55,842 nucleotides of DNA, taken from the NCBI GenBank assembly GCA_023249475.1, contig JAHFCO010000006.1, forward strand, positions 1 to 55,842. Direction: 5' to 3'. The stretch's first letter is position 1. Each line of letters begins with the position of its first letter. The position numbers were made by a program, and so were the translations under genes. This document shows, piece by piece, positions 1-55,842 of the stretch. The DNA is from Bacillota bacterium (GTDB lineage Bacteria; Bacillota_I; Bacilli_A; Erysipelotrichales; Erysipelotrichaceae). The notes under the pieces are model-generated. The model did no database searches. It worked only from the letters and a program-made list of their open reading frames with translations, and had not been told where the DNA came from.

Positions 1-374
1 TGAAAGCCAATGCTTCGTCCATCGCGACGATCGGCATCTTCTTCCCCTTCATCATCGCTGCGATTTTGAAGACCGCCCAAGGATCTTCCACGGTTGCGAT
101 CACGACGACCGCCGGGATCTTGGGAAGCTTCGCGGCTACGGATTCCATGATGAACGTCCTTGGATTGAATACCCCGATGTTAGCCGTATTGGCCGTCATG
201 GCGATCGGTGCCGGGTCGATGACCGTATCCCATGCCAACGATAGTTATTTCTGGGTGGTGACCAACTTCGGCGGAATGAAGACCGAAGACGGATATGCGA
301 CCCAAACCGGTGTCACGCTGGTCATGGGGATCGCCGCGATGGCTGCGATCTTCGTCCTCTCACTCTTCCTCTAG
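1..374 (+). CDS. GntP-family permease, C-terminal fragment
   Basis: The reading frame is open from base 3, so the start lies outside the window. About 123 residues of the C-terminus remain, with two or three hydrophobic helices. The stretch around SSTVAITTTAGIL followed by SHANDSYFWVV is typical of the end of GntP gluconate/glycerate:H+ symporters. The gene for glycerate kinase follows 55 bases later, which suggests that this permease imports glycerate rather than gluconate. That substrate is inferred from context. Family assignment is fairly sure; the fragment is a window-edge truncation, not a broken gene. Confidence 0.85.
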   Translation, partial: KANASSIATIGIFFPFIIAAILKTAQGSSTVAITTTAGILGSFAATDSMMNVLGLNTPMLAVLAVMAIGAGSMTVSHANDSYFWVVTNFGGMKTEDGYATQTGVTLVMGIAAMAAIFVLSLFL

Positions 375-383
375 CATTCCTGC

Positions 384-406
384 GAGGGCTGATCCAATCA
401 GCCCTC
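384..406 (+). other. Intercistronic hairpin before glycerate kinase
   Basis: A perfect 10-bp inverted repeat (GAGGGCTGAT / ATCAGCCCTC, 3-base loop) lies between the permease and kinase genes. No T-run follows, so it is unlikely to be a full terminator. It may protect or separate the two parts of the mRNA. Confidence 0.6.
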
Positions 407-428
407 AATCACAATTGGAGATGAAACT

Positions 429-1559
429 ATGTTGAAACGGATCCTATGCATACCCGACTCGTTCAAAGGAACCTTGAGTTCTTCCCAAATCATCCATACC
501 GTGACGACCGTCTTTCAAAAACATCTTCCCGAGGTCCAAGTTATGGGCATCGAAGTCGCGGACGGCGGGGAAGGAAGCGTCGATGCGTTCCTGTCGATTT
601 CCGGCGGGGAGAAAATCTTCCACGAAGTGAGCGGTCCGCGTTTCGAGCGGATCGAATCCTTCTACGGAATTCTCCCGGGGAAAATCGCAGTCATCGAAAT
701 GGCTTCCTGCGCCGGTCTGCCTTTGGTCAAGGATCATCTTGACCCGCTCACGACGACGACTTACGGCGTCGGGGAACTGATGATTTCGGCGTGGGAAAAA
801 GGGTGTCGTAAGATGATCGTCGGCTTAGGCGGATCATCCACCAACGACGGGGGATGCGGCGCGGCGGCTGCGCTTGGGATCGAATTCTTCGACGAAGAAG
901 GGAAATCCTTCGTGCCGACCGGCGGTACGCTTGATCGCATCGCGAGGATCGATGCTTCCCATCCCCATCCGTTGATCAAGGGATCGGAAATCATCACGAT
1001 GTGCGACATCGACAACCCGATGTTCGGTCCGCAAGGGGCCGCCTACGTTTTCGGACCCCAAAAAGGGGCGGATCCGGAGAAGGTCCTCCTTTTAGACAAA
1101 GGCTTACGTCATCTTGCGAAGCGGATCGAAGACGATTTGAAGCAGGATGTCTCCCTCATCCCGGGAACCGGCGCCGCCGGCGGGATGGGTGCGGGGATGG
1201 TCGCCTTCTTCCACAGTTCGCTACAGTCGGGGATCGAAACGATCCTGGACGTTGCGAAATTCGACGATTTGGTACACGGCTGCGACCTGGTGATCACCGG
1301 TGAAGGCCGGATCGACTCGCAATCCTTGCGCGGGAAAGTCCCCATCGGTGTGGCGAAGCGCGCCAAGAAAGCCGGGGTCCCCGTCCTTTGCATCGTCGGA
1401 AGCATCGGCGAAGGCTTGGACGAAGCCTACGAATTGGGAATCACCTCGATCTTCAGCATCAATCCGCAACCGGTCGATTTCAGTATCGCGAAGACGCGTG
1501 CCGTCGAGAATCTGACGATCACGATCGAAAACTTCGCCCGCCTTTTCCGAGTATTCTAG
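429..1559 (+). CDS. glxK: Glycerate kinase
   Basis: This is a 376-residue cytosolic kinase of the GarK/GlxK family, which phosphorylates D-glycerate using ATP (mostly to 2-phosphoglycerate). The N-terminal PDSFKGTLSS, the central GLGGSSTNDGGCG and the C-terminal GEGRIDSQSLRGK are family signatures, and the length fits the usual 370-385. The start is supported by a GGAG site about ten bases upstream. It follows a GntP permease gene, so the pair probably imports and uses glycerate, feeding lower glycolysis. A hairpin with a T-rich tail follows the stop codon. Position of phosphorylation (C2 or C3) cannot be read from sequence. Confidence 0.92.
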   Translation: MLKRILCIPDSFKGTLSSSQIIHTVTTVFQKHLPEVQVMGIEVADGGEGSVDAFLSISGGEKIFHEVSGPRFERIESFYGILPGKIAVIEMASCAGLPLVKDHLDPLTTTTYGVGELMISAWEKGCRKMIVGLGGSSTNDGGCGAAAALGIEFFDEEGKSFVPTGGTLDRIARIDASHPHPLIKGSEIITMCDIDNPMFGPQGAAYVFGPQKGADPEKVLLLDKGLRHLAKRIEDDLKQDVSLIPGTGAAGGMGAGMVAFFHSSLQSGIETILDVAKFDDLVHGCDLVITGEGRIDSQSLRGKVPIGVAKRAKKAGVPVLCIVGSIGEGLDEAYELGITSIFSINPQPVDFSIAKTRAVENLTITIENFARLFRVF

Positions 1560-1606
1560 CAGCCGCTTCCGCCGAGGAACCATCGTCGGAGCGGTTGTTT
1601 TCTTTT
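1559..1606 (+). terminator. Probable terminator after glycerate kinase
   Basis: Imperfect GC-rich stem (AGCCGCTTCCG with CGGAGCGGTT) followed by a T-rich tract. The one-base bulge and interrupted T-run make it weaker than others in this window. Confidence 0.5.
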
Positions 1607-1656
1607 CGCGCTAAAAGTGATAGGATAGGGATAACTTTCAGAAAGAAGGTGGAGCG

Positions 1657-2412
1657 ATGGACGAACGTAGAATTTTGGAGACGGCGATGTTGGCGGGGGA
1701 GATCATGTCCGCCAGCGGGGCGGAGAGTTATCGCGTCGAAGATACGATGAACCGGATCCTGCACACCGCGGACGCAAAAAGCGCGGAGGCTTTCGCGGTC
1801 GTCACCGGGGTCTTCGCGACGCTTGAAACGGAAAACGAAGTCGTGACGCGCGTCAAACGCATCGCGCACCGGGACATCAATCTCGCCAAGATCGCCGAGG
1901 TCAATGAAATCTCACGGCTCTATTGCCAGAAGCAAATCAGCTTGGAGACCGCCTATGACCGGCTCCAGCATTTTACCGTTCGATCCTATTCGAAAGCGAT
2001 CCACAATCTCGCCATCCTGCTTCTTGTGTTATCCTTCAGTTTCCTCTTGGGCGGCGGCGTCCAAGAAGGGGTGCTCGCATCGATCAACGGGGTTCTGCTG
2101 ATCGGCGCACTCGTATTGGTGGATCGCGCCCAGGTCACACCGTTCCTTCGCACCTTGTTCGCCTCGACCGTCATCGCCTTCGGGGCGAGTTTCCTGAAAT
2201 CGTTCATGATGAAAGACGCCGTGCTCGACAACGTGATCATCGCATCCATGATGCCCTTGGTCCCCGGAACCGCGATCACGACGGCGATCCGCGACACCCT
2301 CAACGGCGATTACATGTCGGGGGGATCCAGAGCTTTGGAATCAATCGTCATCGCGGTGTCGATCGCCTTGGGTGTCGGGGCCGGCCTTTGGCTATGGAGG
2401 GCGCTGCCATGA
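1657..2412 (+). CDS. Threonine/serine exporter family protein, N-terminal half (YjjP/DUF1212-like)
   Basis: A 251-residue protein with a soluble N-terminal part (about 1-110) and four to five membrane helices after it. The early AGEIMSASGAESYRVEDTMNRI and the PLVPGTAITTAIRDTLNGDY segment match the ThrE-N/YjjP family. In many bacteria ThrE is split into this part and a YjjB-like partner; the next gene is that partner and overlaps by four bases (ATGA). The pair probably acts as an efflux permease for threonine/serine or a dicarboxylate. The substrate here is unknown. A GGTGGAG site precedes the ATG. Confidence 0.85.
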   Translation: MDERRILETAMLAGEIMSASGAESYRVEDTMNRILHTADAKSAEAFAVVTGVFATLETENEVVTRVKRIAHRDINLAKIAEVNEISRLYCQKQISLETAYDRLQHFTVRSYSKAIHNLAILLLVLSFSFLLGGGVQEGVLASINGVLLIGALVLVDRAQVTPFLRTLFASTVIAFGASFLKSFMMKDAVLDNVIIASMMPLVPGTAITTAIRDTLNGDYMSGGSRALESIVIAVSIALGVGAGLWLWRALP

Positions 2413-2849
2413 TCCTGCAAGTGTTGGGGGCGTTTTTGGTCGGGATCGCCGGGTCGATCATCCTGAATGCACCGAAGAAGGTGCTACCCTATGCGGCCAT
2501 GGTCAGTGCGACGGGTTGGTTCGCCTATCTTCAGTTCGAACATGTTCTTTCGGTTTCCATGTCGACCTTCTATGCCGGGCTCTTCATCGCCCTCTTTTCC
2601 CATATCGTCGCCCGGATCGTCAAGGTTCCGGTCACGCTGTTCCTGGTCACCGGTTTCCTTCCCTTGGTCCCGGGGGCCGGCATGTACGCCTTGGTCTTCG
2701 CGTTCATCCAAGGCGACATGGTCCAGGCGAACCTCGCTTTCCGTCTGGTCCTTGAGGTCGCCGGCATGATCGCCTTGTCGATCTTCGTCGTCGATTCAAT
2801 CTTCCGTATCCTGTTTCGTCCTTCAAGCGGTGAATTCACCAAACCTTAA
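2409..2849 (+). CDS. Threonine/serine exporter, C-terminal half (YjjB/DUF3815-like)
   Basis: A 146-residue, four-to-five-helix membrane protein. The LPLVPGAGMYALVFAFIQGD segment is the YjjB counterpart of the partner's PLVPG motif. The ATG at 2409 is preferred over upstream TTG codons because GGAGG lies at 2396-2400 and the start overlaps the upstream stop as ATGA, which implies translational coupling and a 1:1 complex. The role is as described for the upstream half; substrate not determined. Confidence 0.85.
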   Translation: MILQVLGAFLVGIAGSIILNAPKKVLPYAAMVSATGWFAYLQFEHVLSVSMSTFYAGLFIALFSHIVARIVKVPVTLFLVTGFLPLVPGAGMYALVFAFIQGDMVQANLAFRLVLEVAGMIALSIFVVDSIFRILFRPSSGEFTKP

Positions 2850-2915
2850 CCGATTCTTGCATTCAAATCGAAAAACACGTCGGGATTCGGCGTATAATAA
2901 GCAATGGAGGGCTTT

Positions 2916-3737
2916 ATGAGTACAAAATACATTTTCCTAGACATCGACGGGACCTTGCTGAGCCACACCTACGGCATCTCGAAGGGTTCCTTGGACACCT
3001 TGGTCCAATTACGTAAGAACGGACACAAAGTCTTCGTCTGTACCGGACGCTCGAAATCCTATGTGGACGATTATATCCGCAAACTCCCGTTCGACGGTTT
3101 CATCTACGGGGCGGGGGCGCATGTCACCTATGAAGAACAGGATTTGTTCATGCACATCATCCCCAGGGAAGAGGTCGAGAGAATGATCGAGTTCTTCCGC
3201 GCCTACAACATCTCCTTCATCCTGGAAGGCCCCAATTATGCCTTCCACGACGAATCGGCGTTGAAATTCTTCCGCGACCGGTGGATCCTTCAGATCTCGG
3301 ATACGCCGTACCTCAGTCTGCATAAACTGGCGGATGAGCGGATTCTTTCCGTGGTTTCCTATCCCGACATGACGGAGGAAATCAACAAGATTTCGATCTT
3401 TGCGAAAGGCGACGAGGACCTTGAACTGATCAAAGACACCTTCAACGCCAATTATCACCTCATCCTTTATCCGACCACCTCGTCCTGCGAAATCGTCGGA
3501 GAGGGCATCAATAAAGCCAGCGGCATCAAACACATGATGAAACACCTCGGCGGCGACTTGAAAGATTGCATCGCGATGGGGGATAGCATGAACGATTACG
3601 AAATGATCAAGGAATGCGGGTTGGGGATCGCGATGGGGAATGCGGACGAGAAAGTCAAAGCGATCGCGGACTACGTCACCGAATCCGTCGACAGCGACGG
3701 CATCGCCCACGCGATGCATCATTTCGGTTTGATTTAA
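2916..3737 (+). CDS. Cof-type HAD-superfamily phosphatase
   Basis: A 273-residue cytosolic hydrolase of the Cof/YkrA-type HAD IIB subfamily. Motif I FLDIDGTLL is at residues 6-14, with the nucleophile Asp in DIDGT. Motif II CTGRSK, the lysine in GINKASGIK and motif IV MGDSMNDYEM are all present. Such proteins dephosphorylate sugar phosphates, pyridoxal phosphate or flavin phosphates; the substrate cannot be told. ATG 2916 is chosen over ATG 2904 because the GGAGG at 2906-2910 overlaps the earlier start. A TATAAT box lies about 20 bases upstream of the ribosome site, so this gene has its own promoter. Confidence 0.85.
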   Translation: MSTKYIFLDIDGTLLSHTYGISKGSLDTLVQLRKNGHKVFVCTGRSKSYVDDYIRKLPFDGFIYGAGAHVTYEEQDLFMHIIPREEVERMIEFFRAYNISFILEGPNYAFHDESALKFFRDRWILQISDTPYLSLHKLADERILSVVSYPDMTEEINKISIFAKGDEDLELIKDTFNANYHLILYPTTSSCEIVGEGINKASGIKHMMKHLGGDLKDCIAMGDSMNDYEMIKECGLGIAMGNADEKVKAIADYVTESVDSDGIAHAMHHFGLI

Positions 3738-3753
3738 TAAAACAGGGGGAACC

Positions 3754-4335
3754 ATGAAACCATTACGCGACATCTTCTGGGGATTCATCCTACTCTTCTT
3801 CACCATCAACTTCAGCGTCGGCTTGGCGAAAGTCGTCATCCTGCCTCCGTTTGTCGGATACCTGATGATCTTGTCGGCGACCGGCCGATTGAAACCGATC
3901 GCCAAACACTTCAGAAAAATCGATTTCCCGCTTGTCGCCCTATCGGTTTTCTCACTGATCACCTTCGTCCTTTCCTTGATGGGGATCCCGATCGCCAATC
4001 AGGTCGATCCCGTCAGCATCCTGTTGATCCTCATTTCCGACGGCATCTATCTCTGGATGATGTATCTCATGTTTTACGGACTCCGCGATATCGCGGCGGC
4101 CGCGGGGAATGCGGAATACGGCACGCAGTTCACGGACCTGTTTCCGTTCTACGTGATTTTCCGCGTCGTCATCGGAATCGGTCTTTTGATTTTCCCGACC
4201 CTTACGATCTTGGCGCTCATCGCCAGTTTCATCCTGCACATCGTTTTCCTGGTCAGATTGTCGCGTTTCAGTAAGATCCCGCTTGAATTCACCATCGATC
4301 CCGACGACGTCGATCCCGCCTCATTCATTGAATGA
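3754..4335 (+). CDS. Four- to five-pass membrane protein, unknown function
   Basis: A 193-residue hydrophobic protein with helices at roughly 8-25, 28-42, 55-75, 85-105 and 135-175. I recognise no family motif. It starts 16 bases after the HAD gene with a GGGGGAA site, so the two are probably co-transcribed. Its last codons form the left arm of the terminator hairpin that ends the unit. The C-terminal tail is acidic (IDPDDVDPASFIE) and likely cytoplasmic. Confidence 0.7.
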   Translation: MKPLRDIFWGFILLFFTINFSVGLAKVVILPPFVGYLMILSATGRLKPIAKHFRKIDFPLVALSVFSLITFVLSLMGIPIANQVDPVSILLILISDGIYLWMMYLMFYGLRDIAAAAGNAEYGTQFTDLFPFYVIFRVVIGIGLLIFPTLTILALIASFILHIVFLVRLSRFSKIPLEFTIDPDDVDPASFIE

Positions 4336-4345
4336 GGTTTTTTTT
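4319..4345 (+). terminator. Intrinsic terminator overlapping the end of the upstream CDS
   Basis: CCTCATT / AATGAGG stem with a CATTG loop, followed by eight T. The stem covers the last five codons and the TGA stop of the upstream gene, so coding and termination share the same bases. Confidence 0.85.
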
Positions 4346-4384
4346 CGTTGTGGCTCGTGATACAATGGGAAACACGGAGAACCT

Positions 4385-5476
4385 ATGCGCAACTACAGTT
4401 TCTTGATCAAACCGGCGTCGTCCCTGTGCAACTATCGTTGCACCTATTGTTTTTACGCGGACGTCAGCGAACACCGCGAGATCAAATCCGCGGGGATCAT
4501 GGATGAAACCACGATGCGCAACCTGGTGAAGGTCGCGGTGGAGGCGCCGGATGCCACGGATCTTACTTTCGCCTTTCAAGGCGGAGAACCGACCTTGGCC
4601 GGACTGGGATATTTCAAGAACTTCACGCAGATGGTGGATGCCCTGAAATTACCGCATCAAACGATCCATTACGCATTGCAGACCAATGGGTCCAATCTGG
4701 ATGACGCGTGGTGCGTATTTCTAAAAGAGAACGGATTCCTCGTCGGCGTTTCACTGGACGGGTATCGTGCCAACCACGATTTCTTCCGTGTCAGCGCGAA
4801 AAAGACCGGGACGTTTGATGAAGTGATGAGCACGATCAAGCGATTGCGCGAACATAAGGTCGATTTCAACATCCTGACCGTCTTGACCCGGGTGCTGGCG
4901 AAACAACCCAAGAAACTCTACGAATTTTATCGAGCCCACTCGTTCAGCCATGTCCAATTGATCCCTTGTCTGCCGGGCTTGGATGGAAGCGAGGATCCCT
5001 ACGCCCTTACCCCGTCTGCTTTCGCCACGTTCTACAAGACCTTCTTCGATCTGTGGTACGAGGACTATATCCAAGGGAACTATATGAGCGTAACGCTCTT
5101 CGATAACGTCATCCCCATGTTTGCGGGGATCGCGCCACAGCAATGCGGGATGTTGGGGTTCTGTTCGCCCCAGTTCGTCGTCGAGGGGGACAGTACCGTC
5201 TATCCTTGCGACTTCTACGTCCTTGACCGCTATAAAATCGGCAACGTCAACGAGAATAGCTTACCGCAGATCATGAAGAACGAGATCCTGGATTCGTTCT
5301 TGCGCGAACCCAAACGCATGAGTCCCTTATGCCAAGACTGTGCGTTCAAAAAGATCTGCAACGGAAACTGCAAACGCTTGAACATCACGTACTTCGATGA
5401 TGGATACTGCGGCTATCAGGATTTTCTGCACTACGCCTATCCAAGGATGCGAAAGATCGTAGACCGTAAACCCTAA
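4385..5476 (+). CDS. Anaerobic sulfatase-maturating enzyme (radical SAM/SPASM)
   Basis: A 363-residue cytosolic Fe-S enzyme that converts a Cys (or Ser) in a sulfatase active site to C-alpha-formylglycine without oxygen. The radical SAM motif CNYRCTYC uses C15, C19 and C22; FQGGEPTL follows. The C-terminal SPASM part holds Cys residues for two auxiliary clusters (CGMLGFC, YPCDF, CQDCAFKKICNGNC). Length matches known anSMEs (about 370). A Cys-type sulfatase gene lies 440 bases downstream, its probable substrate. ATG 4385 follows a GGAG site; a TACAAT box at 4361 may be the -10 element. Confidence 0.93.
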   Translation: MRNYSFLIKPASSLCNYRCTYCFYADVSEHREIKSAGIMDETTMRNLVKVAVEAPDATDLTFAFQGGEPTLAGLGYFKNFTQMVDALKLPHQTIHYALQTNGSNLDDAWCVFLKENGFLVGVSLDGYRANHDFFRVSAKKTGTFDEVMSTIKRLREHKVDFNILTVLTRVLAKQPKKLYEFYRAHSFSHVQLIPCLPGLDGSEDPYALTPSAFATFYKTFFDLWYEDYIQGNYMSVTLFDNVIPMFAGIAPQQCGMLGFCSPQFVVEGDSTVYPCDFYVLDRYKIGNVNENSLPQIMKNEILDSFLREPKRMSPLCQDCAFKKICNGNCKRLNITYFDDGYCGYQDFLHYAYPRMRKIVDRKP

Positions 5477-5564
5477 CAAAGTCCGTCTCGTATCGTGGGT
5501 TGAAACCATCAAGAAAAGAGGTTAGGATGATTACTATAAAGCACATCACTTTTGGAGGGGATTC

Positions 5565-5714
5565 ATGGCGACGAAACAAGAAATCAGCGACTTCAAGAAG
5601 AAAGCGGACGCCTTCAACCGGGGGATCTACGCGGACTTGAAAAGCTATCGCATCGGGTTGGTGTTGATCCTAATCGCGGTGTCGGTTTATCTGCTAATCA
5701 CATTCATGGGATAA
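5565..5714 (+). CDS. Small single-pass membrane protein (49 residues)
   Basis: A 49-residue ORF with a strong GGAGGGG site eight bases before the ATG. The first half is charged (MATKQEISDFKKKADAFNR) and residues 30-48 form one hydrophobic helix ending at the C-terminus. No family recognised. It sits between the sulfatase maturase and the sulfatase. It could be a tail-anchored helper of either, but that is only positional inference. The good ribosome site and codon use like its neighbours argue that it is real. Confidence 0.65.
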   Translation: MATKQEISDFKKKADAFNRGIYADLKSYRIGLVLILIAVSVYLLITFMG

Positions 5715-5757
5715 AGATCGTCAAATAGCCGATGTAGGGTACGAATGGATTTTTCAT

Positions 5758-5789
5758 CAAAGGATCGTCTAGATGACGGTCCTTTTGTT
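5758..5789 (+). terminator. Intrinsic terminator
   Basis: AAAGGATCGTC pairs with GACGGTCCTTT (one G-T wobble) and a T-rich tail follows. It separates the maturase and small membrane gene from the sulfatase gene. Confidence 0.8.
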
Positions 5790-5918
5790 TGGTCGCAATG
5801 TCGGTGTTCCGACAAAAGCATGAAGAAAAACTGGAAACATTTTCCTAGATTTTGAAAACGCATCGGCAACTAAAGGATAGTATGTATAATGAGATTATCA
5901 ACGAACCAAGGAGTTCCT

Positions 5919-7391
5919 ATGAAACAACCCAACATCGTCTACTTCGTCGCGGATCAGATGCGCAGCGACTCCCTAGCCCATCTGGGGAACCCTGCGTCGA
6001 TCACGCCCAATCTCGACCACATCGCATTGCATGAAGGCGTGTCGTTCCAGAACGCCTATTGCCAAAACCCGGTATGCGTCCCTTCACGGTGCAGCTTTCT
6101 GACGGGGCTTTATCCGCATACCACGGGACATCGGACCATGCATTTCCTACAACGCGAAGACGAGCCGAACATTCTGCGTGTCATGAAAGAAGCCGGATAC
6201 GAAGTGATCTGGGTGGGTCGTAACGACATCATCCCCGCGCCGCGGTCGAAAGAACCGTATTGCGATGAATACTACGATGGAATCGACTTCTACAATAAAG
6301 TGATCCCCAATCCCGATGCGAAATTCAGAGGGATGGGACACCAGAACGCGGCGCAGAACCCATCCGACCTTTATTCCTTCTATGTCGGCAAAGGGGAGCG
6401 CAACGATCCGTTCATCGACTTGGACTGGAATTGTTTGAAGAGTGCGACGGATTATCTGGAGCGGAAAGCGGAAAAAGGCGACGAGCGTCCCTTCTTCCTC
6501 TACATCACCATCACCTTCCCGCATCCTCCCTATGCCTGCGAAGACCCGTGGTATTCCAGCATCGACCGATCGAAGTTGCCCAAGCGGCGGCCCGAAGCGA
6601 CTACGCTGAAGGATAAGGCCAGCATGCTGATGGAGATCGGCAAGAAACAACAGCTCTCGTCCTGGGATGAAGCCCGTTTCGACGAACTGCGTGCCACCTA
6701 CCTTGCGATGGTTTCCCGCTTCGACCATCAGTTCGGGTTGTTGACCGACAAATTGAAGCAAACCGGATTCTACGACGACAGTTCGATCTTCGTCTTCAGC
6801 GACCATGGGGATTTCACCACCGACTACGGTGTCGCGGAGAAAGCGCAGAACCTGTTCGAAAATCCCGTCAGCAACGTCCCGTTGATCGTCAAACCGGCGA
6901 AATCACTCGAGGTGAAACCCGGGGTATCCAAGGCTCTGGTCGAACTCAACGACCTGAGTGCGACGATCGCCGACATGGCGGGCATCGACCTTCCGTACAC
7001 CCAGTTCGGGAAATCGTTGCGCGATGCCATCGGCGGGAACCCTTTCCATAAAGATGCCGTCATTTGCGAAGGCGGACGGATCCATGGCGAGAAACAAGCG
7101 ATGGAGTTGGGCCATGGGGAAAGTTCCCCGTACTGGCCGCGGTTATCGACCCAGTATAGCGAAGGACCCGAACACACCAAAGCCGTCATGATCCGGATGG
7201 GAAACCTAAAATACACCTACCGTCTCTATGAGAAACATGAATTGTACGACTTGGATGTGGATCCGCTTGAACTTGAAAACCGGATCGACGCCCCTGAATA
7301 TCAAGGGGAAATCCTGAAGTTGAGAGAAAGACTGCTGAAATTCATGATCGAAACCGGTGATTATGTGCCGATGAAACGCGATCAACGATAG
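5919..7391 (+). CDS. Cys-type sulfatase (alkaline phosphatase superfamily)
   Basis: A 490-residue sulfatase. The activation motif CVPSR is at residues 53-57; C53 would be converted to formylglycine, and Cys in this place marks substrates of anaerobic maturases such as the one encoded upstream. Metal ligands are visible in VADQMR (D12) and FSDHGDF. There is no signal peptide, so the enzyme is predicted to be cytosolic and would act on imported sulfated molecules. The closest look is to choline-sulfatase or N-sulfoglucosamine-type enzymes, but the substrate is not identifiable. AAGGAG at 5908-5913 fixes ATG 5919. A TATAAT at 5885 is the likely -10 element, giving a separate promoter. Confidence 0.92.
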   Translation: MKQPNIVYFVADQMRSDSLAHLGNPASITPNLDHIALHEGVSFQNAYCQNPVCVPSRCSFLTGLYPHTTGHRTMHFLQREDEPNILRVMKEAGYEVIWVGRNDIIPAPRSKEPYCDEYYDGIDFYNKVIPNPDAKFRGMGHQNAAQNPSDLYSFYVGKGERNDPFIDLDWNCLKSATDYLERKAEKGDERPFFLYITITFPHPPYACEDPWYSSIDRSKLPKRRPEATTLKDKASMLMEIGKKQQLSSWDEARFDELRATYLAMVSRFDHQFGLLTDKLKQTGFYDDSSIFVFSDHGDFTTDYGVAEKAQNLFENPVSNVPLIVKPAKSLEVKPGVSKALVELNDLSATIADMAGIDLPYTQFGKSLRDAIGGNPFHKDAVICEGGRIHGEKQAMELGHGESSPYWPRLSTQYSEGPEHTKAVMIRMGNLKYTYRLYEKHELYDLDVDPLELENRIDAPEYQGEILKLRERLLKFMIETGDYVPMKRDQR

Positions 7392-7394
7392 AAA

Positions 7395-7424
7395 CCACCC
7401 CGTTCTACAACGGGGTTTTCTTTC
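7395..7424 (+). terminator. Intrinsic terminator after sulfatase gene
   Basis: ACCCCGTT / AACGGGGT stem with a CTAC loop, followed by TTTCTTT, just after the sulfatase stop codon. Confidence 0.85.
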
Positions 7425-7481
7425 GTTTGGCGAGAATTGTGAAATCCAAGAGAAATCGAACGTAGAAAAGAACACCATCAT

Positions 7482-7509
7482 TTGCGAAAACAAAGGAGTA
7501 TGCTAAACT
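7482..7509 (+). promoter_or_regulatory. Candidate sigma-A promoter for the aldo/keto reductase unit
   Basis: TTGCGA, 16-base spacer, TAAACT, located 20 bases before the AKR start codon and after the sulfatase terminator. Confidence 0.5.
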
Positions 7510-7529
7510 AAACCTAGAGGGTAACAACG

Positions 7530-8426
7530 ATGGAAACGATCAAGATCACACAGGATGTGGAACTGTCCCGCATCATTCAGGGACTTTGGCGTCTGAAGAA
7601 TTGGAATTTCGAGACCATCAACACGGTCAATTTCATGCATCGTTGCATCGAATTGGGCGTGACCACGTTCGACACCGCGGAAATCTACGGGGATTACGGC
7701 GTCGAAGAAGAGATCGGAAAAGCCTTGCTTTGGGATCCGGGCTTACGTGAGAAGATCCAACTCATCACCAAGACCGGCATCAACATGAAATCACCCGTCC
7801 GTTCCTATAAGATCGGACATTACGATACGCGCTACGAGAAGATCGTGGCGTCCTGCAAAGAGAGCATCGCGAAGATGAATTGCGGGTATCTCGACCTTTT
7901 CTTGATCCATCGGGAAGATCCGCTCATCGACCATGACGAAGTCGCACGGGCGTTGCATGATCTGAAGGAAGCCGGGTTGATCAAAGCCTACGGCGTCAGC
8001 AACTTCGATCCGTTCAAATTCGAAGCCCTTCAAAAAGCCACGGGCGATCAATTGGCCACCAACCAGATCGAAGTTTCCCCGGTGTGTTTCGAACACTTCA
8101 ACAGCGGATTGATGGACGTCCTGCAGAAACATCATGTCCATCCGATGATCTGGTCGCCGTTGGCGGGCGGGTTGTTGTTTACCTCCAACGATCCGATGTA
8201 TGTCAAGGTAAGACGCAAACTCGAAGAAATCGCAGACCGCCATCGTTCGACGCCGGAAACCATCGCCTATGCCTGGCTTCTGTATCATCCGGTCAAGATG
8301 ATGCCGATCAGCGGAAGCAGCTCCCTGGAGCGTCTGAGTGCCGCTTGCGACGCGTTCGATGTAAAATTAAGTCACGAAGAATGGTACGAAATCTATATCG
8401 CTTCCGGCCAACAACATTTGCGCTAA
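7530..8426 (+). CDS. Aldo/keto reductase (YdhF-like)
   Basis: A 298-residue NADPH-dependent oxidoreductase with a TIM-barrel fold. The catalytic tetrad is visible: D48 and Y53 (TFDTAEIYGDYG), K81 (ITKTG) and H127 (LIHREDP). The C-terminal SGSSSLERLSAACDAF binds the cofactor phosphate. Length and the MHRCIELGVTTFDTA segment resemble E. coli YdhF. Natural substrate unknown. It starts a likely operon with an alpha/beta hydrolase (19 bases later) and two small membrane proteins. Confidence 0.9.
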   Translation: METIKITQDVELSRIIQGLWRLKNWNFETINTVNFMHRCIELGVTTFDTAEIYGDYGVEEEIGKALLWDPGLREKIQLITKTGINMKSPVRSYKIGHYDTRYEKIVASCKESIAKMNCGYLDLFLIHREDPLIDHDEVARALHDLKEAGLIKAYGVSNFDPFKFEALQKATGDQLATNQIEVSPVCFEHFNSGLMDVLQKHHVHPMIWSPLAGGLLFTSNDPMYVKVRRKLEEIADRHRSTPETIAYAWLLYHPVKMMPISGSSSLERLSAACDAFDVKLSHEEWYEIYIASGQQHLR

Positions 8427-8445
8427 GGCGCGATCGGAGGGTCCC

Positions 8446-9261
8446 ATGAGTACGTTCACCATCAACGGCGTGGAATTGTATTACGAAGTGACGGGCGATC
8501 TTACGTCAAAAGAAGCCATCGTCTTTCTTAACGGTGTCATGGCGTCGACCACGAGTTGGGTTTATCAAGTCGAACTGTTCAAGAAACTGGGGTATAAGAT
8601 CCTGCTCCATGATTTCAAGGGACAACTGAAGTCGGATAAACCGGTCGGACCCTACACTTTCCACCAACATGCCTTCGAAACGGTTGAACTGATGCAGGAA
8701 GTCGGGATTGAAAAAGCCCATATCGTCGGCACCAGTTACGGCGGTGAAGTCGGATTGCGCATGGCCATCGATTTCCCGGTCTTCGTCCAAAGCCTCACCG
8801 TCATCGATTCGGTCAGCGAACTGGATCCGCTGTTGGAAAGTTTCGTCCTCTCGTGGCGCAATCTCTGCGACGACCTGGACGGGGAAGCCTTCTTCAACGG
8901 GATGATGCCGACGATCTACGGCGAAAAATTCATCCGCGAAAACAGGGAAGCCCTTCAAAAACGGGCGATCCAAATGAAGGCGTATCCGGAAGAGTATTTT
9001 ATCGGGCAAACCTACCTTTACGATACCTTTCTACAGGATGTGACGATGAGCGACGAGCTTCATCGGATCACATGTCCTGTCTTGATCCTCAACGGGAAAG
9101 AGGACATCCTGAAACCCGCGAAATTCTCACGGATCCTCCATGAGAAAATCAAGGATTCGCAATGGATCGAACTTCCCGATTGCGGTCATGTGGCGATCTT
9201 CGAACAAGCCCAGACCGTGAACACCTGTATCCTTGGCTTCATCACCCGTCATCATCTCTAG
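8446..9261 (+). CDS. Alpha/beta-fold hydrolase
   Basis: A 271-residue soluble hydrolase. The nucleophile elbow GTSYGG places Ser97; Asp220 (NGKEDILKP) and His248 (PDCGHVAIF) complete the triad. The N-terminal FLNGVMASTTSW is the oxyanion-hole region. It looks like the 3-oxoadipate enol-lactonase/proline iminopeptidase-type group, but the substrate cannot be assigned. GGAGG precedes the ATG, and the next gene's ribosome site overlaps its stop codon, so translation is coupled. Confidence 0.85.
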   Translation: MSTFTINGVELYYEVTGDLTSKEAIVFLNGVMASTTSWVYQVELFKKLGYKILLHDFKGQLKSDKPVGPYTFHQHAFETVELMQEVGIEKAHIVGTSYGGEVGLRMAIDFPVFVQSLTVIDSVSELDPLLESFVLSWRNLCDDLDGEAFFNGMMPTIYGEKFIRENREALQKRAIQMKAYPEEYFIGQTYLYDTFLQDVTMSDELHRITCPVLILNGKEDILKPAKFSRILHEKIKDSQWIELPDCGHVAIFEQAQTVNTCILGFITRHHL

Positions 9262-9269
9262 GAGGCATC

Positions 9270-9557
9270 ATGCAAGAGACACTTCGCATCTATCTTCCCT
9301 TCGTCATCATCGGTGTTGTCTATTTCCTGATCGTAACCGGATTGAAGAAGAAATTCCGGGTAGGATATTTGAAAGGATTGTGGTTACCCCTGGGCGTCGT
9401 CATCCTGTTCTTCGGATTGGCCGTCTATGCCCGGGTGAATCCCCAACCGGGATCGTGGAACGATCTCGTGTTCGCGGCGATGACCGCTGTCTCTACGCTC
9501 ACCCTGGCCACGTATGTGACCCTTTGGTTGGTCGTAAGTCTCTTTTCAAAGAAGTAG
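9270..9557 (+). CDS. Small three-helix membrane protein, copy 1
   Basis: A 95-residue membrane protein with helices near residues 8-24, 35-52 and 67-90. It has a strong GGAGG site and begins nine bases after the hydrolase stop. It resembles the next gene product in length, helix spacing and the positions of LKKKF/VKKF after helix 1 and GLWLPL/GLVLPL before helix 2, so the two are probably an old tandem duplication. Function unknown. Chosen start is the ATG directly after the ribosome site, not the long upstream extension, which overlaps the hydrolase gene. Confidence 0.7.
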   Translation: MQETLRIYLPFVIIGVVYFLIVTGLKKKFRVGYLKGLWLPLGVVILFFGLAVYARVNPQPGSWNDLVFAAMTAVSTLTLATYVTLWLVVSLFSKK

Positions 9558-9568
9558 TTGTTTGTTCT

Positions 9569-9587
9569 TCCGCCAATGAATGGCGGA
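9569..9587 (+). other. Intercistronic hairpin between tandem membrane genes
   Basis: TCCGCCA / TGGCGGA stem with an ATGAA loop, ending five bases before the AGGAGG of the next gene. No T-run, so termination is unlikely. Confidence 0.55.
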
Positions 9588-9600
9588 TGTAGGAGGACCT

Positions 9601-9885
9601 ATGGAATATTTGACTCCCTATCTCGTCGCTCTCGCCATCGGTTTAGCATATTTCGGTATCGTCATGTTCTTGGTTAAGAAATTCAACTTTAAGTATTCAT
9701 ACGGCTTGGTCTTGCCTCTTGCCTTGGTGCTCTTCTTCGTCGTCATGACCTTCATCGGAGGTCAAACGGATACGACGGGTTGGCAAGCCTTGGGGTATTT
9801 GGTGATGACCATCCTCTCGGGTGTCGTCCTGATCGGTTACGTACTGGGTTGGGTCGCCGTCATCCTGACGAAAAAGAAAGCCTGA
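9601..9885 (+). CDS. Small three-helix membrane protein, copy 2
   Basis: A 94-residue membrane protein, paralogous to the preceding gene by length and helix plan (helices about 5-24, 34-52, 63-88) and ending in a basic tail TKKKA. AGGAGG lies six bases upstream of the ATG. Function unknown. It is the last gene of the AKR/hydrolase unit; the next promoter begins only six bases after its stop. Confidence 0.7.
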   Translation: MEYLTPYLVALAIGLAYFGIVMFLVKKFNFKYSYGLVLPLALVLFFVVMTFIGGQTDTTGWQALGYLVMTILSGVVLIGYVLGWVAVILTKKKA

Positions 9886-9890
9886 TTCGC

Positions 9891-9919
9891 TTGACGAGGC
9901 TGACCGTGACTGTTATCAT
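9891..9919 (+). promoter_or_regulatory. Promoter of the Mn riboswitch/P-type ATPase unit
   Basis: TTGACG, 17-base spacer, TATCAT. The predicted transcript start near 9926 is exactly at the 5' edge of the riboswitch. Confidence 0.75.
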
Positions 9920-9922
9920 TGT

Positions 9923-10035
9923 GGATGTTAAAGGGAGTAGGGGCCAGCAATGGTGATCCGTTCCGTCAACACGATGGTAACATCCGGACGTATCGTAAGC
10001 TCAAGACTTTATCCAAGGGGGTAAAGTCTTTTTTT
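9923..10035 (+). promoter_or_regulatory. yybP-ykoY (Mn2+) riboswitch with expression platform
   Basis: The leader shows the conserved parts of the yybP-ykoY aptamer: TAAAGGGAGTAG in loop L1, a central GTCAACA segment, and CTCAAGACTTTA closing L3 and P1. TAAAG at the 5' side pairs with CTTTA at the 3' side to form P1. The same 3' strand is also the left arm of a terminator, so aptamer closure and termination exclude each other. This class is known to bind Mn2+ and usually turns expression on. It should raise expression of the downstream cation ATPase when Mn2+ is high. A covariance-model search was not possible here. Confidence 0.85.
10003..10035 (+). terminator. Riboswitch-controlled terminator
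   Basis: AAGACTTTATCC pairs with GGGTAAAGTCTT (one G-T wobble) and five further T follow. It overlaps the 3' strand of the aptamer P1/P3 region. Confidence 0.85.
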
Positions 10036-10056
10036 ATCCCGGATCAGGAGGAAATC

Positions 10057-12651
10057 ATGAATCCAAAAAAAGCATGGCATGGGATTCCGCTTGAAGAGAC
10101 GTTGAAAGAAACGAACCTTCAAAGCGGACTCAACGACAGTCAAGTCCTGAAACAAAGGGAAACGTTCGGGGAAAACAAATTGAAGGAAGGGAAGAAAGCC
10201 AGCCTTCTACGCATGTTCTTTGAACAGTTCAACAACTCGATGATCATCATCCTGGTGATCGCTTCCGTCATTTCGTATTTCCTTGGCGAGGAAGTCGATG
10301 CGATCATCATCCTTGCGATCGTCGTCCTGAACGCGGTCTTGGGGGTGATCCAAGAGGACAGGGCTGAGAAAGCCTTGGCCGCGTTAAAGGAAATGTCCGC
10401 GCCCTTGGCGAAGGTTCGTCGTAACGGAGTGGAAATCGTCATCCCGTCCAGCGAAGTCGTCCCCATGGATCTGTTGATCCTGGAGGCCGGCGACCGTGTC
10501 GCCGCGGACGTACGACTCGTGAAAACCGCGAGTTGTCAGATCCAAGAATCGTCGTTGACCGGTGAATCCGTCCCGGTCGATAAGTCCGAAGATGTCGTGG
10601 TCGATGAGAAGGCCGCGCTCGGGGATCGCATCAACATGGCCTATGCCTCCTCCAACGTGACCTATGGCCGCGCCGTGGGGCTGGTCGTCGGCATCGGGAT
10701 GGATACCGAAGTCGGCAAGATCGCCACGATGCTGAGCGGGGCGGGCGACGAAAGCACGCCGCTTGAAAAGAAACTGGACCAACTCGGCAAAGTGCTGGGT
10801 GTCGGCGCCCTGGTTTCCGTCATCTTGATCTTTTTCGTCGGAATATTCAACCAAAAACCCATTCTCGAAATGTTTCTAACCTCCGTTTCATTGGCCGTCG
10901 CGGTCATCCCGGAGAGTCTCCCCGCCGTCGCGACGATCGTCATGGCGATGGGCGTTCAACGCTTGGCCAAGCGCAATGCGATCATCCGCAACCTTTCCAG
11001 TGTCGAGACCCTGGGGTCGGCGACCGTCATCTGTTCCGATAAAACCGGGACGCTGACGCAGAATAAAATGACCGTCACCACGCATTGGGTCAACCATCCT
11101 GAAAACCTGACCGACCTGGTCCGGGCGGCGTTCTTATGCAACGATGCACGGATCGTCGATGGGAAATGGCTGGGGGATCCGACGGAAACCGCTCTGTCCG
11201 AATGGGCGCAGCGGCAAGGTTTGAATCTTGCGGAAACCACGAACGCGTACCCGCGCGTCGCTGAAGTGCCCTTTGATTCCGGACGCAAGAAGATGACGAC
11301 CGTCCATCAGTTGGACGAGGTCATCCTGGCCTATGTGAAAGGCGGGGTCGACGAAGTGCTGGCGGGGGTCACGAACATCGCCGAAGGTACCGGCCGTCGA
11401 CCGATCACCGATCAAGACAAAATCGAAATCCAGAAAGTCAACCAACAACTGGGGGAAGGCGCACTGCGCGTCTTGGCCTTTGCGAGACGTGAACTCGATG
11501 AAATCATCAAGGACGGGGACGTCCGTGCCGAACAACACCTGACCTTCGTCGGATTGACCGGCATGATCGATCCGCCCCGCGAAGAAGTCAAAGACGCGGT
11601 GAGAGAATGTAAAGAAGCGGGCATCCGCGCCGTCATGATCACGGGCGACCATGCGACCACCGCCCAAGCCATCGGAAAACAGATCGGTTTGATGGAAGAA
11701 GGCGACCGCGTCGTCACAGGCGTCGAATTGGATGCGATGAGCGACGAAGACCTCTTCAACGAAGTCCGTCACATCGCCGTCTATGCCCGCGTTTCCCCTG
11801 AACATAAAATGCGGATCATCGATGCCTGGAAGAAACAAGGCGAAGTCGTCGCGATGACCGGGGACGGCGTCAACGACGCTCCAGCCCTTAAGAAATCCGA
11901 CATCGGCGCCGCGATGGGCTTGGTCGGAACGGAAGTCGCCAAAGGGGCGGCCGACATGGTCTTGACCGACGACAACTTCGCCACGGTCGTCCATGCGGTC
12001 GAAGAAGGACGACGGATCCGCGACAACATCACCAAAGCGATCTCGTATCTGTTGTCATGCAACGTCGGCGAGTTATCCGTCTTGTTGGTGGCGACCTTCC
12101 TGAATTGGAGCACGCCTTTGCTTCCGATCCACATTCTATGGATCAACCTGGTCACCGATAGTCTGCCTGCCTTGGCGTTGGGCGTCGACCCTGCGGAAGC
12201 GGGCATCATGAAACGTCAACCCAAACGCGATACCAGCCTTCTCACCGGAGGCATGTTGTGGCGGATCCTCTACCAAGGCTTGATGATCGGTTCCTTGACC
12301 TTAATCGCCTATCTGTACGGATCGGGACGATTGGGCGTGGAAGGGACGGAAAACCTGGGTCAAACCATGGCGTTCACCGTCCTGGCCTTCAGCCAATTGG
12401 TCCACTCCTACAACATCCATTCCGTCCGTCACAGCGTCTTCACCAGCTTCTATAAGAATCGCTGGTTGTTGTTGGCGACGTTCATCAACGCGTTGATGAT
12501 GTTGGGCGTCCTCTTTATCCCGGGGGTCAACACGCTCTTCAAACTGACGATGATGGACCTTCACCATTGGGAAGTCGTCTTGATGTTGGTGTTCATCCCG
12601 ATCCCTGTGGTCGAACTCCTTAAGCTTCTCAAAATCAACGGGAAAGAATAA
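10057..12651 (+). CDS. P-type cation-transporting ATPase (P2, PacL/YoaB-like)
   Basis: An 864-residue membrane pump. In order: N-terminal cation ATPase domain; helices M1-M2 (about 60-105); TGES in the actuator domain; M3-M4 with VIPESLPAVATIVMA; the phosphorylation site DKTGT at D328; nucleotide domain with KGGVDEVL; MTGDGVNDAPAL; then six C-terminal helices with NLVTDSLPALALG. M4 carries PESLP where Ca2+ pumps usually have PEGLP. ATG 10057 follows AGGAGG. Because the gene is under a Mn2+ riboswitch, Mn2+ (or Mn2+/Ca2+) export is the best guess; ion choice is inferred. Confidence 0.92.
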   Translation: MNPKKAWHGIPLEETLKETNLQSGLNDSQVLKQRETFGENKLKEGKKASLLRMFFEQFNNSMIIILVIASVISYFLGEEVDAIIILAIVVLNAVLGVIQEDRAEKALAALKEMSAPLAKVRRNGVEIVIPSSEVVPMDLLILEAGDRVAADVRLVKTASCQIQESSLTGESVPVDKSEDVVVDEKAALGDRINMAYASSNVTYGRAVGLVVGIGMDTEVGKIATMLSGAGDESTPLEKKLDQLGKVLGVGALVSVILIFFVGIFNQKPILEMFLTSVSLAVAVIPESLPAVATIVMAMGVQRLAKRNAIIRNLSSVETLGSATVICSDKTGTLTQNKMTVTTHWVNHPENLTDLVRAAFLCNDARIVDGKWLGDPTETALSEWAQRQGLNLAETTNAYPRVAEVPFDSGRKKMTTVHQLDEVILAYVKGGVDEVLAGVTNIAEGTGRRPITDQDKIEIQKVNQQLGEGALRVLAFARRELDEIIKDGDVRAEQHLTFVGLTGMIDPPREEVKDAVRECKEAGIRAVMITGDHATTAQAIGKQIGLMEEGDRVVTGVELDAMSDEDLFNEVRHIAVYARVSPEHKMRIIDAWKKQGEVVAMTGDGVNDAPALKKSDIGAAMGLVGTEVAKGAADMVLTDDNFATVVHAVEEGRRIRDNITKAISYLLSCNVGELSVLLVATFLNWSTPLLPIHILWINLVTDSLPALALGVDPAEAGIMKRQPKRDTSLLTGGMLWRILYQGLMIGSLTLIAYLYGSGRLGVEGTENLGQTMAFTVLAFSQLVHSYNIHSVRHSVFTSFYKNRWLLLATFINALMMLGVLFIPGVNTLFKLTMMDLHHWEVVLMLVFIPIPVVELLKLLKINGKE

Positions 12652-12656
12652 ACAAA

Positions 12657-12681
12657 GGCGGTCATGAGTGTCATGACCGCC
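12657..12681. terminator. Bidirectional terminator between convergent genes
   Basis: A perfect 11-bp inverted repeat (GGCGGTCATGA / TCATGACCGCC, loop GTG) followed by TCTTCTTT on the plus strand. It lies between the ATPase and the minus-strand amidohydrolase stop. Confidence 0.8.
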
Positions 12682-12687
12682 TCTTCT

Positions 12688-14286
12688 TTATCTTTGGTAT
12701 ACGATCCGTCCATCCACCATCGTCATCTCGACTTTCACTTCTTTGATTTGTGTCGGATCGAGATCGAAGAGGGATCGATCCAAGACCACCAGGTCGGCCA
12801 CGTAACCTTCATACAGCCGGCCTTTCTTGTGTTCGTCGAAGCTGGCATACGCTCCGCCGAGCGTATACCGGTCGATCGCCGTTGCGAGATCGACCCTTTC
12901 TTGCGGGTAGAACCCGCCCTCCGGGAACAATGATAGATCCTGCCGGTTGACGGCGCAATGGATGCAATGGAAGACATTGAAGCCTTCGACCGGGGAATCG
13001 GTACCATAGGCGGTATGGAGTCCCAGTCTCTCCATCGTCTGAAAGGCATAGGATGTGGAAGCGAGGGGTTTGCCCACCCGGTCTTCGACGATATGCAGAT
13101 CATAATGGAGGAAAATCGGTTGGACATAGGCCAAGACATCCATCTTCGCGAAACGTTCAAGCAAGGGGATGTCGGTGATCTGGCAATGGATGATCCCGTG
13201 GCGCAGTTCGTTTGAACCCAAGATCACTTCGCCATACGCATCCAGCACGTTGGACATCGCCTGGTCGCCGATCGCATGGATGGCGACTTGGATGCCGTTT
13301 CGATCCGCGATCCTTACCCATTCGTTCAGGGTCTCCGGTGTCAGACATTCGATCCCCTGGGTTGACGGATCATCCGCATAGGGGGATCGCAGGAGCGCGG
13401 TACGCGCACCCAACGATCCGTCGACGAAGAGTTTGAGGGGTCCGTAGCGGTTGAAGTCGTTCTCGTTGCGATGGTATCCGTCCTTGATCCGTTCTTCGAA
13501 GGTTTCCACGTCGATGAAACTGGTTTGATGGTAGACGCGAACGGTGGGCGTAGCGGTCGAGTAGATCCGATACGCTTCTTCCATCGCTTCATATCCCTCT
13601 TTACCTACGGTGATATCGTTGGATTGGACGGACGTGATCCCGTAGGAGTTCGCGATCGCACTCACTTGGTCGAGCAAGATAGCATAGTCTTGTATGGAGG
13701 GTTGGCTTTGAAGAGGGCTTAGCAATGCCATCGCGTTTTCCCTGAAAATACCCAAAGGTTCGCCGGCTTGATCCACGTCGAAGTGACCACCGTCGATCTG
13801 CAGCGTGCTAGAATCGACCTGGCAAACTTCCAAGGCTTTCGAGTTGCATGTCACCACGTGGCCACAAGCCCGTGAGAAGATGATCGGGATGTCGGTCGAA
13901 ATCTTGTCCAGATCCTGCCGAGTCAATAATCGGCTTTCGTCGCTGAAGTAATCTTGGTTCCATCCCCGCCCGAAGAGCACGGGGTGTGCGGGATTCGCCA
14001 AAAGGAAGTCCTTCCCCCGTCGGATCACCGTTTGGATCGAATCGGATCCGTAGAGGTCGACGGTCGTGAAGGCGATCGCGCTCATCAGGAAGTGCTGGTG
14101 GGAATCGTTGAAACCGGGGACGACCGTGCGTCCTTGCAGGTCGATGCAAAGATTTGCTTCCTCACGCAACGCAAACAAAGCGTCGTCGCTTCCGACATGG
14201 GTGATTCTGTTGTCTTCGATCAAGATCGATTGTGCGAACACCTCGCGATCCTGATAGATGTTTCCGTTGTAGAGCAGCGTTTTCAT
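12688..14286 (-). CDS. YtcJ-type amidohydrolase
   Basis: A 532-residue metal-dependent hydrolase of the amidohydrolase superfamily (amidohydrolase_3/YtcJ group). Visible are GFNDSHQHF (metal-binding HxH), FVDGSLGARTALL, the VAIHAIGDQA histidine, GIIHCQITD and the late YGTDSPVEGFN aspartate. It starts three bases after the stop of an APC permease gene that is led by a lysine riboswitch, so it is predicted to be made when lysine is scarce. YtcJ proteins are often annotated as exoenzyme regulators or N-acyl hydrolases without proof. A role in releasing an amine or amino acid from an imported conjugate would fit; this is inference. Confidence 0.88.
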   Translation of the reverse strand: MKTLLYNGNIYQDREVFAQSILIEDNRITHVGSDDALFALREEANLCIDLQGRTVVPGFNDSHQHFLMSAIAFTTVDLYGSDSIQTVIRRGKDFLLANPAHPVLFGRGWNQDYFSDESRLLTRQDLDKISTDIPIIFSRACGHVVTCNSKALEVCQVDSSTLQIDGGHFDVDQAGEPLGIFRENAMALLSPLQSQPSIQDYAILLDQVSAIANSYGITSVQSNDITVGKEGYEAMEEAYRIYSTATPTVRVYHQTSFIDVETFEERIKDGYHRNENDFNRYGPLKLFVDGSLGARTALLRSPYADDPSTQGIECLTPETLNEWVRIADRNGIQVAIHAIGDQAMSNVLDAYGEVILGSNELRHGIIHCQITDIPLLERFAKMDVLAYVQPIFLHYDLHIVEDRVGKPLASTSYAFQTMERLGLHTAYGTDSPVEGFNVFHCIHCAVNRQDLSLFPEGGFYPQERVDLATAIDRYTLGGAYASFDEHKKGRLYEGYVADLVVLDRSLFDLDPTQIKEVKVEMTMVDGRIVYQR

Positions 14287-14289
14287 GGT

Positions 14290-15663
14290 TTACCCCAGTT
14301 GGTTCGATGGTATGAACCGATAGATCAAGTAGGCGGCAGCCGGAATCAATAGGCTGAGAAGCGAGTTATTGAAATCACTGGTCATCAAGGTGTTCACCAA
14401 TAAGCCGACCATCACCAAGGTCGCTACGATCGGGACGACGGGGTAACCCCAGACGCGATACGGGCGTTCGATGTTGGGAAGCGTACGGCGGAAGATGATG
14501 ACGGAGAAGAAGATCAAGCCGTTGAAGATCAGACCTTGCAGAACGACCAAGGAGGTCAGTTGATTGAGATTACGGAAGAAGACCAGGATGATCGAGACGA
14601 ATGCGGAAAGAAGGATCGCGTTGGCCGGCGTCTTGGTCGTCGGGTTGATTTCACCCACGCGACGGAAGAATAAACCGTCTTTCGCCATGGCATAATAGAG
14701 ACGGGGGAAGACCATGACACAACCGTTGGTCGCCCCGAAGACCGAAACCAGCATCCCCAATCCGACCAAAGTCGAACCGAAGCCACCCAGTAAACGATTG
14801 GCGACCGCGGTCCCTAAGAAGAGGTTCCCGCCGGCGATCGCATCGACGATTTCCTGGAAACTCAGGACACGGTAGATCGCGAAGTTGAAGAGGACATAGA
14901 GGATCATGACGAAGAAGATCGCGATGACCAAGGCCAACGGAAGATTGCGCTTGGGATTCTTGAGTTCTTCACTGACGTTGTTTAGGTTGGTCCATCCTTC
15001 ATAGGCCCAAAGGGTCGCGACGACACCCATCGCGACCATGGAAATCAATCCCATGACATCGACGGAAGCATCCACGTTGATCGAAAGATCCGGGGATTGA
15101 TTTCCCAAGAATAAACCTAACCCCAGAATGATCAGAATCGGAACCAGTTTCGCGACCGTGAACAAGTTCTGGATCCACGACCCGAACTTGACCCCGTAGT
15201 AGTTCGCAACCGTCAATAAGACGATGACGAGGATGGCGATCCCTTTCTGCGTCGCTTCGTTGATCGCGACGAAGTTATTCAGGATCGTCGCGAAGGCCAA
15301 GGCCAGCGCCGCGATCGATCCGGAACTGCCGAGGATGAAACTGCTGAAGCCGCTCATGAAGGCGACGGACTTGCCATAGGCTTCACGCAGGTAGACATAG
15401 CTGCCGCCGGCACGAGGCATCATCGCCCCCAGTTCAGCATAACATAAACCGCTGATCAACGTCACGATTCCGCCGACCACCCAGGCCAATAACGCCAATC
15501 CCTGTGAATTCCCCGCGAACATGAAGACATAGGAACCGAGGTAGAAAATCCCCGACCCCACCATGATCCCCACCAAAATACTGACTCCTCCGAATAGACT
15601 GATCTCCCTTGAAAGCTCGGTTTCCGTGCTTTGTAGCTCACGGATGTGTTCGTTGACGCTCAT
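14290..15663 (-). CDS. APC-family amino acid permease, lysine-riboswitch controlled
   Basis: A 457-residue, twelve-helix permease. The ISLFGGVSILVGIMVGSGIF segment in helix 1 is the substrate-binding unwound helix of APC/LAT-type carriers; GAMMPRAGGSYVYLREAYG is also typical. ATG 15663 is chosen because GGGAGG lies just upstream; a further 15 codons upstream are open but have no ribosome site. A lysine riboswitch and terminator precede it, so lysine or a lysine-related compound is the likely cargo. The amidohydrolase gene follows after three bases, forming a two-gene operon. Confidence 0.9.
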   Translation of the reverse strand: MSVNEHIRELQSTETELSREISLFGGVSILVGIMVGSGIFYLGSYVFMFAGNSQGLALLAWVVGGIVTLISGLCYAELGAMMPRAGGSYVYLREAYGKSVAFMSGFSSFILGSSGSIAALALAFATILNNFVAINEATQKGIAILVIVLLTVANYYGVKFGSWIQNLFTVAKLVPILIILGLGLFLGNQSPDLSINVDASVDVMGLISMVAMGVVATLWAYEGWTNLNNVSEELKNPKRNLPLALVIAIFFVMILYVLFNFAIYRVLSFQEIVDAIAGGNLFLGTAVANRLLGGFGSTLVGLGMLVSVFGATNGCVMVFPRLYYAMAKDGLFFRRVGEINPTTKTPANAILLSAFVSIILVFFRNLNQLTSLVVLQGLIFNGLIFFSVIIFRRTLPNIERPYRVWGYPVVPIVATLVMVGLLVNTLMTSDFNNSLLSLLIPAAAYLIYRFIPSNQLG

Positions 15664-15681
15664 GTGTTTACCTCCCTGGTA

Positions 15682-15708
15682 CAAAAAGATTGCATCGTAC
15701 CGATGCAA
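15682..15708 (-). terminator. Lysine riboswitch terminator
   Basis: Read on the minus strand, TTGCATCG / CGATGCAA stem with a 3-base loop, then TCTTTTT. It lies between the aptamer and the permease ribosome site. Confidence 0.85.
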
Positions 15709-15727
15709 CCCGTTTTAGAAAGGTACA

Positions 15728-15890
15728 CATCGATAGCGCCTCTGTCCGTTTGGGGACAGGAGTGCAGCGGGTATTCCCCGAAGCACCAACGAATGGATCT
15801 CATCCCATCCGTTTCGGCGTTCTTGCCTTTCGTTAAGTTTATCGAGCGACCTCTCCCTTAACTACTCATCGCAAACGCGCCTCTATCAAT
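15728..15890 (-). promoter_or_regulatory. Lysine riboswitch (L box)
   Basis: The minus-strand leader holds the L-box landmarks in order: GATAGAGGCGCG, GAGTAGTTAAGGGAGAG, AAAGGCAAGAACGCCGAA, GGTGCTTCGGGGAATACCC, and GGACAGAGGCGCTATC. The two outer segments pair to form P1 (GATAGAGGCGC with GCGCTATC). A Rho-independent terminator follows 20 bases later. In this family lysine binding favours termination, so the permease and amidohydrolase should be shut off by lysine. Recognition is from the conserved sequence; no covariance search was run. Confidence 0.93.
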
Positions 15891-15899
15891 CTTGGGGTT

Positions 15900-15928
15900 A
15901 GGATAACAAATCTCATCTGAAATGTAAA
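15900..15928 (-). promoter_or_regulatory. Promoter of the lysine riboswitch operon
   Basis: On the minus strand TTTACA, 17-base spacer, TATCCT with a TGT extension just before the -10. The predicted start is 3-5 bases before the L-box P1. Confidence 0.65.
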
Positions 15929-16014
15929 GCATATTTTCAGAAAATATAGATGAATTTTCATATTTAGTTGGTAAATCAAAGGAATCTGTGTTGTTTTGAT
16001 TACTCAAACGAATC

Positions 16015-16043
16015 TTGTATTTGCGTGTGAGGTTATTTATACT
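16015..16043 (+). promoter_or_regulatory. Promoter of the NUDIX gene
   Basis: TTGTAT, 17-base spacer, TATACT, about 55 bases before the start codon. It is divergent from the lysine riboswitch promoter across an AT-rich stretch. Confidence 0.65.
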
Positions 16044-16097
16044 TGAAGGGAAAACACGCAAGAAACCAAGCGTGGCGGAAAGTGAAAGAAGGTCGAC

Positions 16098-16613
16098 ATG
16101 GAAAAATTCGATGCGCGCGATATCCACGGGAATTTATTGGGCTTTGAAATGATCCGCGGGGAAAAGGCGAAGGAAGGCCATTACCACGTCGTGGTCGAAG
16201 TGTACACGATCAATCGGAAAGGGTACGTGCTGACGACCAAGCGTCATCCTGAGAAACCGTTCGGGCACCAATGGGAGATCACCGGCGGCAGCGTGTTGAT
16301 GGGGGAAGCGATCCGTCCTGGGGCGTTGCGTGAACTGCGTGAAGAAACCGGGTTGATCGCTACCGATGAAGACCTGATCGAATTCTATCGCCATGTGAGC
16401 GGGGATAGCCTGTACCATAGCTACATCGTCGTCTTGGATGTGGATGAACAAGATGTCGTGTTACAGGAAGGGGAGACGGTCGATTTCGAATTCCTGAGTC
16501 TGGATGCTTTCGAAGAGCGTTTGGAAAGCGAAGCCTTCGTTTCCACGATCCGTGAACGCTATCGTTTGCATCGCCCCGTATTCCATGCGACATACAATCA
16601 ACACATACGATGA
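16098..16613 (+). CDS. NUDIX hydrolase
   Basis: A 171-residue hydrolase of nucleoside diphosphates linked to X. The Nudix box runs from GGSVLMGEAIRPGALR to ELREETGL at about residues 60-83, with the metal-binding REETG core intact. The N-terminal half resembles the IPP-isomerase/YfcD-type group in starting with a short beta domain around FEMIRGEKAKEGHYHVVVEVYTINRKG. Substrate unknown. It stands alone with its own promoter and a terminator shared with the convergent mogA gene. Confidence 0.88.
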   Translation: MEKFDARDIHGNLLGFEMIRGEKAKEGHYHVVVEVYTINRKGYVLTTKRHPEKPFGHQWEITGGSVLMGEAIRPGALRELREETGLIATDEDLIEFYRHVSGDSLYHSYIVVLDVDEQDVVLQEGETVDFEFLSLDAFEERLESEAFVSTIRERYRLHRPVFHATYNQHIR

Positions 16614-16615
16614 AA

Positions 16616-16640
16616 AAGACTTCGGGAAGTTCCGAAGTCT
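16616..16640. terminator. Bidirectional terminator between NUDIX gene and mogA
   Basis: AGACTTCGG / CCGAAGTCT stem with a GAAGTT loop. Flanking A-run on the left and TATTTT on the right suit both directions. It touches the mogA stop codon. Confidence 0.8.
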
Positions 16641-17131
16641 TATTTTCTGGCGCATTCGCCGGTTTTGCCGCGTAGGATTTGGATCCCGTGTTCCAACACC
16701 GGAAGGATCACATCCAAACATTCGTCGACGGCTTTCTTGCTTCCCGGCATATTGATGATCAAGGTTTGCTTACGTATCCCCGCCACGGCGCGCGACAACA
16801 TCGCACGGTTGGTGAACGCGAGGCTTTTCGCCCGCATGGCTTCCGGGATGCCCGGCATTTCTCGATCGATCACGTCCTTGGTGGCTTCCGGCGTGATGTC
16901 GCGCATCGACATGCCCGTCCCTCCGGTCGTCAGGATCAGATGCAGATCCATCTCGTCGACCATCTTGATCAACTCGGCGGAAATCAAGGAACGCTCATCC
17001 GCGACGATCACGGTATACACGACTTCCCCCGGGATTTCCGCGACGCGTTTCGCGATCAGTTTCCCGCTTTCATCTTCACGTAAGCCCTGCGACCCTTTAT
17101 CGCTGGCGGTTAAGATCCCGACTTTTATCAT
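16640..17131 (-). CDS. mogA: Molybdopterin adenylyltransferase (MogA/MoaB family)
   Basis: A 163-residue cytosolic enzyme that adenylates molybdopterin before metal insertion by MoeA. Family marks are GILTASDKGSQG at the N-terminus, TTGGTGMSMRDITPEAT in the middle and NMPGSKKAVDECLDVILPVL near the end. ATG 17131 is chosen because GGAGG lies just upstream on the minus strand; the longer open frame has no ribosome site. It is divergent from the tup-moe-moa operon, and supplies a step missing from that operon. Confidence 0.92.
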   Translation of the reverse strand: MIKVGILTASDKGSQGLREDESGKLIAKRVAEIPGEVVYTVIVADERSLISAELIKMVDEMDLHLILTTGGTGMSMRDITPEATKDVIDREMPGIPEAMRAKSLAFTNRAMLSRAVAGIRKQTLIINMPGSKKAVDECLDVILPVLEHGIQILRGKTGECARK

Positions 17132-17233
17132 CACACATCCTCCTTCAATTAAGTTTATTGTAGCATAGTTGAAAACGGATGAAGCAGACAAAAACATTTC
17201 AAGCCGATTGTTTCACAAATTTCTTTGAACCCC

Positions 17234-17263
17234 TTGGAAAACGCTTACAAAGTGGTGTAAACT
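17234..17263 (+). promoter_or_regulatory. Promoter of the tup-moe-moa operon
   Basis: TTGGAA, 18-base spacer, TAAACT with an upstream TG. It is the only promoter-like pair before the Moco RNA. Weak match. Confidence 0.45.
17235..17249 (+). promoter_or_regulatory. Candidate catabolite-responsive element (cre)
   Basis: TGGAAAACGCTTACA differs from the cre consensus WTGNAANCGNWWNCA at one position and overlaps the predicted -35 box. If a CcpA homologue exists in this organism, it could repress the operon on good sugars. No CcpA gene is in the window. Confidence 0.4.
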
Positions 17264-17271
17264 AAAAAAGT

Positions 17272-17362
17272 AGACATACTCCGAGCGTTTCATCCTAAAC
17301 GATGGCATGGATGCACGCCGATAGGGTAACCCGGGAAACCGGATTGCCTTCCAATGCGAAAA
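17272..17362 (+). promoter_or_regulatory. Moco/Tuco RNA motif
   Basis: The leader contains CTCCGAGC, then CATCC pairing with GGATG, then CACGCCGATAGGGTAACCC, a CCGG-GAAA-CCGG hairpin with a GNRA loop, and GGATTGCCTTCCAATGCG just before the ribosome site. These match the conserved parts of the molybdenum-cofactor (Moco) RNA motif as I know it, whose variant lacking one stem is proposed to sense tungsten cofactor (Tuco). It leads a tungstate transporter and cofactor genes. The AAGGAGG follows directly, so control of translation is plausible. Confidence 0.8.
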
Positions 17363-17375
17363 GGAGGGAAATCAT

Positions 17376-18224
17376 ATGAGATTTCAGATCGCGAGACCCG
17401 TATTTTTCTTTGCGGTCATTTTTGCATCCGTCTTTTCACTTAATGCCTGCGGGAAACAGCTTCCTAACCTTATCGACCCCAACATCACGCTTTCCACCAC
17501 GACCAGTCTCAACGATTCCGGCTTGCTTGAGTATTTGAATCCGCTCTTACTGAAGGAGACGGGTGTCAAGATGGACATCGTTTCCCAAGGGACGGGGGCG
17601 GCGATCCAGACCGCCATGGACGGGAACGCCGATGTCATCTTCGTCCATTCGAAAGCGGCGGAAGAGACGTTCGTCAAGGATGGATACGGTGTCAAGCGCA
17701 TCGAGATCATGTACAACTATTTCGTCATCGTCGGACCGAAAGAAGATCCGGCCAAGATCAAAAACAGCGGATTGACCGCCAGCCAGGCGTTGGCCAAGAT
17801 CCATGAAAGCGAATCGGTTTTCGTCTCCAGAGGCGATGATTCCGGGACCCATAAAAAAGAACTGGCGCTGTGGAAAGCCGCGGCGGTCACCCCGTCGGGC
17901 GACGCCTATGTTTCCGCGGGGAAGGGCATGGGCGATGTCTTGACCATGTGTGACGAAATGCAGGGCTATACCTTAACCGACAAAGCGACCTATCTTTCGA
18001 TGAAGGACCAGTTGGATCTGGAAATCCTCGTGGAAGAATCCGCCGACTTGTTGAACCAATACACGGTGATCGCGGTGAACCCCGACAAATGGTCGACCAC
18101 CAACACCGGACAAGTCGATGTTTTCATCGACTGGTTGACCTCGAAGAAAACCCTGGACCGCATCGCGGAATTCGGGAAAGAAGAATTTGGTGAAGCGTTG
18201 TTCTTCATCAACTACGTAGAATAA
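17376..18224 (+). CDS. tupA: Tungstate ABC transporter, substrate-binding lipoprotein
   Basis: A 282-residue lipoprotein. The signal peptide ends in the lipobox LNAC with Cys25 as the lipidation site. The mature protein begins the fold with LSTTTSLNDSGLL, the TTTS oxyanion-binding loop of TupA proteins, then DIVSQGTGAAI and SRGDDSGTHKKEL. TupA binds tungstate much more tightly than molybdate in characterised cases. It is first in a long operon behind a Moco/Tuco RNA, followed after one base by the permease gene. Tungstate preference is inferred from family likeness. Confidence 0.93.
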   Translation: MRFQIARPVFFFAVIFASVFSLNACGKQLPNLIDPNITLSTTTSLNDSGLLEYLNPLLLKETGVKMDIVSQGTGAAIQTAMDGNADVIFVHSKAAEETFVKDGYGVKRIEIMYNYFVIVGPKEDPAKIKNSGLTASQALAKIHESESVFVSRGDDSGTHKKELALWKAAAVTPSGDAYVSAGKGMGDVLTMCDEMQGYTLTDKATYLSMKDQLDLEILVEESADLLNQYTVIAVNPDKWSTTNTGQVDVFIDWLTSKKTLDRIAEFGKEEFGEALFFINYVE

Positions 18225-18225
18225 A

Positions 18226-18942
18226 ATGGATGGTTTGCGCGAAGGGATGGCGGAAGCCATCCGCCTGATCTTGGGGTTCGACCCCGAGATCCTCAAAATC
18301 ATCGGACTCACGCTCTTGGTGACGCTAAGCAGCACTTTCTTTGCGTCCATCCTCGGGATTCCGTTGGGGAGTTGGATCGGATTCACCTCCTTTCGCGCCA
18401 AACGACCGATCGTCCGCAGTCTGAACGCCTTGATGGGCTTGCCTCCCGTGGTCGCCGGCCTTGTGGTGTATTTACTATTAACCCGTAAGGGTCCGTTGGG
18501 AACCTACGGACTCTTGTTTACTGTACCGGCCATGATCTTGGCGCAAATCTTGATCGTGACCCCGATCGTCGCCAGTCTGACGATTTCGGGGATCCACATG
18601 AAGGTGAAGGCGGTCAAGGAAACCTGCATGGGTCTGGGGTTGAGTAAAGTCCGTACGATCCAGTTGTTGCTTTACGAGTGCCGCTATCCGATGTTGTCCG
18701 CCATCGCCGCCGGGTTCGGACGTGCGATCGCCGAAGTCGGAGCCATCATGATGGTCGGGGGAAACATCCAATACAAGACACGGGTGTTGACGACCGCGAT
18801 CGTCCTTGAAACCGGGAAAGGGAATTATGGAAAGGCGTTGGCACTGGGGATCGTCCTCTTGTTGATCGCCTTCATCGTCAACTGGGGTATCGGACTCCTG
18901 CAGGAAAGGGGAAACCATGAACGTCGTCGTACATCAAGCTAA
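18226..18942 (+). CDS. tupB: Tungstate ABC transporter permease
   Basis: A 238-residue inner-membrane permease with about five to six helices. The EVGAIMMVGGNIQYKTRVLTTAI-type loop is the coupling motif (EAA loop) of the TupB group, and VTLSSTFFASILGIPLG in the first helix fits. ATG 18226 begins one base after tupA stops; it has no strong ribosome site, so coupling to tupA translation is likely, and ATG 18247 is a possible alternative. It overlaps tupC by 26 bases. Confidence 0.92.
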   Translation: MDGLREGMAEAIRLILGFDPEILKIIGLTLLVTLSSTFFASILGIPLGSWIGFTSFRAKRPIVRSLNALMGLPPVVAGLVVYLLLTRKGPLGTYGLLFTVPAMILAQILIVTPIVASLTISGIHMKVKAVKETCMGLGLSKVRTIQLLLYECRYPMLSAIAAGFGRAIAEVGAIMMVGGNIQYKTRVLTTAIVLETGKGNYGKALALGIVLLLIAFIVNWGIGLLQERGNHERRRTSS

Positions 18943-19615
18943 GAAGACGATCTTGTCGAAAACGATCCTGGATGTCTCAGACCTCGTCCTGCCCGATCAT
19001 GCGATCATCATGGTCATCGGACCCAACGGAGCCGGGAAGAGCACCTTTTTGCGTACGATCTCCGGGATCGACAAGGAATCCCTCCGGGACATTGAAATCG
19101 ACCACAAGAAAATCATCCAAAGCGACATCCTCAACCATATGGTCCAACAGACCTATCTCTTCGATCTGAGTGTCGAAGAGAATCTGAGGTTGGGTGGAAA
19201 AGGGGTCGAAAAGTTGGATGAAAAGGTGGAAGAACTACTAACGAAATTGGATTTGCTGACACTACGAAACGAGAAGTGCCGGAATCTGTCCGGGGGCGAA
19301 GCGCAGAAGGTCGCGTTCGCCCGCATCATCCTCAGTGAAAAACCCTTGATCCTTCTGGATGAACCGACGTCCGCCATGGATGTCAAGGCCACCAAACGCT
19401 GTGAAGAACTCATCGTCGAATTGAACCGACGTCTAGGGATCACCTTCATCATGACCACCCACAACCCTTCCCAGGCGCTGAGGATCGGACACCACATCCT
19501 GATCATGGACCAAGGGAAGATCGTCGAAGCCGGAACCCCGACGCATATCCAAAACGAAGCGTTGGATCCTGCCGCCCAGTCTTATCTGGAGAATTGGAGA
19601 GTCGCGCATGCTTAA
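18917..19615 (+). CDS. tupC: Tungstate ABC transporter ATPase
   Basis: A 232-residue ABC ATPase. Walker A GPNGAGKST, signature LSGGEAQKVAFAR, Walker B LILLDEPTSAMD and the switch TTHNPSQAL are intact. The start overlaps the permease gene by 26 bases and is backed by GGAAAGGGG. It powers tungstate uptake with TupA and TupB. Its C-terminus overlaps the moeA start by eight bases, tying import to cofactor assembly. Confidence 0.93.
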   Translation: MNVVVHQAKKTILSKTILDVSDLVLPDHAIIMVIGPNGAGKSTFLRTISGIDKESLRDIEIDHKKIIQSDILNHMVQQTYLFDLSVEENLRLGGKGVEKLDEKVEELLTKLDLLTLRNEKCRNLSGGEAQKVAFARIILSEKPLILLDEPTSAMDVKATKRCEELIVELNRRLGITFIMTTHNPSQALRIGHHILIMDQGKIVEAGTPTHIQNEALDPAAQSYLENWRVAHA

Positions 19616-20840
19616 CGTGAAAACCGTCCAGGAAACCCTCGATCTTATTCAAAACGAATTCCAACGCATCGAAGAAACCGAGATTCTACCTTTGGAGAAA
19701 TGCATGGGGAGGATCCTTTTCGAACCGATCGTCTGTACCCAAAACATCCCGTCGTTCAACCGTTCCTCCGTGGACGGTTATGCGGTACGTGCGAGAGACA
19801 CGTACGGATCATCCGATTCGATCCCGGTCGAACTGACATTGATGGAGCCGATCAAAATGGGGATCTCCCCGACCTTTACCTTGAAAGCGAACCATGCGTC
19901 CGCGATCCCCACCGGAGGGGAACTTCCGTCGGGGGCCGATGCGGTCGTGATGGTCGAATATACCGAAGAACTCAACGAAGGATCCGTCTTCATCCAGAAA
20001 GCGGCCGCCCCGGGCAACGATCTCATCATGAAAGGCGACGATTTGCACGAAGGACAAGTCCTGTTTCAATCCGGAGCACGTTTACGCAGTCAGGACATCG
20101 GCGTACTGGCGGCGATGGGCGTCACGCACGTCAAGGTGTTGAAACCGTTGCGGATGGCGATTCTTTCCACCGGGGATGAGATCGTCGAAATCAGCGCCAC
20201 GCCGACGGGCTCGCAAGTCCGCGATGTGAACGCCCATGTCATTTTGGCCGAAGCGCAACGCATGGGTATCCAAGCACGTCGCATCGGAATCGTCCGCGAC
20301 GACGAAGAGTTGATCTACCAAACGATCCAGACCGCGTTGGAAGACGCGGACATCCTCGTTCTATCGGGTGGAAGTTCCGTCGGATTGATGGACCAAAGTT
20401 TGGATGTGCTCAATCGCTTGGGGAAACCCGGCGTCCTCGTCCACGGGATCGCGGTGAAGCCGGGAAAACCGACACTGATCGCAAGAGTCGGGCAAAAAGC
20501 CATCCTAGGCTTGCCGGGACATCCCGCCTCCGCGTTCACGATCTTCAGGGTCATCGGGAAAGCCTTGATCGAGCGACTAAGCGGATCGACGTTCCCCGAT
20601 ACGATCATCCAAGCCAGACTCAGCGTCAACATCCCTTCCAACCATGGCCGGGAAGAATACATGCCGATCAAACTCCGTAAAGAAAGCGAAATAGTGATCG
20701 CCGACCCTCTGTTCGGGAAATCCGGTCTCATCTCCCTCTTAAGCCTGGCGGACGGTTATGTCCGCATTAAACGGGAGAGCGAAGGCTTGGCCAAGGATGC
20801 GATGGTCGATGTCGTCCTGTTCGACACGGTGATCCGATGA
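19608..20840 (+). CDS. moeA: Molybdopterin molybdenumtransferase MoeA
   Basis: A 410-residue cytosolic enzyme inserting Mo or W into adenylated molybdopterin. The FNRSSVDGYAVRA segment, ILSTGDEIVE, LVLSGGSSVG-type loop (ILVLSGGSSVGLMDQ), GIAVKPGKPTLIA and GLPGHPASAFTIF are MoeA signatures in the usual order. Normal length. It overlaps tupC by eight bases and the next moeA-like gene by four. Two MoeA proteins in one operon may split Mo and W insertion, as proposed for organisms with both metals. Confidence 0.93.
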   Translation: MLNVKTVQETLDLIQNEFQRIEETEILPLEKCMGRILFEPIVCTQNIPSFNRSSVDGYAVRARDTYGSSDSIPVELTLMEPIKMGISPTFTLKANHASAIPTGGELPSGADAVVMVEYTEELNEGSVFIQKAAAPGNDLIMKGDDLHEGQVLFQSGARLRSQDIGVLAAMGVTHVKVLKPLRMAILSTGDEIVEISATPTGSQVRDVNAHVILAEAQRMGIQARRIGIVRDDEELIYQTIQTALEDADILVLSGGSSVGLMDQSLDVLNRLGKPGVLVHGIAVKPGKPTLIARVGQKAILGLPGHPASAFTIFRVIGKALIERLSGSTFPDTIIQARLSVNIPSNHGREEYMPIKLRKESEIVIADPLFGKSGLISLLSLADGYVRIKRESEGLAKDAMVDVVLFDTVIR

Positions 20841-22762
20841 AAACCACCTACCTTGAAAACCGTCGGCGGGAAGAAGCCGTCGAAGCCTATCTTGCCTATG
20901 TGGAGGCGAAGTGTGACCGGATTGATACGGAAGAAATCAGCGTGATGGATGCGTTGCATCGCATCAGCGCCACCGCCGTCTACGCGACACATTCATCGCC
21001 CCATTACTATGCGGCGGCGATGGACGGGATCGCGACCAAGGCAAACAAGACCTACAAGGCCAGCGAGACACATCCCGTCACGCTCACCCTCGATGAAGAC
21101 TATATCGTGGTGGATACGGGCGATCCGATCGACGAACGATTCGACACCGTCATCATGGTCGAGGAATTGATCCAACGCGACGATACGCACATCGAACTGC
21201 TTAGCGCCGTCACCCCCTACAACCACATCCGCCAAATCGGGGAAGACATCTGTCAGGAAGAAGTGTTACTGCCGTCCAACACCTTGATCCGTCCTTGGAC
21301 CTTGGGGGCGATGATCGCCGGGGGAGTGACACGCATCAGCGTACGCAAACGCATCAAGGTCGGATTGATTCCAACCGGCGACGAAGTGGTCGCACCGAAA
21401 CCCGACCCCAAACCCGGGGAAGTCCTTGAATTCAACTCGTCGATCTTCAAAGGCATGCTTCAAGAATGGGGGTGCGACGTCGTCGTCTATCCCATCATCC
21501 CCGACCAGATCGACGCCTTGACCCATTGTCTCAATCAAGCCGTCGATGAATGCGACGTGGTATTGGTGAACGCAGGGTCTTCCGCCGGTCGCGACGACTA
21601 CGCCTCGACGATCCTCAAAAATCTCGGGGAGGTCTTTCTGCACGGCATCGCCATCAAACCGGGAAAACCGACCTTGCTTGGCAGTGTACGGCGCAAACCG
21701 GTGATCGGCGTCCCGGGCTATCCCGTTTCGGGGATCCTGGTGCTGGAAGAAATCGTCAAACCGGTGTTGGGCCGATTGCGTCGACTCCCCTATGAAGAAA
21801 CCCCGAAAATGGAAGCCTATCTGACCAAACGCATCCTTTCGGGATTGAAATATGAAGAATTCATCCGCGTCAAACTGGGCAAGGTCGACGGGAAATGGAT
21901 CGCGACCCCGCTCAATCGTGGCGCCGGTGTCGTCACGTCGTTTGTGAAGGCGGACGGCATCGTACGGATCCCTCTCAACACCGAAGGATTGGAAGCCGGT
22001 GAGAAAGTCATCGTCGAGCGCCTGGTTCCGATGAACCAACTGGAGAACACCCTGGTCAGCATCGGCAGCCATGATCCGCTGATCGACCTGCTGAACGACC
22101 GCCTCCGCACCGATTTCCCGAACCTGTCTCTTTCCTCGACGCATGTCGGTTCGATGGGCGGAATCATGGCGATGAAACGTCATGAAGCCCATCTCACGAC
22201 CATCCATCTCTTGAATGAAAAGGACGGGACCTACAATCGATCCTATCTACAGAAATATCTTAACGGCGAGAACCTAATCTGGATGAAAGGGGTCAAACGC
22301 AGTCAAGGCTTGATGGTGGAAGTGGGGAACCCCAAAAACATCCGATCCATCCATGACCTCATCCGAAGCGATGTCCGCTATGTGAATCGCCAGAAAGGAT
22401 CCGGGACACGGATTCTGCTGGATTACCTGCTCGAACAGAATCATGTATCTTCGGATGATATTTACGGTTATGACCGCGAGGAATTCACCCATCTCTCCGT
22501 CGCCGTCCAAGTCTCGCAAGGTTCGGCGGACTGCGGATTGGGCATCTACTCCGCCGCCAAGATCTACGGCTTGGAGTTCATCCCGCTCTGTGAAGAAGAA
22601 TATGATTTCATCATCAGGGCGGACATGATGGACGACCCGCGCATGCTTGCCTTACTAACCTGCCTACGACACCCGGACTTCACCAAGAAGCTGATGGAAC
22701 TGGGTGGCTATACGTTGGATGAACTCGGTCGCATCGACGAATGGAGGAACCCCCATGATTGA
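20837..22762 (+). CDS. moeA: MoeA fused to a periplasmic-binding-protein-like domain
   Basis: A 641-residue fusion. Residues 1-405 are a second MoeA (GLIPTGDEVVAP, VLVNAGSSAGRDDY, GIAIKPGKPTLLG, GVPGYPVSGILVL). Residues 410-640 form a PBP-like domain (VSIGSHDPLIDLL, SSTHVGSMGGIMAM, VNRQKGSGTRILLDYLLEQ, AVQVSQGSADCGLGIYSAAK). The second part resembles molybdate- or tungstate-binding domains but has no signal peptide, so it is cytosolic and may sense or hand over the oxyanion. This fusion is known in clostridia and archaea. It overlaps moeA by ATGA and moaA by eight bases. Confidence 0.92.
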   Translation: MKTTYLENRRREEAVEAYLAYVEAKCDRIDTEEISVMDALHRISATAVYATHSSPHYYAAAMDGIATKANKTYKASETHPVTLTLDEDYIVVDTGDPIDERFDTVIMVEELIQRDDTHIELLSAVTPYNHIRQIGEDICQEEVLLPSNTLIRPWTLGAMIAGGVTRISVRKRIKVGLIPTGDEVVAPKPDPKPGEVLEFNSSIFKGMLQEWGCDVVVYPIIPDQIDALTHCLNQAVDECDVVLVNAGSSAGRDDYASTILKNLGEVFLHGIAIKPGKPTLLGSVRRKPVIGVPGYPVSGILVLEEIVKPVLGRLRRLPYEETPKMEAYLTKRILSGLKYEEFIRVKLGKVDGKWIATPLNRGAGVVTSFVKADGIVRIPLNTEGLEAGEKVIVERLVPMNQLENTLVSIGSHDPLIDLLNDRLRTDFPNLSLSSTHVGSMGGIMAMKRHEAHLTTIHLLNEKDGTYNRSYLQKYLNGENLIWMKGVKRSQGLMVEVGNPKNIRSIHDLIRSDVRYVNRQKGSGTRILLDYLLEQNHVSSDDIYGYDREEFTHLSVAVQVSQGSADCGLGIYSAAKIYGLEFIPLCEEEYDFIIRADMMDDPRMLALLTCLRHPDFTKKLMELGGYTLDELGRIDEWRNPHD

Positions 22763-23714
22763 TCAATTCGGAAGAAACATCGAATACCTGCGTCTCTCCA
22801 TCACGGACAAATGCAACCTCAAATGCATCTATTGCAACCCCGACGGTAAACTCTGCACCCCACCCGAGACCTTTCAACTCTCCGTCAACGACATCGAACG
22901 TACGGTCAAAGCCATGGTGAGGGTCGGGATCAAGAAAGTCCGGATCACCGGGGGCGAACCGACGGTACGCCCCGACTTGATCGACATCGTCGCGAAAATC
23001 GCGGCGATCCAGGGCATCGAAGACATCTCGATGACCACCAACGGCCTTCGCCTTCCCCAACTCGCAGTCCAACTCAAACAAGCCGGTCTTCATCGCCTCA
23101 ACATTTCATTGGACTCTTTGGACCCCGTCAAGTTCGAAGAAATCACCGGCGGCGGGAAACTGAGTTCGGTTTTGGAAGGGATCGACTTGGCCCTATCGAT
23201 CGGACTGACCCCGATCAAAATCAACACGGTGTTGATCCGCGGGATCAACGACGACGAAATCGACGGGTTGATCGGGTTGGCGAAAGACCGTCCGATCGAC
23301 GTTCGATTCATCGAACTGATGCCGATCGGACCCTATGGTGAGTCCAACAAAGGCTCGATCCTGACCAGCGACGAAGTCCTGGCCAAACGACCCAGACTAA
23401 CCTTGCTTGAGCGCGACGACAAAGGCGCGCCGGCGGTCTACTACGGAATCGAAGGCTATCAAGGTCGCATCGGATTCATCTCGCCCATCAGCCATGAATT
23501 CTGCGGTGATTGCAATCGGATCCGCGTCACGGCGGATGGGAAAATCCGCCCTTGCCTGGGTCAAAACGGGGAAGTCGACATCACGCCCTTCTTCGCGTTG
23601 GACGAAGCCGAATTCGACGCCAAAATCGCGGACATCATCCACCATAAACCCCGCGGACATCATTTCAATACAGCGTTCAATTCCAAACGGAACATGAACC
23701 GGATCGGAGGCTGA
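22755..23714 (+). CDS. moaA: GTP 3',8-cyclase MoaA
   Basis: A 319-residue radical SAM enzyme making the first pterin precursor from GTP. The SAM cluster motif CNLKCIYC uses C20, C24 and C27; the second cluster is in CGDCNRIRVTADGKIRPC. ITGGEPTVR and the FIELMPIG loop are typical. ATG 22755 (GGAGG upstream) replaces an earlier frame start inside the previous gene. The usual C-terminal GG tail is present as IGG. Its partner MoaC is encoded next, one base later. Confidence 0.95.
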   Translation: MIDQFGRNIEYLRLSITDKCNLKCIYCNPDGKLCTPPETFQLSVNDIERTVKAMVRVGIKKVRITGGEPTVRPDLIDIVAKIAAIQGIEDISMTTNGLRLPQLAVQLKQAGLHRLNISLDSLDPVKFEEITGGGKLSSVLEGIDLALSIGLTPIKINTVLIRGINDDEIDGLIGLAKDRPIDVRFIELMPIGPYGESNKGSILTSDEVLAKRPRLTLLERDDKGAPAVYYGIEGYQGRIGFISPISHEFCGDCNRIRVTADGKIRPCLGQNGEVDITPFFALDEAEFDAKIADIIHHKPRGHHFNTAFNSKRNMNRIGG

Positions 23715-23715
23715 C

Positions 23716-24201
23716 ATGGAACTCTCGCATCTCGATGAACACGGCAACGCCAGAATGGTCGATGTGACCGAAAAGGTGAATACGCTACGCGTCGCCACGG
23801 CGTCCGGCATCGTCACGATGGACGCGTCGACGCTGCATCTTATCCAAATCCACGGTTTACCCAAGGGCGATGTCCTCGCGACCGCGCGCATCGCCGGGAT
23901 CCAGGGTGCGAAACGCACCCATGAACTGATCCCGATGTGTCACAATCTTCCCTTGGATGCAATCGAAGTCAACTTCACGATCGATGAGAAAAACAACGCC
24001 ATACATATCGAAGCCATTGCGAAATGCGTATGGAAGACCGGGGTCGAGATGGAAGCCATGACGGCGGTCGCGATCGCCGGATTGACGATCTACGACATGG
24101 TGAAGGCGGTCGACAAACACGTGGTGATCTCGGAAATCAAACTCGAACAGAAAAGCGGCGGGAAATCCGGTGAATTCATCCGCCAACGAAAGGTGCTCTA
24201 A
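23716..24201 (+). CDS. moaC: Cyclic pyranopterin monophosphate synthase MoaC
   Basis: A 161-residue enzyme that completes cPMP formation with MoaA. GNARMVDVTEKVNTLRVATA, IAGIQGAKRTHELIPMCHNL and the catalytic region MEAMTAVAIAGLTIYDMVKAVDK are all present, so it looks active. It starts one base after moaA and its TAA stop overlaps the ATG of the MOSC gene. No moaD or moaE is in the window; those must be elsewhere. Confidence 0.95.
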   Translation: MELSHLDEHGNARMVDVTEKVNTLRVATASGIVTMDASTLHLIQIHGLPKGDVLATARIAGIQGAKRTHELIPMCHNLPLDAIEVNFTIDEKNNAIHIEAIAKCVWKTGVEMEAMTAVAIAGLTIYDMVKAVDKHVVISEIKLEQKSGGKSGEFIRQRKVL

Positions 24202-24635
24202 TGGCAAAGGTCCTCGCAGTCAACATCAGTGAGAAAAAAGGGGTGATCAAACATCCCATCCCCGAGGGCGAATTCATCGTCGACTGGGGCTTGAAAGACG
24301 ACGCCCACGGGGGGAATTGGCATCGCCAAGTCAGTCTTTTAGGCAAAGAAAGCGTCGACAAGATGACGAAACTTGGAATCGAAGGCTTATGTAGCGGAAA
24401 GTTCGCCGAGAACCTGACCACGGAAGGCATCACGCTTTACTCTTTACCAATCGGGACGAAACTCAAGATCAACGATGTGATCATGGAAGTCACCCAGATC
24501 GGGAAAGAATGCCATCTGGGATGCCAGATCCGTCAGTTGGTCGGCGATTGCATCATGCCCCGCGAAGGGATCTTCACGAAAATCATCACGCCCGGCGTCA
24601 TCCGTCCGGGTGACGACATCGAAATCCTCCCCTGA
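24201..24635 (+). CDS. MOSC domain protein
   Basis: A 144-residue single-domain MOSC protein. The family Cys motif appears in QIGKECHLGCQIRQLVGDCIMPREGIF-type sequence (Cys around residues 95-114). Stand-alone MOSC proteins accompany Moco genes and are thought to handle sulfur or the finished cofactor, by likeness to the C-terminal domain of Moco sulfurases. It ends the tup-moe-moa operon; a terminator overlaps its stop codon. Confidence 0.88.
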   Translation: MAKVLAVNISEKKGVIKHPIPEGEFIVDWGLKDDAHGGNWHRQVSLLGKESVDKMTKLGIEGLCSGKFAENLTTEGITLYSLPIGTKLKINDVIMEVTQIGKECHLGCQIRQLVGDCIMPREGIFTKIITPGVIRPGDDIEILP

Positions 24636-24660
24636 CTTCCGCACGCCGGAAGTCTTTTTT
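24634..24660 (+). terminator. Terminator of the tup-moe-moa operon
   Basis: GACTTCCG / CGGAAGTC stem, CACGC loop, six T. It starts at the MOSC stop codon. Confidence 0.9.
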
Positions 24661-24680
24661 CATACGTGACATAATCACGC

Positions 24681-24708
24681 TTGAATCTCTAAAAAAACAT
24701 GGTATACT
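24681..24708 (+). promoter_or_regulatory. Promoter of the feo operon
   Basis: TTGAAT, 16-base spacer, TATACT, directly upstream of the inverted repeat GTTAGC/GCTAAC. Confidence 0.7.
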
Positions 24709-24714
24709 AACAAT

Positions 24715-24730
24715 GTTAGCAACGGCTAAC
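24715..24730 (+). promoter_or_regulatory. Candidate DtxR/MntR-family operator
   Basis: GTTAGCAACGGCTAAC, a 6-bp inverted repeat over the predicted transcript start of feoA. Its TTAG half-sites recall DtxR/IdeR boxes, and a DtxR/MntR-type regulator is encoded in the same operon. Autoregulation by Fe2+ is the natural inference. Confidence 0.55.
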
Positions 24731-24748
24731 TTAGAGACGAGGTCAGCG

Positions 24749-24985
24749 ATGACACTAAAAGAAATTCTTCCCGGCCAACGATGCATCATCGAAGGCGTGG
24801 GTAAAAAAAGCACGCTGCGTAAGCGGATCATCGACATGGGATTAACCATGGGTACGGAAGTCACGGTCAAGAAGTTCGCCCCGATGGGCGATCCGATCGA
24901 AATCACCGTACGGGGGTATGAACTTACCCTGCGTCTACAGGAAGCGGCGGAGATTTTCGTCCGGAGGTTGGCCGATGAGCATTAA
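24749..24985 (+). CDS. feoA: Ferrous iron transport protein A
   Basis: A 78-residue SH3-like protein that supports FeoB. LKEILPGQRCIIEGVG, LRKRIIDMGLTMGTEVTVKKFAPMGDP and the final beta strands are typical. The ATG at 24749 follows GAGG and sits after the operator-like repeat. It overlaps feoB by 11 bases, so the two are translationally coupled. Confidence 0.93.
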   Translation: MTLKEILPGQRCIIEGVGKKSTLRKRIIDMGLTMGTEVTVKKFAPMGDPIEITVRGYELTLRLQEAAEIFVRRLADEH

Positions 24986-26990
24986 GATCGCCCTGGTCGG
25001 CAACCCGAATTCAGGGAAGACGACCCTGTTCAACGAATTGACGGGATCCAACCAATATGTCGGCAACTGGCCGGGGGTGACGGTCGAAAAGAAGACCGGG
25101 AAAGTCCGCAATTGCCCGCAGGACATCCAAGTCACCGACCTGCCCGGGATCTACTCCCTTTCGACCTATTCCTTGGAAGAAGTCATCGCCCGGGAATACA
25201 TCGAAAGCAGCGAAGCCGAACTCATCGTCAACATCGTCGATGCGTCCAACCTGGAACGCAACCTCTTTTTAAGCCTGCAATTGCTTGAAGTCGGGAAACC
25301 GATGGTCATCGCGCTCAATATGATGGATGTTTTACAACGGCGCGGGGATCATCTCGATGTCGCCAAACTCCAGAAAGAATTGGGCGTGCCGGTGATTTCC
25401 ATCGTCGCGGCCAAAGGGGTCGGCATCGACGACCTGGTGAAGGCGATCCTCAACCATGACCGCAGCGTCCCCCCCTTTAAAGAAATCTATAACCCGATCG
25501 TTCTAAAACTGGTGAAACACCTGGAAAAAGAATTGAAGGTCGAAATCAGTTCGAAGATGCATGCCTTGCGTTTCATCGACGAAGGACCCAGTGCGATCGA
25601 CGGTCACAAGCACGAACCGATCCAGATGGCGGTCCTCAACGAAGAAGTCGATCGACAGCTTAAGGATTATCCCTTGGATCGCGACATGATCATCTCCGAT
25701 GAAAAGTACCAATACATCACCGCGCTTACGAAGAAAATCCTCACCAAGAACGTCGACGCGAAAGTCAGCCTGTCGCAACGGATCGACGAAGTCGTCACCC
25801 ACCGTTATCTGGCCATCCCGATCTTCCTGTTGATCATGTATGCGGTCTTCATGACGGCCTTCGGTCCGATCGGAGGCACCGTCAAGAGTGCGTTTGAATA
25901 CCTGATCAACGACATCGTCATCGCCAACATCGCTTCCTTCCTTATCAATGTCGGTGTATCCGAAGGCTTGTACTCCTTGATCGTCGACGGCATGCTTGGC
26001 GGGGTCGGTTCGGTCTTGGGCTTCCTGCCTGAAATCGCCGTCTTGTTTCTTATGCTTTCGATCTTGGAAGACAGCGGCTACATGTCCCGCGCCGCCTTCA
26101 TCATGGACCGCATGCTTCGCCGTTTCGGCCTCTCCGGCAAATCCTTCATCCCCATGATCCTGGGCTTCGGTTGTACGGTCCCCGCCTTGATGGCGACCCG
26201 TACCCTTGAAAACGAGCGGGATCGCCGCTTAACCATGATGATCACGCCGTTCATGTCCTGCGGGGCGCGATTCCCCATCTATGCGGTCATGGCCGCCGCG
26301 TTCTTCGCCCAAGACCAAGCCTTGGTCGTCTATTCGATGTATGTCCTGGGGATCGCGGTCGCGATGCTGTCGGGCATGTTTCTCAAGCGTTATGTCACCA
26401 AAGGACGGGTCTCCAACTTCATCATGGAACTGCCTGAATACCGCATGCCGACCCTGCGCAACCTCTTCATGCACACCTGGGAAAGAGTCAAGGGCTTCCT
26501 CATCAAAGCGGGAACCGTCCTGCTGTTCGCCAGCATGGTCATTTGGTTCATGAGTGCCTATGACTTCTCGTTCAGGATGGTCGACGACAGTTCGCTCTCC
26601 ATCATCGGATCGATCGGGAAAACGATCGCCCCGATCCTGTCCCCCTTGGGTTTCGGGGAATGGCGCGCCTCGATGGCCTTGATCGTCGGTTTCGTGGCGA
26701 AGGAAGCGGTCGTCAGTACGATGGGCGTCCTCTACGGTGTCGGCGACGTCCTGGTTTCCAATCCCGGTGCGCTCAGCGGACCGCTCCAAACCGTATTCAC
26801 CCCCTTGTCCGCCTATGCCTTCATGGCCTTCGCCCTCTTGTATACACCCTGCGTCGCAGCCGTCGTGACCCTGCGTCGCGAAATGGCTTCCTTGAAATGG
26901 ACGCTGATCGCCATCGGTTATCAAACCGCCGTGGCGTATGTCGTCGCCCTCCTCATCTATCAGGGCGGCTTGTTGATGGGTTTGAGGTAG
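24975..26990 (+). CDS. feoB: Ferrous iron transporter FeoB
   Basis: A 671-residue membrane protein importing Fe2+. The N-terminal G domain has GNPNSGKTTLFN (G1), NWPGVTVEK (G2), DLPGIYSL (G3) and NMMD (G4). A helical linker reaches to about residue 275, then eight to nine helices follow, including the two gate regions (PEIAVLFLMLSILEDSGYMSR with LGFGCTVPA). GGAGG fixes ATG 24975. It is followed by a Cys-rich partner, then a metal-dependent regulator. Uptake of Fe2+ fits an anaerobic life style. Confidence 0.95.
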   Translation: MSIKIALVGNPNSGKTTLFNELTGSNQYVGNWPGVTVEKKTGKVRNCPQDIQVTDLPGIYSLSTYSLEEVIAREYIESSEAELIVNIVDASNLERNLFLSLQLLEVGKPMVIALNMMDVLQRRGDHLDVAKLQKELGVPVISIVAAKGVGIDDLVKAILNHDRSVPPFKEIYNPIVLKLVKHLEKELKVEISSKMHALRFIDEGPSAIDGHKHEPIQMAVLNEEVDRQLKDYPLDRDMIISDEKYQYITALTKKILTKNVDAKVSLSQRIDEVVTHRYLAIPIFLLIMYAVFMTAFGPIGGTVKSAFEYLINDIVIANIASFLINVGVSEGLYSLIVDGMLGGVGSVLGFLPEIAVLFLMLSILEDSGYMSRAAFIMDRMLRRFGLSGKSFIPMILGFGCTVPALMATRTLENERDRRLTMMITPFMSCGARFPIYAVMAAAFFAQDQALVVYSMYVLGIAVAMLSGMFLKRYVTKGRVSNFIMELPEYRMPTLRNLFMHTWERVKGFLIKAGTVLLFASMVIWFMSAYDFSFRMVDDSSLSIIGSIGKTIAPILSPLGFGEWRASMALIVGFVAKEAVVSTMGVLYGVGDVLVSNPGALSGPLQTVFTPLSAYAFMAFALLYTPCVAAVVTLRREMASLKWTLIAIGYQTAVAYVVALLIYQGGLLMGLR

Positions 26991-26999
26991 GAGAACAAC

Positions 27000-27203
27000 A
27001 TGGCCGATATCCTGATCGGCGGCGTGGTCCTTGTGATCTTCGCCGCCTTGGCGTATACCTTGTTTTTTAGAAAGAAGAAAGACGGATGTCATACCTCCGC
27101 TTCCTGCGCAGGATGCGCCGAAGCGACGACGTGTGAAACGAGCTGTTCAAAATGCACGCCGGAAGAATTGAAGGACGAATTACGAAAAGCACTACGCGAA
27201 TAA
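27000..27203 (+). CDS. FeoB-associated Cys-rich membrane protein
   Basis: A 67-residue protein: one membrane helix (about 4-21), a basic KKK turn, then a Cys-rich stretch (C29, C35, C38, C44, C48, C51 in GCHTSASCAGC and CETSCSKC) and a charged helix. This is the layout of the small FeoB-associated Cys-rich family found after feoB in Bacillota. It may pass or sense iron, or bind an Fe-S cluster; no function is proven. It starts nine bases after feoB. Confidence 0.85.
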   Translation: MADILIGGVVLVIFAALAYTLFFRKKKDGCHTSASCAGCAEATTCETSCSKCTPEELKDELRKALRE

Positions 27204-27216
27204 AGGAGGGGAAAAC

Positions 27217-27609
27217 ATGAGCGAAGCCGTGAATCTGTCGCCATCCAGCGAAGACTACCTGGAAGCGATCTATCGCCTAAGCATGTTAGGGAAGACCGGG
27301 GTGCGCTCCAGCGATGTGGCGAGCTTATTGAAGGTCGCCAAACCCAGCGTCAACCGGGCGCTGAAGATGCTGACGGACGGGGGATGGATCACGCAGGAAC
27401 CCTACGCCTTGATCTATCTGACCGAGGAAGGCTTGAAGACGGCGGAGAGTATTTTCAGCCGCCACCGCACCTTGCAGCTCTTCCTGCGCGAAGTGTTGAA
27501 AGTGGAAGAACCGATCGCCGAAGACGATGCCTGCAAGATGGAACATGTGATCAGCGACGAAACCATGAAAGCCATCCATTCGTTCATGAAAGGATACTTC
27601 GCCCCATGA
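27217..27609 (+). CDS. DtxR/MntR-family metal-dependent regulator
   Basis: A 130-residue repressor with an N-terminal winged helix (SSEDYLEAIYRLSMLGKTGVRSSDVASLLKVAKPSVNRALKML) and a dimerisation/metal domain (FLREVLKVEEPIAEDDACKMEHVIS). The residues D, E, C and H in DDACKMEH are the expected metal ligands. It lacks the SH3-like third domain of DtxR, so it is built like MntR/TroR. As it lies within the feo operon, it is the likely ligand of the operator repeat at 24715-24730. Fe2+ or Mn2+ could be the co-repressor. Confidence 0.88.
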   Translation: MSEAVNLSPSSEDYLEAIYRLSMLGKTGVRSSDVASLLKVAKPSVNRALKMLTDGGWITQEPYALIYLTEEGLKTAESIFSRHRTLQLFLREVLKVEEPIAEDDACKMEHVISDETMKAIHSFMKGYFAP

Positions 27610-27836
27610 TCGAAACCATCGACCTGCACCAACTGACACGCAAGGAAGCGGAGTTCGTTTTGAACTTCCGGATCAACGCCATGCCCTCGTCTGTCCGCGA
27701 GATCGTCGTCATCCACGGCTACCACAACGGGATCAAACTACGGGGCTATGTGCGCAATGTCTATGCCCATCCGCGCGTTGTCCAAAAGATTGCGTCGGCG
27801 AATCCCGGCGAAACGATCTTCCAACTCAAGAAGTAA
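27606..27836 (+). CDS. Stand-alone Smr domain protein
   Basis: A 76-residue protein made up of one Smr domain: an IDLHQLTRKEAEFVLN start (the DLHG-like motif, here DLHQ), then VIHGYHNGIKLRGYVRN (the HGxGxG-like motif, here HGYHNG). Smr domains occur as MutS2 tails, where they cut nucleic acid, and as small single proteins of unclear role. Both motifs deviate slightly. The start overlaps the regulator's stop (ATGA). Why it belongs to the iron operon is unknown. Confidence 0.8.
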   Translation: MIETIDLHQLTRKEAEFVLNFRINAMPSSVREIVVIHGYHNGIKLRGYVRNVYAHPRVVQKIASANPGETIFQLKK

Positions 27837-27893
27837 CTTCGACCCTTGACGGCGACGGATGACAAGTTTGAAAATCATGACGGAAAATTGGAA

Positions 27894-27921
27894 TTGACGC
27901 AGGTAAAAATAGTGATACAAT
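27894..27921 (+). promoter_or_regulatory. Promoter of the GGDEF gene
   Basis: TTGACG, 16-base spacer, TACAAT, about 80 bases before the start codon. I see no structured element in the leader. Confidence 0.7.
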
Positions 27922-28001
27922 AGCAACAGTACGAATTTATTTCATCCCATCCTTCCCATCTTCCCGAACCCGCGGCTTCTTCAGCATGAAAGGCGGACAT
28001 C

Positions 28002-29390
28002 ATGGAAAATCTCGCGTTCAACGAAATCACCGAATCGGAGTTGGCCCTGTTTCGACAGTTCATTTCGCTGCCGATGGTTTTGTTCAACGAAGAGAAGGTG
28101 TTCACCGTCAATGAAGGGTTTTATGATGTCTGCGGAACGCGCGACCAAGAGCGTCTGAACCGGTCGTTCAAGTCCGTCATGAGCGACGGACAGACCGTCC
28201 GAACCATCAGGGAATCGTTTCGTACCGGCTTCCCGATCCGTTTCGAAGTCGAACTGATCCGGGAAGATCAAGAAAAAGTGCATCTGGAAATCTCGGGGAA
28301 ACCCGTCACATACCAAGGGATACCGGTCCTTTTGGCGTTTTTGACCGATATTACCGAAATGAAGAGGACACAGGAAGACTTATCGCGGGTGTCGAAACTG
28401 AGGATGCTGATGTTGGAAGTGACGCAATCGGTCTTGGAGACCGAAGACCTGGATCAATTCTTCCACTTGATCCTCACCAACGCCCTTAAAGCCTTATCCA
28501 ACGGTTCGTTGGGAACGATCTTGGTGAAAGAGCGCACCCATTTCTCCGTCGCTTCGTTTGTGGGTTTCAGCGAAGACATCCTGGATTTCCGCCTCCCGAT
28601 CGAAGACTCCTTCCTCTACCGTACGACGCAGGGGAGGATGGACCGCATCGTCAACATCCCCGACTTGCTTGAAATCGACAGTTACTACATGAACCGTACG
28701 ATTTTCGGCGAAGAGAAATTCATCAAATCCACCATCACCGCCCCCATCAACATCAAAGGGTCCCTCTTCGGCATCATCAGTATCGACGCCATCGACGTGA
28801 ACGCTTTCGACGAAGACGATGTCCGGTCGATGGAATTCATCAAGAATACGATCGAGATCGCCCTGACCAACCACCTCTCCTACAAGGAGAAGGCGTTCCT
28901 GGCCCGCTACGACCGCTTAACCAATTTGTATAACCGAACCTACTTCGAAGACCAATTCGGCCTTGTACGCGACCATGCGTTGCGCTATGGCGAATCCTTC
29001 AACCTCGTCATGTTCGACGTGGACAACCTGAAGAAGATCAACGATACCTACGGGCACCTCATCGGCGACCGCGTCCTTCAAACGATTTCGCAGGAATTGG
29101 AAAGCAATACCCGCAGCAGCGATTTCATCGCCCGTTTCGGCGGGGACGAGTTCGTCGGGATTTTCTATCATACCGATGTGATGAAACTGGACGAGAAATT
29201 CCAGAAACTCCTTGCGAAGATGACCGACGACCCTTTGACGGTCTCGTCGCATGAGATCATCTGTTCCTTCAGTTACGGGATCTCCACCTTTCCCGATAAC
29301 GGGAAATCGATGAACGAACTGATCAAGACCGCCGACGAAGCCTTGTATGAATGCAAGGTGAAACATCGCAAACTCTTCGCCCACCCCTGA
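28002..29390 (+). CDS. PAS-GAF-GGDEF diguanylate cyclase
   Basis: A 462-residue soluble signalling enzyme. A PAS-like domain (about 18-117, ending in the LLAFLTDITEMK motif) and a GAF domain (about 140-290) precede the GGDEF domain (about 300-460). The catalytic GGDEF at 380-384 is intact, and an RxxD inhibitory site (R371-D374) lies five residues before it, so it should make c-di-GMP and be product-inhibited. No membrane helix is present. It has its own promoter and terminator. The signal is unknown. Confidence 0.9.
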   Translation: MENLAFNEITESELALFRQFISLPMVLFNEEKVFTVNEGFYDVCGTRDQERLNRSFKSVMSDGQTVRTIRESFRTGFPIRFEVELIREDQEKVHLEISGKPVTYQGIPVLLAFLTDITEMKRTQEDLSRVSKLRMLMLEVTQSVLETEDLDQFFHLILTNALKALSNGSLGTILVKERTHFSVASFVGFSEDILDFRLPIEDSFLYRTTQGRMDRIVNIPDLLEIDSYYMNRTIFGEEKFIKSTITAPINIKGSLFGIISIDAIDVNAFDEDDVRSMEFIKNTIEIALTNHLSYKEKAFLARYDRLTNLYNRTYFEDQFGLVRDHALRYGESFNLVMFDVDNLKKINDTYGHLIGDRVLQTISQELESNTRSSDFIARFGGDEFVGIFYHTDVMKLDEKFQKLLAKMTDDPLTVSSHEIICSFSYGISTFPDNGKSMNELIKTADEALYECKVKHRKLFAHP

Positions 29391-29410
29391 TTCCATCACG
29401 TAGATAAACC

Positions 29411-29485
29411 AAGGCAAGAAGGGAATTCATCAGGAAAAATGCGTACTTGCATCGTTCCTTGGTCAATTCCTCTTGCCTTTTTTTT
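29411..29485 (+). terminator. Large hairpin terminator after the GGDEF gene
   Basis: AGGCAAGA pairs with TCTTGCCT and GAATT with AATTC, enclosing a small ATGC/GCAT hairpin, followed by eight T. An alternative stem ACCAAGG/CCTTGGT uses part of the same bases and cannot form together with the outer stem. Confidence 0.8.
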
Positions 29486-29501
29486 AGGCGTATGCTAACA
29501 T
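29473..29501 (+). promoter_or_regulatory. Candidate promoter for the tRNA cluster
   Basis: TTGCCT, 17-base spacer, TAACAT. The -35 box lies in the right arm of the preceding terminator. Moderate match only. Confidence 0.4.
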
Positions 29502-29529
29502 AACAATGCACGCTTGATTGGATGGAGAT

Positions 29530-29605
29530 GGACGCTTAGCTCAGCTGGGAGAGCACCTGCTTGACGTGCAGGGGGTCAGGGGTTCGAGCCCCTTAGCGTC
29601 CACCA
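29530..29605 (+). tRNA. tRNA-Val (anticodon GAC)
   Basis: A 76-base cloverleaf with GGACGCT/AGCGTCC acceptor stem, GCTC/GAGC D stem, CCTGC/GCAGG anticodon stem with loop TTGACGT, GGTTCGAGCC T arm and encoded CCA. First of four tRNA genes in a row. Confidence 0.95.
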
Positions 29606-29628
29606 TTTTTTTCTAAGTCAGTACTCGG

Positions 29629-29704
29629 GCGCCCGTGGCGCAATGGATAGCGTTTTTGATTCCGATTCAAAAGGCTGCAGGTTCAAGTCCTGTCGGGCGC
29701 GCCA
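29629..29704 (+). tRNA. tRNA-Arg (anticodon CCG)
   Basis: A 76-base cloverleaf: GCGCCCG/CGGGCGC acceptor, TTTGA/TCAAA anticodon stem with loop TTCCGAT, GGTTCAAGTCC T arm, encoded CCA. The CCG anticodon reads CGG. Confidence 0.93.
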
Positions 29705-29713
29705 TTCTAAATT

Positions 29714-29790
29714 CGGGACGTAGCACAGCTTGGTAGTGCACTTGCTTCGGGAGCAAGGGGTCGCGTGTTCAAATCACGTCGTCCCGACCA
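29714..29790 (+). tRNA. tRNA-Pro (anticodon CGG)
   Basis: A 77-base cloverleaf: CGGGACG/CGTCCCG acceptor, CTTGC/GCAAG anticodon stem with loop TTCGGGA, encoded CCA. The CGG anticodon reads CCG. Confidence 0.95.
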
Positions 29791-29805
29791 TCTTTATTGA
29801 TTTTT

Positions 29806-29881
29806 GGGGCTGTAGCTCATCTGGTAGAGCACAACGCTGGCAGCGTTGGGGTAGAGAGTTCGAGCCTCTTCAGCTCCACCA
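29806..29881 (+). tRNA. tRNA-Ala (anticodon GGC)
   Basis: A 76-base cloverleaf: GGGGCTG/CAGCTCC acceptor (one G-T pair), CAACG/CGTTG anticodon stem with loop CTGGCAG, encoded CCA. Reads GCC and GCU. Confidence 0.95.
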
Positions 29882-29947
29882 AAATCAAGAACGACACGGG
29901 AAACCGTGTTTTTTCTTTTTGTGGTAGAATGGAATCGGAGGTTCCCT

Positions 29948-30454
29948 ATGACACAACTCAAACATCATGAAATCATTCAACACAAGGCATGCAAGATCAT
30001 CGGACGTGCACGACGCGTCAAACCCTTGTCCCCCGAAATCCCCAAACTGTGGGACCAATGTTTTTCGGAAGGATTGTTCGAAAAACTGATGGATCCCGAT
30101 TTCTTCTGCGACGACCTCAAACCGGAAACGGTCGGCGTCATGTATGACTTTAATGAAGATATGGAGTTCACCTATCTTGTCGGGGTGTTCCTGAAACCCG
30201 ATACACCGACCCTGGGATATGATTTCGTCGACTTCCCGGCAGGTCGCGCCATCGTCACCTGGGTCCAAGGACCCGAAAGCAAAATCTACGGCGAAGCGCA
30301 TACCCTCACCGAAACCAAACTCAACGATCTCGGACTCACCCCGGATTACTCCGGAATCTGCGGAATCGAGATCTATACGATGGATCGCTTCGTCCCGTCG
30401 AAAGAAAAAGGCGACGGAAGCGTCATCCTCGATTATCTGATTCCATTGAAATAG
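29948..30454 (+). CDS. GyrI-like/effector-binding domain protein
   Basis: A 168-residue single-domain protein resembling the small-molecule-binding fold of GyrI and the AraC/Rob effector domain (AKIIGRARRVKP-like first strand, MYDFNEDMEFTYLVGVF, FPAGRAIVTWVQGP, then GICGIEIYTMDRFV and a final YLIPLK strand). No DNA-binding domain is attached, so it probably binds or breaks down a hydrophobic compound. ATG 29948 is selected by its GGAGG site; it starts 66 bases after tRNA-Ala. Confidence 0.75.
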   Translation: MTQLKHHEIIQHKACKIIGRARRVKPLSPEIPKLWDQCFSEGLFEKLMDPDFFCDDLKPETVGVMYDFNEDMEFTYLVGVFLKPDTPTLGYDFVDFPAGRAIVTWVQGPESKIYGEAHTLTETKLNDLGLTPDYSGICGIEIYTMDRFVPSKEKGDGSVILDYLIPLK

Positions 30455-30455
30455 T

Positions 30456-30509
30456 TTCACATCTCTTTCACAATTCTTACATACACTTCACACATTCCCC
30501 CCTTATACT
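30456..30509 (+). promoter_or_regulatory. Pho-box-like promoter (four TTCACA-type repeats plus -10)
   Basis: TTCACA at 30456, TTCACA at 30467, TTACAT at 30477 and TTCACA at 30487 are spaced 11, 10 and 10 bases apart, one helix turn each, and a TATACT -10 box follows at 30504-30509 with no -35 box. This is the layout of PhoP-activated promoters in Bacillota, where four TTAACA-like repeats cover about -60 to -24. Control by phosphate starvation is inferred; no PhoP gene is in the window. Confidence 0.65.
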
Positions 30510-30515
30510 TTGTCT

Positions 30516-30615
30516 ATAGTCAAAAGGCTATAAGCAAGAGCAGCAATTTCACTTCCCCCTTAAAATCATTTGTCCTATTTCTTTAAAAAACCGTACTGGC
30601 AGCGTACGGTTTTTT
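30516..30615 (+). ncRNA. Putative small RNA driven by the Pho-box-like promoter
   Basis: From the predicted start near 30516 a transcript of about 100 bases would end at a strong terminator (30585-30615). It has no ATG. It begins with a small stem (TATAG/CTATA), then a C-rich unpaired segment TTTCACTTCCCCCTT, then the terminator hairpin. This is the plan of Bacillota regulatory sRNAs that use C-rich loops against ribosome binding sites. The next gene has its own extended -10 box after the terminator, so this RNA is not simply its leader. Confidence 0.5.
30585..30615. terminator. Intrinsic terminator, symmetrical
   Basis: AAAAAACCGTAC / GTACGGTTTTTT, loop of seven bases. A perfect 12-bp inverted repeat able to stop transcription in both directions. 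Confidence 0.9.
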
Positions 30616-30648
30616 ATTCTATGGTATAGTGATGTCGGAGGTGAATCC

Positions 30649-31062
30649 ATGAAAACCTTGGTATTCCGCATACTCCCCGGACAAGACCTCAAAGACCAGA
30701 TCCGTTCGCAGTGCCTTCACGCCAACGTACTCTCCGGTGCGATCGTAAGCGCGGTCGGAAGTGTCAGCAACGCCGTGGTCCGGATCGCCGACGGAAAGAC
30801 GATCGACGAAAGACACGAAGACATGGAAATCGTCAGCCTGAGCGGAACCCTCAGTAAAGACGGCGACCATCTTCACCTGTTATGCATCGACCAACACCAC
30901 AAGACCTTCGGAGGACACCTGAAACACGGCACGCTCATCCACACCACCTGCGAAGTCGTGATCGCGGATTTCAGCGATGAATGGGACCTTCATCGAGACA
31001 TGGACCCGACGACGGGATACGACGAACTGACGGTCTCGCAAATCCTGCAAAGCACCGAATAA
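30649..31062 (+). CDS. PPC (DUF296) domain protein
   Basis: A 137-residue single-domain protein of the plant/prokaryote conserved (PPC) family. The start FRILPGQDLKDQI, the strand AIVSAVGSVSNAVVRIAD and the DGDHLHLLCIDQHHKTFGGHLKHGT loop with clustered histidines are typical. Bacterial members form trimers; the function is unclear, although plant relatives bind DNA with an added AT-hook that is absent here. GGAGG precedes the ATG, and TGGTATAGT at 30622-30630 is an extended -10 promoter. Confidence 0.88.
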   Translation: MKTLVFRILPGQDLKDQIRSQCLHANVLSGAIVSAVGSVSNAVVRIADGKTIDERHEDMEIVSLSGTLSKDGDHLHLLCIDQHHKTFGGHLKHGTLIHTTCEVVIADFSDEWDLHRDMDPTTGYDELTVSQILQSTE

Positions 31063-31097
31063 TCGCCTTCTTTTCACCCTACAACAGGCAAAAAAGA

Positions 31098-31126
31098 TTG
31101 ACATGTCGCCCGTGTTTTCGTATGAT
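31098..31126 (+). promoter_or_regulatory. Consensus promoter of tRNA-Thr
   Basis: TTGACA, 17-base spacer, TATGAT. It is 13 bases before the mature tRNA 5' end. Confidence 0.9.
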
Positions 31127-31138
31127 ATCAATGCACGT

Positions 31139-31214
31139 GCCGACATAGCTCAATCGGTAGAGCAACTGAATCGTAATCAGTAGGTTGCGGGTTCAATTCC
31201 TGTTGTCGGCACCA
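31139..31214 (+). tRNA. tRNA-Thr (anticodon CGT)
   Basis: A 76-base cloverleaf: GCCGACA/TGTCGGC acceptor, ACTGA/TCAGT anticodon stem with loop ATCGTAA, GGTTCAATTCC T arm, encoded CCA. Reads ACG. The AT-rich island starts directly after its terminator. Confidence 0.95.
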
Positions 31215-31223
31215 TGAGTTAAC

Positions 31224-31248
31224 AAAGCCTTTAAACAAAGGCTTTTTT
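31224..31248 (+). terminator. Terminator after tRNA-Thr
   Basis: AAAGCCTTT / AAAGGCTTT, loop AAAC, then a T-run. Confidence 0.88.
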
Positions 31249-31358
31249 CTATGTTCAAATACCTAAGTGTAGCAAATGTGCAACACTTTTAGAAAGAACA
31301 CAGAATTTCCAGAGCGCAATTTTAGGAAACTAGTTGCTTTATTGCTTCTGAAAAGCAT

Positions 31359-31751
31359 ATGATTTCTGTAGTCAAAGCCGGGGGGCGAGTTGAATTGAAA
31401 AACTACAAATTCATTAGATATCTACCAATATTTCCGGTTATGATTCCAGTTATTTTCATTATGTTATTTGCTGTCGTTTATCCTAAGGAAATCGATGCGC
31501 AAAACGTGAGAAGTTCCCTTACAATCACAGAAAAGGAAATTAATATCAGACTTGACTATACATACTCGTTTGAAAAAATCTATGACTATCGTGTTGAATA
31601 TGAGAACAATATTCTCAAAATCTATGTTCGAAAAAGTGCCTTTATTGGAGAAAAATGGCCTTTAGTTATCGAAATCGAAAACAACTATCCAGACCTGAAG
31701 GAAGTTAGGTTGATAGGTGAAAATGTGCATCAATCTATCTACATTAAGTAA
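31359..31751 (+). CDS. Small membrane-anchored protein of the AT-rich island
   Basis: Up to 130 residues with one hydrophobic segment (IFPVMIPVIFIMLFAVV), then about 90 residues rich in beta strands outside the membrane. No family recognised. The ATG has no clear ribosome site; TTG 31395 lies after GGGGGGCGAG and would give a 118-residue protein that starts directly before the signal/anchor helix, so it may be the true start. Codon use is AT-rich, unlike the genes before the tRNA. Confidence 0.5.
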   Translation: MISVVKAGGRVELKNYKFIRYLPIFPVMIPVIFIMLFAVVYPKEIDAQNVRSSLTITEKEINIRLDYTYSFEKIYDYRVEYENNILKIYVRKSAFIGEKWPLVIEIENNYPDLKEVRLIGENVHQSIYIK

Positions 31752-31788
31752 ATTATAGGCATTTCAGCAATGATCGAAGTAATCGCCT

Positions 31789-31833
31789 GTGTCTCCATAC
31801 GTCGACACATTCGCACAAAATCGAGAAGGGCAG
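31789..31833 (+). repeat. Intergenic repeat A, copy 1
   Basis: A 45-base element matching copy 2 (33113-33157) at about 37 of 45 positions by eye, both beginning GTGTCTCCATACG and sharing AAAATCGAGAA. It lies upstream of the gene at 31920. Confidence 0.75.
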
Positions 31834-31851
31834 GCATTCTTACTGATTGAA

Positions 31852-31874
31852 GTGATCGTGCGATCACGGCTGCA
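31852..31874 (+). repeat. Intergenic palindromic repeat B, copy 1
   Basis: GTGATCG-TG-CGATCAC followed by GGCTGCA. The 23-base unit matches copy 2 (32421-32443) at 21 of 23 bases. In this copy the two 7-base arms are perfectly complementary. Confidence 0.75.
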
Positions 31875-31919
31875 ATCGGAGACGACGTACTGTCTTGTAT
31901 GATTGAAAGGAGAGCAAAC

Positions 31920-32402
31920 ATGAATCAATTCCTATTGAGTTTTCGACTTAATAAAGAGAATCCTTCTGATTTTGGTTTGATTGGTCCAAACGACAAAGGA
32001 CTCTATATTCGACTCATTGACGGATCAATATGGCAATCTAGAAAGCTATATGACAATGGTTGGGGTCAGGAAAATGGATTCGTCCGCATACCTTATCTCG
32101 ATTTCAAATCACTTGTTGAAATTGTATTGAACTCTGAAGATCAGGAAGATAGATTAGGGGCTGCAGAGATTATTATTGAAGACCATCCGGATGAATTGCT
32201 TCAATACTGCGAGCGTGTTTTTATCGAAAGTGATACGTCGAATATTGAAAAGCATCGTTCGTTCTTCAAAATATTGAATTTGAACCTGCCATATAATCTT
32301 AGTGTTACTTTAAGTCAAAGCCTTGAAGAAATCGAAAAGCAGCACTTACGGTGGAAGGCGATCTCGGAGCGTGTTGAAAAGGTGCTGAATAGTAAAGAAT
32401 AG
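31920..32402 (+). CDS. Hypothetical protein of the AT-rich island
   Basis: A 160-residue soluble protein with AAAGGAGAG before the ATG. It has a beta-rich N-terminal half (FGLIGPNDKGLYIRLIDGSIW) and a helical C-terminal half with a coiled-coil look near the end (SLEEIEKQHLRWKAISERVEKVL). The middle LGAAEIIIEDHPDELLQYC recalls HEAT-like repeats. I do not recognise a family; an immunity-type or accessory role is possible but unproved. Preceded by repeats A and B. Confidence 0.6.
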   Translation: MNQFLLSFRLNKENPSDFGLIGPNDKGLYIRLIDGSIWQSRKLYDNGWGQENGFVRIPYLDFKSLVEIVLNSEDQEDRLGAAEIIIEDHPDELLQYCERVFIESDTSNIEKHRSFFKILNLNLPYNLSVTLSQSLEEIEKQHLRWKAISERVEKVLNSKE

Positions 32403-32420
32403 TACTTATAACTACTTAGT

Positions 32421-32443
32421 GTAATCGTGCGATCACTGCTGCA
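32421..32443 (+). repeat. Intergenic palindromic repeat B, copy 2
   Basis: GTAATCGTGCGATCAC followed by TGCTGCA, upstream of the lipoprotein gene. Near-palindromic; one arm base is changed relative to copy 1. Confidence 0.7.
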
Positions 32444-32476
32444 TTTTGAAACATTAAAACTGAAAGGATAGAAAAT

Positions 32477-33091
32477 ATGAAAAAGTCTATAATCATTATT
32501 ATTTTAATGCTTTTAGGTGGTTGTGGAAGAACTAATGCCAATTATAAAACAATACATATAGATGATGAATCAATTTGGAATCAATATCATGTGAATATGG
32601 GTGTATTTAGTGAACGATTCGTTGAAGAACTGACAGATAATAGTCTTTTCTCTAAAATGAAACCTTCAATTTCAATCAATTCGAGAACTGAATTTCATGG
32701 ATCGTTTTTTTTCATGGAAGTTACGGGAAATCCGAAACCATACGAGTTTATCAATAAACCCAAGCAACCTATAGGTCAATTTTCAATTGAAATCGATGAT
32801 CTTAAATTTAATATAGTTATTAGTTCCACAACATCATCTCCTGGAAAGAGTTACCCATGGGTTTATATTACAGGAGTAAATGGTAAGTTGAACTACTATA
32901 TTCTTTTAGAACTTGGCGATAAGAACGATATAATTCAGAATCAATATAATGGATCTGATGAGTTCAATCCTGAAGACAAGGGAAGAATAACCGATTTGAT
33001 AAGCTCGCTATTTTCTCGTATTTCTAATTATAAAAAGTCTACTGCATTATTAAATACGAGAATGAACAATTTGACTATAAATTACAACTAG
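32477..33091 (+). CDS. Putative lipoprotein of the AT-rich island
   Basis: A 204-residue protein with a lipoprotein signal (KKSIIIIILMLLGGC, Cys16 after the LGG lipobox). The mature part is polar and Asn/Lys-rich, with mixed strands and helices and no recognised domain. AAAGGA lies before the ATG. Very AT-rich codon use. It would be anchored on the outer face of the membrane. Confidence 0.7.
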   Translation: MKKSIIIIILMLLGGCGRTNANYKTIHIDDESIWNQYHVNMGVFSERFVEELTDNSLFSKMKPSISINSRTEFHGSFFFMEVTGNPKPYEFINKPKQPIGQFSIEIDDLKFNIVISSTTSSPGKSYPWVYITGVNGKLNYYILLELGDKNDIIQNQYNGSDEFNPEDKGRITDLISSLFSRISNYKKSTALLNTRMNNLTINYN

Positions 33092-33112
33092 AAGTAGTGA
33101 CAGATCAGCCCG

Positions 33113-33157
33113 GTGTCTCCATACGCCGGCACGTTTGTAAAAAATCGAGAAAGGTAG
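33113..33157 (+). repeat. Intergenic repeat A, copy 2
   Basis: Second copy of repeat A, about 82 percent identical to 31789-31833 by eye, upstream of the gene at 33204. Confidence 0.75.
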
Positions 33158-33203
33158 ATAAAGTAACTAGCAGGATGAATTTTCATCGAAAAAGGGGGGG
33201 GAT

Positions 33204-33983
33204 ATGCAAGCACTATCTAGGATGTATCAAAAAGCGATCGCAAAATTGATTTATGTTCAAGATGTAAAACTAACCAAGATGTTTTTGACGTATCCGTTCT
33301 ATGTCTCTTGTGCCTTCTACGCGCTGCTCTTACCTAGTGTGTTCTTTTTCATTAATCGTCCTTTTGCCTCAAATCTCGTGTCAATTTATTTTATTTTTCC
33401 AACATTCATGCCCCCTTATTTCCTCGTGGCGTATATGATCACAAATCAGGTGAACCTTGAGAAAATCCGGAGAAACATATTATTGGAAACAGAGCTAGAC
33501 GAAGCGACAACTCATCAACACCTAGTATGGACCCAAAGTAATTCCCAAGTACTCAAAATCATTGGTTTTACATTAATTGTTGGTTGTCTAATTGAAATCG
33601 TGCGTAATTATCTCGATGTTGGAAAGTCGTTATACATAATCACGTTGCTTCTCTGTGTGTTCGTTTCAATCATTGCACTTCTTTTGAAGAGGAACCAAAT
33701 CAAGCGGGCGCTTCAAGATAAAACGGGAATCATATCCACCCAAGGAATTCTCTATCTTGGGGATTTCTATTTTTGGGAAGAAGGCAGGGAGTATTACATT
33801 AATAGTCTTGAACGAATGAATCAGAATGGACAGGAGACTAACGTGCTTATTCTAAACTTGGCGAATCGAACAGGACCGATGGTAATACATAGTTTTCTTT
33901 TCCCTGTCCATCAAGAGAAAAATCAAAATATCGACTCGATAGTTTCAACACTTCAGGATTTGAAACTTGAACAAGAGGATTGA
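33204..33983 (+). CDS. Membrane protein of the AT-rich island
   Basis: A 259-residue protein with helices at about 32-50, 62-85, 118-133 and 145-162, and a soluble C-terminal 90 residues with a PH-like strand pattern (GILYLGDFYFWEEGREYYINSLERM). No family recognised. A strong GGGGGGG ribosome site precedes the ATG. AT-rich like its neighbours. Confidence 0.6.
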   Translation: MQALSRMYQKAIAKLIYVQDVKLTKMFLTYPFYVSCAFYALLLPSVFFFINRPFASNLVSIYFIFPTFMPPYFLVAYMITNQVNLEKIRRNILLETELDEATTHQHLVWTQSNSQVLKIIGFTLIVGCLIEIVRNYLDVGKSLYIITLLLCVFVSIIALLLKRNQIKRALQDKTGIISTQGILYLGDFYFWEEGREYYINSLERMNQNGQETNVLILNLANRTGPMVIHSFLFPVHQEKNQNIDSIVSTLQDLKLEQED

Positions 33984-34507
33984 AAAATGCCGACGCCGCT
34001 ATGTCTATCATGTACCAGTCCTCCCGTTTCAAATTTCCAAACTTTGCATTATGACAAGATGGCAAACATGATTCTTGTTTTAATAAAATCGAAATCAGAT
34101 CGAGGGAAGTAGAACCTGAAATCCAATGCAATTGGAATCCGGGAGAAGAGGATTTTAGTAAGGCGGCGGATATCGCGAAGGCATTGTGCAATCCGTCAGT
34201 GACTTGATTGATGCATCGGGGATTTTTCGTTGAAGTGATTCAGTTATAGGAGTGGAATCAATACATGAGCTGGTTTTGAAACAAGGCCGGCTCTTTTTGT
34301 TTGGTAACGTAGAAAAAGAGGGTAGTGCACAAGAATGAATCATCAAGATCAAGAGACAAAGAATGGCGAAACGTTTCGACGAAAAGTTGCGATCGATCAC
34401 TGATGGAATATTGCAGAGATTAAGTGTAAATCGATAAATACTGGATGTAATCATCGTTATGTTGGGGTTATAATGAAAAAAAGAAGGACGATAAAACAGG
34501 TAAACCT
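33984..34507 (+). other. 524-base stretch without an intact gene
   Basis: I see no intact gene. One open stretch (34055-34207, next entry) looks like a gene remnant. A TATAAT at 34469-34474 is a likely -10 box for the following gene. Base composition changes from AT-rich to GC-rich at about 34600, so the right edge of the island is probably here or just inside the next gene. Confidence 0.5.
34055..34207 (+). pseudogene. Possible 3' remnant of a lost gene
   Basis: A 50-codon open stretch that starts directly after an in-frame TGA, has no start codon with a ribosome site, and ends in TGA. Its product part CNWNPGEEDFSKAADIAKAL reads like real protein. It may be the tail of a gene deleted when the island formed. 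Low certainty. Confidence 0.3.
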
Positions 34508-36946
34508 ATGAAAAGCAAGAAGACAGTGATGATCCTTTCATTCGTTGTTCTACTTCTGATCAGCAGTATTCTGATTTATATCTCACGTCCAAAAAATCAA
34601 CCCGAAAAAGAAGAGGAAGAGCTGATCGTCGCGAATGAATTGGCCTATGACATCGTCAACAATGCCCTTCAATCGATGATCGTGGACCCGACGAAAGATC
34701 CGCTCCTTTTGGCGACGCCGCAAGAGCGTTTCGATCAGATCGATTTTGAGAAGCGGTTTTTTCGGCCTGTGTTCGATACCAAGGTATCGCTCTATGTGGC
34801 CACGTTGCCTCAGAGACCGTCGACTCCGGCGAACGATCGTCCCTCAAAACAACCGTTGATCTTCTCTCCCAACGCCTCGCTTTATCAGCAAACGGCGTTC
34901 ATCGACAGTTCGACCTCGCCGAACCGATGGTTTTCGATCGTCAAGGATCCCTCCATCACCCCGGCGAAATACGTCTGGCAAGTCAGTGTGGCTCCTTTCG
35001 CGGGGGCGGGTAAGGATCTATTGAACCCCGGAGGGCTCTTAAGTTCAGGCGATGTCGACGCTACGTCCACTGAATTCTCCATCGATTTCTCCAAGGCCCT
35101 AAACGTAACGAAACTTTCCGGTCGGCTCAACATCAGCCAAGACCGGTTGAAGTCGTTCTACTTGATTCCGACCCTCAAGATGGGGGCGGTGCCGGTTCAG
35201 AAAACCTACTATGTCCGGGTATTGCCTGTCGATGCGGAGGGGAAGGTCATCGGGGACGGCGGGACGGGGATGGCCATCACGTATGGAGATCCCTACACCC
35301 TGCCGACCAACAATATCATCATCGGGATCAACCAGCGCTTCGACATGCTTACGCCAAGGTTCCAGGGGGAACCGGGTGGGAGCGGTGAATTCCCGAACAG
35401 TTTCAACGAGGTCTATCAGAAGACGATCAACTCATCCTATGAAAGTCTTTATTATTGCTTCGTGCCCAAGAACTACCCGGTCACGGCGACCAGTCTGGTC
35501 CTGCAGGTCACCAAGACGCCTTTCTCGGGTTCATTATGGAACACGGTTCCCGGATTGGTGTATCAAAAGAGGATCAATGCGGGAGAGGCTGCGTTTGATA
35601 CCTTGGATGAAGACCATTGGCTGCAAGTCGATTTCAGATCGTTCGCACCGGCCAATGAAACGCTCGATGACAATCAATTCATCACCTATTATGTCCGTAC
35701 CGTCGCGCTGACGCCGACCGCCCAAGCGGGGGTCATGAGCGCGAAGTATTCGAAGACCGTGACGATTCAATACGGTCGCGACACCACGACCCCCGTCATC
35801 TATGAAACCATCAAGGTCGATCCGCACATCCCGGAAATCGTAGGATTCTCGTATACACCCATCCAATGGGAAGCCGCCAATTGGCAGTACCATTATGAAG
35901 TGATCCGACAACCGTTGGAATCCGAGATCTTCTTGGGATTCGGATCCAAGAAACCTTACGAACCCTACAAAGTCGGGACGAAGTTGAACTTCACGCCCCA
36001 ACCCGAGGATGATTCCTGGTGGGAGGAAGTTAAAAACGCAATCTCCGATTTCTTCAGCGACCTCACGGATTATCTCGCCAAGATCACCAATTGGGTTTCC
36101 TCGACCTATGAGAACCTCAAGACGGGGCTTGTCAAACTCGTGGCGGATCATCTACCTCTGATTCCCGATGAGTGGCGCGAGGAACTGGCCGTCGTCTTGC
36201 AAGGCTTGGTCGATTACGGATTGGCGTCGATCGGCATCCCGCCGACCTTGCCCAACTTCGATGAACTCACAAGCCTTGGTACGGATTACCTGGCGACCGT
36301 GGCGATGGAAGCCGCAGGCATCCCGGCGACCGACCTCATGAAGGACGGGATGGTCGAACTCGGGAACGGGATCGTGGAGAATGTGGGCAGCGCCTCCGGC
36401 CACTCGACCCCCAACCCGATGAATTGGGATTTCATCAAGCTCGATTCGGATTATCTCTATCGTCCCGCATACGTATTGATCACCCTGCATAATCCCTATG
36501 ATAAACCGACACCGGTCGGAACCCTTTCAGGGTATAACGAGTACATCATCGACAGTAAAGACAAATCCTATTCCGAAGAACAACTTTATGCCCGCTTCGG
36601 AGGGAACGTCTACTATTCGACCTTCAAAGTCGTCTCCGGACAAAAGGTGCCGTCGCTGGCACCTGGACAAACCTTGGTCATCCCGGTCTTCTTGGAAGAG
36701 ATGACGGGTAAATCGTATTGGACCAACGGACCCCGGGTCGACCAATCATCGTTCAAGATGATCTATTTCAATCTGGGGGATTATGAATTCAACTTCACGA
36801 TCAACTATGAACTGCCCAATGCCTATGAGACCGCCAAGGCACAAAATCCGAATGCGAAGAAAGATGCCATCTACAGTTACTCGACGACCGGGAATTCGGT
36901 CGGGTTCAAAGGATATCCCAACGATGCCTACGAATGGCACAAATAA
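34508..36946 (+). CDS. Large membrane-anchored surface protein, unknown
   Basis: An 812-residue protein with one N-terminal helix (about 8-25) and the rest outside the cell. Two related beta-rich segments follow: about 150-245 (WQVSVAPF ... YYVRVLPV) and about 320-420 (LQVTKTPF ... YYVRTVAL), suggesting a duplicated fibronectin-like domain. A helical stretch at 500-620 (LSDLTDYLAKITNWVSSTYENLKTGLVKL) and a final beta domain (690-800) complete it. No enzyme motif and no LPXTG sorting signal are visible. The ribosome site is weak. Its first 40 codons are AT-rich, the rest matches the chromosome. Confidence 0.65.
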   Translation: MKSKKTVMILSFVVLLLISSILIYISRPKNQPEKEEEELIVANELAYDIVNNALQSMIVDPTKDPLLLATPQERFDQIDFEKRFFRPVFDTKVSLYVATLPQRPSTPANDRPSKQPLIFSPNASLYQQTAFIDSSTSPNRWFSIVKDPSITPAKYVWQVSVAPFAGAGKDLLNPGGLLSSGDVDATSTEFSIDFSKALNVTKLSGRLNISQDRLKSFYLIPTLKMGAVPVQKTYYVRVLPVDAEGKVIGDGGTGMAITYGDPYTLPTNNIIIGINQRFDMLTPRFQGEPGGSGEFPNSFNEVYQKTINSSYESLYYCFVPKNYPVTATSLVLQVTKTPFSGSLWNTVPGLVYQKRINAGEAAFDTLDEDHWLQVDFRSFAPANETLDDNQFITYYVRTVALTPTAQAGVMSAKYSKTVTIQYGRDTTTPVIYETIKVDPHIPEIVGFSYTPIQWEAANWQYHYEVIRQPLESEIFLGFGSKKPYEPYKVGTKLNFTPQPEDDSWWEEVKNAISDFFSDLTDYLAKITNWVSSTYENLKTGLVKLVADHLPLIPDEWREELAVVLQGLVDYGLASIGIPPTLPNFDELTSLGTDYLATVAMEAAGIPATDLMKDGMVELGNGIVENVGSASGHSTPNPMNWDFIKLDSDYLYRPAYVLITLHNPYDKPTPVGTLSGYNEYIIDSKDKSYSEEQLYARFGGNVYYSTFKVVSGQKVPSLAPGQTLVIPVFLEEMTGKSYWTNGPRVDQSSFKMIYFNLGDYEFNFTINYELPNAYETAKAQNPNAKKDAIYSYSTTGNSVGFKGYPNDAYEWHK

Positions 36947-37044
36947 CGGAATGTTCTAATGTGAGGTTTTGGACACCGACTACATTCAGAAGTCCGCATT
37001 CGAAGCGAACGATTGAAATCCATAAAGCGAAGTAGCGCCCGGAT
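36947..37044. other. Short convergent intergenic region
   Basis: About 100 bases between convergent genes. No clear terminator stem with T-run was found on either strand. Confidence 0.4.
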
Positions 37045-38043
37045 CTAGATGAATCCACCTTTAAACTCGTCGATGGGCATCGCATCCTTGCCCTTCAAGC
37101 CGAACGCATCATGCATGTAGATCCCGCGATCGATTTGATGCAGGCGACGGTAAAGTTCGTTGATGAGTTTTGGATCACTTAACCCGGAGAATCCCGGGGT
37201 TTCATGACGACTCATGATGGAACGATACTTCAACGCGGTGATGTGGAATTTTTCCTTCATGAGCGCGTTAAGGTATTTTGCGTCGCTGAACCCGCAGTTT
37301 CTGACGATGTCCGCGATCGGGAGACTTGAATTCTTAAGTTCCTTGAGCGCATGTTCGAATCGGATGTGCTGCAGATACTCTTTGAACGAGATTCCCAACC
37401 GGTCGCGAAGAAAATGCGAAATCCTAAAGGTGCTGATCCCGACAAGGGAAGAAAGACATCGCAACGTAATGGGTTCTTGGTAATGATGGTTGATGTACTC
37501 AAGCAAGGTATGGAAACGTAAGAGGTACTCGTCATAGTTCATCTTCTTGACGTCGAGATAGCGTTCTTTTAGCCGGACGCTATACAAATCGTAAACATAC
37601 ATGTTGTAGTAGCCGATGATCTTGTAGCGGATATTGGGTGAGGGGACGGGTTGGTTCAGTAAAAGAATGATCTGGGAGAGAATCAAGGGGACGGCATTAT
37701 ATTTGATGGCCAATTCTTCAAATGTATACACCCTGTTGCGAAACGGGATCCGATCGAAATTCAGATGGTGCTCAAAAAGATAATCGTTTTTCAGACGGAA
37801 GGTAATCATTAACGAATCCGGACTCGAACGAACCGAATGTCGTTGTTTCATATAGATCATGAACACCGTGTTTGAAGTCAATTCATACGTCTTTTTTTCG
37901 CACACGACCTCGACATTCCCTTCAATCAGCCAAATGAACTCCATTTCTTCATGGAGTTCTTCTTCATGTTGGACACATGTACAGATGATGGTTTGAAACG
38001 GAAGATCGAACGCTTCCAAGGCATCGATGCAGTTTTGGATCAT
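37045..38043 (-). CDS. AraC-family transcriptional regulator
   Basis: A 332-residue regulator: N-terminal cupin sensor (about 15-90, EEELHEEMEFIWLIEGNVEVVCEKK), a linker, and a C-terminal double helix-turn-helix (about 185-285; SSLVGISTFRISHFLRDRLGISFKEYLQHIR and IADIVRNCGFSDAKYLNALMKEKFHITALKYR). A 45-residue tail follows. It is divergent from the membrane protein/flavoprotein operon at 38181 and very likely controls it. Such two-part AraC proteins usually respond to a small organic ligand such as a sugar or drug; the ligand is unknown. Confidence 0.88.
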   Translation of the reverse strand: MIQNCIDALEAFDLPFQTIICTCVQHEEELHEEMEFIWLIEGNVEVVCEKKTYELTSNTVFMIYMKQRHSVRSSPDSLMITFRLKNDYLFEHHLNFDRIPFRNRVYTFEELAIKYNAVPLILSQIILLLNQPVPSPNIRYKIIGYYNMYVYDLYSVRLKERYLDVKKMNYDEYLLRFHTLLEYINHHYQEPITLRCLSSLVGISTFRISHFLRDRLGISFKEYLQHIRFEHALKELKNSSLPIADIVRNCGFSDAKYLNALMKEKFHITALKYRSIMSRHETPGFSGLSDPKLINELYRRLHQIDRGIYMHDAFGLKGKDAMPIDEFKGGFI

Positions 38044-38180
38044 AACGTTACCCTCGTCAAATGTATCACGGAATCAAAAATATGACAATGTTGCTATCTA
38101 GATAAAGCGCTTACAACTTGTTATGCAAGGCCACTTTCGCTAAGATGTTTGTGAACCGCATCACGAAGGAGGAGGTTATC

Positions 38181-39008
38181 ATGTCGAACTTAAGCATCTT
38201 CGTATCAATGGCAGTCTATATGTTATTCCTTTTTTTGTTTTTGGAATACACACGTGAAAAGCAAAGCTTCTATAAGTGGTTTTCGATCGTGGCATTGTTG
38301 ACGTTCCCGCTTTGGTTTTTGAATCTGAGTTCATGGTTCCGCTGGGCAAAAACCATCAGCATCTTGCTGCCCTTATTGTTCCTCACGTACGTCCGCATCG
38401 CCAACGACGGGGAACACAACGATGTCCTGGCAACGTTGAGGGGAAAGTGGCCGTTATGGATATTGTATTTGGTGTTGATTCTGAACATCGCGGAAGCGTC
38501 GTTGAAGGACATCACACTGGGGAACTACTTCAACGCGATGTCCGGCGTTCTTCTGTGCATCACCATCCCGCTACCGACCAAGCATTGGCGTATCGGAAAC
38601 AACGATAAAAAGAATTCATTCGCGGAATTGATCGCCGACTTCCCCTTGGCATGGTGCTTACTCTATGTCACCTGGAACGCCGCGTTCGTCTATGCCGAGA
38701 ACATCGGTTACTTCGCATCCAGCCTATGCATCCTCATCGTTCCTGAAATCTGGATGTACGTTCGGAAACGGACCGATCTTTGGCTGATGGGTCGGGTCTA
38801 CACCTTGGCCGTCCACTTGTTGATCCGCGGATGCTATGACATCTTCACACCCATCATGGACTCCACCGCATGGCAAAACGAATCGCTTCTGTATGCCTGG
38901 GGAGCGATGAATCTGGTCTTGCATTTCATGTACTTCGTCTACTGGGTCTTGAAACTTCGAAACAAGGACTACATCGTCAAACACAGCGCCCAAGCCTATG
39001 GAATCTAG
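38181..39008 (+). CDS. Multi-pass membrane protein, paralogue 1 (DUF5692-like)
   Basis: A 275-residue protein with about eight helices. GGAGGAGG fixes ATG 38181. It shares a layout and matching segments with the gene product at 41890: LNIAEASLKDITLGNYFNAM here and VNILEAVLRDFQVSTLKGVM there; WCLLYVTWNAAFVYAENI here and WFYVVAYCLWNISYVYNCI there. From memory this resembles the membrane family DUF5692, which I could not verify. The function is unknown. A flavoprotein gene lies between the two paralogues, so they may form its membrane partners. Confidence 0.75.
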   Translation: MSNLSIFVSMAVYMLFLFLFLEYTREKQSFYKWFSIVALLTFPLWFLNLSSWFRWAKTISILLPLLFLTYVRIANDGEHNDVLATLRGKWPLWILYLVLILNIAEASLKDITLGNYFNAMSGVLLCITIPLPTKHWRIGNNDKKNSFAELIADFPLAWCLLYVTWNAAFVYAENIGYFASSLCILIVPEIWMYVRKRTDLWLMGRVYTLAVHLLIRGCYDIFTPIMDSTAWQNESLLYAWGAMNLVLHFMYFVYWVLKLRNKDYIVKHSAQAYGI

Positions 39009-39028
39009 ATTCGATCCTCGATCGAATC
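39008..39028 (+). other. Hairpin at the stop codon of the membrane gene
   Basis: GATTCGATC / GATCGAATC, loop CTC, perfect 9-bp stem beginning at the last base of the stop codon. No T-run. May adjust the ratio of the two products. Confidence 0.5.
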
Positions 39029-39089
39029 CTCGTTTGGTCGCTCGACGTACAGGGTAAAGATTCGGATGAAACAAGAAAGAAGGAAACAT

Positions 39090-41774
39090 ATGACAGAACA
39101 AATCAAACTGCTCGAATTCGTCAATAAGGTGTCGATGACGAAAATGGGCTCCAAAAAAGGAATCAACGAGGAAGACCCAAGATTCAAACTGCTTGAAAAA
39201 GTCGTCACCGAAGAAATGGCCGAAGTGGCGTTGGCGTTGGAGTATCGTGTCCACATGACCGCGGAAGAAGTCGCGCAGAAATGCGGGAAACCTCTTGAAA
39301 GGACACGCGAACTTCTTTGGGACCTGGCGGTCGCGGGCGTCGCGACAGTCAAACGCGAAGACAAAGGCGATACCTACTGGTATGAAACCTGGGTCCCCGG
39401 GATTTTCGAAATGGTCGTCAACAATAAAGAGAACGTGAAGAAATACCCGCAAATCGGCAAAGCGTTCGACGACTATGGGTTGATGAGAAATCCCGTGGCC
39501 GCCGGCAACATCCCGATGGGACACGGGTTGATGAGGGTCATCCCCATCGAGACCGCGATCAATGGCGAGACGAGAAGGGCTTCCTATGAAGAAGTATCCA
39601 AATACATCGACGAAGCGCGTATCCTCTCGGTTTCAGACTGTTCATGCCGCACTTCGCGTGAAGAAATGAACCAGGGTTGCGGACACTTGAAAGAAGACAT
39701 GTGCATTCAATTGGGGGATGCGGCCGAATATTACATCCGTACCGGACGCGGTCGCGAAGTGTCCAAAGAAGAAGCGATCGACATCATCAAAAAAGCCGAG
39801 CGGGACGGATTGATGCATCAGATCCCCAACACCGAAGGGGAAGGTCACACGCACGCCATCTGCAACTGCTGTGGCTGCTCGTGTTACGCCATGCGGGCGG
39901 CGGGGATGTATCACAATCCCGACATGGTTAGATCCAACTATGTCAGTACCATCGATGCGACGAAATGCGTCGGTTGCGGCGAGTGCGTCGAAGTCTGCCC
40001 GACCAATGCGATCCGTCTTGGCCAGAAGATCTGTACGATCAACGAAGTTAAACTCCCGGTACGTACCGAGTTTCCCTCGGACACGGAATGGGGACCGGAC
40101 AAGTGGAATCCGGACTACCGGATCAACCGCAAGGAATCGCTCGATACCGGTACGTCGCCATGTAAAACCGAATGCCCCGCGCACATCTCGATCCCGGGCT
40201 ACATCAAGTTGGCGTCGCAAGGCCGCTATCGCGAAGCCCTGGAAATGATCAAGAAAGAGAACCCGTTCCCGGCGGTTTGCGGACGCGTCTGTCCGGCATT
40301 GTGCGAGAGCGCGTGTTCACGAAACGGGTTGGATGATTCCGTTGCCATCGACGATATCAAGAAATTCATCGCCGAACAGGATCTTCATCAATCCAGTCGC
40401 TATATTCCGACCATCAAAAACACCTATGACAAGAAGATCGCGGTCGTCGGGGCCGGTCCGTCCGGATTGACCTGTGCGTATTTCCTAGCGGTGGAAGGAT
40501 ACAAGGTCACCGTCTTTGAAAAGGAAAAAGACCTCGGTGGGATGCTGCGTTTCGGAATCCCCGAATTCAGGCTACAAAAAGATGTCATCCAGGCAGAAAT
40601 CGACATCCTAAGGGAAATCGGTATCGAATTTAGAACCGGGGTAAGCGTCGGCGAAGATGTGACGATCAAGCAACTCCGGGATCAAGGGTACAAAGCGTTC
40701 TATCTTGCGATCGGCGCACAAGGCGGTCGCCGCATCAACATTGAAAACGGCGATGCCGAAGGCGTCGTGACCGGGGTCGATTTCCTGAAGATGGTTTCAT
40801 CATCGTCAAAATCGATGAAACTCGGGAAGACGATCGTCATCGGAGGCGGAAATGTCGCGATCGATGTCGCACGGACCGCATTGCGCTTGGATCATGAAGG
40901 AGTCGACCTGTATAGTTTGGAATCGAGAGAGGAAATGCCGGCGTTGAAGGATGAAATCCACGAGGCGTTAAGCGAAGGGGTACACATCCACAATCAATAC
41001 GGACCGAAAAGGATTCTTGTCGAAAACAACAAGGTTGTCGGCATCGAGTTCAAGAAATGCGTGCGACTTCTCGATGAGAACGGGAAATTCAACCCGCTAT
41101 TCGATGAGAACGATTGCATCACGGTCGAAGCGGATCATATCCTGTTGTCCGTCGGACAACAAATCGACTGGGGAACGTTGCTTCATGGATTGGATGTCGA
41201 AATGAACCCCAACCGGACGATCAAAGTGGATCCGAAAACCCTTCAATCAAGCGTCGCCGACATTTTCGCCGGGGGAGATGCCGCAACCGGGCCGAAGTAC
41301 GCCATCCATGCGATTTCCCATGGCAAAGAGGCAGCCATTTCGATCCATCGCTTCGTCAACCGCGGGCAAAGTCTCGTCTATGGTCGCAACAACCGATCCT
41401 TCGTCGCCCTGGATCGCGACAATGTCGACTTCACGGGTTATGACCACGTTCGCCGTGAACGTGTCTATACCCTTACGGTAGAGAACCTTCGCGGGGACTT
41501 CAAGGACCCAAGGGGCGTATTGACGGAAGAGCAAGTCAAAAAAGAAACCTCACGTTGCTTGTCATGCGGGATCTCGGTCGTGGATGAGTTCATGTGCGTC
41601 GGATGTGGTGCATGTACGACCCGATGCAAGTTCGAAGCGATCAAACTTGTACGGAAATACGATGCGGTCGGGGTTGATTTCCCCGATCTGAAACCGGTGG
41701 TCGTGCGGCATGTCATGAAACGCAAAGTGCGAATCCTCACGAAAAACATTAAGACTGCGATACTTGGCAAGTGA
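39090..41774 (+). CDS. Multi-Fe-S, GltD-like FAD/NAD(P) oxidoreductase
   Basis: An 894-residue soluble redox protein. Residues 1-110 are winged-helix-like (MTAEEVAQKCGKPLERTRELLWDLAVAG). Then come a Cys cluster (C184, C186, C197, C205), a CNCCGCSC stretch (258-265), a ferredoxin motif (C293, C296, C299, C303), and a GltD-type domain (350-800) with CGRVCPALCESAC, the FAD site VVGAGPSGL and the NAD(P) site VIGGGNVAIDVARTA. Near the C-terminus CVGCGACTTRC completes a further cluster. It should move electrons between NAD(P)H, FAD and ferredoxin-type clusters. ATG 39090 (AAGGA) is chosen over 39066. Substrate unknown; flanked by two membrane paralogues. Confidence 0.88.
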   Translation: MTEQIKLLEFVNKVSMTKMGSKKGINEEDPRFKLLEKVVTEEMAEVALALEYRVHMTAEEVAQKCGKPLERTRELLWDLAVAGVATVKREDKGDTYWYETWVPGIFEMVVNNKENVKKYPQIGKAFDDYGLMRNPVAAGNIPMGHGLMRVIPIETAINGETRRASYEEVSKYIDEARILSVSDCSCRTSREEMNQGCGHLKEDMCIQLGDAAEYYIRTGRGREVSKEEAIDIIKKAERDGLMHQIPNTEGEGHTHAICNCCGCSCYAMRAAGMYHNPDMVRSNYVSTIDATKCVGCGECVEVCPTNAIRLGQKICTINEVKLPVRTEFPSDTEWGPDKWNPDYRINRKESLDTGTSPCKTECPAHISIPGYIKLASQGRYREALEMIKKENPFPAVCGRVCPALCESACSRNGLDDSVAIDDIKKFIAEQDLHQSSRYIPTIKNTYDKKIAVVGAGPSGLTCAYFLAVEGYKVTVFEKEKDLGGMLRFGIPEFRLQKDVIQAEIDILREIGIEFRTGVSVGEDVTIKQLRDQGYKAFYLAIGAQGGRRINIENGDAEGVVTGVDFLKMVSSSSKSMKLGKTIVIGGGNVAIDVARTALRLDHEGVDLYSLESREEMPALKDEIHEALSEGVHIHNQYGPKRILVENNKVVGIEFKKCVRLLDENGKFNPLFDENDCITVEADHILLSVGQQIDWGTLLHGLDVEMNPNRTIKVDPKTLQSSVADIFAGGDAATGPKYAIHAISHGKEAAISIHRFVNRGQSLVYGRNNRSFVALDRDNVDFTGYDHVRRERVYTLTVENLRGDFKDPRGVLTEEQVKKETSRCLSCGISVVDEFMCVGCGACTTRCKFEAIKLVRKYDAVGVDFPDLKPVVVRHVMKRKVRILTKNIKTAILGK

Positions 41775-41889
41775 TCATTTGAGGATGTCTGGGTCGGGGG
41801 TCGTACTGAAGGGATTGCGTTTCGTCGATGGCGGAACCCTCCTTCACGCGGTCTCCTTCTCTCCACAATAAAACCAATGGGAGGTACAT

Positions 41890-42813
41890 ATGTTCTTTTT
41901 CGAAAACTATACGGTTCTCAACGTCGTCTCGGCCATCGGTTTGTCGGTCGCTCTCTTTCTCATCAACGAGGCGACCCGCAGGTCGAAGTATCTTTCGATC
42001 TTAGTTTATATTTTGATTCCGGTGTCCTTCACACTGTTCGTATGGCCGAGAACCGGTAATGCCGGTACGGTGTCGGGCAACTGGTTCGCATGGATCAAGA
42101 CCTATTCGGCATTGGCGGGAGTGATCGGCTTTATGGCGTTGCGATATTTTCCGAAGCTACAAAGCAAGCGTTTCATGCTCTTCTTTCCTCCGCTCATCCT
42201 GTCCGTCAACATTCTCGAAGCCGTGCTCCGTGACTTTCAAGTCTCAACATTGAAGGGTGTGATGGAGAACGGTCTTTATCTTCAAGGCGGGATATGGAAC
42301 ATTCTCAACGGAATCGCTGGGATTCTATCGATCTTGACGATTACGGGTTGGGTTGGCATCCGAGTCTCCAAAAACAAATTCAAGGACATGGTATGGCCGG
42401 ACATGCAATGGTTCTATGTTGTCGCGTATTGCCTTTGGAATATCTCCTATGTGTACAACTGCATCCCGAACCGATCATTCTATGCCGGGGTTGTCTTGCT
42501 TTCTCTCTCGCTGATTTCCGGACTCGTGACCTCGAAAGGTGTGTGGTTGCAGCATCGCGCCCAGATCCTGGCGCTCTTCGCAATGACTACCCTGACGTTT
42601 CCATCCTACTCCGCGACTCCGTTCTTCTCGATCACATCGACGCTGAACACGCAGCCGTTGTGGTTGTTAAGCGTTCTATCGCTCATATCCAATGTGCTTG
42701 TCTTTGCTTATCAGTGTTATCGAATCTACCAAACCAAGCGAAACCCGTTGAGAGAAGAGTTGTACGAGGGATTGGTGTCCTATACTACGATCGTCGAGTC
42801 GAATGGACTTTAG
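41890..42813 (+). CDS. Multi-pass membrane protein, paralogue 2 (DUF5692-like)
   Basis: A 307-residue protein with about eight helices and the same conserved parts as the protein at 38181 (Glu in NILEAVLRD, Trp-Asn in YCLWNISYVYN). It has a GGGAGG site and lies 115 bases after the flavoprotein stop, on the same strand and with a strong terminator after it. Unknown function; a membrane channel, quinone-binding or substrate-handling part of a flavoprotein complex is possible. Confidence is high that it is a real gene and a paralogue, low for function. Confidence 0.75.
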   Translation: MFFFENYTVLNVVSAIGLSVALFLINEATRRSKYLSILVYILIPVSFTLFVWPRTGNAGTVSGNWFAWIKTYSALAGVIGFMALRYFPKLQSKRFMLFFPPLILSVNILEAVLRDFQVSTLKGVMENGLYLQGGIWNILNGIAGILSILTITGWVGIRVSKNKFKDMVWPDMQWFYVVAYCLWNISYVYNCIPNRSFYAGVVLLSLSLISGLVTSKGVWLQHRAQILALFAMTTLTFPSYSATPFFSITSTLNTQPLWLLSVLSLISNVLVFAYQCYRIYQTKRNPLREELYEGLVSYTTIVESNGL

Positions 42814-42927
42814 CTACGAATACCGATCCTCTACGATGCTTCCTACCTTATCAATGCAACGTTCCCTCGGTAGGGATGAATTATGACGGTCGTGAATCAT
42901 TAAGACATTTATCGATATCCAAAATGG

Positions 42928-42960
42928 AAAAGCACGACCATATCAACTTGTCGTGCTTTT
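42928..42960. terminator. Terminator between convergent units
   Basis: AAAAGCACGAC / GTCGTGCTTTT, perfect 11-bp stem with an 11-base loop; works in both directions. The remaining 42814-43090 interval holds no gene I can support. Confidence 0.88.
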
Positions 42961-43090
42961 CTACTTCATTCCATACTAAGATCACCGAATCTATTGCTGG
43001 TCATCCAAGAGTATGTAAACGAACCCTCATTGATTTTTTATCTTTGAGGTTCGAAGTCGATGCTTATCTTGTCAAGATACAGAGTGCGGA

Positions 43091-43561
43091 CTAGTTGATC
43101 CGATTGGGATCATCATTCTGCACTTCGGCAGGATTGACATTGTTCGGCGTCGTCGGGTTATTCTGCGTGGTTTGATTCGATGTGTCGTTTCTGGCATCGG
43201 TGTTTCGGTATTCACTCTGCGTACTGCGCGTACTGTGTGCGGTTTGCGCCATCAACTTCATGACACCCCACGCGATCAATGCGACGACGATGATCGCAAT
43301 CAACGTAGCCGGTTCGAAGACCGCTTCCATTTCGGCGCCACCCGTGGTTGCCTTGGAGAAGATCCCTTCAAAGATCCCTACGAAGAATTGGGTTACGTTG
43401 TAAATCCCGCTGACAAACACGTTGCCCGCGTTCGCCCCCATCAGTTTGAATACAAATCGAAAGCCAAGCAAGACCTCGACGATACTAAAGAGAATCATAA
43501 CAATGCTTTTCGGCATGTTTCCTTCCGATGTCGTATTGCGAGTTTCGTATTTCTTTTCCAT
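43091..43561 (-). CDS. YggT-like small membrane protein
   Basis: A 156-residue protein with helices at about 20-42, 52-70 and 86-106 and a polar Asn/Thr-rich tail. LLGFRFVFKLMGANAGNVFVSGIYNVTQFFVGIFEGIF followed by EPATLIAIIVVALIAWGVMKL is the YggT pattern. It is encoded after csbD on the minus strand, which suggests a shared stress unit. A small hairpin (GTACG-CTTA-CGTAC) lies just before the AAGGTGG ribosome site. Confidence 0.75.
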   Translation of the reverse strand: MEKKYETRNTTSEGNMPKSIVMILFSIVEVLLGFRFVFKLMGANAGNVFVSGIYNVTQFFVGIFEGIFSKATTGGAEMEAVFEPATLIAIIVVALIAWGVMKLMAQTAHSTRSTQSEYRNTDARNDTSNQTTQNNPTTPNNVNPAEVQNDDPNRIN

Positions 43562-43630
43562 AAATCCACCTTTCGTACGTAAGCGTACTTTTTCATTCCT
43601 GTCTACATAAGCACGAATCCATCGGATGCG

Positions 43631-43819
43631 TTACTTCTTAAGATTACGCTTCGTGTCCTTGACGGACTGTTTAATGTTTCCGCTAATCTCCTGCGTTTTT
43701 CCGACGATGGTGTCGGCCAATCCTTCCGACTTCAATTTGTTGTTGTCGGTAAGATTACCAATTTTCGTTTTGACGGCACCTTTGGTTTGGTTGATCTTGC
43801 CTTTGACTTTATCGTTCAT
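43631..43819 (-). CDS. CsbD-family stress protein
   Basis: A 62-residue hydrophilic helical protein: MNDKVKGKINQTKGAVKTKIG at the start, then ADTIVGKTQEISGNIKQSVKD. This is the CsbD fold, made in many bacteria in general stress or stationary phase; its action is unknown. ATG 43819 follows AGGAGG, which is preceded by a hairpin TTGTTCG-TAAT-CGAACAA in the mRNA. A 180-base structured leader and own promoter lie upstream. Confidence 0.88.
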   Translation of the reverse strand: MNDKVKGKINQTKGAVKTKIGNLTDNNKLKSEGLADTIVGKTQEISGNIKQSVKDTKRNLKK

Positions 43820-43827
43820 CTGTAAAC

Positions 43828-44002
43828 CTCCTTGTTCGATTACGAACAATAGATGATCCTTCTATTACAATGCGATTCCATCCAAGATGCTTGTGTCACC
43901 CGTAGGTGAGAAAGGACGAGATTCACCATATTTCATGGCCCGGGAGTGCGACTTACTTTCGTTAACACTGCACAGGAGCCTGATTGGTTCGCCCTCTTGC
44001 AC
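43828..44002 (-). promoter_or_regulatory. Long structured leader of the csbD unit
   Basis: From the predicted start near 44002 the minus-strand transcript has about 180 untranslated bases. It is GC-richer than the AT-rich DNA next to it and holds local stems: GTGCA...TGCA(G) early, CCAT/ATGG, TCACC-TACG-GGTGA with a stable UNCG-type loop, and TTGTTCG-TAAT-CGAACAA just before the ribosome site. I do not recognise a known riboswitch family. It could be an unassigned regulatory RNA. Confidence 0.5.
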
Positions 44003-44008
44003 GTTGTA

Positions 44009-44037
44009 ACTATACTCTTATTCTAACAATAATGCAA
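44009..44037 (-). promoter_or_regulatory. Promoter of the csbD unit
   Basis: On the minus strand TTGCAT, 17-base spacer, TATAGT, with a very AT-rich stretch upstream that could serve as an UP element. Confidence 0.6.
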
Positions 44038-44322
44038 ATAAAAAATAATTATATATAATAAATATTATTAAACAAATAATATGAATATTTGAAATAGAGG
44101 CTTGTGTGGCCATGTTTAGGCCATCGCCATGGATTATCGATCGACATGAAATCCTTGATGATGATGCATGATGTGCGACTGGAAAAGAAGAAAGGATGCC
44201 AACGATACACCGATCGATTGTGTAAACGCCTCGGAATGATTGTGTGCCGTCCCGTCGATGGAATCGATGGAAAAGCATCCATCCACAAGTCATCGCTTTG
44301 TGTCGGTGTCATACGCGGCAAT
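44038..44322. other. AT-rich spacer without a supported gene
   Basis: 44038-44095 is almost pure A/T. The rest is of normal composition, with short open frames on both strands but no ribosome site. I see no gene. Confidence 0.5.
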
Positions 44323-44347
44323 GAAAAGCCCTCATTCACTGAGGGCT
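44323..44347 (-). terminator. Terminator of the 128-residue protein gene
   Basis: On the minus strand AGCCCTCA / TGAGGGCT, loop GTGAA, then TTTTC. It lies about 70 bases after the stop at 44420. Confidence 0.7.
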
Positions 44348-44419
44348 GGATGGTTGTGGTGATACGGTGCTTACGTGAAGTTGAACCTCCGGATCGCGAT
44401 GACGGTTGACGAGAAATGG

Positions 44420-44806
44420 TCAGTGATTTTCGATGCGGGTTTTTAGAACGTGTTCAAGTTGATGCAACGCCCTGTTCAAGGCGTCAAGGTTATCGTTCAG
44501 CATCGCAAACTGCCAAGAGGTCGGCTTGAGCTTCTCCCTGGCCTTTTCACTCTTGCCAAGAAGCGATGCAAGGGGGGCTCTCGCGTCGACAAGTTCCTTT
44601 GTCGTATACATGGAGGCAATGTCAGCCCCCGTAATCTCACACGAAAGCAAAGACGAAGCGATTTTCAACGCATGAATCCGGTTAACTAAAAGTGAGTGCT
44701 GAGAAGTTCCGAGTAAAAATTTTTCCTTCGCCAACTCACTCCGCTTCAACATGTCTTCGATCGCCTGGAGTGACTTCATTCGTTCTTGTCTCTCGAATTC
44801 GCTCAT
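44420..44806 (-). CDS. Hypothetical coiled-coil protein
   Basis: A 128-residue, almost wholly helical soluble protein (MKSLQAIEDMLKRSELAKEKFLLG; later LASLLGKSEKAREKLKPTSWQFAMLNDNLDALNRALHQLEHVL). The two halves have similar spacing of EKA(R)EK(L/F) followed by S-Q-H/W and may be an internal duplication. AGGAG precedes the ATG. No known family recognised. It stands alone with its own terminator. Confidence 0.65.
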   Translation of the reverse strand: MSEFERQERMKSLQAIEDMLKRSELAKEKFLLGTSQHSLLVNRIHALKIASSLLSCEITGADIASMYTTKELVDARAPLASLLGKSEKAREKLKPTSWQFAMLNDNLDALNRALHQLEHVLKTRIENH

Positions 44807-44950
44807 TGCGTCGTACTCCTGGTGACGGGATGCCTGCGGATGTGGCGAGGCAAACGTGTCCTGCCTAAAGTATATCAGAATCTTCGCATCGTTTCATGTA
44901 TCCAACGGATCAAGAATGCATCCGATGGTAAGACGCGTTGCGTTTGTTCG

Positions 44951-44959
44951 TGGTATGAT
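44951..44959 (+). promoter_or_regulatory. Extended -10 promoter
   Basis: TGGTATGAT (extended -10) about 40 bases before the start codon at 44999; no good -35 box. Confidence 0.5.
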
Positions 44960-44998
44960 AACTCATAGGATCGACGGGAATGATCGGAGGGCGGACAC

Positions 44999-45259
44999 AT
45001 GATTTTCTTCTGGGATAAAGCCGAGGTCTATATCGGATACTCGCTTCAAGAGTTCAACGCGACGCGCGACATCCTTCATGACGCGAAGATCGAATCGACA
45101 TACCAGATCAAAAACCACGAGGGGTCGAGTCGTGTCGGGACGAATCGGTCCAGAACCGGAAGTAGCGGAATAAAGAGCGGATACACCGACCTCTACCTTG
45201 TTTATGTGCACAAACGTCAACGCGACGTGGCGTTATCGGCGCTTGAGAAGCGTCGTTGA
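44999..45259 (+). CDS. Small hypothetical protein (DUF2007-like)
   Basis: An 86-residue protein. The start IFFWDKAEVYIGYSLQEFNATRDILHDAKIESTY resembles the alpha/beta fold of DUF2007-type putative signal-transducing proteins, and the end DLYLVYVHKRQRDVALSAL completes a ferredoxin-like fold. The middle loop is Gly/Ser/Arg-rich. GGAGG lies eight bases before the ATG. Function unknown. Confidence 0.65.
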   Translation: MIFFWDKAEVYIGYSLQEFNATRDILHDAKIESTYQIKNHEGSSRVGTNRSRTGSSGIKSGYTDLYLVYVHKRQRDVALSALEKRR

Positions 45260-45319
45260 CTTGGTTGATGGTGAGAATGCCATGCGATCGAAGGGATATA
45301 GACGATCAAGGAGCGACAG

Positions 45320-46102
45320 ATGAGCGACCAAGAACGGTTTGAATTCGCCATACAAACGATCCTGAACCAGACCGATAAAGGGAGAGGGATCGGGACTTTG
45401 GGTGAAAAGGTGCTGCATGCGATCGTCAAACTCTATATGGAGCCGGATGTTTCAAAGCATGAACGAAAACTAGGCACCTATGTCGCGGACATCTTCACCG
45501 GGGATTCGGTGGTCGAAATCCAGACACGACAGTTCGCGAAACTAAGGGCGAAACTCGCTTGCTTTTTGGCGGATTACCCTGTGACCATCGTCTATCCGAT
45601 TCCCGCCAGGAAGTGGTTGGTATGGATCGATCCGAAAACCGGGGAGGCGACGAAAGAAAGACGATCACCCAAACGCGGAGAAGTCTATGATTGTCTAAAA
45701 GAACTCTATGCGATCAAACCGCTGCTCGACCACCCGAACCTTACCATCGAATTGCTTTTCGTGGACTTGAAAGAACTCCGCCTATTAAATGGTTGGAGTG
45801 AAGATCGAAAAAGAGGGTCACGGCGGGAGGATCGTATCCCGACCGCCTATGAGCGCTCGGTGATGATCGGTGGCAAGCACGGGTATGACCTGCTCTTGCC
45901 TGAAACGCTCGCGCCGACGTTCACCTCGGCAGACTATGCCAAACATGCGCATGTCCATCCCAAACGGGCACAGACGGCGATCACGGTCCTGAAATCCGTG
46001 TCGATCATCCGGCCTTGTGGAAAAAAAGGAAGGTTCAACGTGTATGAACGGGCAGGGAAAACGGAAGATCCGGGCAACAAGGAACTCGAACACACTCGAT
46101 AG
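45320..46102 (+). CDS. Possible PD-(D/E)XK-fold protein with C-terminal winged helix
   Basis: A 260-residue soluble protein. A helix with E29 (GTLGEKVLHAIVKLY), then D57 (YVADIF) and E66-x-Q68 (SVVEIQTRQF) are spaced like a PD-(D/E)XK nuclease core, with Gln in place of Lys as in some family members. The C-terminal HPKRAQTAITVLKSVSIIRPCGKKGRFNVYE looks like a winged helix. A DNA-binding or DNA-cutting role is therefore possible, but the fold is my reading of motifs only. AAGGAG fixes the start. No methylase is near, so a restriction role is not supported. Confidence 0.55.
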   Translation: MSDQERFEFAIQTILNQTDKGRGIGTLGEKVLHAIVKLYMEPDVSKHERKLGTYVADIFTGDSVVEIQTRQFAKLRAKLACFLADYPVTIVYPIPARKWLVWIDPKTGEATKERRSPKRGEVYDCLKELYAIKPLLDHPNLTIELLFVDLKELRLLNGWSEDRKRGSRREDRIPTAYERSVMIGGKHGYDLLLPETLAPTFTSADYAKHAHVHPKRAQTAITVLKSVSIIRPCGKKGRFNVYERAGKTEDPGNKELEHTR

Positions 46103-46165
46103 GGGTGATAAAACCACCGAATTCGACGAATAATGACGAATTTACGAAGAAATGGATTAAATGAG

Positions 46166-46193
46166 TTGTATTCTGACAGGATGCACGTATAAT
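46166..46193 (+). promoter_or_regulatory. Promoter of the cold-shock gene
   Basis: TTGTAT, 16-base spacer, TATAAT. Confidence 0.75.
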
Positions 46194-46198
46194 ACAGG

Positions 46199-46226
46199 GG
46201 TAGCATAGGCTACCATAGGAAAGGTA
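46199..46226 (+). promoter_or_regulatory. Alternating 5' hairpins in the csp leader
   Basis: GGTAGC/GCTACC forms a hairpin at the very 5' end of the mRNA. TACC in its right arm can also pair with a GGTA just after the AGGAAA ribosome region. The two pairings exclude each other, so they could tune translation with temperature. Short stems; low certainty. Confidence 0.4.
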
Positions 46227-46236
46227 TAGGATTGAA

Positions 46237-46434
46237 ATGCAAGGCAAAGTAAAAAAGTTTAACAAGGAAAAAGGTTTTGGATTCATCAAATTGGCTGACG
46301 ATCGTGATGTATTCTTCCACTATTCGGAATTGGTAATGGACGGATTCAAGAACATCGAAGAAGGTGCCGAAGTTGAATTCGATTTGGTCGATGGCGACCG
46401 CGGCTTACAAGCTCGTAAAATCATCAAACTTTAA
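46237..46434 (+). CDS. cspA: Cold-shock domain protein
   Basis: A 65-residue single cold-shock domain. The RNA-binding motifs KGFGFI (RNP1) and VFFHYSEL (RNP2; usually VFVHFS) are present. It binds single-stranded RNA/DNA and acts as an RNA chaperone. It has its own promoter, a hairpin leader and a terminator, and is therefore a single-gene unit. The exact paralogue name is not certain. Confidence 0.93.
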
Positions 46435-46440
46435 TTCTCG

Positions 46441-46468
46441 AAGGGTTGGTCCAAACCAACCCTTTTTG
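46441..46468 (+). terminator. Terminator of the cold-shock gene
   Basis: AAGGGTTGGT / ACCAACCCTT, loop CCAA, then TTT. Confidence 0.9.
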
Positions 46469-46570
46469 TTTGCTTTTTTGCCTCAACCCTCCACGCAAGA
46501 AATCTTCATGAGATGACTTTGATTGTTGAACAGGGTGGAATGGAGTAAGATGTAGCCAGGAGGTGGTTCG

Positions 46571-47056
46571 ATGAACAGACTTGAATTTGCGATCCAAATG
46601 GAAAACGAGGGACAAACCTATTATTCGGAACTCGCGGAAGCAAACAAAGACAACCGTCTATCCACATTGTTTCGTAAACTCGCCAACGACGAGAGGATCC
46701 ATGCGGAGATCTTGTCGAAGAGACTCAAGGATTTGCCCTACGAATTATCCGACAACGAAGAATTACTGAGTTTCGAGAATGCATTCGCAACGAATCGTGA
46801 AATGAAGAATGACATCCGTACCACGCTGACGCAACTGGATGTCTATCAGGCGGTGCTTGATCGCGAATTGAAAAGCGTCGAGTTGTATCGGGACATGCGG
46901 AAAAACACAAACCAAGGAAGAGATACAATCTTGATGGATTTCCTGATTTTTCAGGAAACGGCGCATGCGAAGATTTTCCAAGGACTGGTCGAATTTCTCA
47001 CGCGACCGGAAGAATGGGTCGAAGATGCGGAATTCGGAATCCGCGAAGAGTATTAG
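46571..47056 (+). CDS. Ferritin-like (rubrerythrin-type) protein
   Basis: A 161-residue four-helix protein of the rubrerythrin-like ferritin family. The probable di-iron ligands lie in MENEGQTYY, NDERIHAEI, DRELKSVELYRDM and FQETAHAKIFQGL. It lacks the rubredoxin tail, so it is closer to erythrin-like domain proteins. A role in iron handling or peroxide defence is likely. AGGAGGTGG precedes the ATG and a terminator follows the stop. Confidence 0.82.
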   Translation: MNRLEFAIQMENEGQTYYSELAEANKDNRLSTLFRKLANDERIHAEILSKRLKDLPYELSDNEELLSFENAFATNREMKNDIRTTLTQLDVYQAVLDRELKSVELYRDMRKNTNQGRDTILMDFLIFQETAHAKIFQGLVEFLTRPEEWVEDAEFGIREEY

Positions 47057-47079
47057 AAAATCGAAGCATGGGATCTATG

Positions 47080-47101
47080 GCCACCGCGAGGTGGCTTTTT
47101 T
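47080..47101 (+). terminator. Terminator of the ferritin-like gene
   Basis: GCCACC / GGTGGC, loop GCGA (GNRA), six T. Confidence 0.9.
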
Positions 47102-47324
47102 ATCGGAAGAAATGGGAGACAGGATTCGAAGGTCATGTGAGACGATCGGAGGCCGGATCGGGTACATCTTATTCGAGGATGATCCGGCGTTTTATCTGTC
47201 GCTTGGGAAGGATGTTCAAAGTAACGGGCAGGGAAGTGAAAATCGAAATATTACCAATAATAATTAGATTATATATACTAACATAAAACATAATAAACAA
47301 TATAATATAAATAAGTATAATAAT
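47102..47324. other. Spacer with AT-rich tract
   Basis: No supported gene. A 51-codon frame (ATG 47112) has no good ribosome site and follows a terminator. 47250-47324 is very AT-rich and may be an UP element for the next promoter, like the one at 44038-44095. Confidence 0.45.
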
Positions 47325-47353
47325 TTGACAAAAAGTATGAACTGATGTATGAT
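47325..47353 (+). promoter_or_regulatory. Consensus promoter of the small envelope-gene unit
   Basis: TTGACA, 17-base spacer, TATGAT. Confidence 0.88.
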
Positions 47354-47430
47354 GTTCCTGCGATCACCCTTTGCCTACACAAAGCGGGCCGTATCGTGTT
47401 GGATGATCTCTCCTATAAGAAAGGGACAAA

Positions 47431-47628
47431 ATGAAAAATCACATCGAAAGAAGCTTCGTTGATTTCATACAATCCTTGCTTGGACGTAAAACGGAAAGTG
47501 CGAGAACCTATACCATGGTTAATTATGGTATTGCGAAGTCGAATCTGAAGATGGAACTCCGTCCCCTTTCCGACTTCGAGTTCGAATTCGTCAAGATCTG
47601 GGATCCGAGAGCCGCAAAGCACGACTAA
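47431..47628 (+). CDS. Small hypothetical protein (65 residues)
   Basis: A 65-residue soluble protein, first gene after a consensus promoter, with AAAGGGA before the ATG. N-terminal amphipathic helix (HIERSFVDFIQSLLG), then a strand-rich part. No family recognised. Codon use fits the chromosome. Confidence 0.6.
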   Translation: MKNHIERSFVDFIQSLLGRKTESARTYTMVNYGIAKSNLKMELRPLSDFEFEFVKIWDPRAAKHD

Positions 47629-47711
47629 TCGAACCCGCGGCGAAACCGATGTTTCTCTGAGATTGGCGGCACAGTAAACAAGGACACTTTTATGTGGAAA
47701 GGATGAAAAAT

Positions 47712-47861
47712 ATGTTATCCACAATTGTTATCATCTTAATCGTATTGTGGCTTGTCGGTGTTGTGACGTCGACGACCATGGGCGGATTGATTCATATCCT
47801 ACTTGTCATCGCGGTCATCATGGTGCTCGTACGTTTGATTTCCGGCAGAAAAATCCTTTAA
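47712..47861 (+). CDS. lmo0937-type small membrane protein
   Basis: A 49-residue protein with two close helices (IVIILIVLWLVGVV and GLIHILLVIAVIMVLVRLI) and a basic RKIL-like end. This is the pattern of the lmo0937/DUF5670 family of tiny stress-related membrane proteins. AAAGGA supports ATG 47712 rather than 47703, which would overlap the ribosome site. Confidence 0.85.
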   Translation: MLSTIVIILIVLWLVGVVTSTTMGGLIHILLVIAVIMVLVRLISGRKIL

Positions 47862-47923
47862 TCATTTATTGGAGAAGATTTAGCGAGTCAAGAATGAAAT
47901 GCCCACACCGGAGGATGTACTCT

Positions 47924-48214
47924 ATGAGAATGACAACGAAACAACCACGACTTGGATTGTCGATATTGTCTAGTTTAGCCATCATGATTGCAATGCCATT
48001 GACGGCAAATGCACAAGGGGCAAGCAGGGTTAAGGATTCATCAAGCGTAATGCTCGACCCGCTGATGGCGATCACGAAAGTACAAGCGGGATGGATCCCG
48101 AGCTTCGCATCGATCCTCTATCTTGTTTTGCTTGTGGGTCTATTTCTTGTCTTGCTCATCGTCATCGTGATGAGCATCAAGTTCAGGCAAGAAGAAAAAC
48201 GCGATATTTTGTAA
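47924..48214 (+). CDS. Small exported membrane protein, partner of the sortase-like gene
   Basis: A 96-residue protein with a cleavable signal (LGLSILSSLAIMIAMPLTANAQ, cut after ANA) and one C-terminal membrane helix (FASILYLVLLVGLFLVLLIVIVM) before a charged tail. GGAGG supports ATG 47924. The stop codon touches the ATG of the sortase-like gene, so translation is coupled and a physical link between the two products is plausible. No LPXTG-like sorting motif is present. No family recognised. Confidence 0.65.
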   Translation: MRMTTKQPRLGLSILSSLAIMIAMPLTANAQGASRVKDSSSVMLDPLMAITKVQAGWIPSFASILYLVLLVGLFLVLLIVIVMSIKFRQEEKRDIL

Positions 48215-48880
48215 ATGGTGAATTATCCATTCCTGGCGGAGTTCGGTATGTTTACCGGAATCTTCGTCATCCTCTTTTGGTCATATCAACGTCTCGGCAA
48301 TCCCGACAAGGACGGGAGGGTGACTCCGGAAGAGAAGGATGAAGATCGATCCGTCGAATATCTGACCCTCGCTAAAGACATTGTCGATCTTGTTTATCGG
48401 AAATCGGAGACTAGGTCCCACACGCCAAGTTACGATGAAGAATCAAAGGCCGAAATCCAATATGATGCAAACGACTCGGGGAGCGTTCTCGGAACCATCG
48501 AGTTCCCGAAACTCGCCCGTAAAATCAGCATTCATCAAGGGACAGGCGAACTACAGATGCGCAACGGCGCGGGGCATTATGAAAAAAGCGCCAAACCGGG
48601 CGAAATGGACCACTGTGTCCTGGTCGGTGACTACGAAACGATATTCCACGGGATCGAAACCCTTATGTCCGGCGACGTGATGGTCGTCAAAACATCGAGC
48701 GGCGTCTTTACCTACGAGGTGACGGAATATCAAAGTACACCGTTAAGCAAGAAAATCGCCCTCCTTCAATGCGATTTCGCCAAGCTCACGCTCACGACGG
48801 CACATCCCAACGCGGTAACGACATCCCCAACCCCGCGACATACCATCCATGCCACGATGATTTCATCCGTCTTGAATTGA
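48215..48880 (+). CDS. Sortase-fold protein lacking catalytic His and Cys (pseudo-sortase)
   Basis: A 221-residue protein with one N-terminal helix and a class D/E-like sortase domain (about 90-218). GAGHYEKSAKPGE (118-130) and YETIFHGIETLMSGDVMVV match the family closely. However, the catalytic His of the usual AGHRDT motif is D139 (VGDYET), and the catalytic Cys of TLTTC is A196 (TLTTAHP). The active-site Arg is kept (R208). It therefore cannot be a normal transpeptidase. The frame is intact and the gene is coupled to a small membrane protein gene, so it is likely a working non-enzymatic protein, perhaps a peptide-binding scaffold. Confidence 0.8.
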   Translation: MVNYPFLAEFGMFTGIFVILFWSYQRLGNPDKDGRVTPEEKDEDRSVEYLTLAKDIVDLVYRKSETRSHTPSYDEESKAEIQYDANDSGSVLGTIEFPKLARKISIHQGTGELQMRNGAGHYEKSAKPGEMDHCVLVGDYETIFHGIETLMSGDVMVVKTSSGVFTYEVTEYQSTPLSKKIALLQCDFAKLTLTTAHPNAVTTSPTPRHTIHATMISSVLN

Positions 48881-48916
48881 CATGACCCGATCCTAGAGAG
48901 GGTAGAAAGAAGATGA

Positions 48917-49231
48917 ATGAAAAAATTACGAGTTCGCCTGGTCAACACCGGCGAAGAAGCACTGGATCTGAAAGAAGTGATTGAAGAAACAAACAGCGAC
49001 GACCATGAAACCATGGCGGCCGTTTCCCAAAGCGACGAGTTGATCGTCGATCAAGACAGGATTCAAGGATTGATCGGACTGGACAAACTCGAACCGCCGG
49101 AAAACGATCATGGGTTCATGTTCGGGAAGATCGACCAACGGATCAATAAAGCCAGGATCTACCGCGGCTGGATTCGAAAGCATGCCCGAAAGCATAAGAA
49201 AGTCAGTTATACATCGAATGGAAACGAATAA
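48917..49231 (+). CDS. Hypothetical protein downstream of the pseudo-sortase
   Basis: A 104-residue charged protein (LRVRLVNTGEEALDLKEVIEETNSDD; later GLIGLDKLEPPENDHGFMFGKIDQRINKARIYRGWIRKHARKHKK). No recognised domain; a basic C-terminus could bind nucleic acid or membrane lipids. The ribosome site is only AGAAGA, so the start is uncertain. A terminator follows. Confidence 0.55.
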   Translation: MKKLRVRLVNTGEEALDLKEVIEETNSDDHETMAAVSQSDELIVDQDRIQGLIGLDKLEPPENDHGFMFGKIDQRINKARIYRGWIRKHARKHKKVSYTSNGNE

Positions 49232-49235
49232 CCCG

Positions 49236-49258
49236 ACCCGCGCATAGAGCGGGTTTTC
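49236..49258 (+). terminator. Terminator before the glucan synthase gene
   Basis: ACCCGC / GCGGGT, seven-base loop, then TTTCGTT. Confidence 0.75.
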
Positions 49259-49297
49259 GTTCAAATCGAAGTGTTTATTTCACAAGGAGGCGTAAAG

Positions 49298-52200
49298 ATG
49301 AATGAACTACAAATGAAGCTCGTGGCCGCCGTTTTCATCATTGGGATGATCGGATGGCTAGTGATCTATTCATTGCTTAAAATGAGGAAAACCCGCAGCA
49401 TCGACTTACGGGATGCCCTTTTGACCGTGGAAGAATTGGAAGCCCATGCGAAACGGATCGCTTTGGAACACGATGTTTCAAAAAACCGCAACCACCTGAG
49501 TTTCCCGATCCCGCGCATGAACGACAACTACAATGCGATCCTTTCGGTCTACAAAAGCCTCAACGAGGACGTCGTCCAACAACGTTCGGTTTCGTCCGCC
49601 GCGGAATGGCTTCTGGACAACTTCTATGTCATCGAAGAACAGGTGAAGGGGATTCGTCTTGAACTGAACATGGAAGAATACCATCGGTTACCGATCCTGA
49701 AGAGCGGACCGATGAAAGGATATACCCGCGTCTATGCGATCGCGATGGAGTTGGTATCGCATAGCGACGGACTGATCGAAGAAGAGATGCTGCTGAAATA
49801 CCTCAGTGCCTATCAGTCCCACAGTATCCTGTTCAATCGCGAGATCTGGATGATTCCGACGATGATCCGTTTGGCGTTGATTGAAAACGTACGGATGATC
49901 TCGCAGAAAATCAAGACGACCCGCATCCAATGGCAAATGGCGGACGATATCGTCGACGACTATTGGATCGGCGAGGTCGAACAGACCGATGCGATGATCC
50001 AACATTTGAAGTCAAGGCTCGATGCCTTGTCGGAAGACAATCCTTCCTTCATCGAGCACCTTTTCTATCGTCTGCGCCGATCCGGGAAGAGCTACATCAC
50101 CGTATTGCGCTTCATCGACGAGATCTTGGAGAAATACGATACGACGACCGAGGCTTTGGCGCAGAAGGAACACAATATCCAGGCGGTCGGCACGGTCGCC
50201 ATCGGGAATTGCGTCATCAGTCTGAAGTATGTTTCGACGCACAATTGGGAGAAGCTCTTCGAGACGGTCAGTTATGTCGAACAGATACTACGTAAAGACC
50301 CCAACAACGTCTATGCCCGCATGGACGAGGGTTCACGCAACCATTATCGGATCCAGATCGAGAAGATGGCGAAGACCTATCGGGTATCCGAACTGCATAT
50401 CGCCCGGGAAGCGGTCGCCTTCGCGACACGCAGCCTGGATCTGCCGGATGACGATGTATTGAAACAAAAGAAATGCCATGTCGGCTATTACTTGGTTTCA
50501 TACGGGATCTCCGAACTGGAAGAACGCCAAAAAGGCAGGATCAGTCGCAAGACGAAACTATCCCGCTTCTTCAGCAATCAACCCGGACGCATCTATGTCC
50601 TCTTCAATCTCTTCCTGATGTCCCTCTTGATCGCCGTCGCGCTTTGGGTTTCCTATCAAGCCTCGACGACCGTCTCGTTTTTGACCCTAGTGTTGACCGG
50701 ATTGGCCGTCGCGATCCCCGTCTCCGAAATCGCGATTTCACTGACCAATTGGATCGTCGTCAAAGTTCAAAAACCGACCGTTTTCGTCAAGCTTGAACTG
50801 AAAGACGGGATCCCCGACGAGATGAAAACCATCGTCGTCATCCCGGCGATCCTTTCCGACGAGAAACGGGTCGCCCAACTCATCGAAACGATGGAGAACC
50901 ACTACATCTCCAACAGCGAGAAGAATCTTTACTTCGCCTTGGTCGGTGCGTTCAAGGACTTCGGGGAAGTGGACGCGGAAGACGACGTGGCGATCCTTCA
51001 AGCCACGTTCGAAGGCATCCTCGATTTAAACCACAAATATGCGAAAGACGACAAGGAAATCTTCTACTTCTACCACCGGATCCGCAAGTTCAACGAGAAC
51101 GACGGGAACTGGACGGGATGGGAGCGGAAACGCGGGGCGTTGATGGAATTCAACGATATCCTGCTGGGGAGCGAAGACACCAGTTTCAACTTCTTCTCCA
51201 ACGTCGAACTGCCGGCGACCGACATCAAATACGTCATCACCTTGGATGCGGATACCCTGCTTCCGATGGGGATGGCGAAGAAAATGATCGGTACGATGGC
51301 GCATCCGCTCAACGTCCCGATCATCGATCGGGAAAAAGGGATCGTCACGCACGGACACGGGCTGATGCAGCCCCGTGTCTCCTTCGACGTGGACAGTTCC
51401 AACCGATCGATCTTCTCCAGGGTCTATACCGGACAAGAAGGGATCGACCCGTATGCGAGCGCGATCTCCGATGTCTACCAGGATTTGTTCGATGAAGGGA
51501 TCTTCACCGGGAAGGGCATCTATGATTTGAACGTGTTCCAGGAAGTCCTGAAAGACACGATCCCCAACAACGCGGTATTAAGCCACGACTTATTGGAAGG
51601 GTCCTATGTCCGCGCGGCCTTGGTGAACGATTTGGAACTGGTGGATACCTATCCGTCGCGATACAACGCCTACATCACCCGCATGTACCGTTGGATCCGC
51701 GGGGACTGGCAGTTGTTGCCATGGTTGGGGAAACAACCCTATAACGGAAACAACGAACGCAGCAAGAACGCCTTATCCATGCTTTCACGATGGAAGATCA
51801 TCGATAATCTACGCCGTAGCCTCGTTTCGATCGCCATCATCGTCCTTTTAATCCTGGGTTTCAGCATTCTCCCGGGAAGCGCCTTGTTTTGGGTGTCGCT
51901 GGCGCTCATCACCTTGACCCTCCCTTTACTCATGGCTCTGACCGACCGCCTGTTTTCAGGCAAGTTCATGCCCGACCGGGTCAAACGCCATATCGGCGGG
52001 TTCTTCGGCCTCAAAGCATCCGTCTCGCAACTCGGTCTAAGGATCCTTTTCATCGCCTATCAATCCACCGTCGCGCTGAGTGCGATCTTCGTCACCTTGA
52101 ACCGCGTCTTGTTTACGAAAAAGAACATGTTGGAATGGGTCACTTCCGCCGATGCGGAAAAGGGTCAGGACAACTCGCTGAAGAGTTATTTCATGACGAT

Positions 52201-55200
52201 GCGGATGGGAAGCCTGATCGGGATCCTCTTGGTCGGGTTATCGTACTTTTATAAACCGTCCGACCTCCCCATCGCCATCCTGTTTTTCATCCTCTGGTCG
52301 ATCGCCCCCTGGGTCGCCTACCGCATCAGCAACGATGATAAACGCGTCCAAGTCAAACTGAGCGACGAGGACGTCTTGACCCTCCGTTTGAGTGCCCGAA
52401 AGACCTGGCGGTATTTCGAAGAGTTCTCAAACCCGCAGAACAACCATCTCGCCCCCGACAACTACCAGGAAGACCCGCCGCGCGGCATCGCGTTTCGAAC
52501 CTCCCCGACGGATATCGGATTGGGCATGCTTGCGAACCTGACGGCACGCGACTTCGGGTACATCAGCACCCTTCAACTCAAGGAAAACCTTGAGAAAACC
52601 GTCAAGACGATCCAACGGATGGAGAAGTGGCAAGGCCATCTCTACAATTGGTACGATACGCGGACCTTGAAGCCGTTGCACCCCGTCTATATCTCGACGG
52701 TCGACAACGGGAACTATGTCTGTTATTTGATCACGCTGGTCCAAGGACTGAAGTCCTATGCGCAGAGCCCGATGTTCGATGCTTCCCTGATCCAAGGGAT
52801 CAACGATACGCTGATGTGCGGCCAAGCCGAACATGCGATGATCCCGAAGGAACTGGCGATTTTCGACGATGTCGTGGTGAACGGCGAAATGAACCTCATC
52901 AAATGGCGGAAGTCGTTGAAGACATTGGCGGAAACGGCGATGTTGGCATCGACCGCGAAACAGCCGTGGCGGTTCAAAGTCGAAACGATGATCAAGACCT
53001 ATCTGAATGAAATCGAAGAGTATTCCCCTTGGTTGGGTTTGATCGAGAACCCGGGCATCCAGTGCACGGACGAAGCATCGATCCAAGCGTTGGACCGATT
53101 GACACGCGTATTGACCTTACCGATCCGACTCGAGGATGCTCAGGATTTCTTTACCGTGGTTTTCCGCCTGATCGAAACGCTGGAAACCCATTCTGCCCAA
53201 GACGAAACGGCCAAGACCTGGCTGAGCGACTTGAAACTTGCGATGATGCAGTCCCACGCCTCGATCGACCGGGACATCCGATCCGTCGAACGCTTGATCC
53301 AACAGGTCGAGACGCTCTCCTGGGAGACGAAATTCGGCGTCCTGTACGAGCCAAGCAAACAACTCTTTTCCATCGGCTATCATGTCACCGAACAAAAACT
53401 CACCAACTCCTACTACGACCTCTTCGCCTCCGAATCGCGTCAGACCAGTTTCATCGCGATTTCCCGCGGCGAAATCCCCCCGAAGCATTGGTTCATGCTG
53501 GGTCGCTCCTTGACCTTGGTGAACCGTTATAAAGGGTTGGTGTCATGGAGCGGTACGATGTTTGAATACCTGATGCCGCTTCTGATCATGAAGAACTTCA
53601 GGAACACCTTGTTGGATGAGACCTATTCCTTCGTCATCAAGAGTCAGATGAAATACGGGAAACAACGGGGCATGCCCTGGGGGACCTCGGAATCCGGCTA
53701 CAACGTATTGGATTCGCACATGGATTATCAATACAAAGCCATCGGCGTCCCTTGGCTTGGTTTGAAGCGCGGCTTGATCGAAGATGCGGTCTGTGCGCCG
53801 TACGCAACGTTCTTGGCATTGATGGTGGCGCCGATCGAAGCGATGAAGAACATACGTAAACTTCAGTCCGAAGGGATCGAAGGGGCGTACGGGTTCTATG
53901 AAGCGGCAGACTATACGCCGGAACGATTGGGTTTTGAACCCAAGCGTTCCCTCATCAAGAGTTACATGGCCCATCATCAAGGCATGAGCCTGACCTCCAT
54001 CAACAATCTTCTGAACCAAAACATCATGCAGGAACGCTTCCACAGCGACCCGTATGTCAAAGCGGGGACTCTGTTGTTGCAGGAGAAAGTCCCGCTTAAC
54101 GTCGTGTTCACGAAAGAAACCAAAGAAAAAATCATTCCTTTGAAAGAATCGGTCTTCCATGAATCCGGTTCGTTCAGGAAGTTCAACCAACCCGACTTCC
54201 GTCTACCCAACGCCCATATCCTTTCCAACGGGTTCTATTCGGTCATGCTGAGCGACAAAGGGACCGGCTACAGTAAAGACAAACTGGCGGCGATCTCCCG
54301 ATACAGGGAAGACGCGGTCCTCGACCAATCCGGCATGTTCATCTATCTTAAAGAAATGACCCAAGGGAAAGTCTGGTCGTCCGCCTATGCGCCGATCAAC
54401 GCGTTGCCTCAAACCTATGAAGTGACGTTCACCCCGGACAAAGCGACCTATCGTCGGATCGACCATCAGATCGAAACGTTGACGGAGATCATCGTCACTT
54501 CGGGCGACCATGCGGAAATCCGCAAACTGTCGCTGAAGAACCGATCCGACGCGGCCGTCGATGTCGAACTGACGAGTTACTTCGAAGTCGTCCTCGGGGA
54601 TGCCCGTTCGGATTTGGCGCACCCCGCCTTCAGTAACCTGTTCATCGAAACGGAATATGATGAAGAAAAACGTTCGCTGATCGCGAACCGTCGACCAAGG
54701 TCGACCACGGACAACCGGTTATGGCTCGCCACGACCCTCGTCAGCGACCAACCCTTGATCGAACCCCTCCAATACGAAACGGATCGGTTGGCGTTCATCG
54801 GACGCAACCGTGACTTGGCGAATCCCTTGGCGATGCTGAAGGGGAAACCGTTGACGAATACGATCGGTCCCGTGTTGGATCCGATTTTCAGCCTGCGCGC
54901 TAAAGTCAGCATCGAACCCGGGAAGTCGGTTCAACTCTATTATGTGACCACCTTGGCCCAAAGCAAGGAGTCCCTTCTGACCTTGATCGACAAATACCGC
55001 TCGACGGAAACCTGTTCGACGGCGTTCTGGTTGGCCCTGACACGCAGTCAGATGGAAAACCGTTACCTCAACATCAAACCGGATGAAATGCAATTGTACC
55101 AAGAGATGATCTCCAACATACTCTATCCCAGTCCGCTGCGACGCAACGTCGCAGCGGAGATCCGCAAGAATAAAAAAGGACAAGCGGATTTGTGGCCCTA

Positions 55201-55842
55201 CGGAATCTCCGGCGACAAGCCGATCGTCCTGGTCACGCTGAGTAAAGTGGAAGAAGTCTCGGTTCTCTATGAAGTCATGAAAGCCCACGATTACTGGCGA
55301 TTGAAAGACCTGCTGGTCGACTTGGTCATCCTCGTCAACGAAGAGAAGAGTTATCTCGACCCGTTGGCCACCCTGATCGGGGACATCGTATTGTCACGGG
55401 CCACGCGCGACAGCATGAACCGCCAGAAAGATGTTTTCATCTTGAATTCACGAAACCTGGGCGAAGGGGACTTGACGATGTTCCGCGCGATCGCGAAAAT
55501 GGAATTCACCGGGGATGGACGGACCATGGAAGAACAGATCCTTTCCGTGGCCGCCATACCGATCCTCCGTCTACGTAAAACCGAAGCGGATCCTGAATCC
55601 CGGTCGTATCCTGAAATCCGCCAGATCCCCTTGCCCGAACTGAGGCATTTCAACGGGTTGGGAGGGTTCAGCGGCGAGGGTGACGAATACGTCATCCGCC
55701 TGGAGAAAGATCAGACGACGCCCGCCCCGTGGTCGAACGTCGTCGCCAACCCGAACTTCGGGTTCATAACCAGCGAATCCGGCGTAGGATACACATGGAG
55801 CGCCAACAGCAGGGAAAACAAGATCACCCCCTTCTCCAACGA
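49298..55842 (+). CDS. NdvB/ChvB-type cyclic beta-1,2-glucan synthase, N-terminal 2,181 codons (cut by window end)
   Basis: A giant membrane enzyme open to the last base. In order: an N-terminal helix; a long helical region (about 60-420); membrane helices (430-475); a GT84-type glycosyltransferase domain with ITLDADT (D650, D652) and the R/QxxRW motif at 795-799; more helices (845-1010); a glycoamylase-like domain (1035-1600; PPRGIAFRTSPTDIGLGMLA, WGTSESGYN, AHHQGM); and the start of a GH94-type phosphorylase domain (from 1630). Such proteins build and trim cyclic beta-1,2-glucans from UDP-glucose. GGAGG fixes the ATG. Product linkage is inferred from the family. Confidence 0.88.
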   Translation, partial: MNELQMKLVAAVFIIGMIGWLVIYSLLKMRKTRSIDLRDALLTVEELEAHAKRIALEHDVSKNRNHLSFPIPRMNDNYNAILSVYKSLNEDVVQQRSVSSAAEWLLDNFYVIEEQVKGIRLELNMEEYHRLPILKSGPMKGYTRVYAIAMELVSHSDGLIEEEMLLKYLSAYQSHSILFNREIWMIPTMIRLALIENVRMISQKIKTTRIQWQMADDIVDDYWIGEVEQTDAMIQHLKSRLDALSEDNPSFIEHLFYRLRRSGKSYITVLRFIDEILEKYDTTTEALAQKEHNIQAVGTVAIGNCVISLKYVSTHNWEKLFETVSYVEQILRKDPNNVYARMDEGSRNHYRIQIEKMAKTYRVSELHIAREAVAFATRSLDLPDDDVLKQKKCHVGYYLVSYGISELEERQKGRISRKTKLSRFFSNQPGRIYVLFNLFLMSLLIAVALWVSYQASTTVSFLTLVLTGLAVAIPVSEIAISLTNWIVVKVQKPTVFVKLELKDGIPDEMKTIVVIPAILSDEKRVAQLIETMENHYISNSEKNLYFALVGAFKDFGEVDAEDDVAILQATFEGILDLNHKYAKDDKEIFYFYHRIRKFNENDGNWTGWERKRGALMEFNDILLGSEDTSFNFFSNVELPATDIKYVITLDADTLLPMGMAKKMIGTMAHPLNVPIIDREKGIVTHGHGLMQPRVSFDVDSSNRSIFSRVYTGQEGIDPYASAISDVYQDLFDEGIFTGKGIYDLNVFQEVLKDTIPNNAVLSHDLLEGSYVRAALVNDLELVDTYPSRYNAYITRMYRWIRGDWQLLPWLGKQPYNGNNERSKNALSMLSRWKIIDNLRRSLVSIAIIVLLILGFSILPGSALFWVSLALITLTLPLLMALTDRLFSGKFMPDRVKRHIGGFFGLKASVSQLGLRILFIAYQSTVALSAIFVTLNRVLFTKKNMLEWVTSADAEKGQDNSLKSYFMTMRMGSLIGILLVGLSYFYKPSDLPIAILFFILWSIAPWVAYRISNDDKRVQVKLSDEDVLTLRLSARKTWRYFEEFSNPQNNHLAPDNYQEDPPRGIAFRTSPTDIGLGMLANLTARDFGYISTLQLKENLEKTVKTIQRMEKWQGHLYNWYDTRTLKPLHPVYISTVDNGNYVCYLITLVQGLKSYAQSPMFDASLIQGINDTLMCGQAEHAMIPKELAIFDDVVVNGEMNLIKWRKSLKTLAETAMLASTAKQPWRFKVETMIKTYLNEIEEYSPWLGLIENPGIQCTDEASIQALDRLTRVLTLPIRLEDAQDFFTVVFRLIETLETHSAQDETAKTWLSDLKLAMMQSHASIDRDIRSVERLIQQVETLSWETKFGVLYEPSKQLFSIGYHVTEQKLTNSYYDLFASESRQTSFIAISRGEIPPKHWFMLGRSLTLVNRYKGLVSWSGTMFEYLMPLLIMKNFRNTLLDETYSFVIKSQMKYGKQRGMPWGTSESGYNVLDSHMDYQYKAIGVPWLGLKRGLIEDAVCAPYATFLALMVAPIEAMKNIRKLQSEGIEGAYGFYEAADYTPERLGFEPKRSLIKSYMAHHQGMSLTSINNLLNQNIMQERFHSDPYVKAGTLLLQEKVPLNVVFTKETKEKIIPLKESVFHESGSFRKFNQPDFRLPNAHILSNGFYSVMLSDKGTGYSKDKLAAISRYREDAVLDQSGMFIYLKEMTQGKVWSSAYAPINALPQTYEVTFTPDKATYRRIDHQIETLTEIIVTSGDHAEIRKLSLKNRSDAAVDVELTSYFEVVLGDARSDLAHPAFSNLFIETEYDEEKRSLIANRRPRSTTDNRLWLATTLVSDQPLIEPLQYETDRLAFIGRNRDLANPLAMLKGKPLTNTIGPVLDPIFSLRAKVSIEPGKSVQLYYVTTLAQSKESLLTLIDKYRSTETCSTAFWLALTRSQMENRYLNIKPDEMQLYQEMISNILYPSPLRRNVAAEIRKNKKGQADLWPYGISGDKPIVLVTLSKVEEVSVLYEVMKAHDYWRLKDLLVDLVILVNEEKSYLDPLATLIGDIVLSRATRDSMNRQKDVFILNSRNLGEGDLTMFRAIAKMEFTGDGRTMEEQILSVAAIPILRLRKTEADPESRSYPEIRQIPLPELRHFNGLGGFSGEGDEYVIRLEKDQTTPAPWSNVVANPNFGFITSESGVGYTWSANSRENKITPFSN

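Follow-up and report, generated by a model that had tools for sequence, protein, structure and literature searches.

A full-length sortase-fold protein without the catalytic His and Cys, encoded in a diverged copy of a class D sortase operon, and its possible retention in a non-catalytic role

Sortases are enzymes that fix proteins to the cell wall, and they depend on a catalytic Cys. The locus described here, in a window of 55,842 nucleotides (the whole stretch of DNA that was analysed) from an uncultured relative of Erysipelotrichaceae, raises the question of why a full-length sortase gene should be carried when two key residues for catalysis are gone. The original prediction had described a sortase whose fold is kept and whose frame is intact, the catalytic His and Cys being missing, and this was confirmed by a profile match, structure prediction and alignment; the coordinates and residue numbers that it gave (Asp139, Ala196 and Arg208) proved to be right by alignment, and the GAGHY and TLTT motifs were indeed kept. 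The Pfam Sortase profile (PF04203) matched the product over positions 1-123 of 125 with an E of 6e-14 and 52.3 bits against a cut-off of 26.6. The best NCBIfam models were those of class D (E 3e-23), yet the scores were under the curated cut-offs, at 82.3 of 165 bits for NF033746 and 87.9 of 140 bits for NF058671.

Table 1. Features of the pseudosortase locus, in positions of the window.
Feature	Position	Strand	Description
Promoter region	47280..47355	+	TTGACA - 17 nt - TATGAT (47325-47353); 80% nucleotide identity to G000:C10:74146-74221; 11/12 matches in promoter scan
lmo0937/DUF5670-family small membrane protein	47712..47861	+	49 aa; NCBIfam NF033488 E 2e-16; Pfam DUF5670; duplicate of copy at G000:C10 ~74.4 kb
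96-aa signal-peptide/one-helix protein	47924..48214	+	C-terminus GWIPSFAS + hydrophobic helix + KFRQEEKR
Pseudosortase, class D-like	48215..48880	+	221 aa; N-terminal TM helix 5-28; sortase domain ~88-220; D139/A196/R208 in place of H/C/R
Asp139 codon GAC	48629..48631	+	Catalytic His column in alignment
Ala196 codon GCA	48800..48802	+	Catalytic Cys column in alignment
Arg208 codon CGA	48836..48838	+	Active-site Arg, retained
104-aa ORF	48917..49231	+	Between pseudosortase and glucan synthase; no family match
Cyclic glucan synthase-like protein	49271..55842	+	>2190 aa, runs off window; GH94 supersandwich E 2e-85; Glycoamylase E 4e-19

Among the residues of an active sortase, the Cys and His are thus replaced and the Arg is present, and all three were intact in 90 of 90 other sortases checked (62 + 8 + 20, from its own order, its class and other public genomes). 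Compared with the intact paralogue described below, codon 196 differs at three nucleotides (GCA against TGT) and codon 139 at two (H139D, against CAT), and the conserved residues adjoining the catalytic sites were also changed (R140Y, Y197H, F199N and Y209H). A sequencing error at the active site is very unlikely, since several multi-nucleotide changes cluster there. Because the Cys is absent, the known sortase mechanism predicts that neither a thioacyl intermediate nor transpeptidation would occur. As judged from its sequence, the pseudosortase is a pseudoenzyme in the biochemical sense, of a kind well known among kinases and proteases.

The structure prediction that had been proposed as a check of the kept fold indicated a clear sortase beta-barrel. 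In an AlphaFold2 model built with 10 sequences, the N-terminal helix (residues 5-28) was followed by a predicted barrel from ~89 to 220, with a pLDDT mostly of 84-95, falling to 65-78 near the beta6/beta7 and beta7/beta8 loops. The PDB matches of the model were sortases (Foldseek E 3e-11), and the VIA match to sortase E had a Z of 19.5 with an rmsd of 1.7 A over 127 residues. Conservation was judged by the 39 columns that do not vary among the six nearest class D sortases. The pseudosortase was found to keep 24 of them, comprising structural G, P, T, F and Y residues as well as GAGH, T195 and R208, and to have lost 15, including N133H, H139D, R140Y, D179K, V182A, I183L, V184L, C196A, Y197H, F199N and Y209H. 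By our own grouping of the columns, those in the cleft or the beta6/beta7 loop were lost in 11 of 12 cases against 4 of 27 elsewhere (Fisher p 8e-6), and the enrichment was weaker (p 0.07) when the active site was defined by a fixed window of +/-3 residues. The changes in the beta6/beta7 loop suggest a ligand other than LPDTG, and binding of LPXTG may also be gone.

The genome contains three sortase genes, one of which provides a point of comparison that the original prediction had missed. On this contig, 27 kb from the pseudosortase gene (G000:C10 ~75.4-76.1 kb), is a class D sortase that shares 41% identity with the pseudosortase and is intact, with all three catalytic residues present (GHRET, TLTTCYP); it passes NF058671 (172.3) and falls just short of NF033746 (156.9). 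Its operon consists, in order, of a promoter, an lmo0937-type membrane protein, an LPDTG-anchored DUF3494 (ice-binding-like) protein, which is the sole LPXTG protein above the Pfam cut-off in the genome, and the class D sortase, and continues with a 51-aa TM protein and CsbD; all of it lies outside the window (L035:12147-14653, G000:C10 ~74.1-76.7 kb). The shared promoter region, the shared lmo0937 gene (78% nucleotide identity over 138 nt between the copies) and the common gene order identify the locus in the window as a diverged duplicate of the intact operon, a relationship that the original prediction had likewise missed. The leader of the intact operon is ~190 bases shorter than that of the window operon, which holds a 65-aa ORF between the promoter and the lmo0937 gene (47431-47628) with no family match. 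The dS between the lmo0937 copies was ~1.1, against 0.54 between this genome and a sister species (a comparison of only 49 codons), indicating that the duplication, or the import of a second copy from a relative, probably preceded the species split.

In the sister genome (G001, of the same genus), the lmo0937 gene, the 51-aa TM protein and CsbD are present, but there is no DUF3494 gene, class D sortase or pseudosortase; the DUF3494/sortase pair is missing between the lmo0937 gene and the TM protein as a clean presence/absence difference. An Erysipelothrix MAG, read from translations, carries a DUF3494-sortase pair near lmo0937-like and CsbD-like genes. The third sortase of the genome (L002, on G000:C15), with the motifs GGHN and YTCYPF and 93% amino acid identity in the sister genome, is flanked by a membrane protein and a secreted protein that has a hydrophobic helix at its end but no clear LPXTG. 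The window contig also holds several diverged paralogues of genes elsewhere in the genome, namely the lmo0937 copy, a cold-shock-protein-like gene (46237-46434), the region of which shares 85% identity with a further copy on contig C29 as well as with that of the sister genome, and a gene for a 902-aa Fe-S/flavin oxidoreductase (39369-41755), with a second copy, 68% identical, on contig C2.

The 96-aa protein occupies the slot that the LPDTG substrate has in the intact operon. Its ATG is preceded by GGAGG 9 nt upstream, and its stop touches the start of the pseudosortase gene (TAA|ATG). An ungapped alignment was obtained between its last 37 residues and the DUF3494 sorting signal (GWIPSFAS... 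against GELPDTGS...) with a shuffle p of ~0.001, although this likeness is suggestive only, as the shuffles preserve composition and not hydrophobic clustering. The helix and the charged tail of a sorting signal are present, but the motif reads IPSFA in place of LPXT[G/A]. The Gram_pos_anchor profile gave no match in this protein, the match between its N-terminal half and the DUF3494 protein was not significant (p 0.1), and no convincing relatives of it were found within the family. From its position and sequence, the 96-aa protein is probably a leftover or a replacement of the sortase substrate. The touching upstream gene had been named as the likely partner of the pseudosortase; this is plausible in view of the substrate slot and the C-terminus resembling a sorting signal, and the identity of the partner stays at the level of a proposal.

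Downstream, no terminator-like site was found on the + strand from 47356 to 49500, so that the transcript may continue into the 104-aa ORF and the glucan synthase gene; judging from the sequence, both are probably on the same transcript as the pseudosortase. No RNA families were found close to the operon. The cyclic glucan synthase was considered as a conserved partner and rejected, because it was present in only 1 other of 195 family genomes (49% identity), without a sortase or lmo0937 gene upstream in the stretch read; it may possibly have been acquired horizontally.

Whether the pseudosortase is conserved with its altered residues was addressed by the search for homologues with the same Asp/Ala pair that accompanied the original prediction as a proposed check. 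No orthologue with these residues was found in 315 genomes of the order, in 395 genomes of the class, or by single-protein scans of GTDB contigs and viral contigs; the alignment scan returned intact sortases only, plus one false positive (L087). Among the genomes searched, the pseudosortase is known from this genome only. No other branch in the tree was as long as its own (2.38, the intact paralogue having 0.83), as expected under relaxed constraint; its nearest rows were class D-type sortases, with an open fork and a long branch, and the operon homology supports a class D origin. The proposed dN/dS check was not informative as a test of selection: against the intact paralogue, pN was 0.39 and pS 0.74, with synonymous sites near saturation, and given this saturation omega on the pseudosortase branch could lie anywhere from about 0.25 to about 1, or at 0.5-1 if dS was ~1, as for the duplicated lmo0937 gene.

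These observations bear on the strongest of the alternatives, which we regard as possible but clearly short of an even chance: that the gene is a decaying duplicate, which still encoded a working sortase as it diverged and lost first its substrate gene, leaving a signal peptide and an anchor remnant, and then catalysis, the still intact frame reflecting a recent loss followed by drift. The longest branch, an apparently degenerate substrate as well, the lack of pseudosortase orthologues in the genomes searched and the sister genome, in which the absence of the pseudosortase, the intact class D sortase and the DUF3494 gene indicates that the system is dispensable, all point in this direction. 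The frame, the TM helix, the ribosome-binding site with its coupling and the structural residues are, however, intact, and the three differences in codon 196, together with several changes in the cleft, argue that the loss is not brand-new. Furthermore, under simulated neutral drift, a 221-codon frame stayed free of stops with a probability of ~0.03 by 0.2 substitutions/site, stops arising in ~97% of cases, and of about 0.001-0.002 at 0.5 substitutions/site, frameshifts being uncounted; hence, most of the divergence, although not necessarily its latest part, would have taken place under selection for a full-length protein. The original prediction had set against itself an intact homologue in a close relative combined with neutral drift; such a homologue exists as the same-contig paralogue, and the neutral drift that was also required is not established, part of the evidence speaking against it.

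Since the frame and the structural residues are retained, a continuing non-catalytic role, as had been predicted, is likelier than decay, and retention by selection is probable. We therefore lean, with somewhat better than even confidence, towards the pseudosortase having been retained to bind a peptide or a partner outside the membrane, as a sortase-fold protein that is anchored in the membrane and does not cleave; against this stands that no orthologue with the Asp/Ala pair was found in the genomes searched, so that conservation across species is not seen. According to this explanation, an operon of lmo0937-type membrane protein, LPXTG surface protein and class D sortase would have been duplicated in the lineage, the copy 27 kb away staying intact. 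At the locus in the window, the place of the substrate would have been taken by an exported 96-aa membrane protein whose sorting signal is degenerate. The sortase there would have lost its nucleophile (Cys to Ala), its general acid/base (His to Asp) and most other cleft residues, while keeping the membrane anchor, the predicted barrel and the backbone-binding Arg. What the pseudosortase would then bind is a peptide or partner outside the membrane, and as a working hypothesis the first-choice candidate is the 96-aa protein, which is translationally coupled and carries IPSFA just outside the membrane. A docking role is chemically reasonable because R208 and T195 are kept, as in a peptide-binding C208A sortase: S. 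pyogenes SrtA with this substitution still binds LPATA and LPATS; its Arg216 touches the P4 and P3 carbonyls, and the Thr that precedes the Cys helps to hold that of P1 (PMC9520033). A more specific form of the same idea, which we offer as speculation and hold to be doubtful, is that a sortase-substrate pair has turned into a non-covalent receptor-ligand pair, in which Arg-based docking is kept, the IPSFA of the substrate stub is held and not cut, and a permanent membrane complex is formed in an operon with a cell-envelope glucan synthase.

It may also be considered that the dead sortase acts in trans, binding the LPDTG DUF3494 protein or the active paralogue and thereby competing with or regulating sorting. 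With one recognisable LPXTG protein and one intact class D paralogue in the genome, a promoter region common to both operons that makes co-expression plausible, and Arg208 kept, such a modulator is conceivable; the changes in the pocket-side residues (N133, R140, the beta6/beta7 VIV, Y197 and F199) nevertheless predict an altered specificity, and we consider it unlikely. An active enzyme of different chemistry, with, for example, Asp139 as general acid/base and another nucleophile, is highly improbable in spite of the Asp at the His position and the new His197 and His209 beside the former Cys and Arg, as the nucleophile position holds Ala and, the conserved Thr apart, no Ser or Cys substitution is found nearby in TLTTAHPN.

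The locus is a warning that annotations as 'sortase' based on profiles only can include dead copies. With a likely ancestor-like operon present in the same genome, it can be tested side by side how catalysis was lost, how the substrate collapsed and whether a new binding role arose. The pseudosortase resembles known class D sortases, such as B. anthracis SrtD/'SrtC' (2ln7), C. perfringens SrtD (4d70) and B. subtilis YhcS, in its single N-terminal anchor, predicted barrel and Arg, and in the neighbouring gene for a secreted protein whose C-terminus has a helix and a charged tail; its best sequence match was 2ln7 (E 9e-11), and the VIA match of its model to 4d70 had a Z of 17.3. It differs from them in lacking the catalytic His and Cys, in the changed beta6/beta7 and post-Cys motifs and in a neighbour without LPXT[GA]. 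The intact paralogue is its closest relative, and their operons have the promoter region and the lmo0937 gene in common, but that of the paralogue combines H/C/R with a full LPDTG DUF3494 substrate and leads into the 51-aa TM protein and CsbD instead of a glucan synthase. In the open-access literature searched, no natural full-length sortase without both the catalytic Cys and His was found to be described. The nearest precedent is YwpE, a sortase homologue of B. subtilis that is regarded as having no sortase function, the same genome also encoding a working class D sortase (PMC3222306); in strain 168, it is truncated to 102 aa by the deletion of the first ~81 codons (PMC8092201). YwpE is thus a truncated relic that keeps LxTC, whereas the pseudosortase is full-length and has lost its residues by substitution. 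Laboratory sortases with bound peptides (spySrtA C208A and SrtE C222A) share with it the replacement of the nucleophile by Ala, but these are engineered, keep the His and belong to other classes, whereas the pseudosortase represents a natural double loss.
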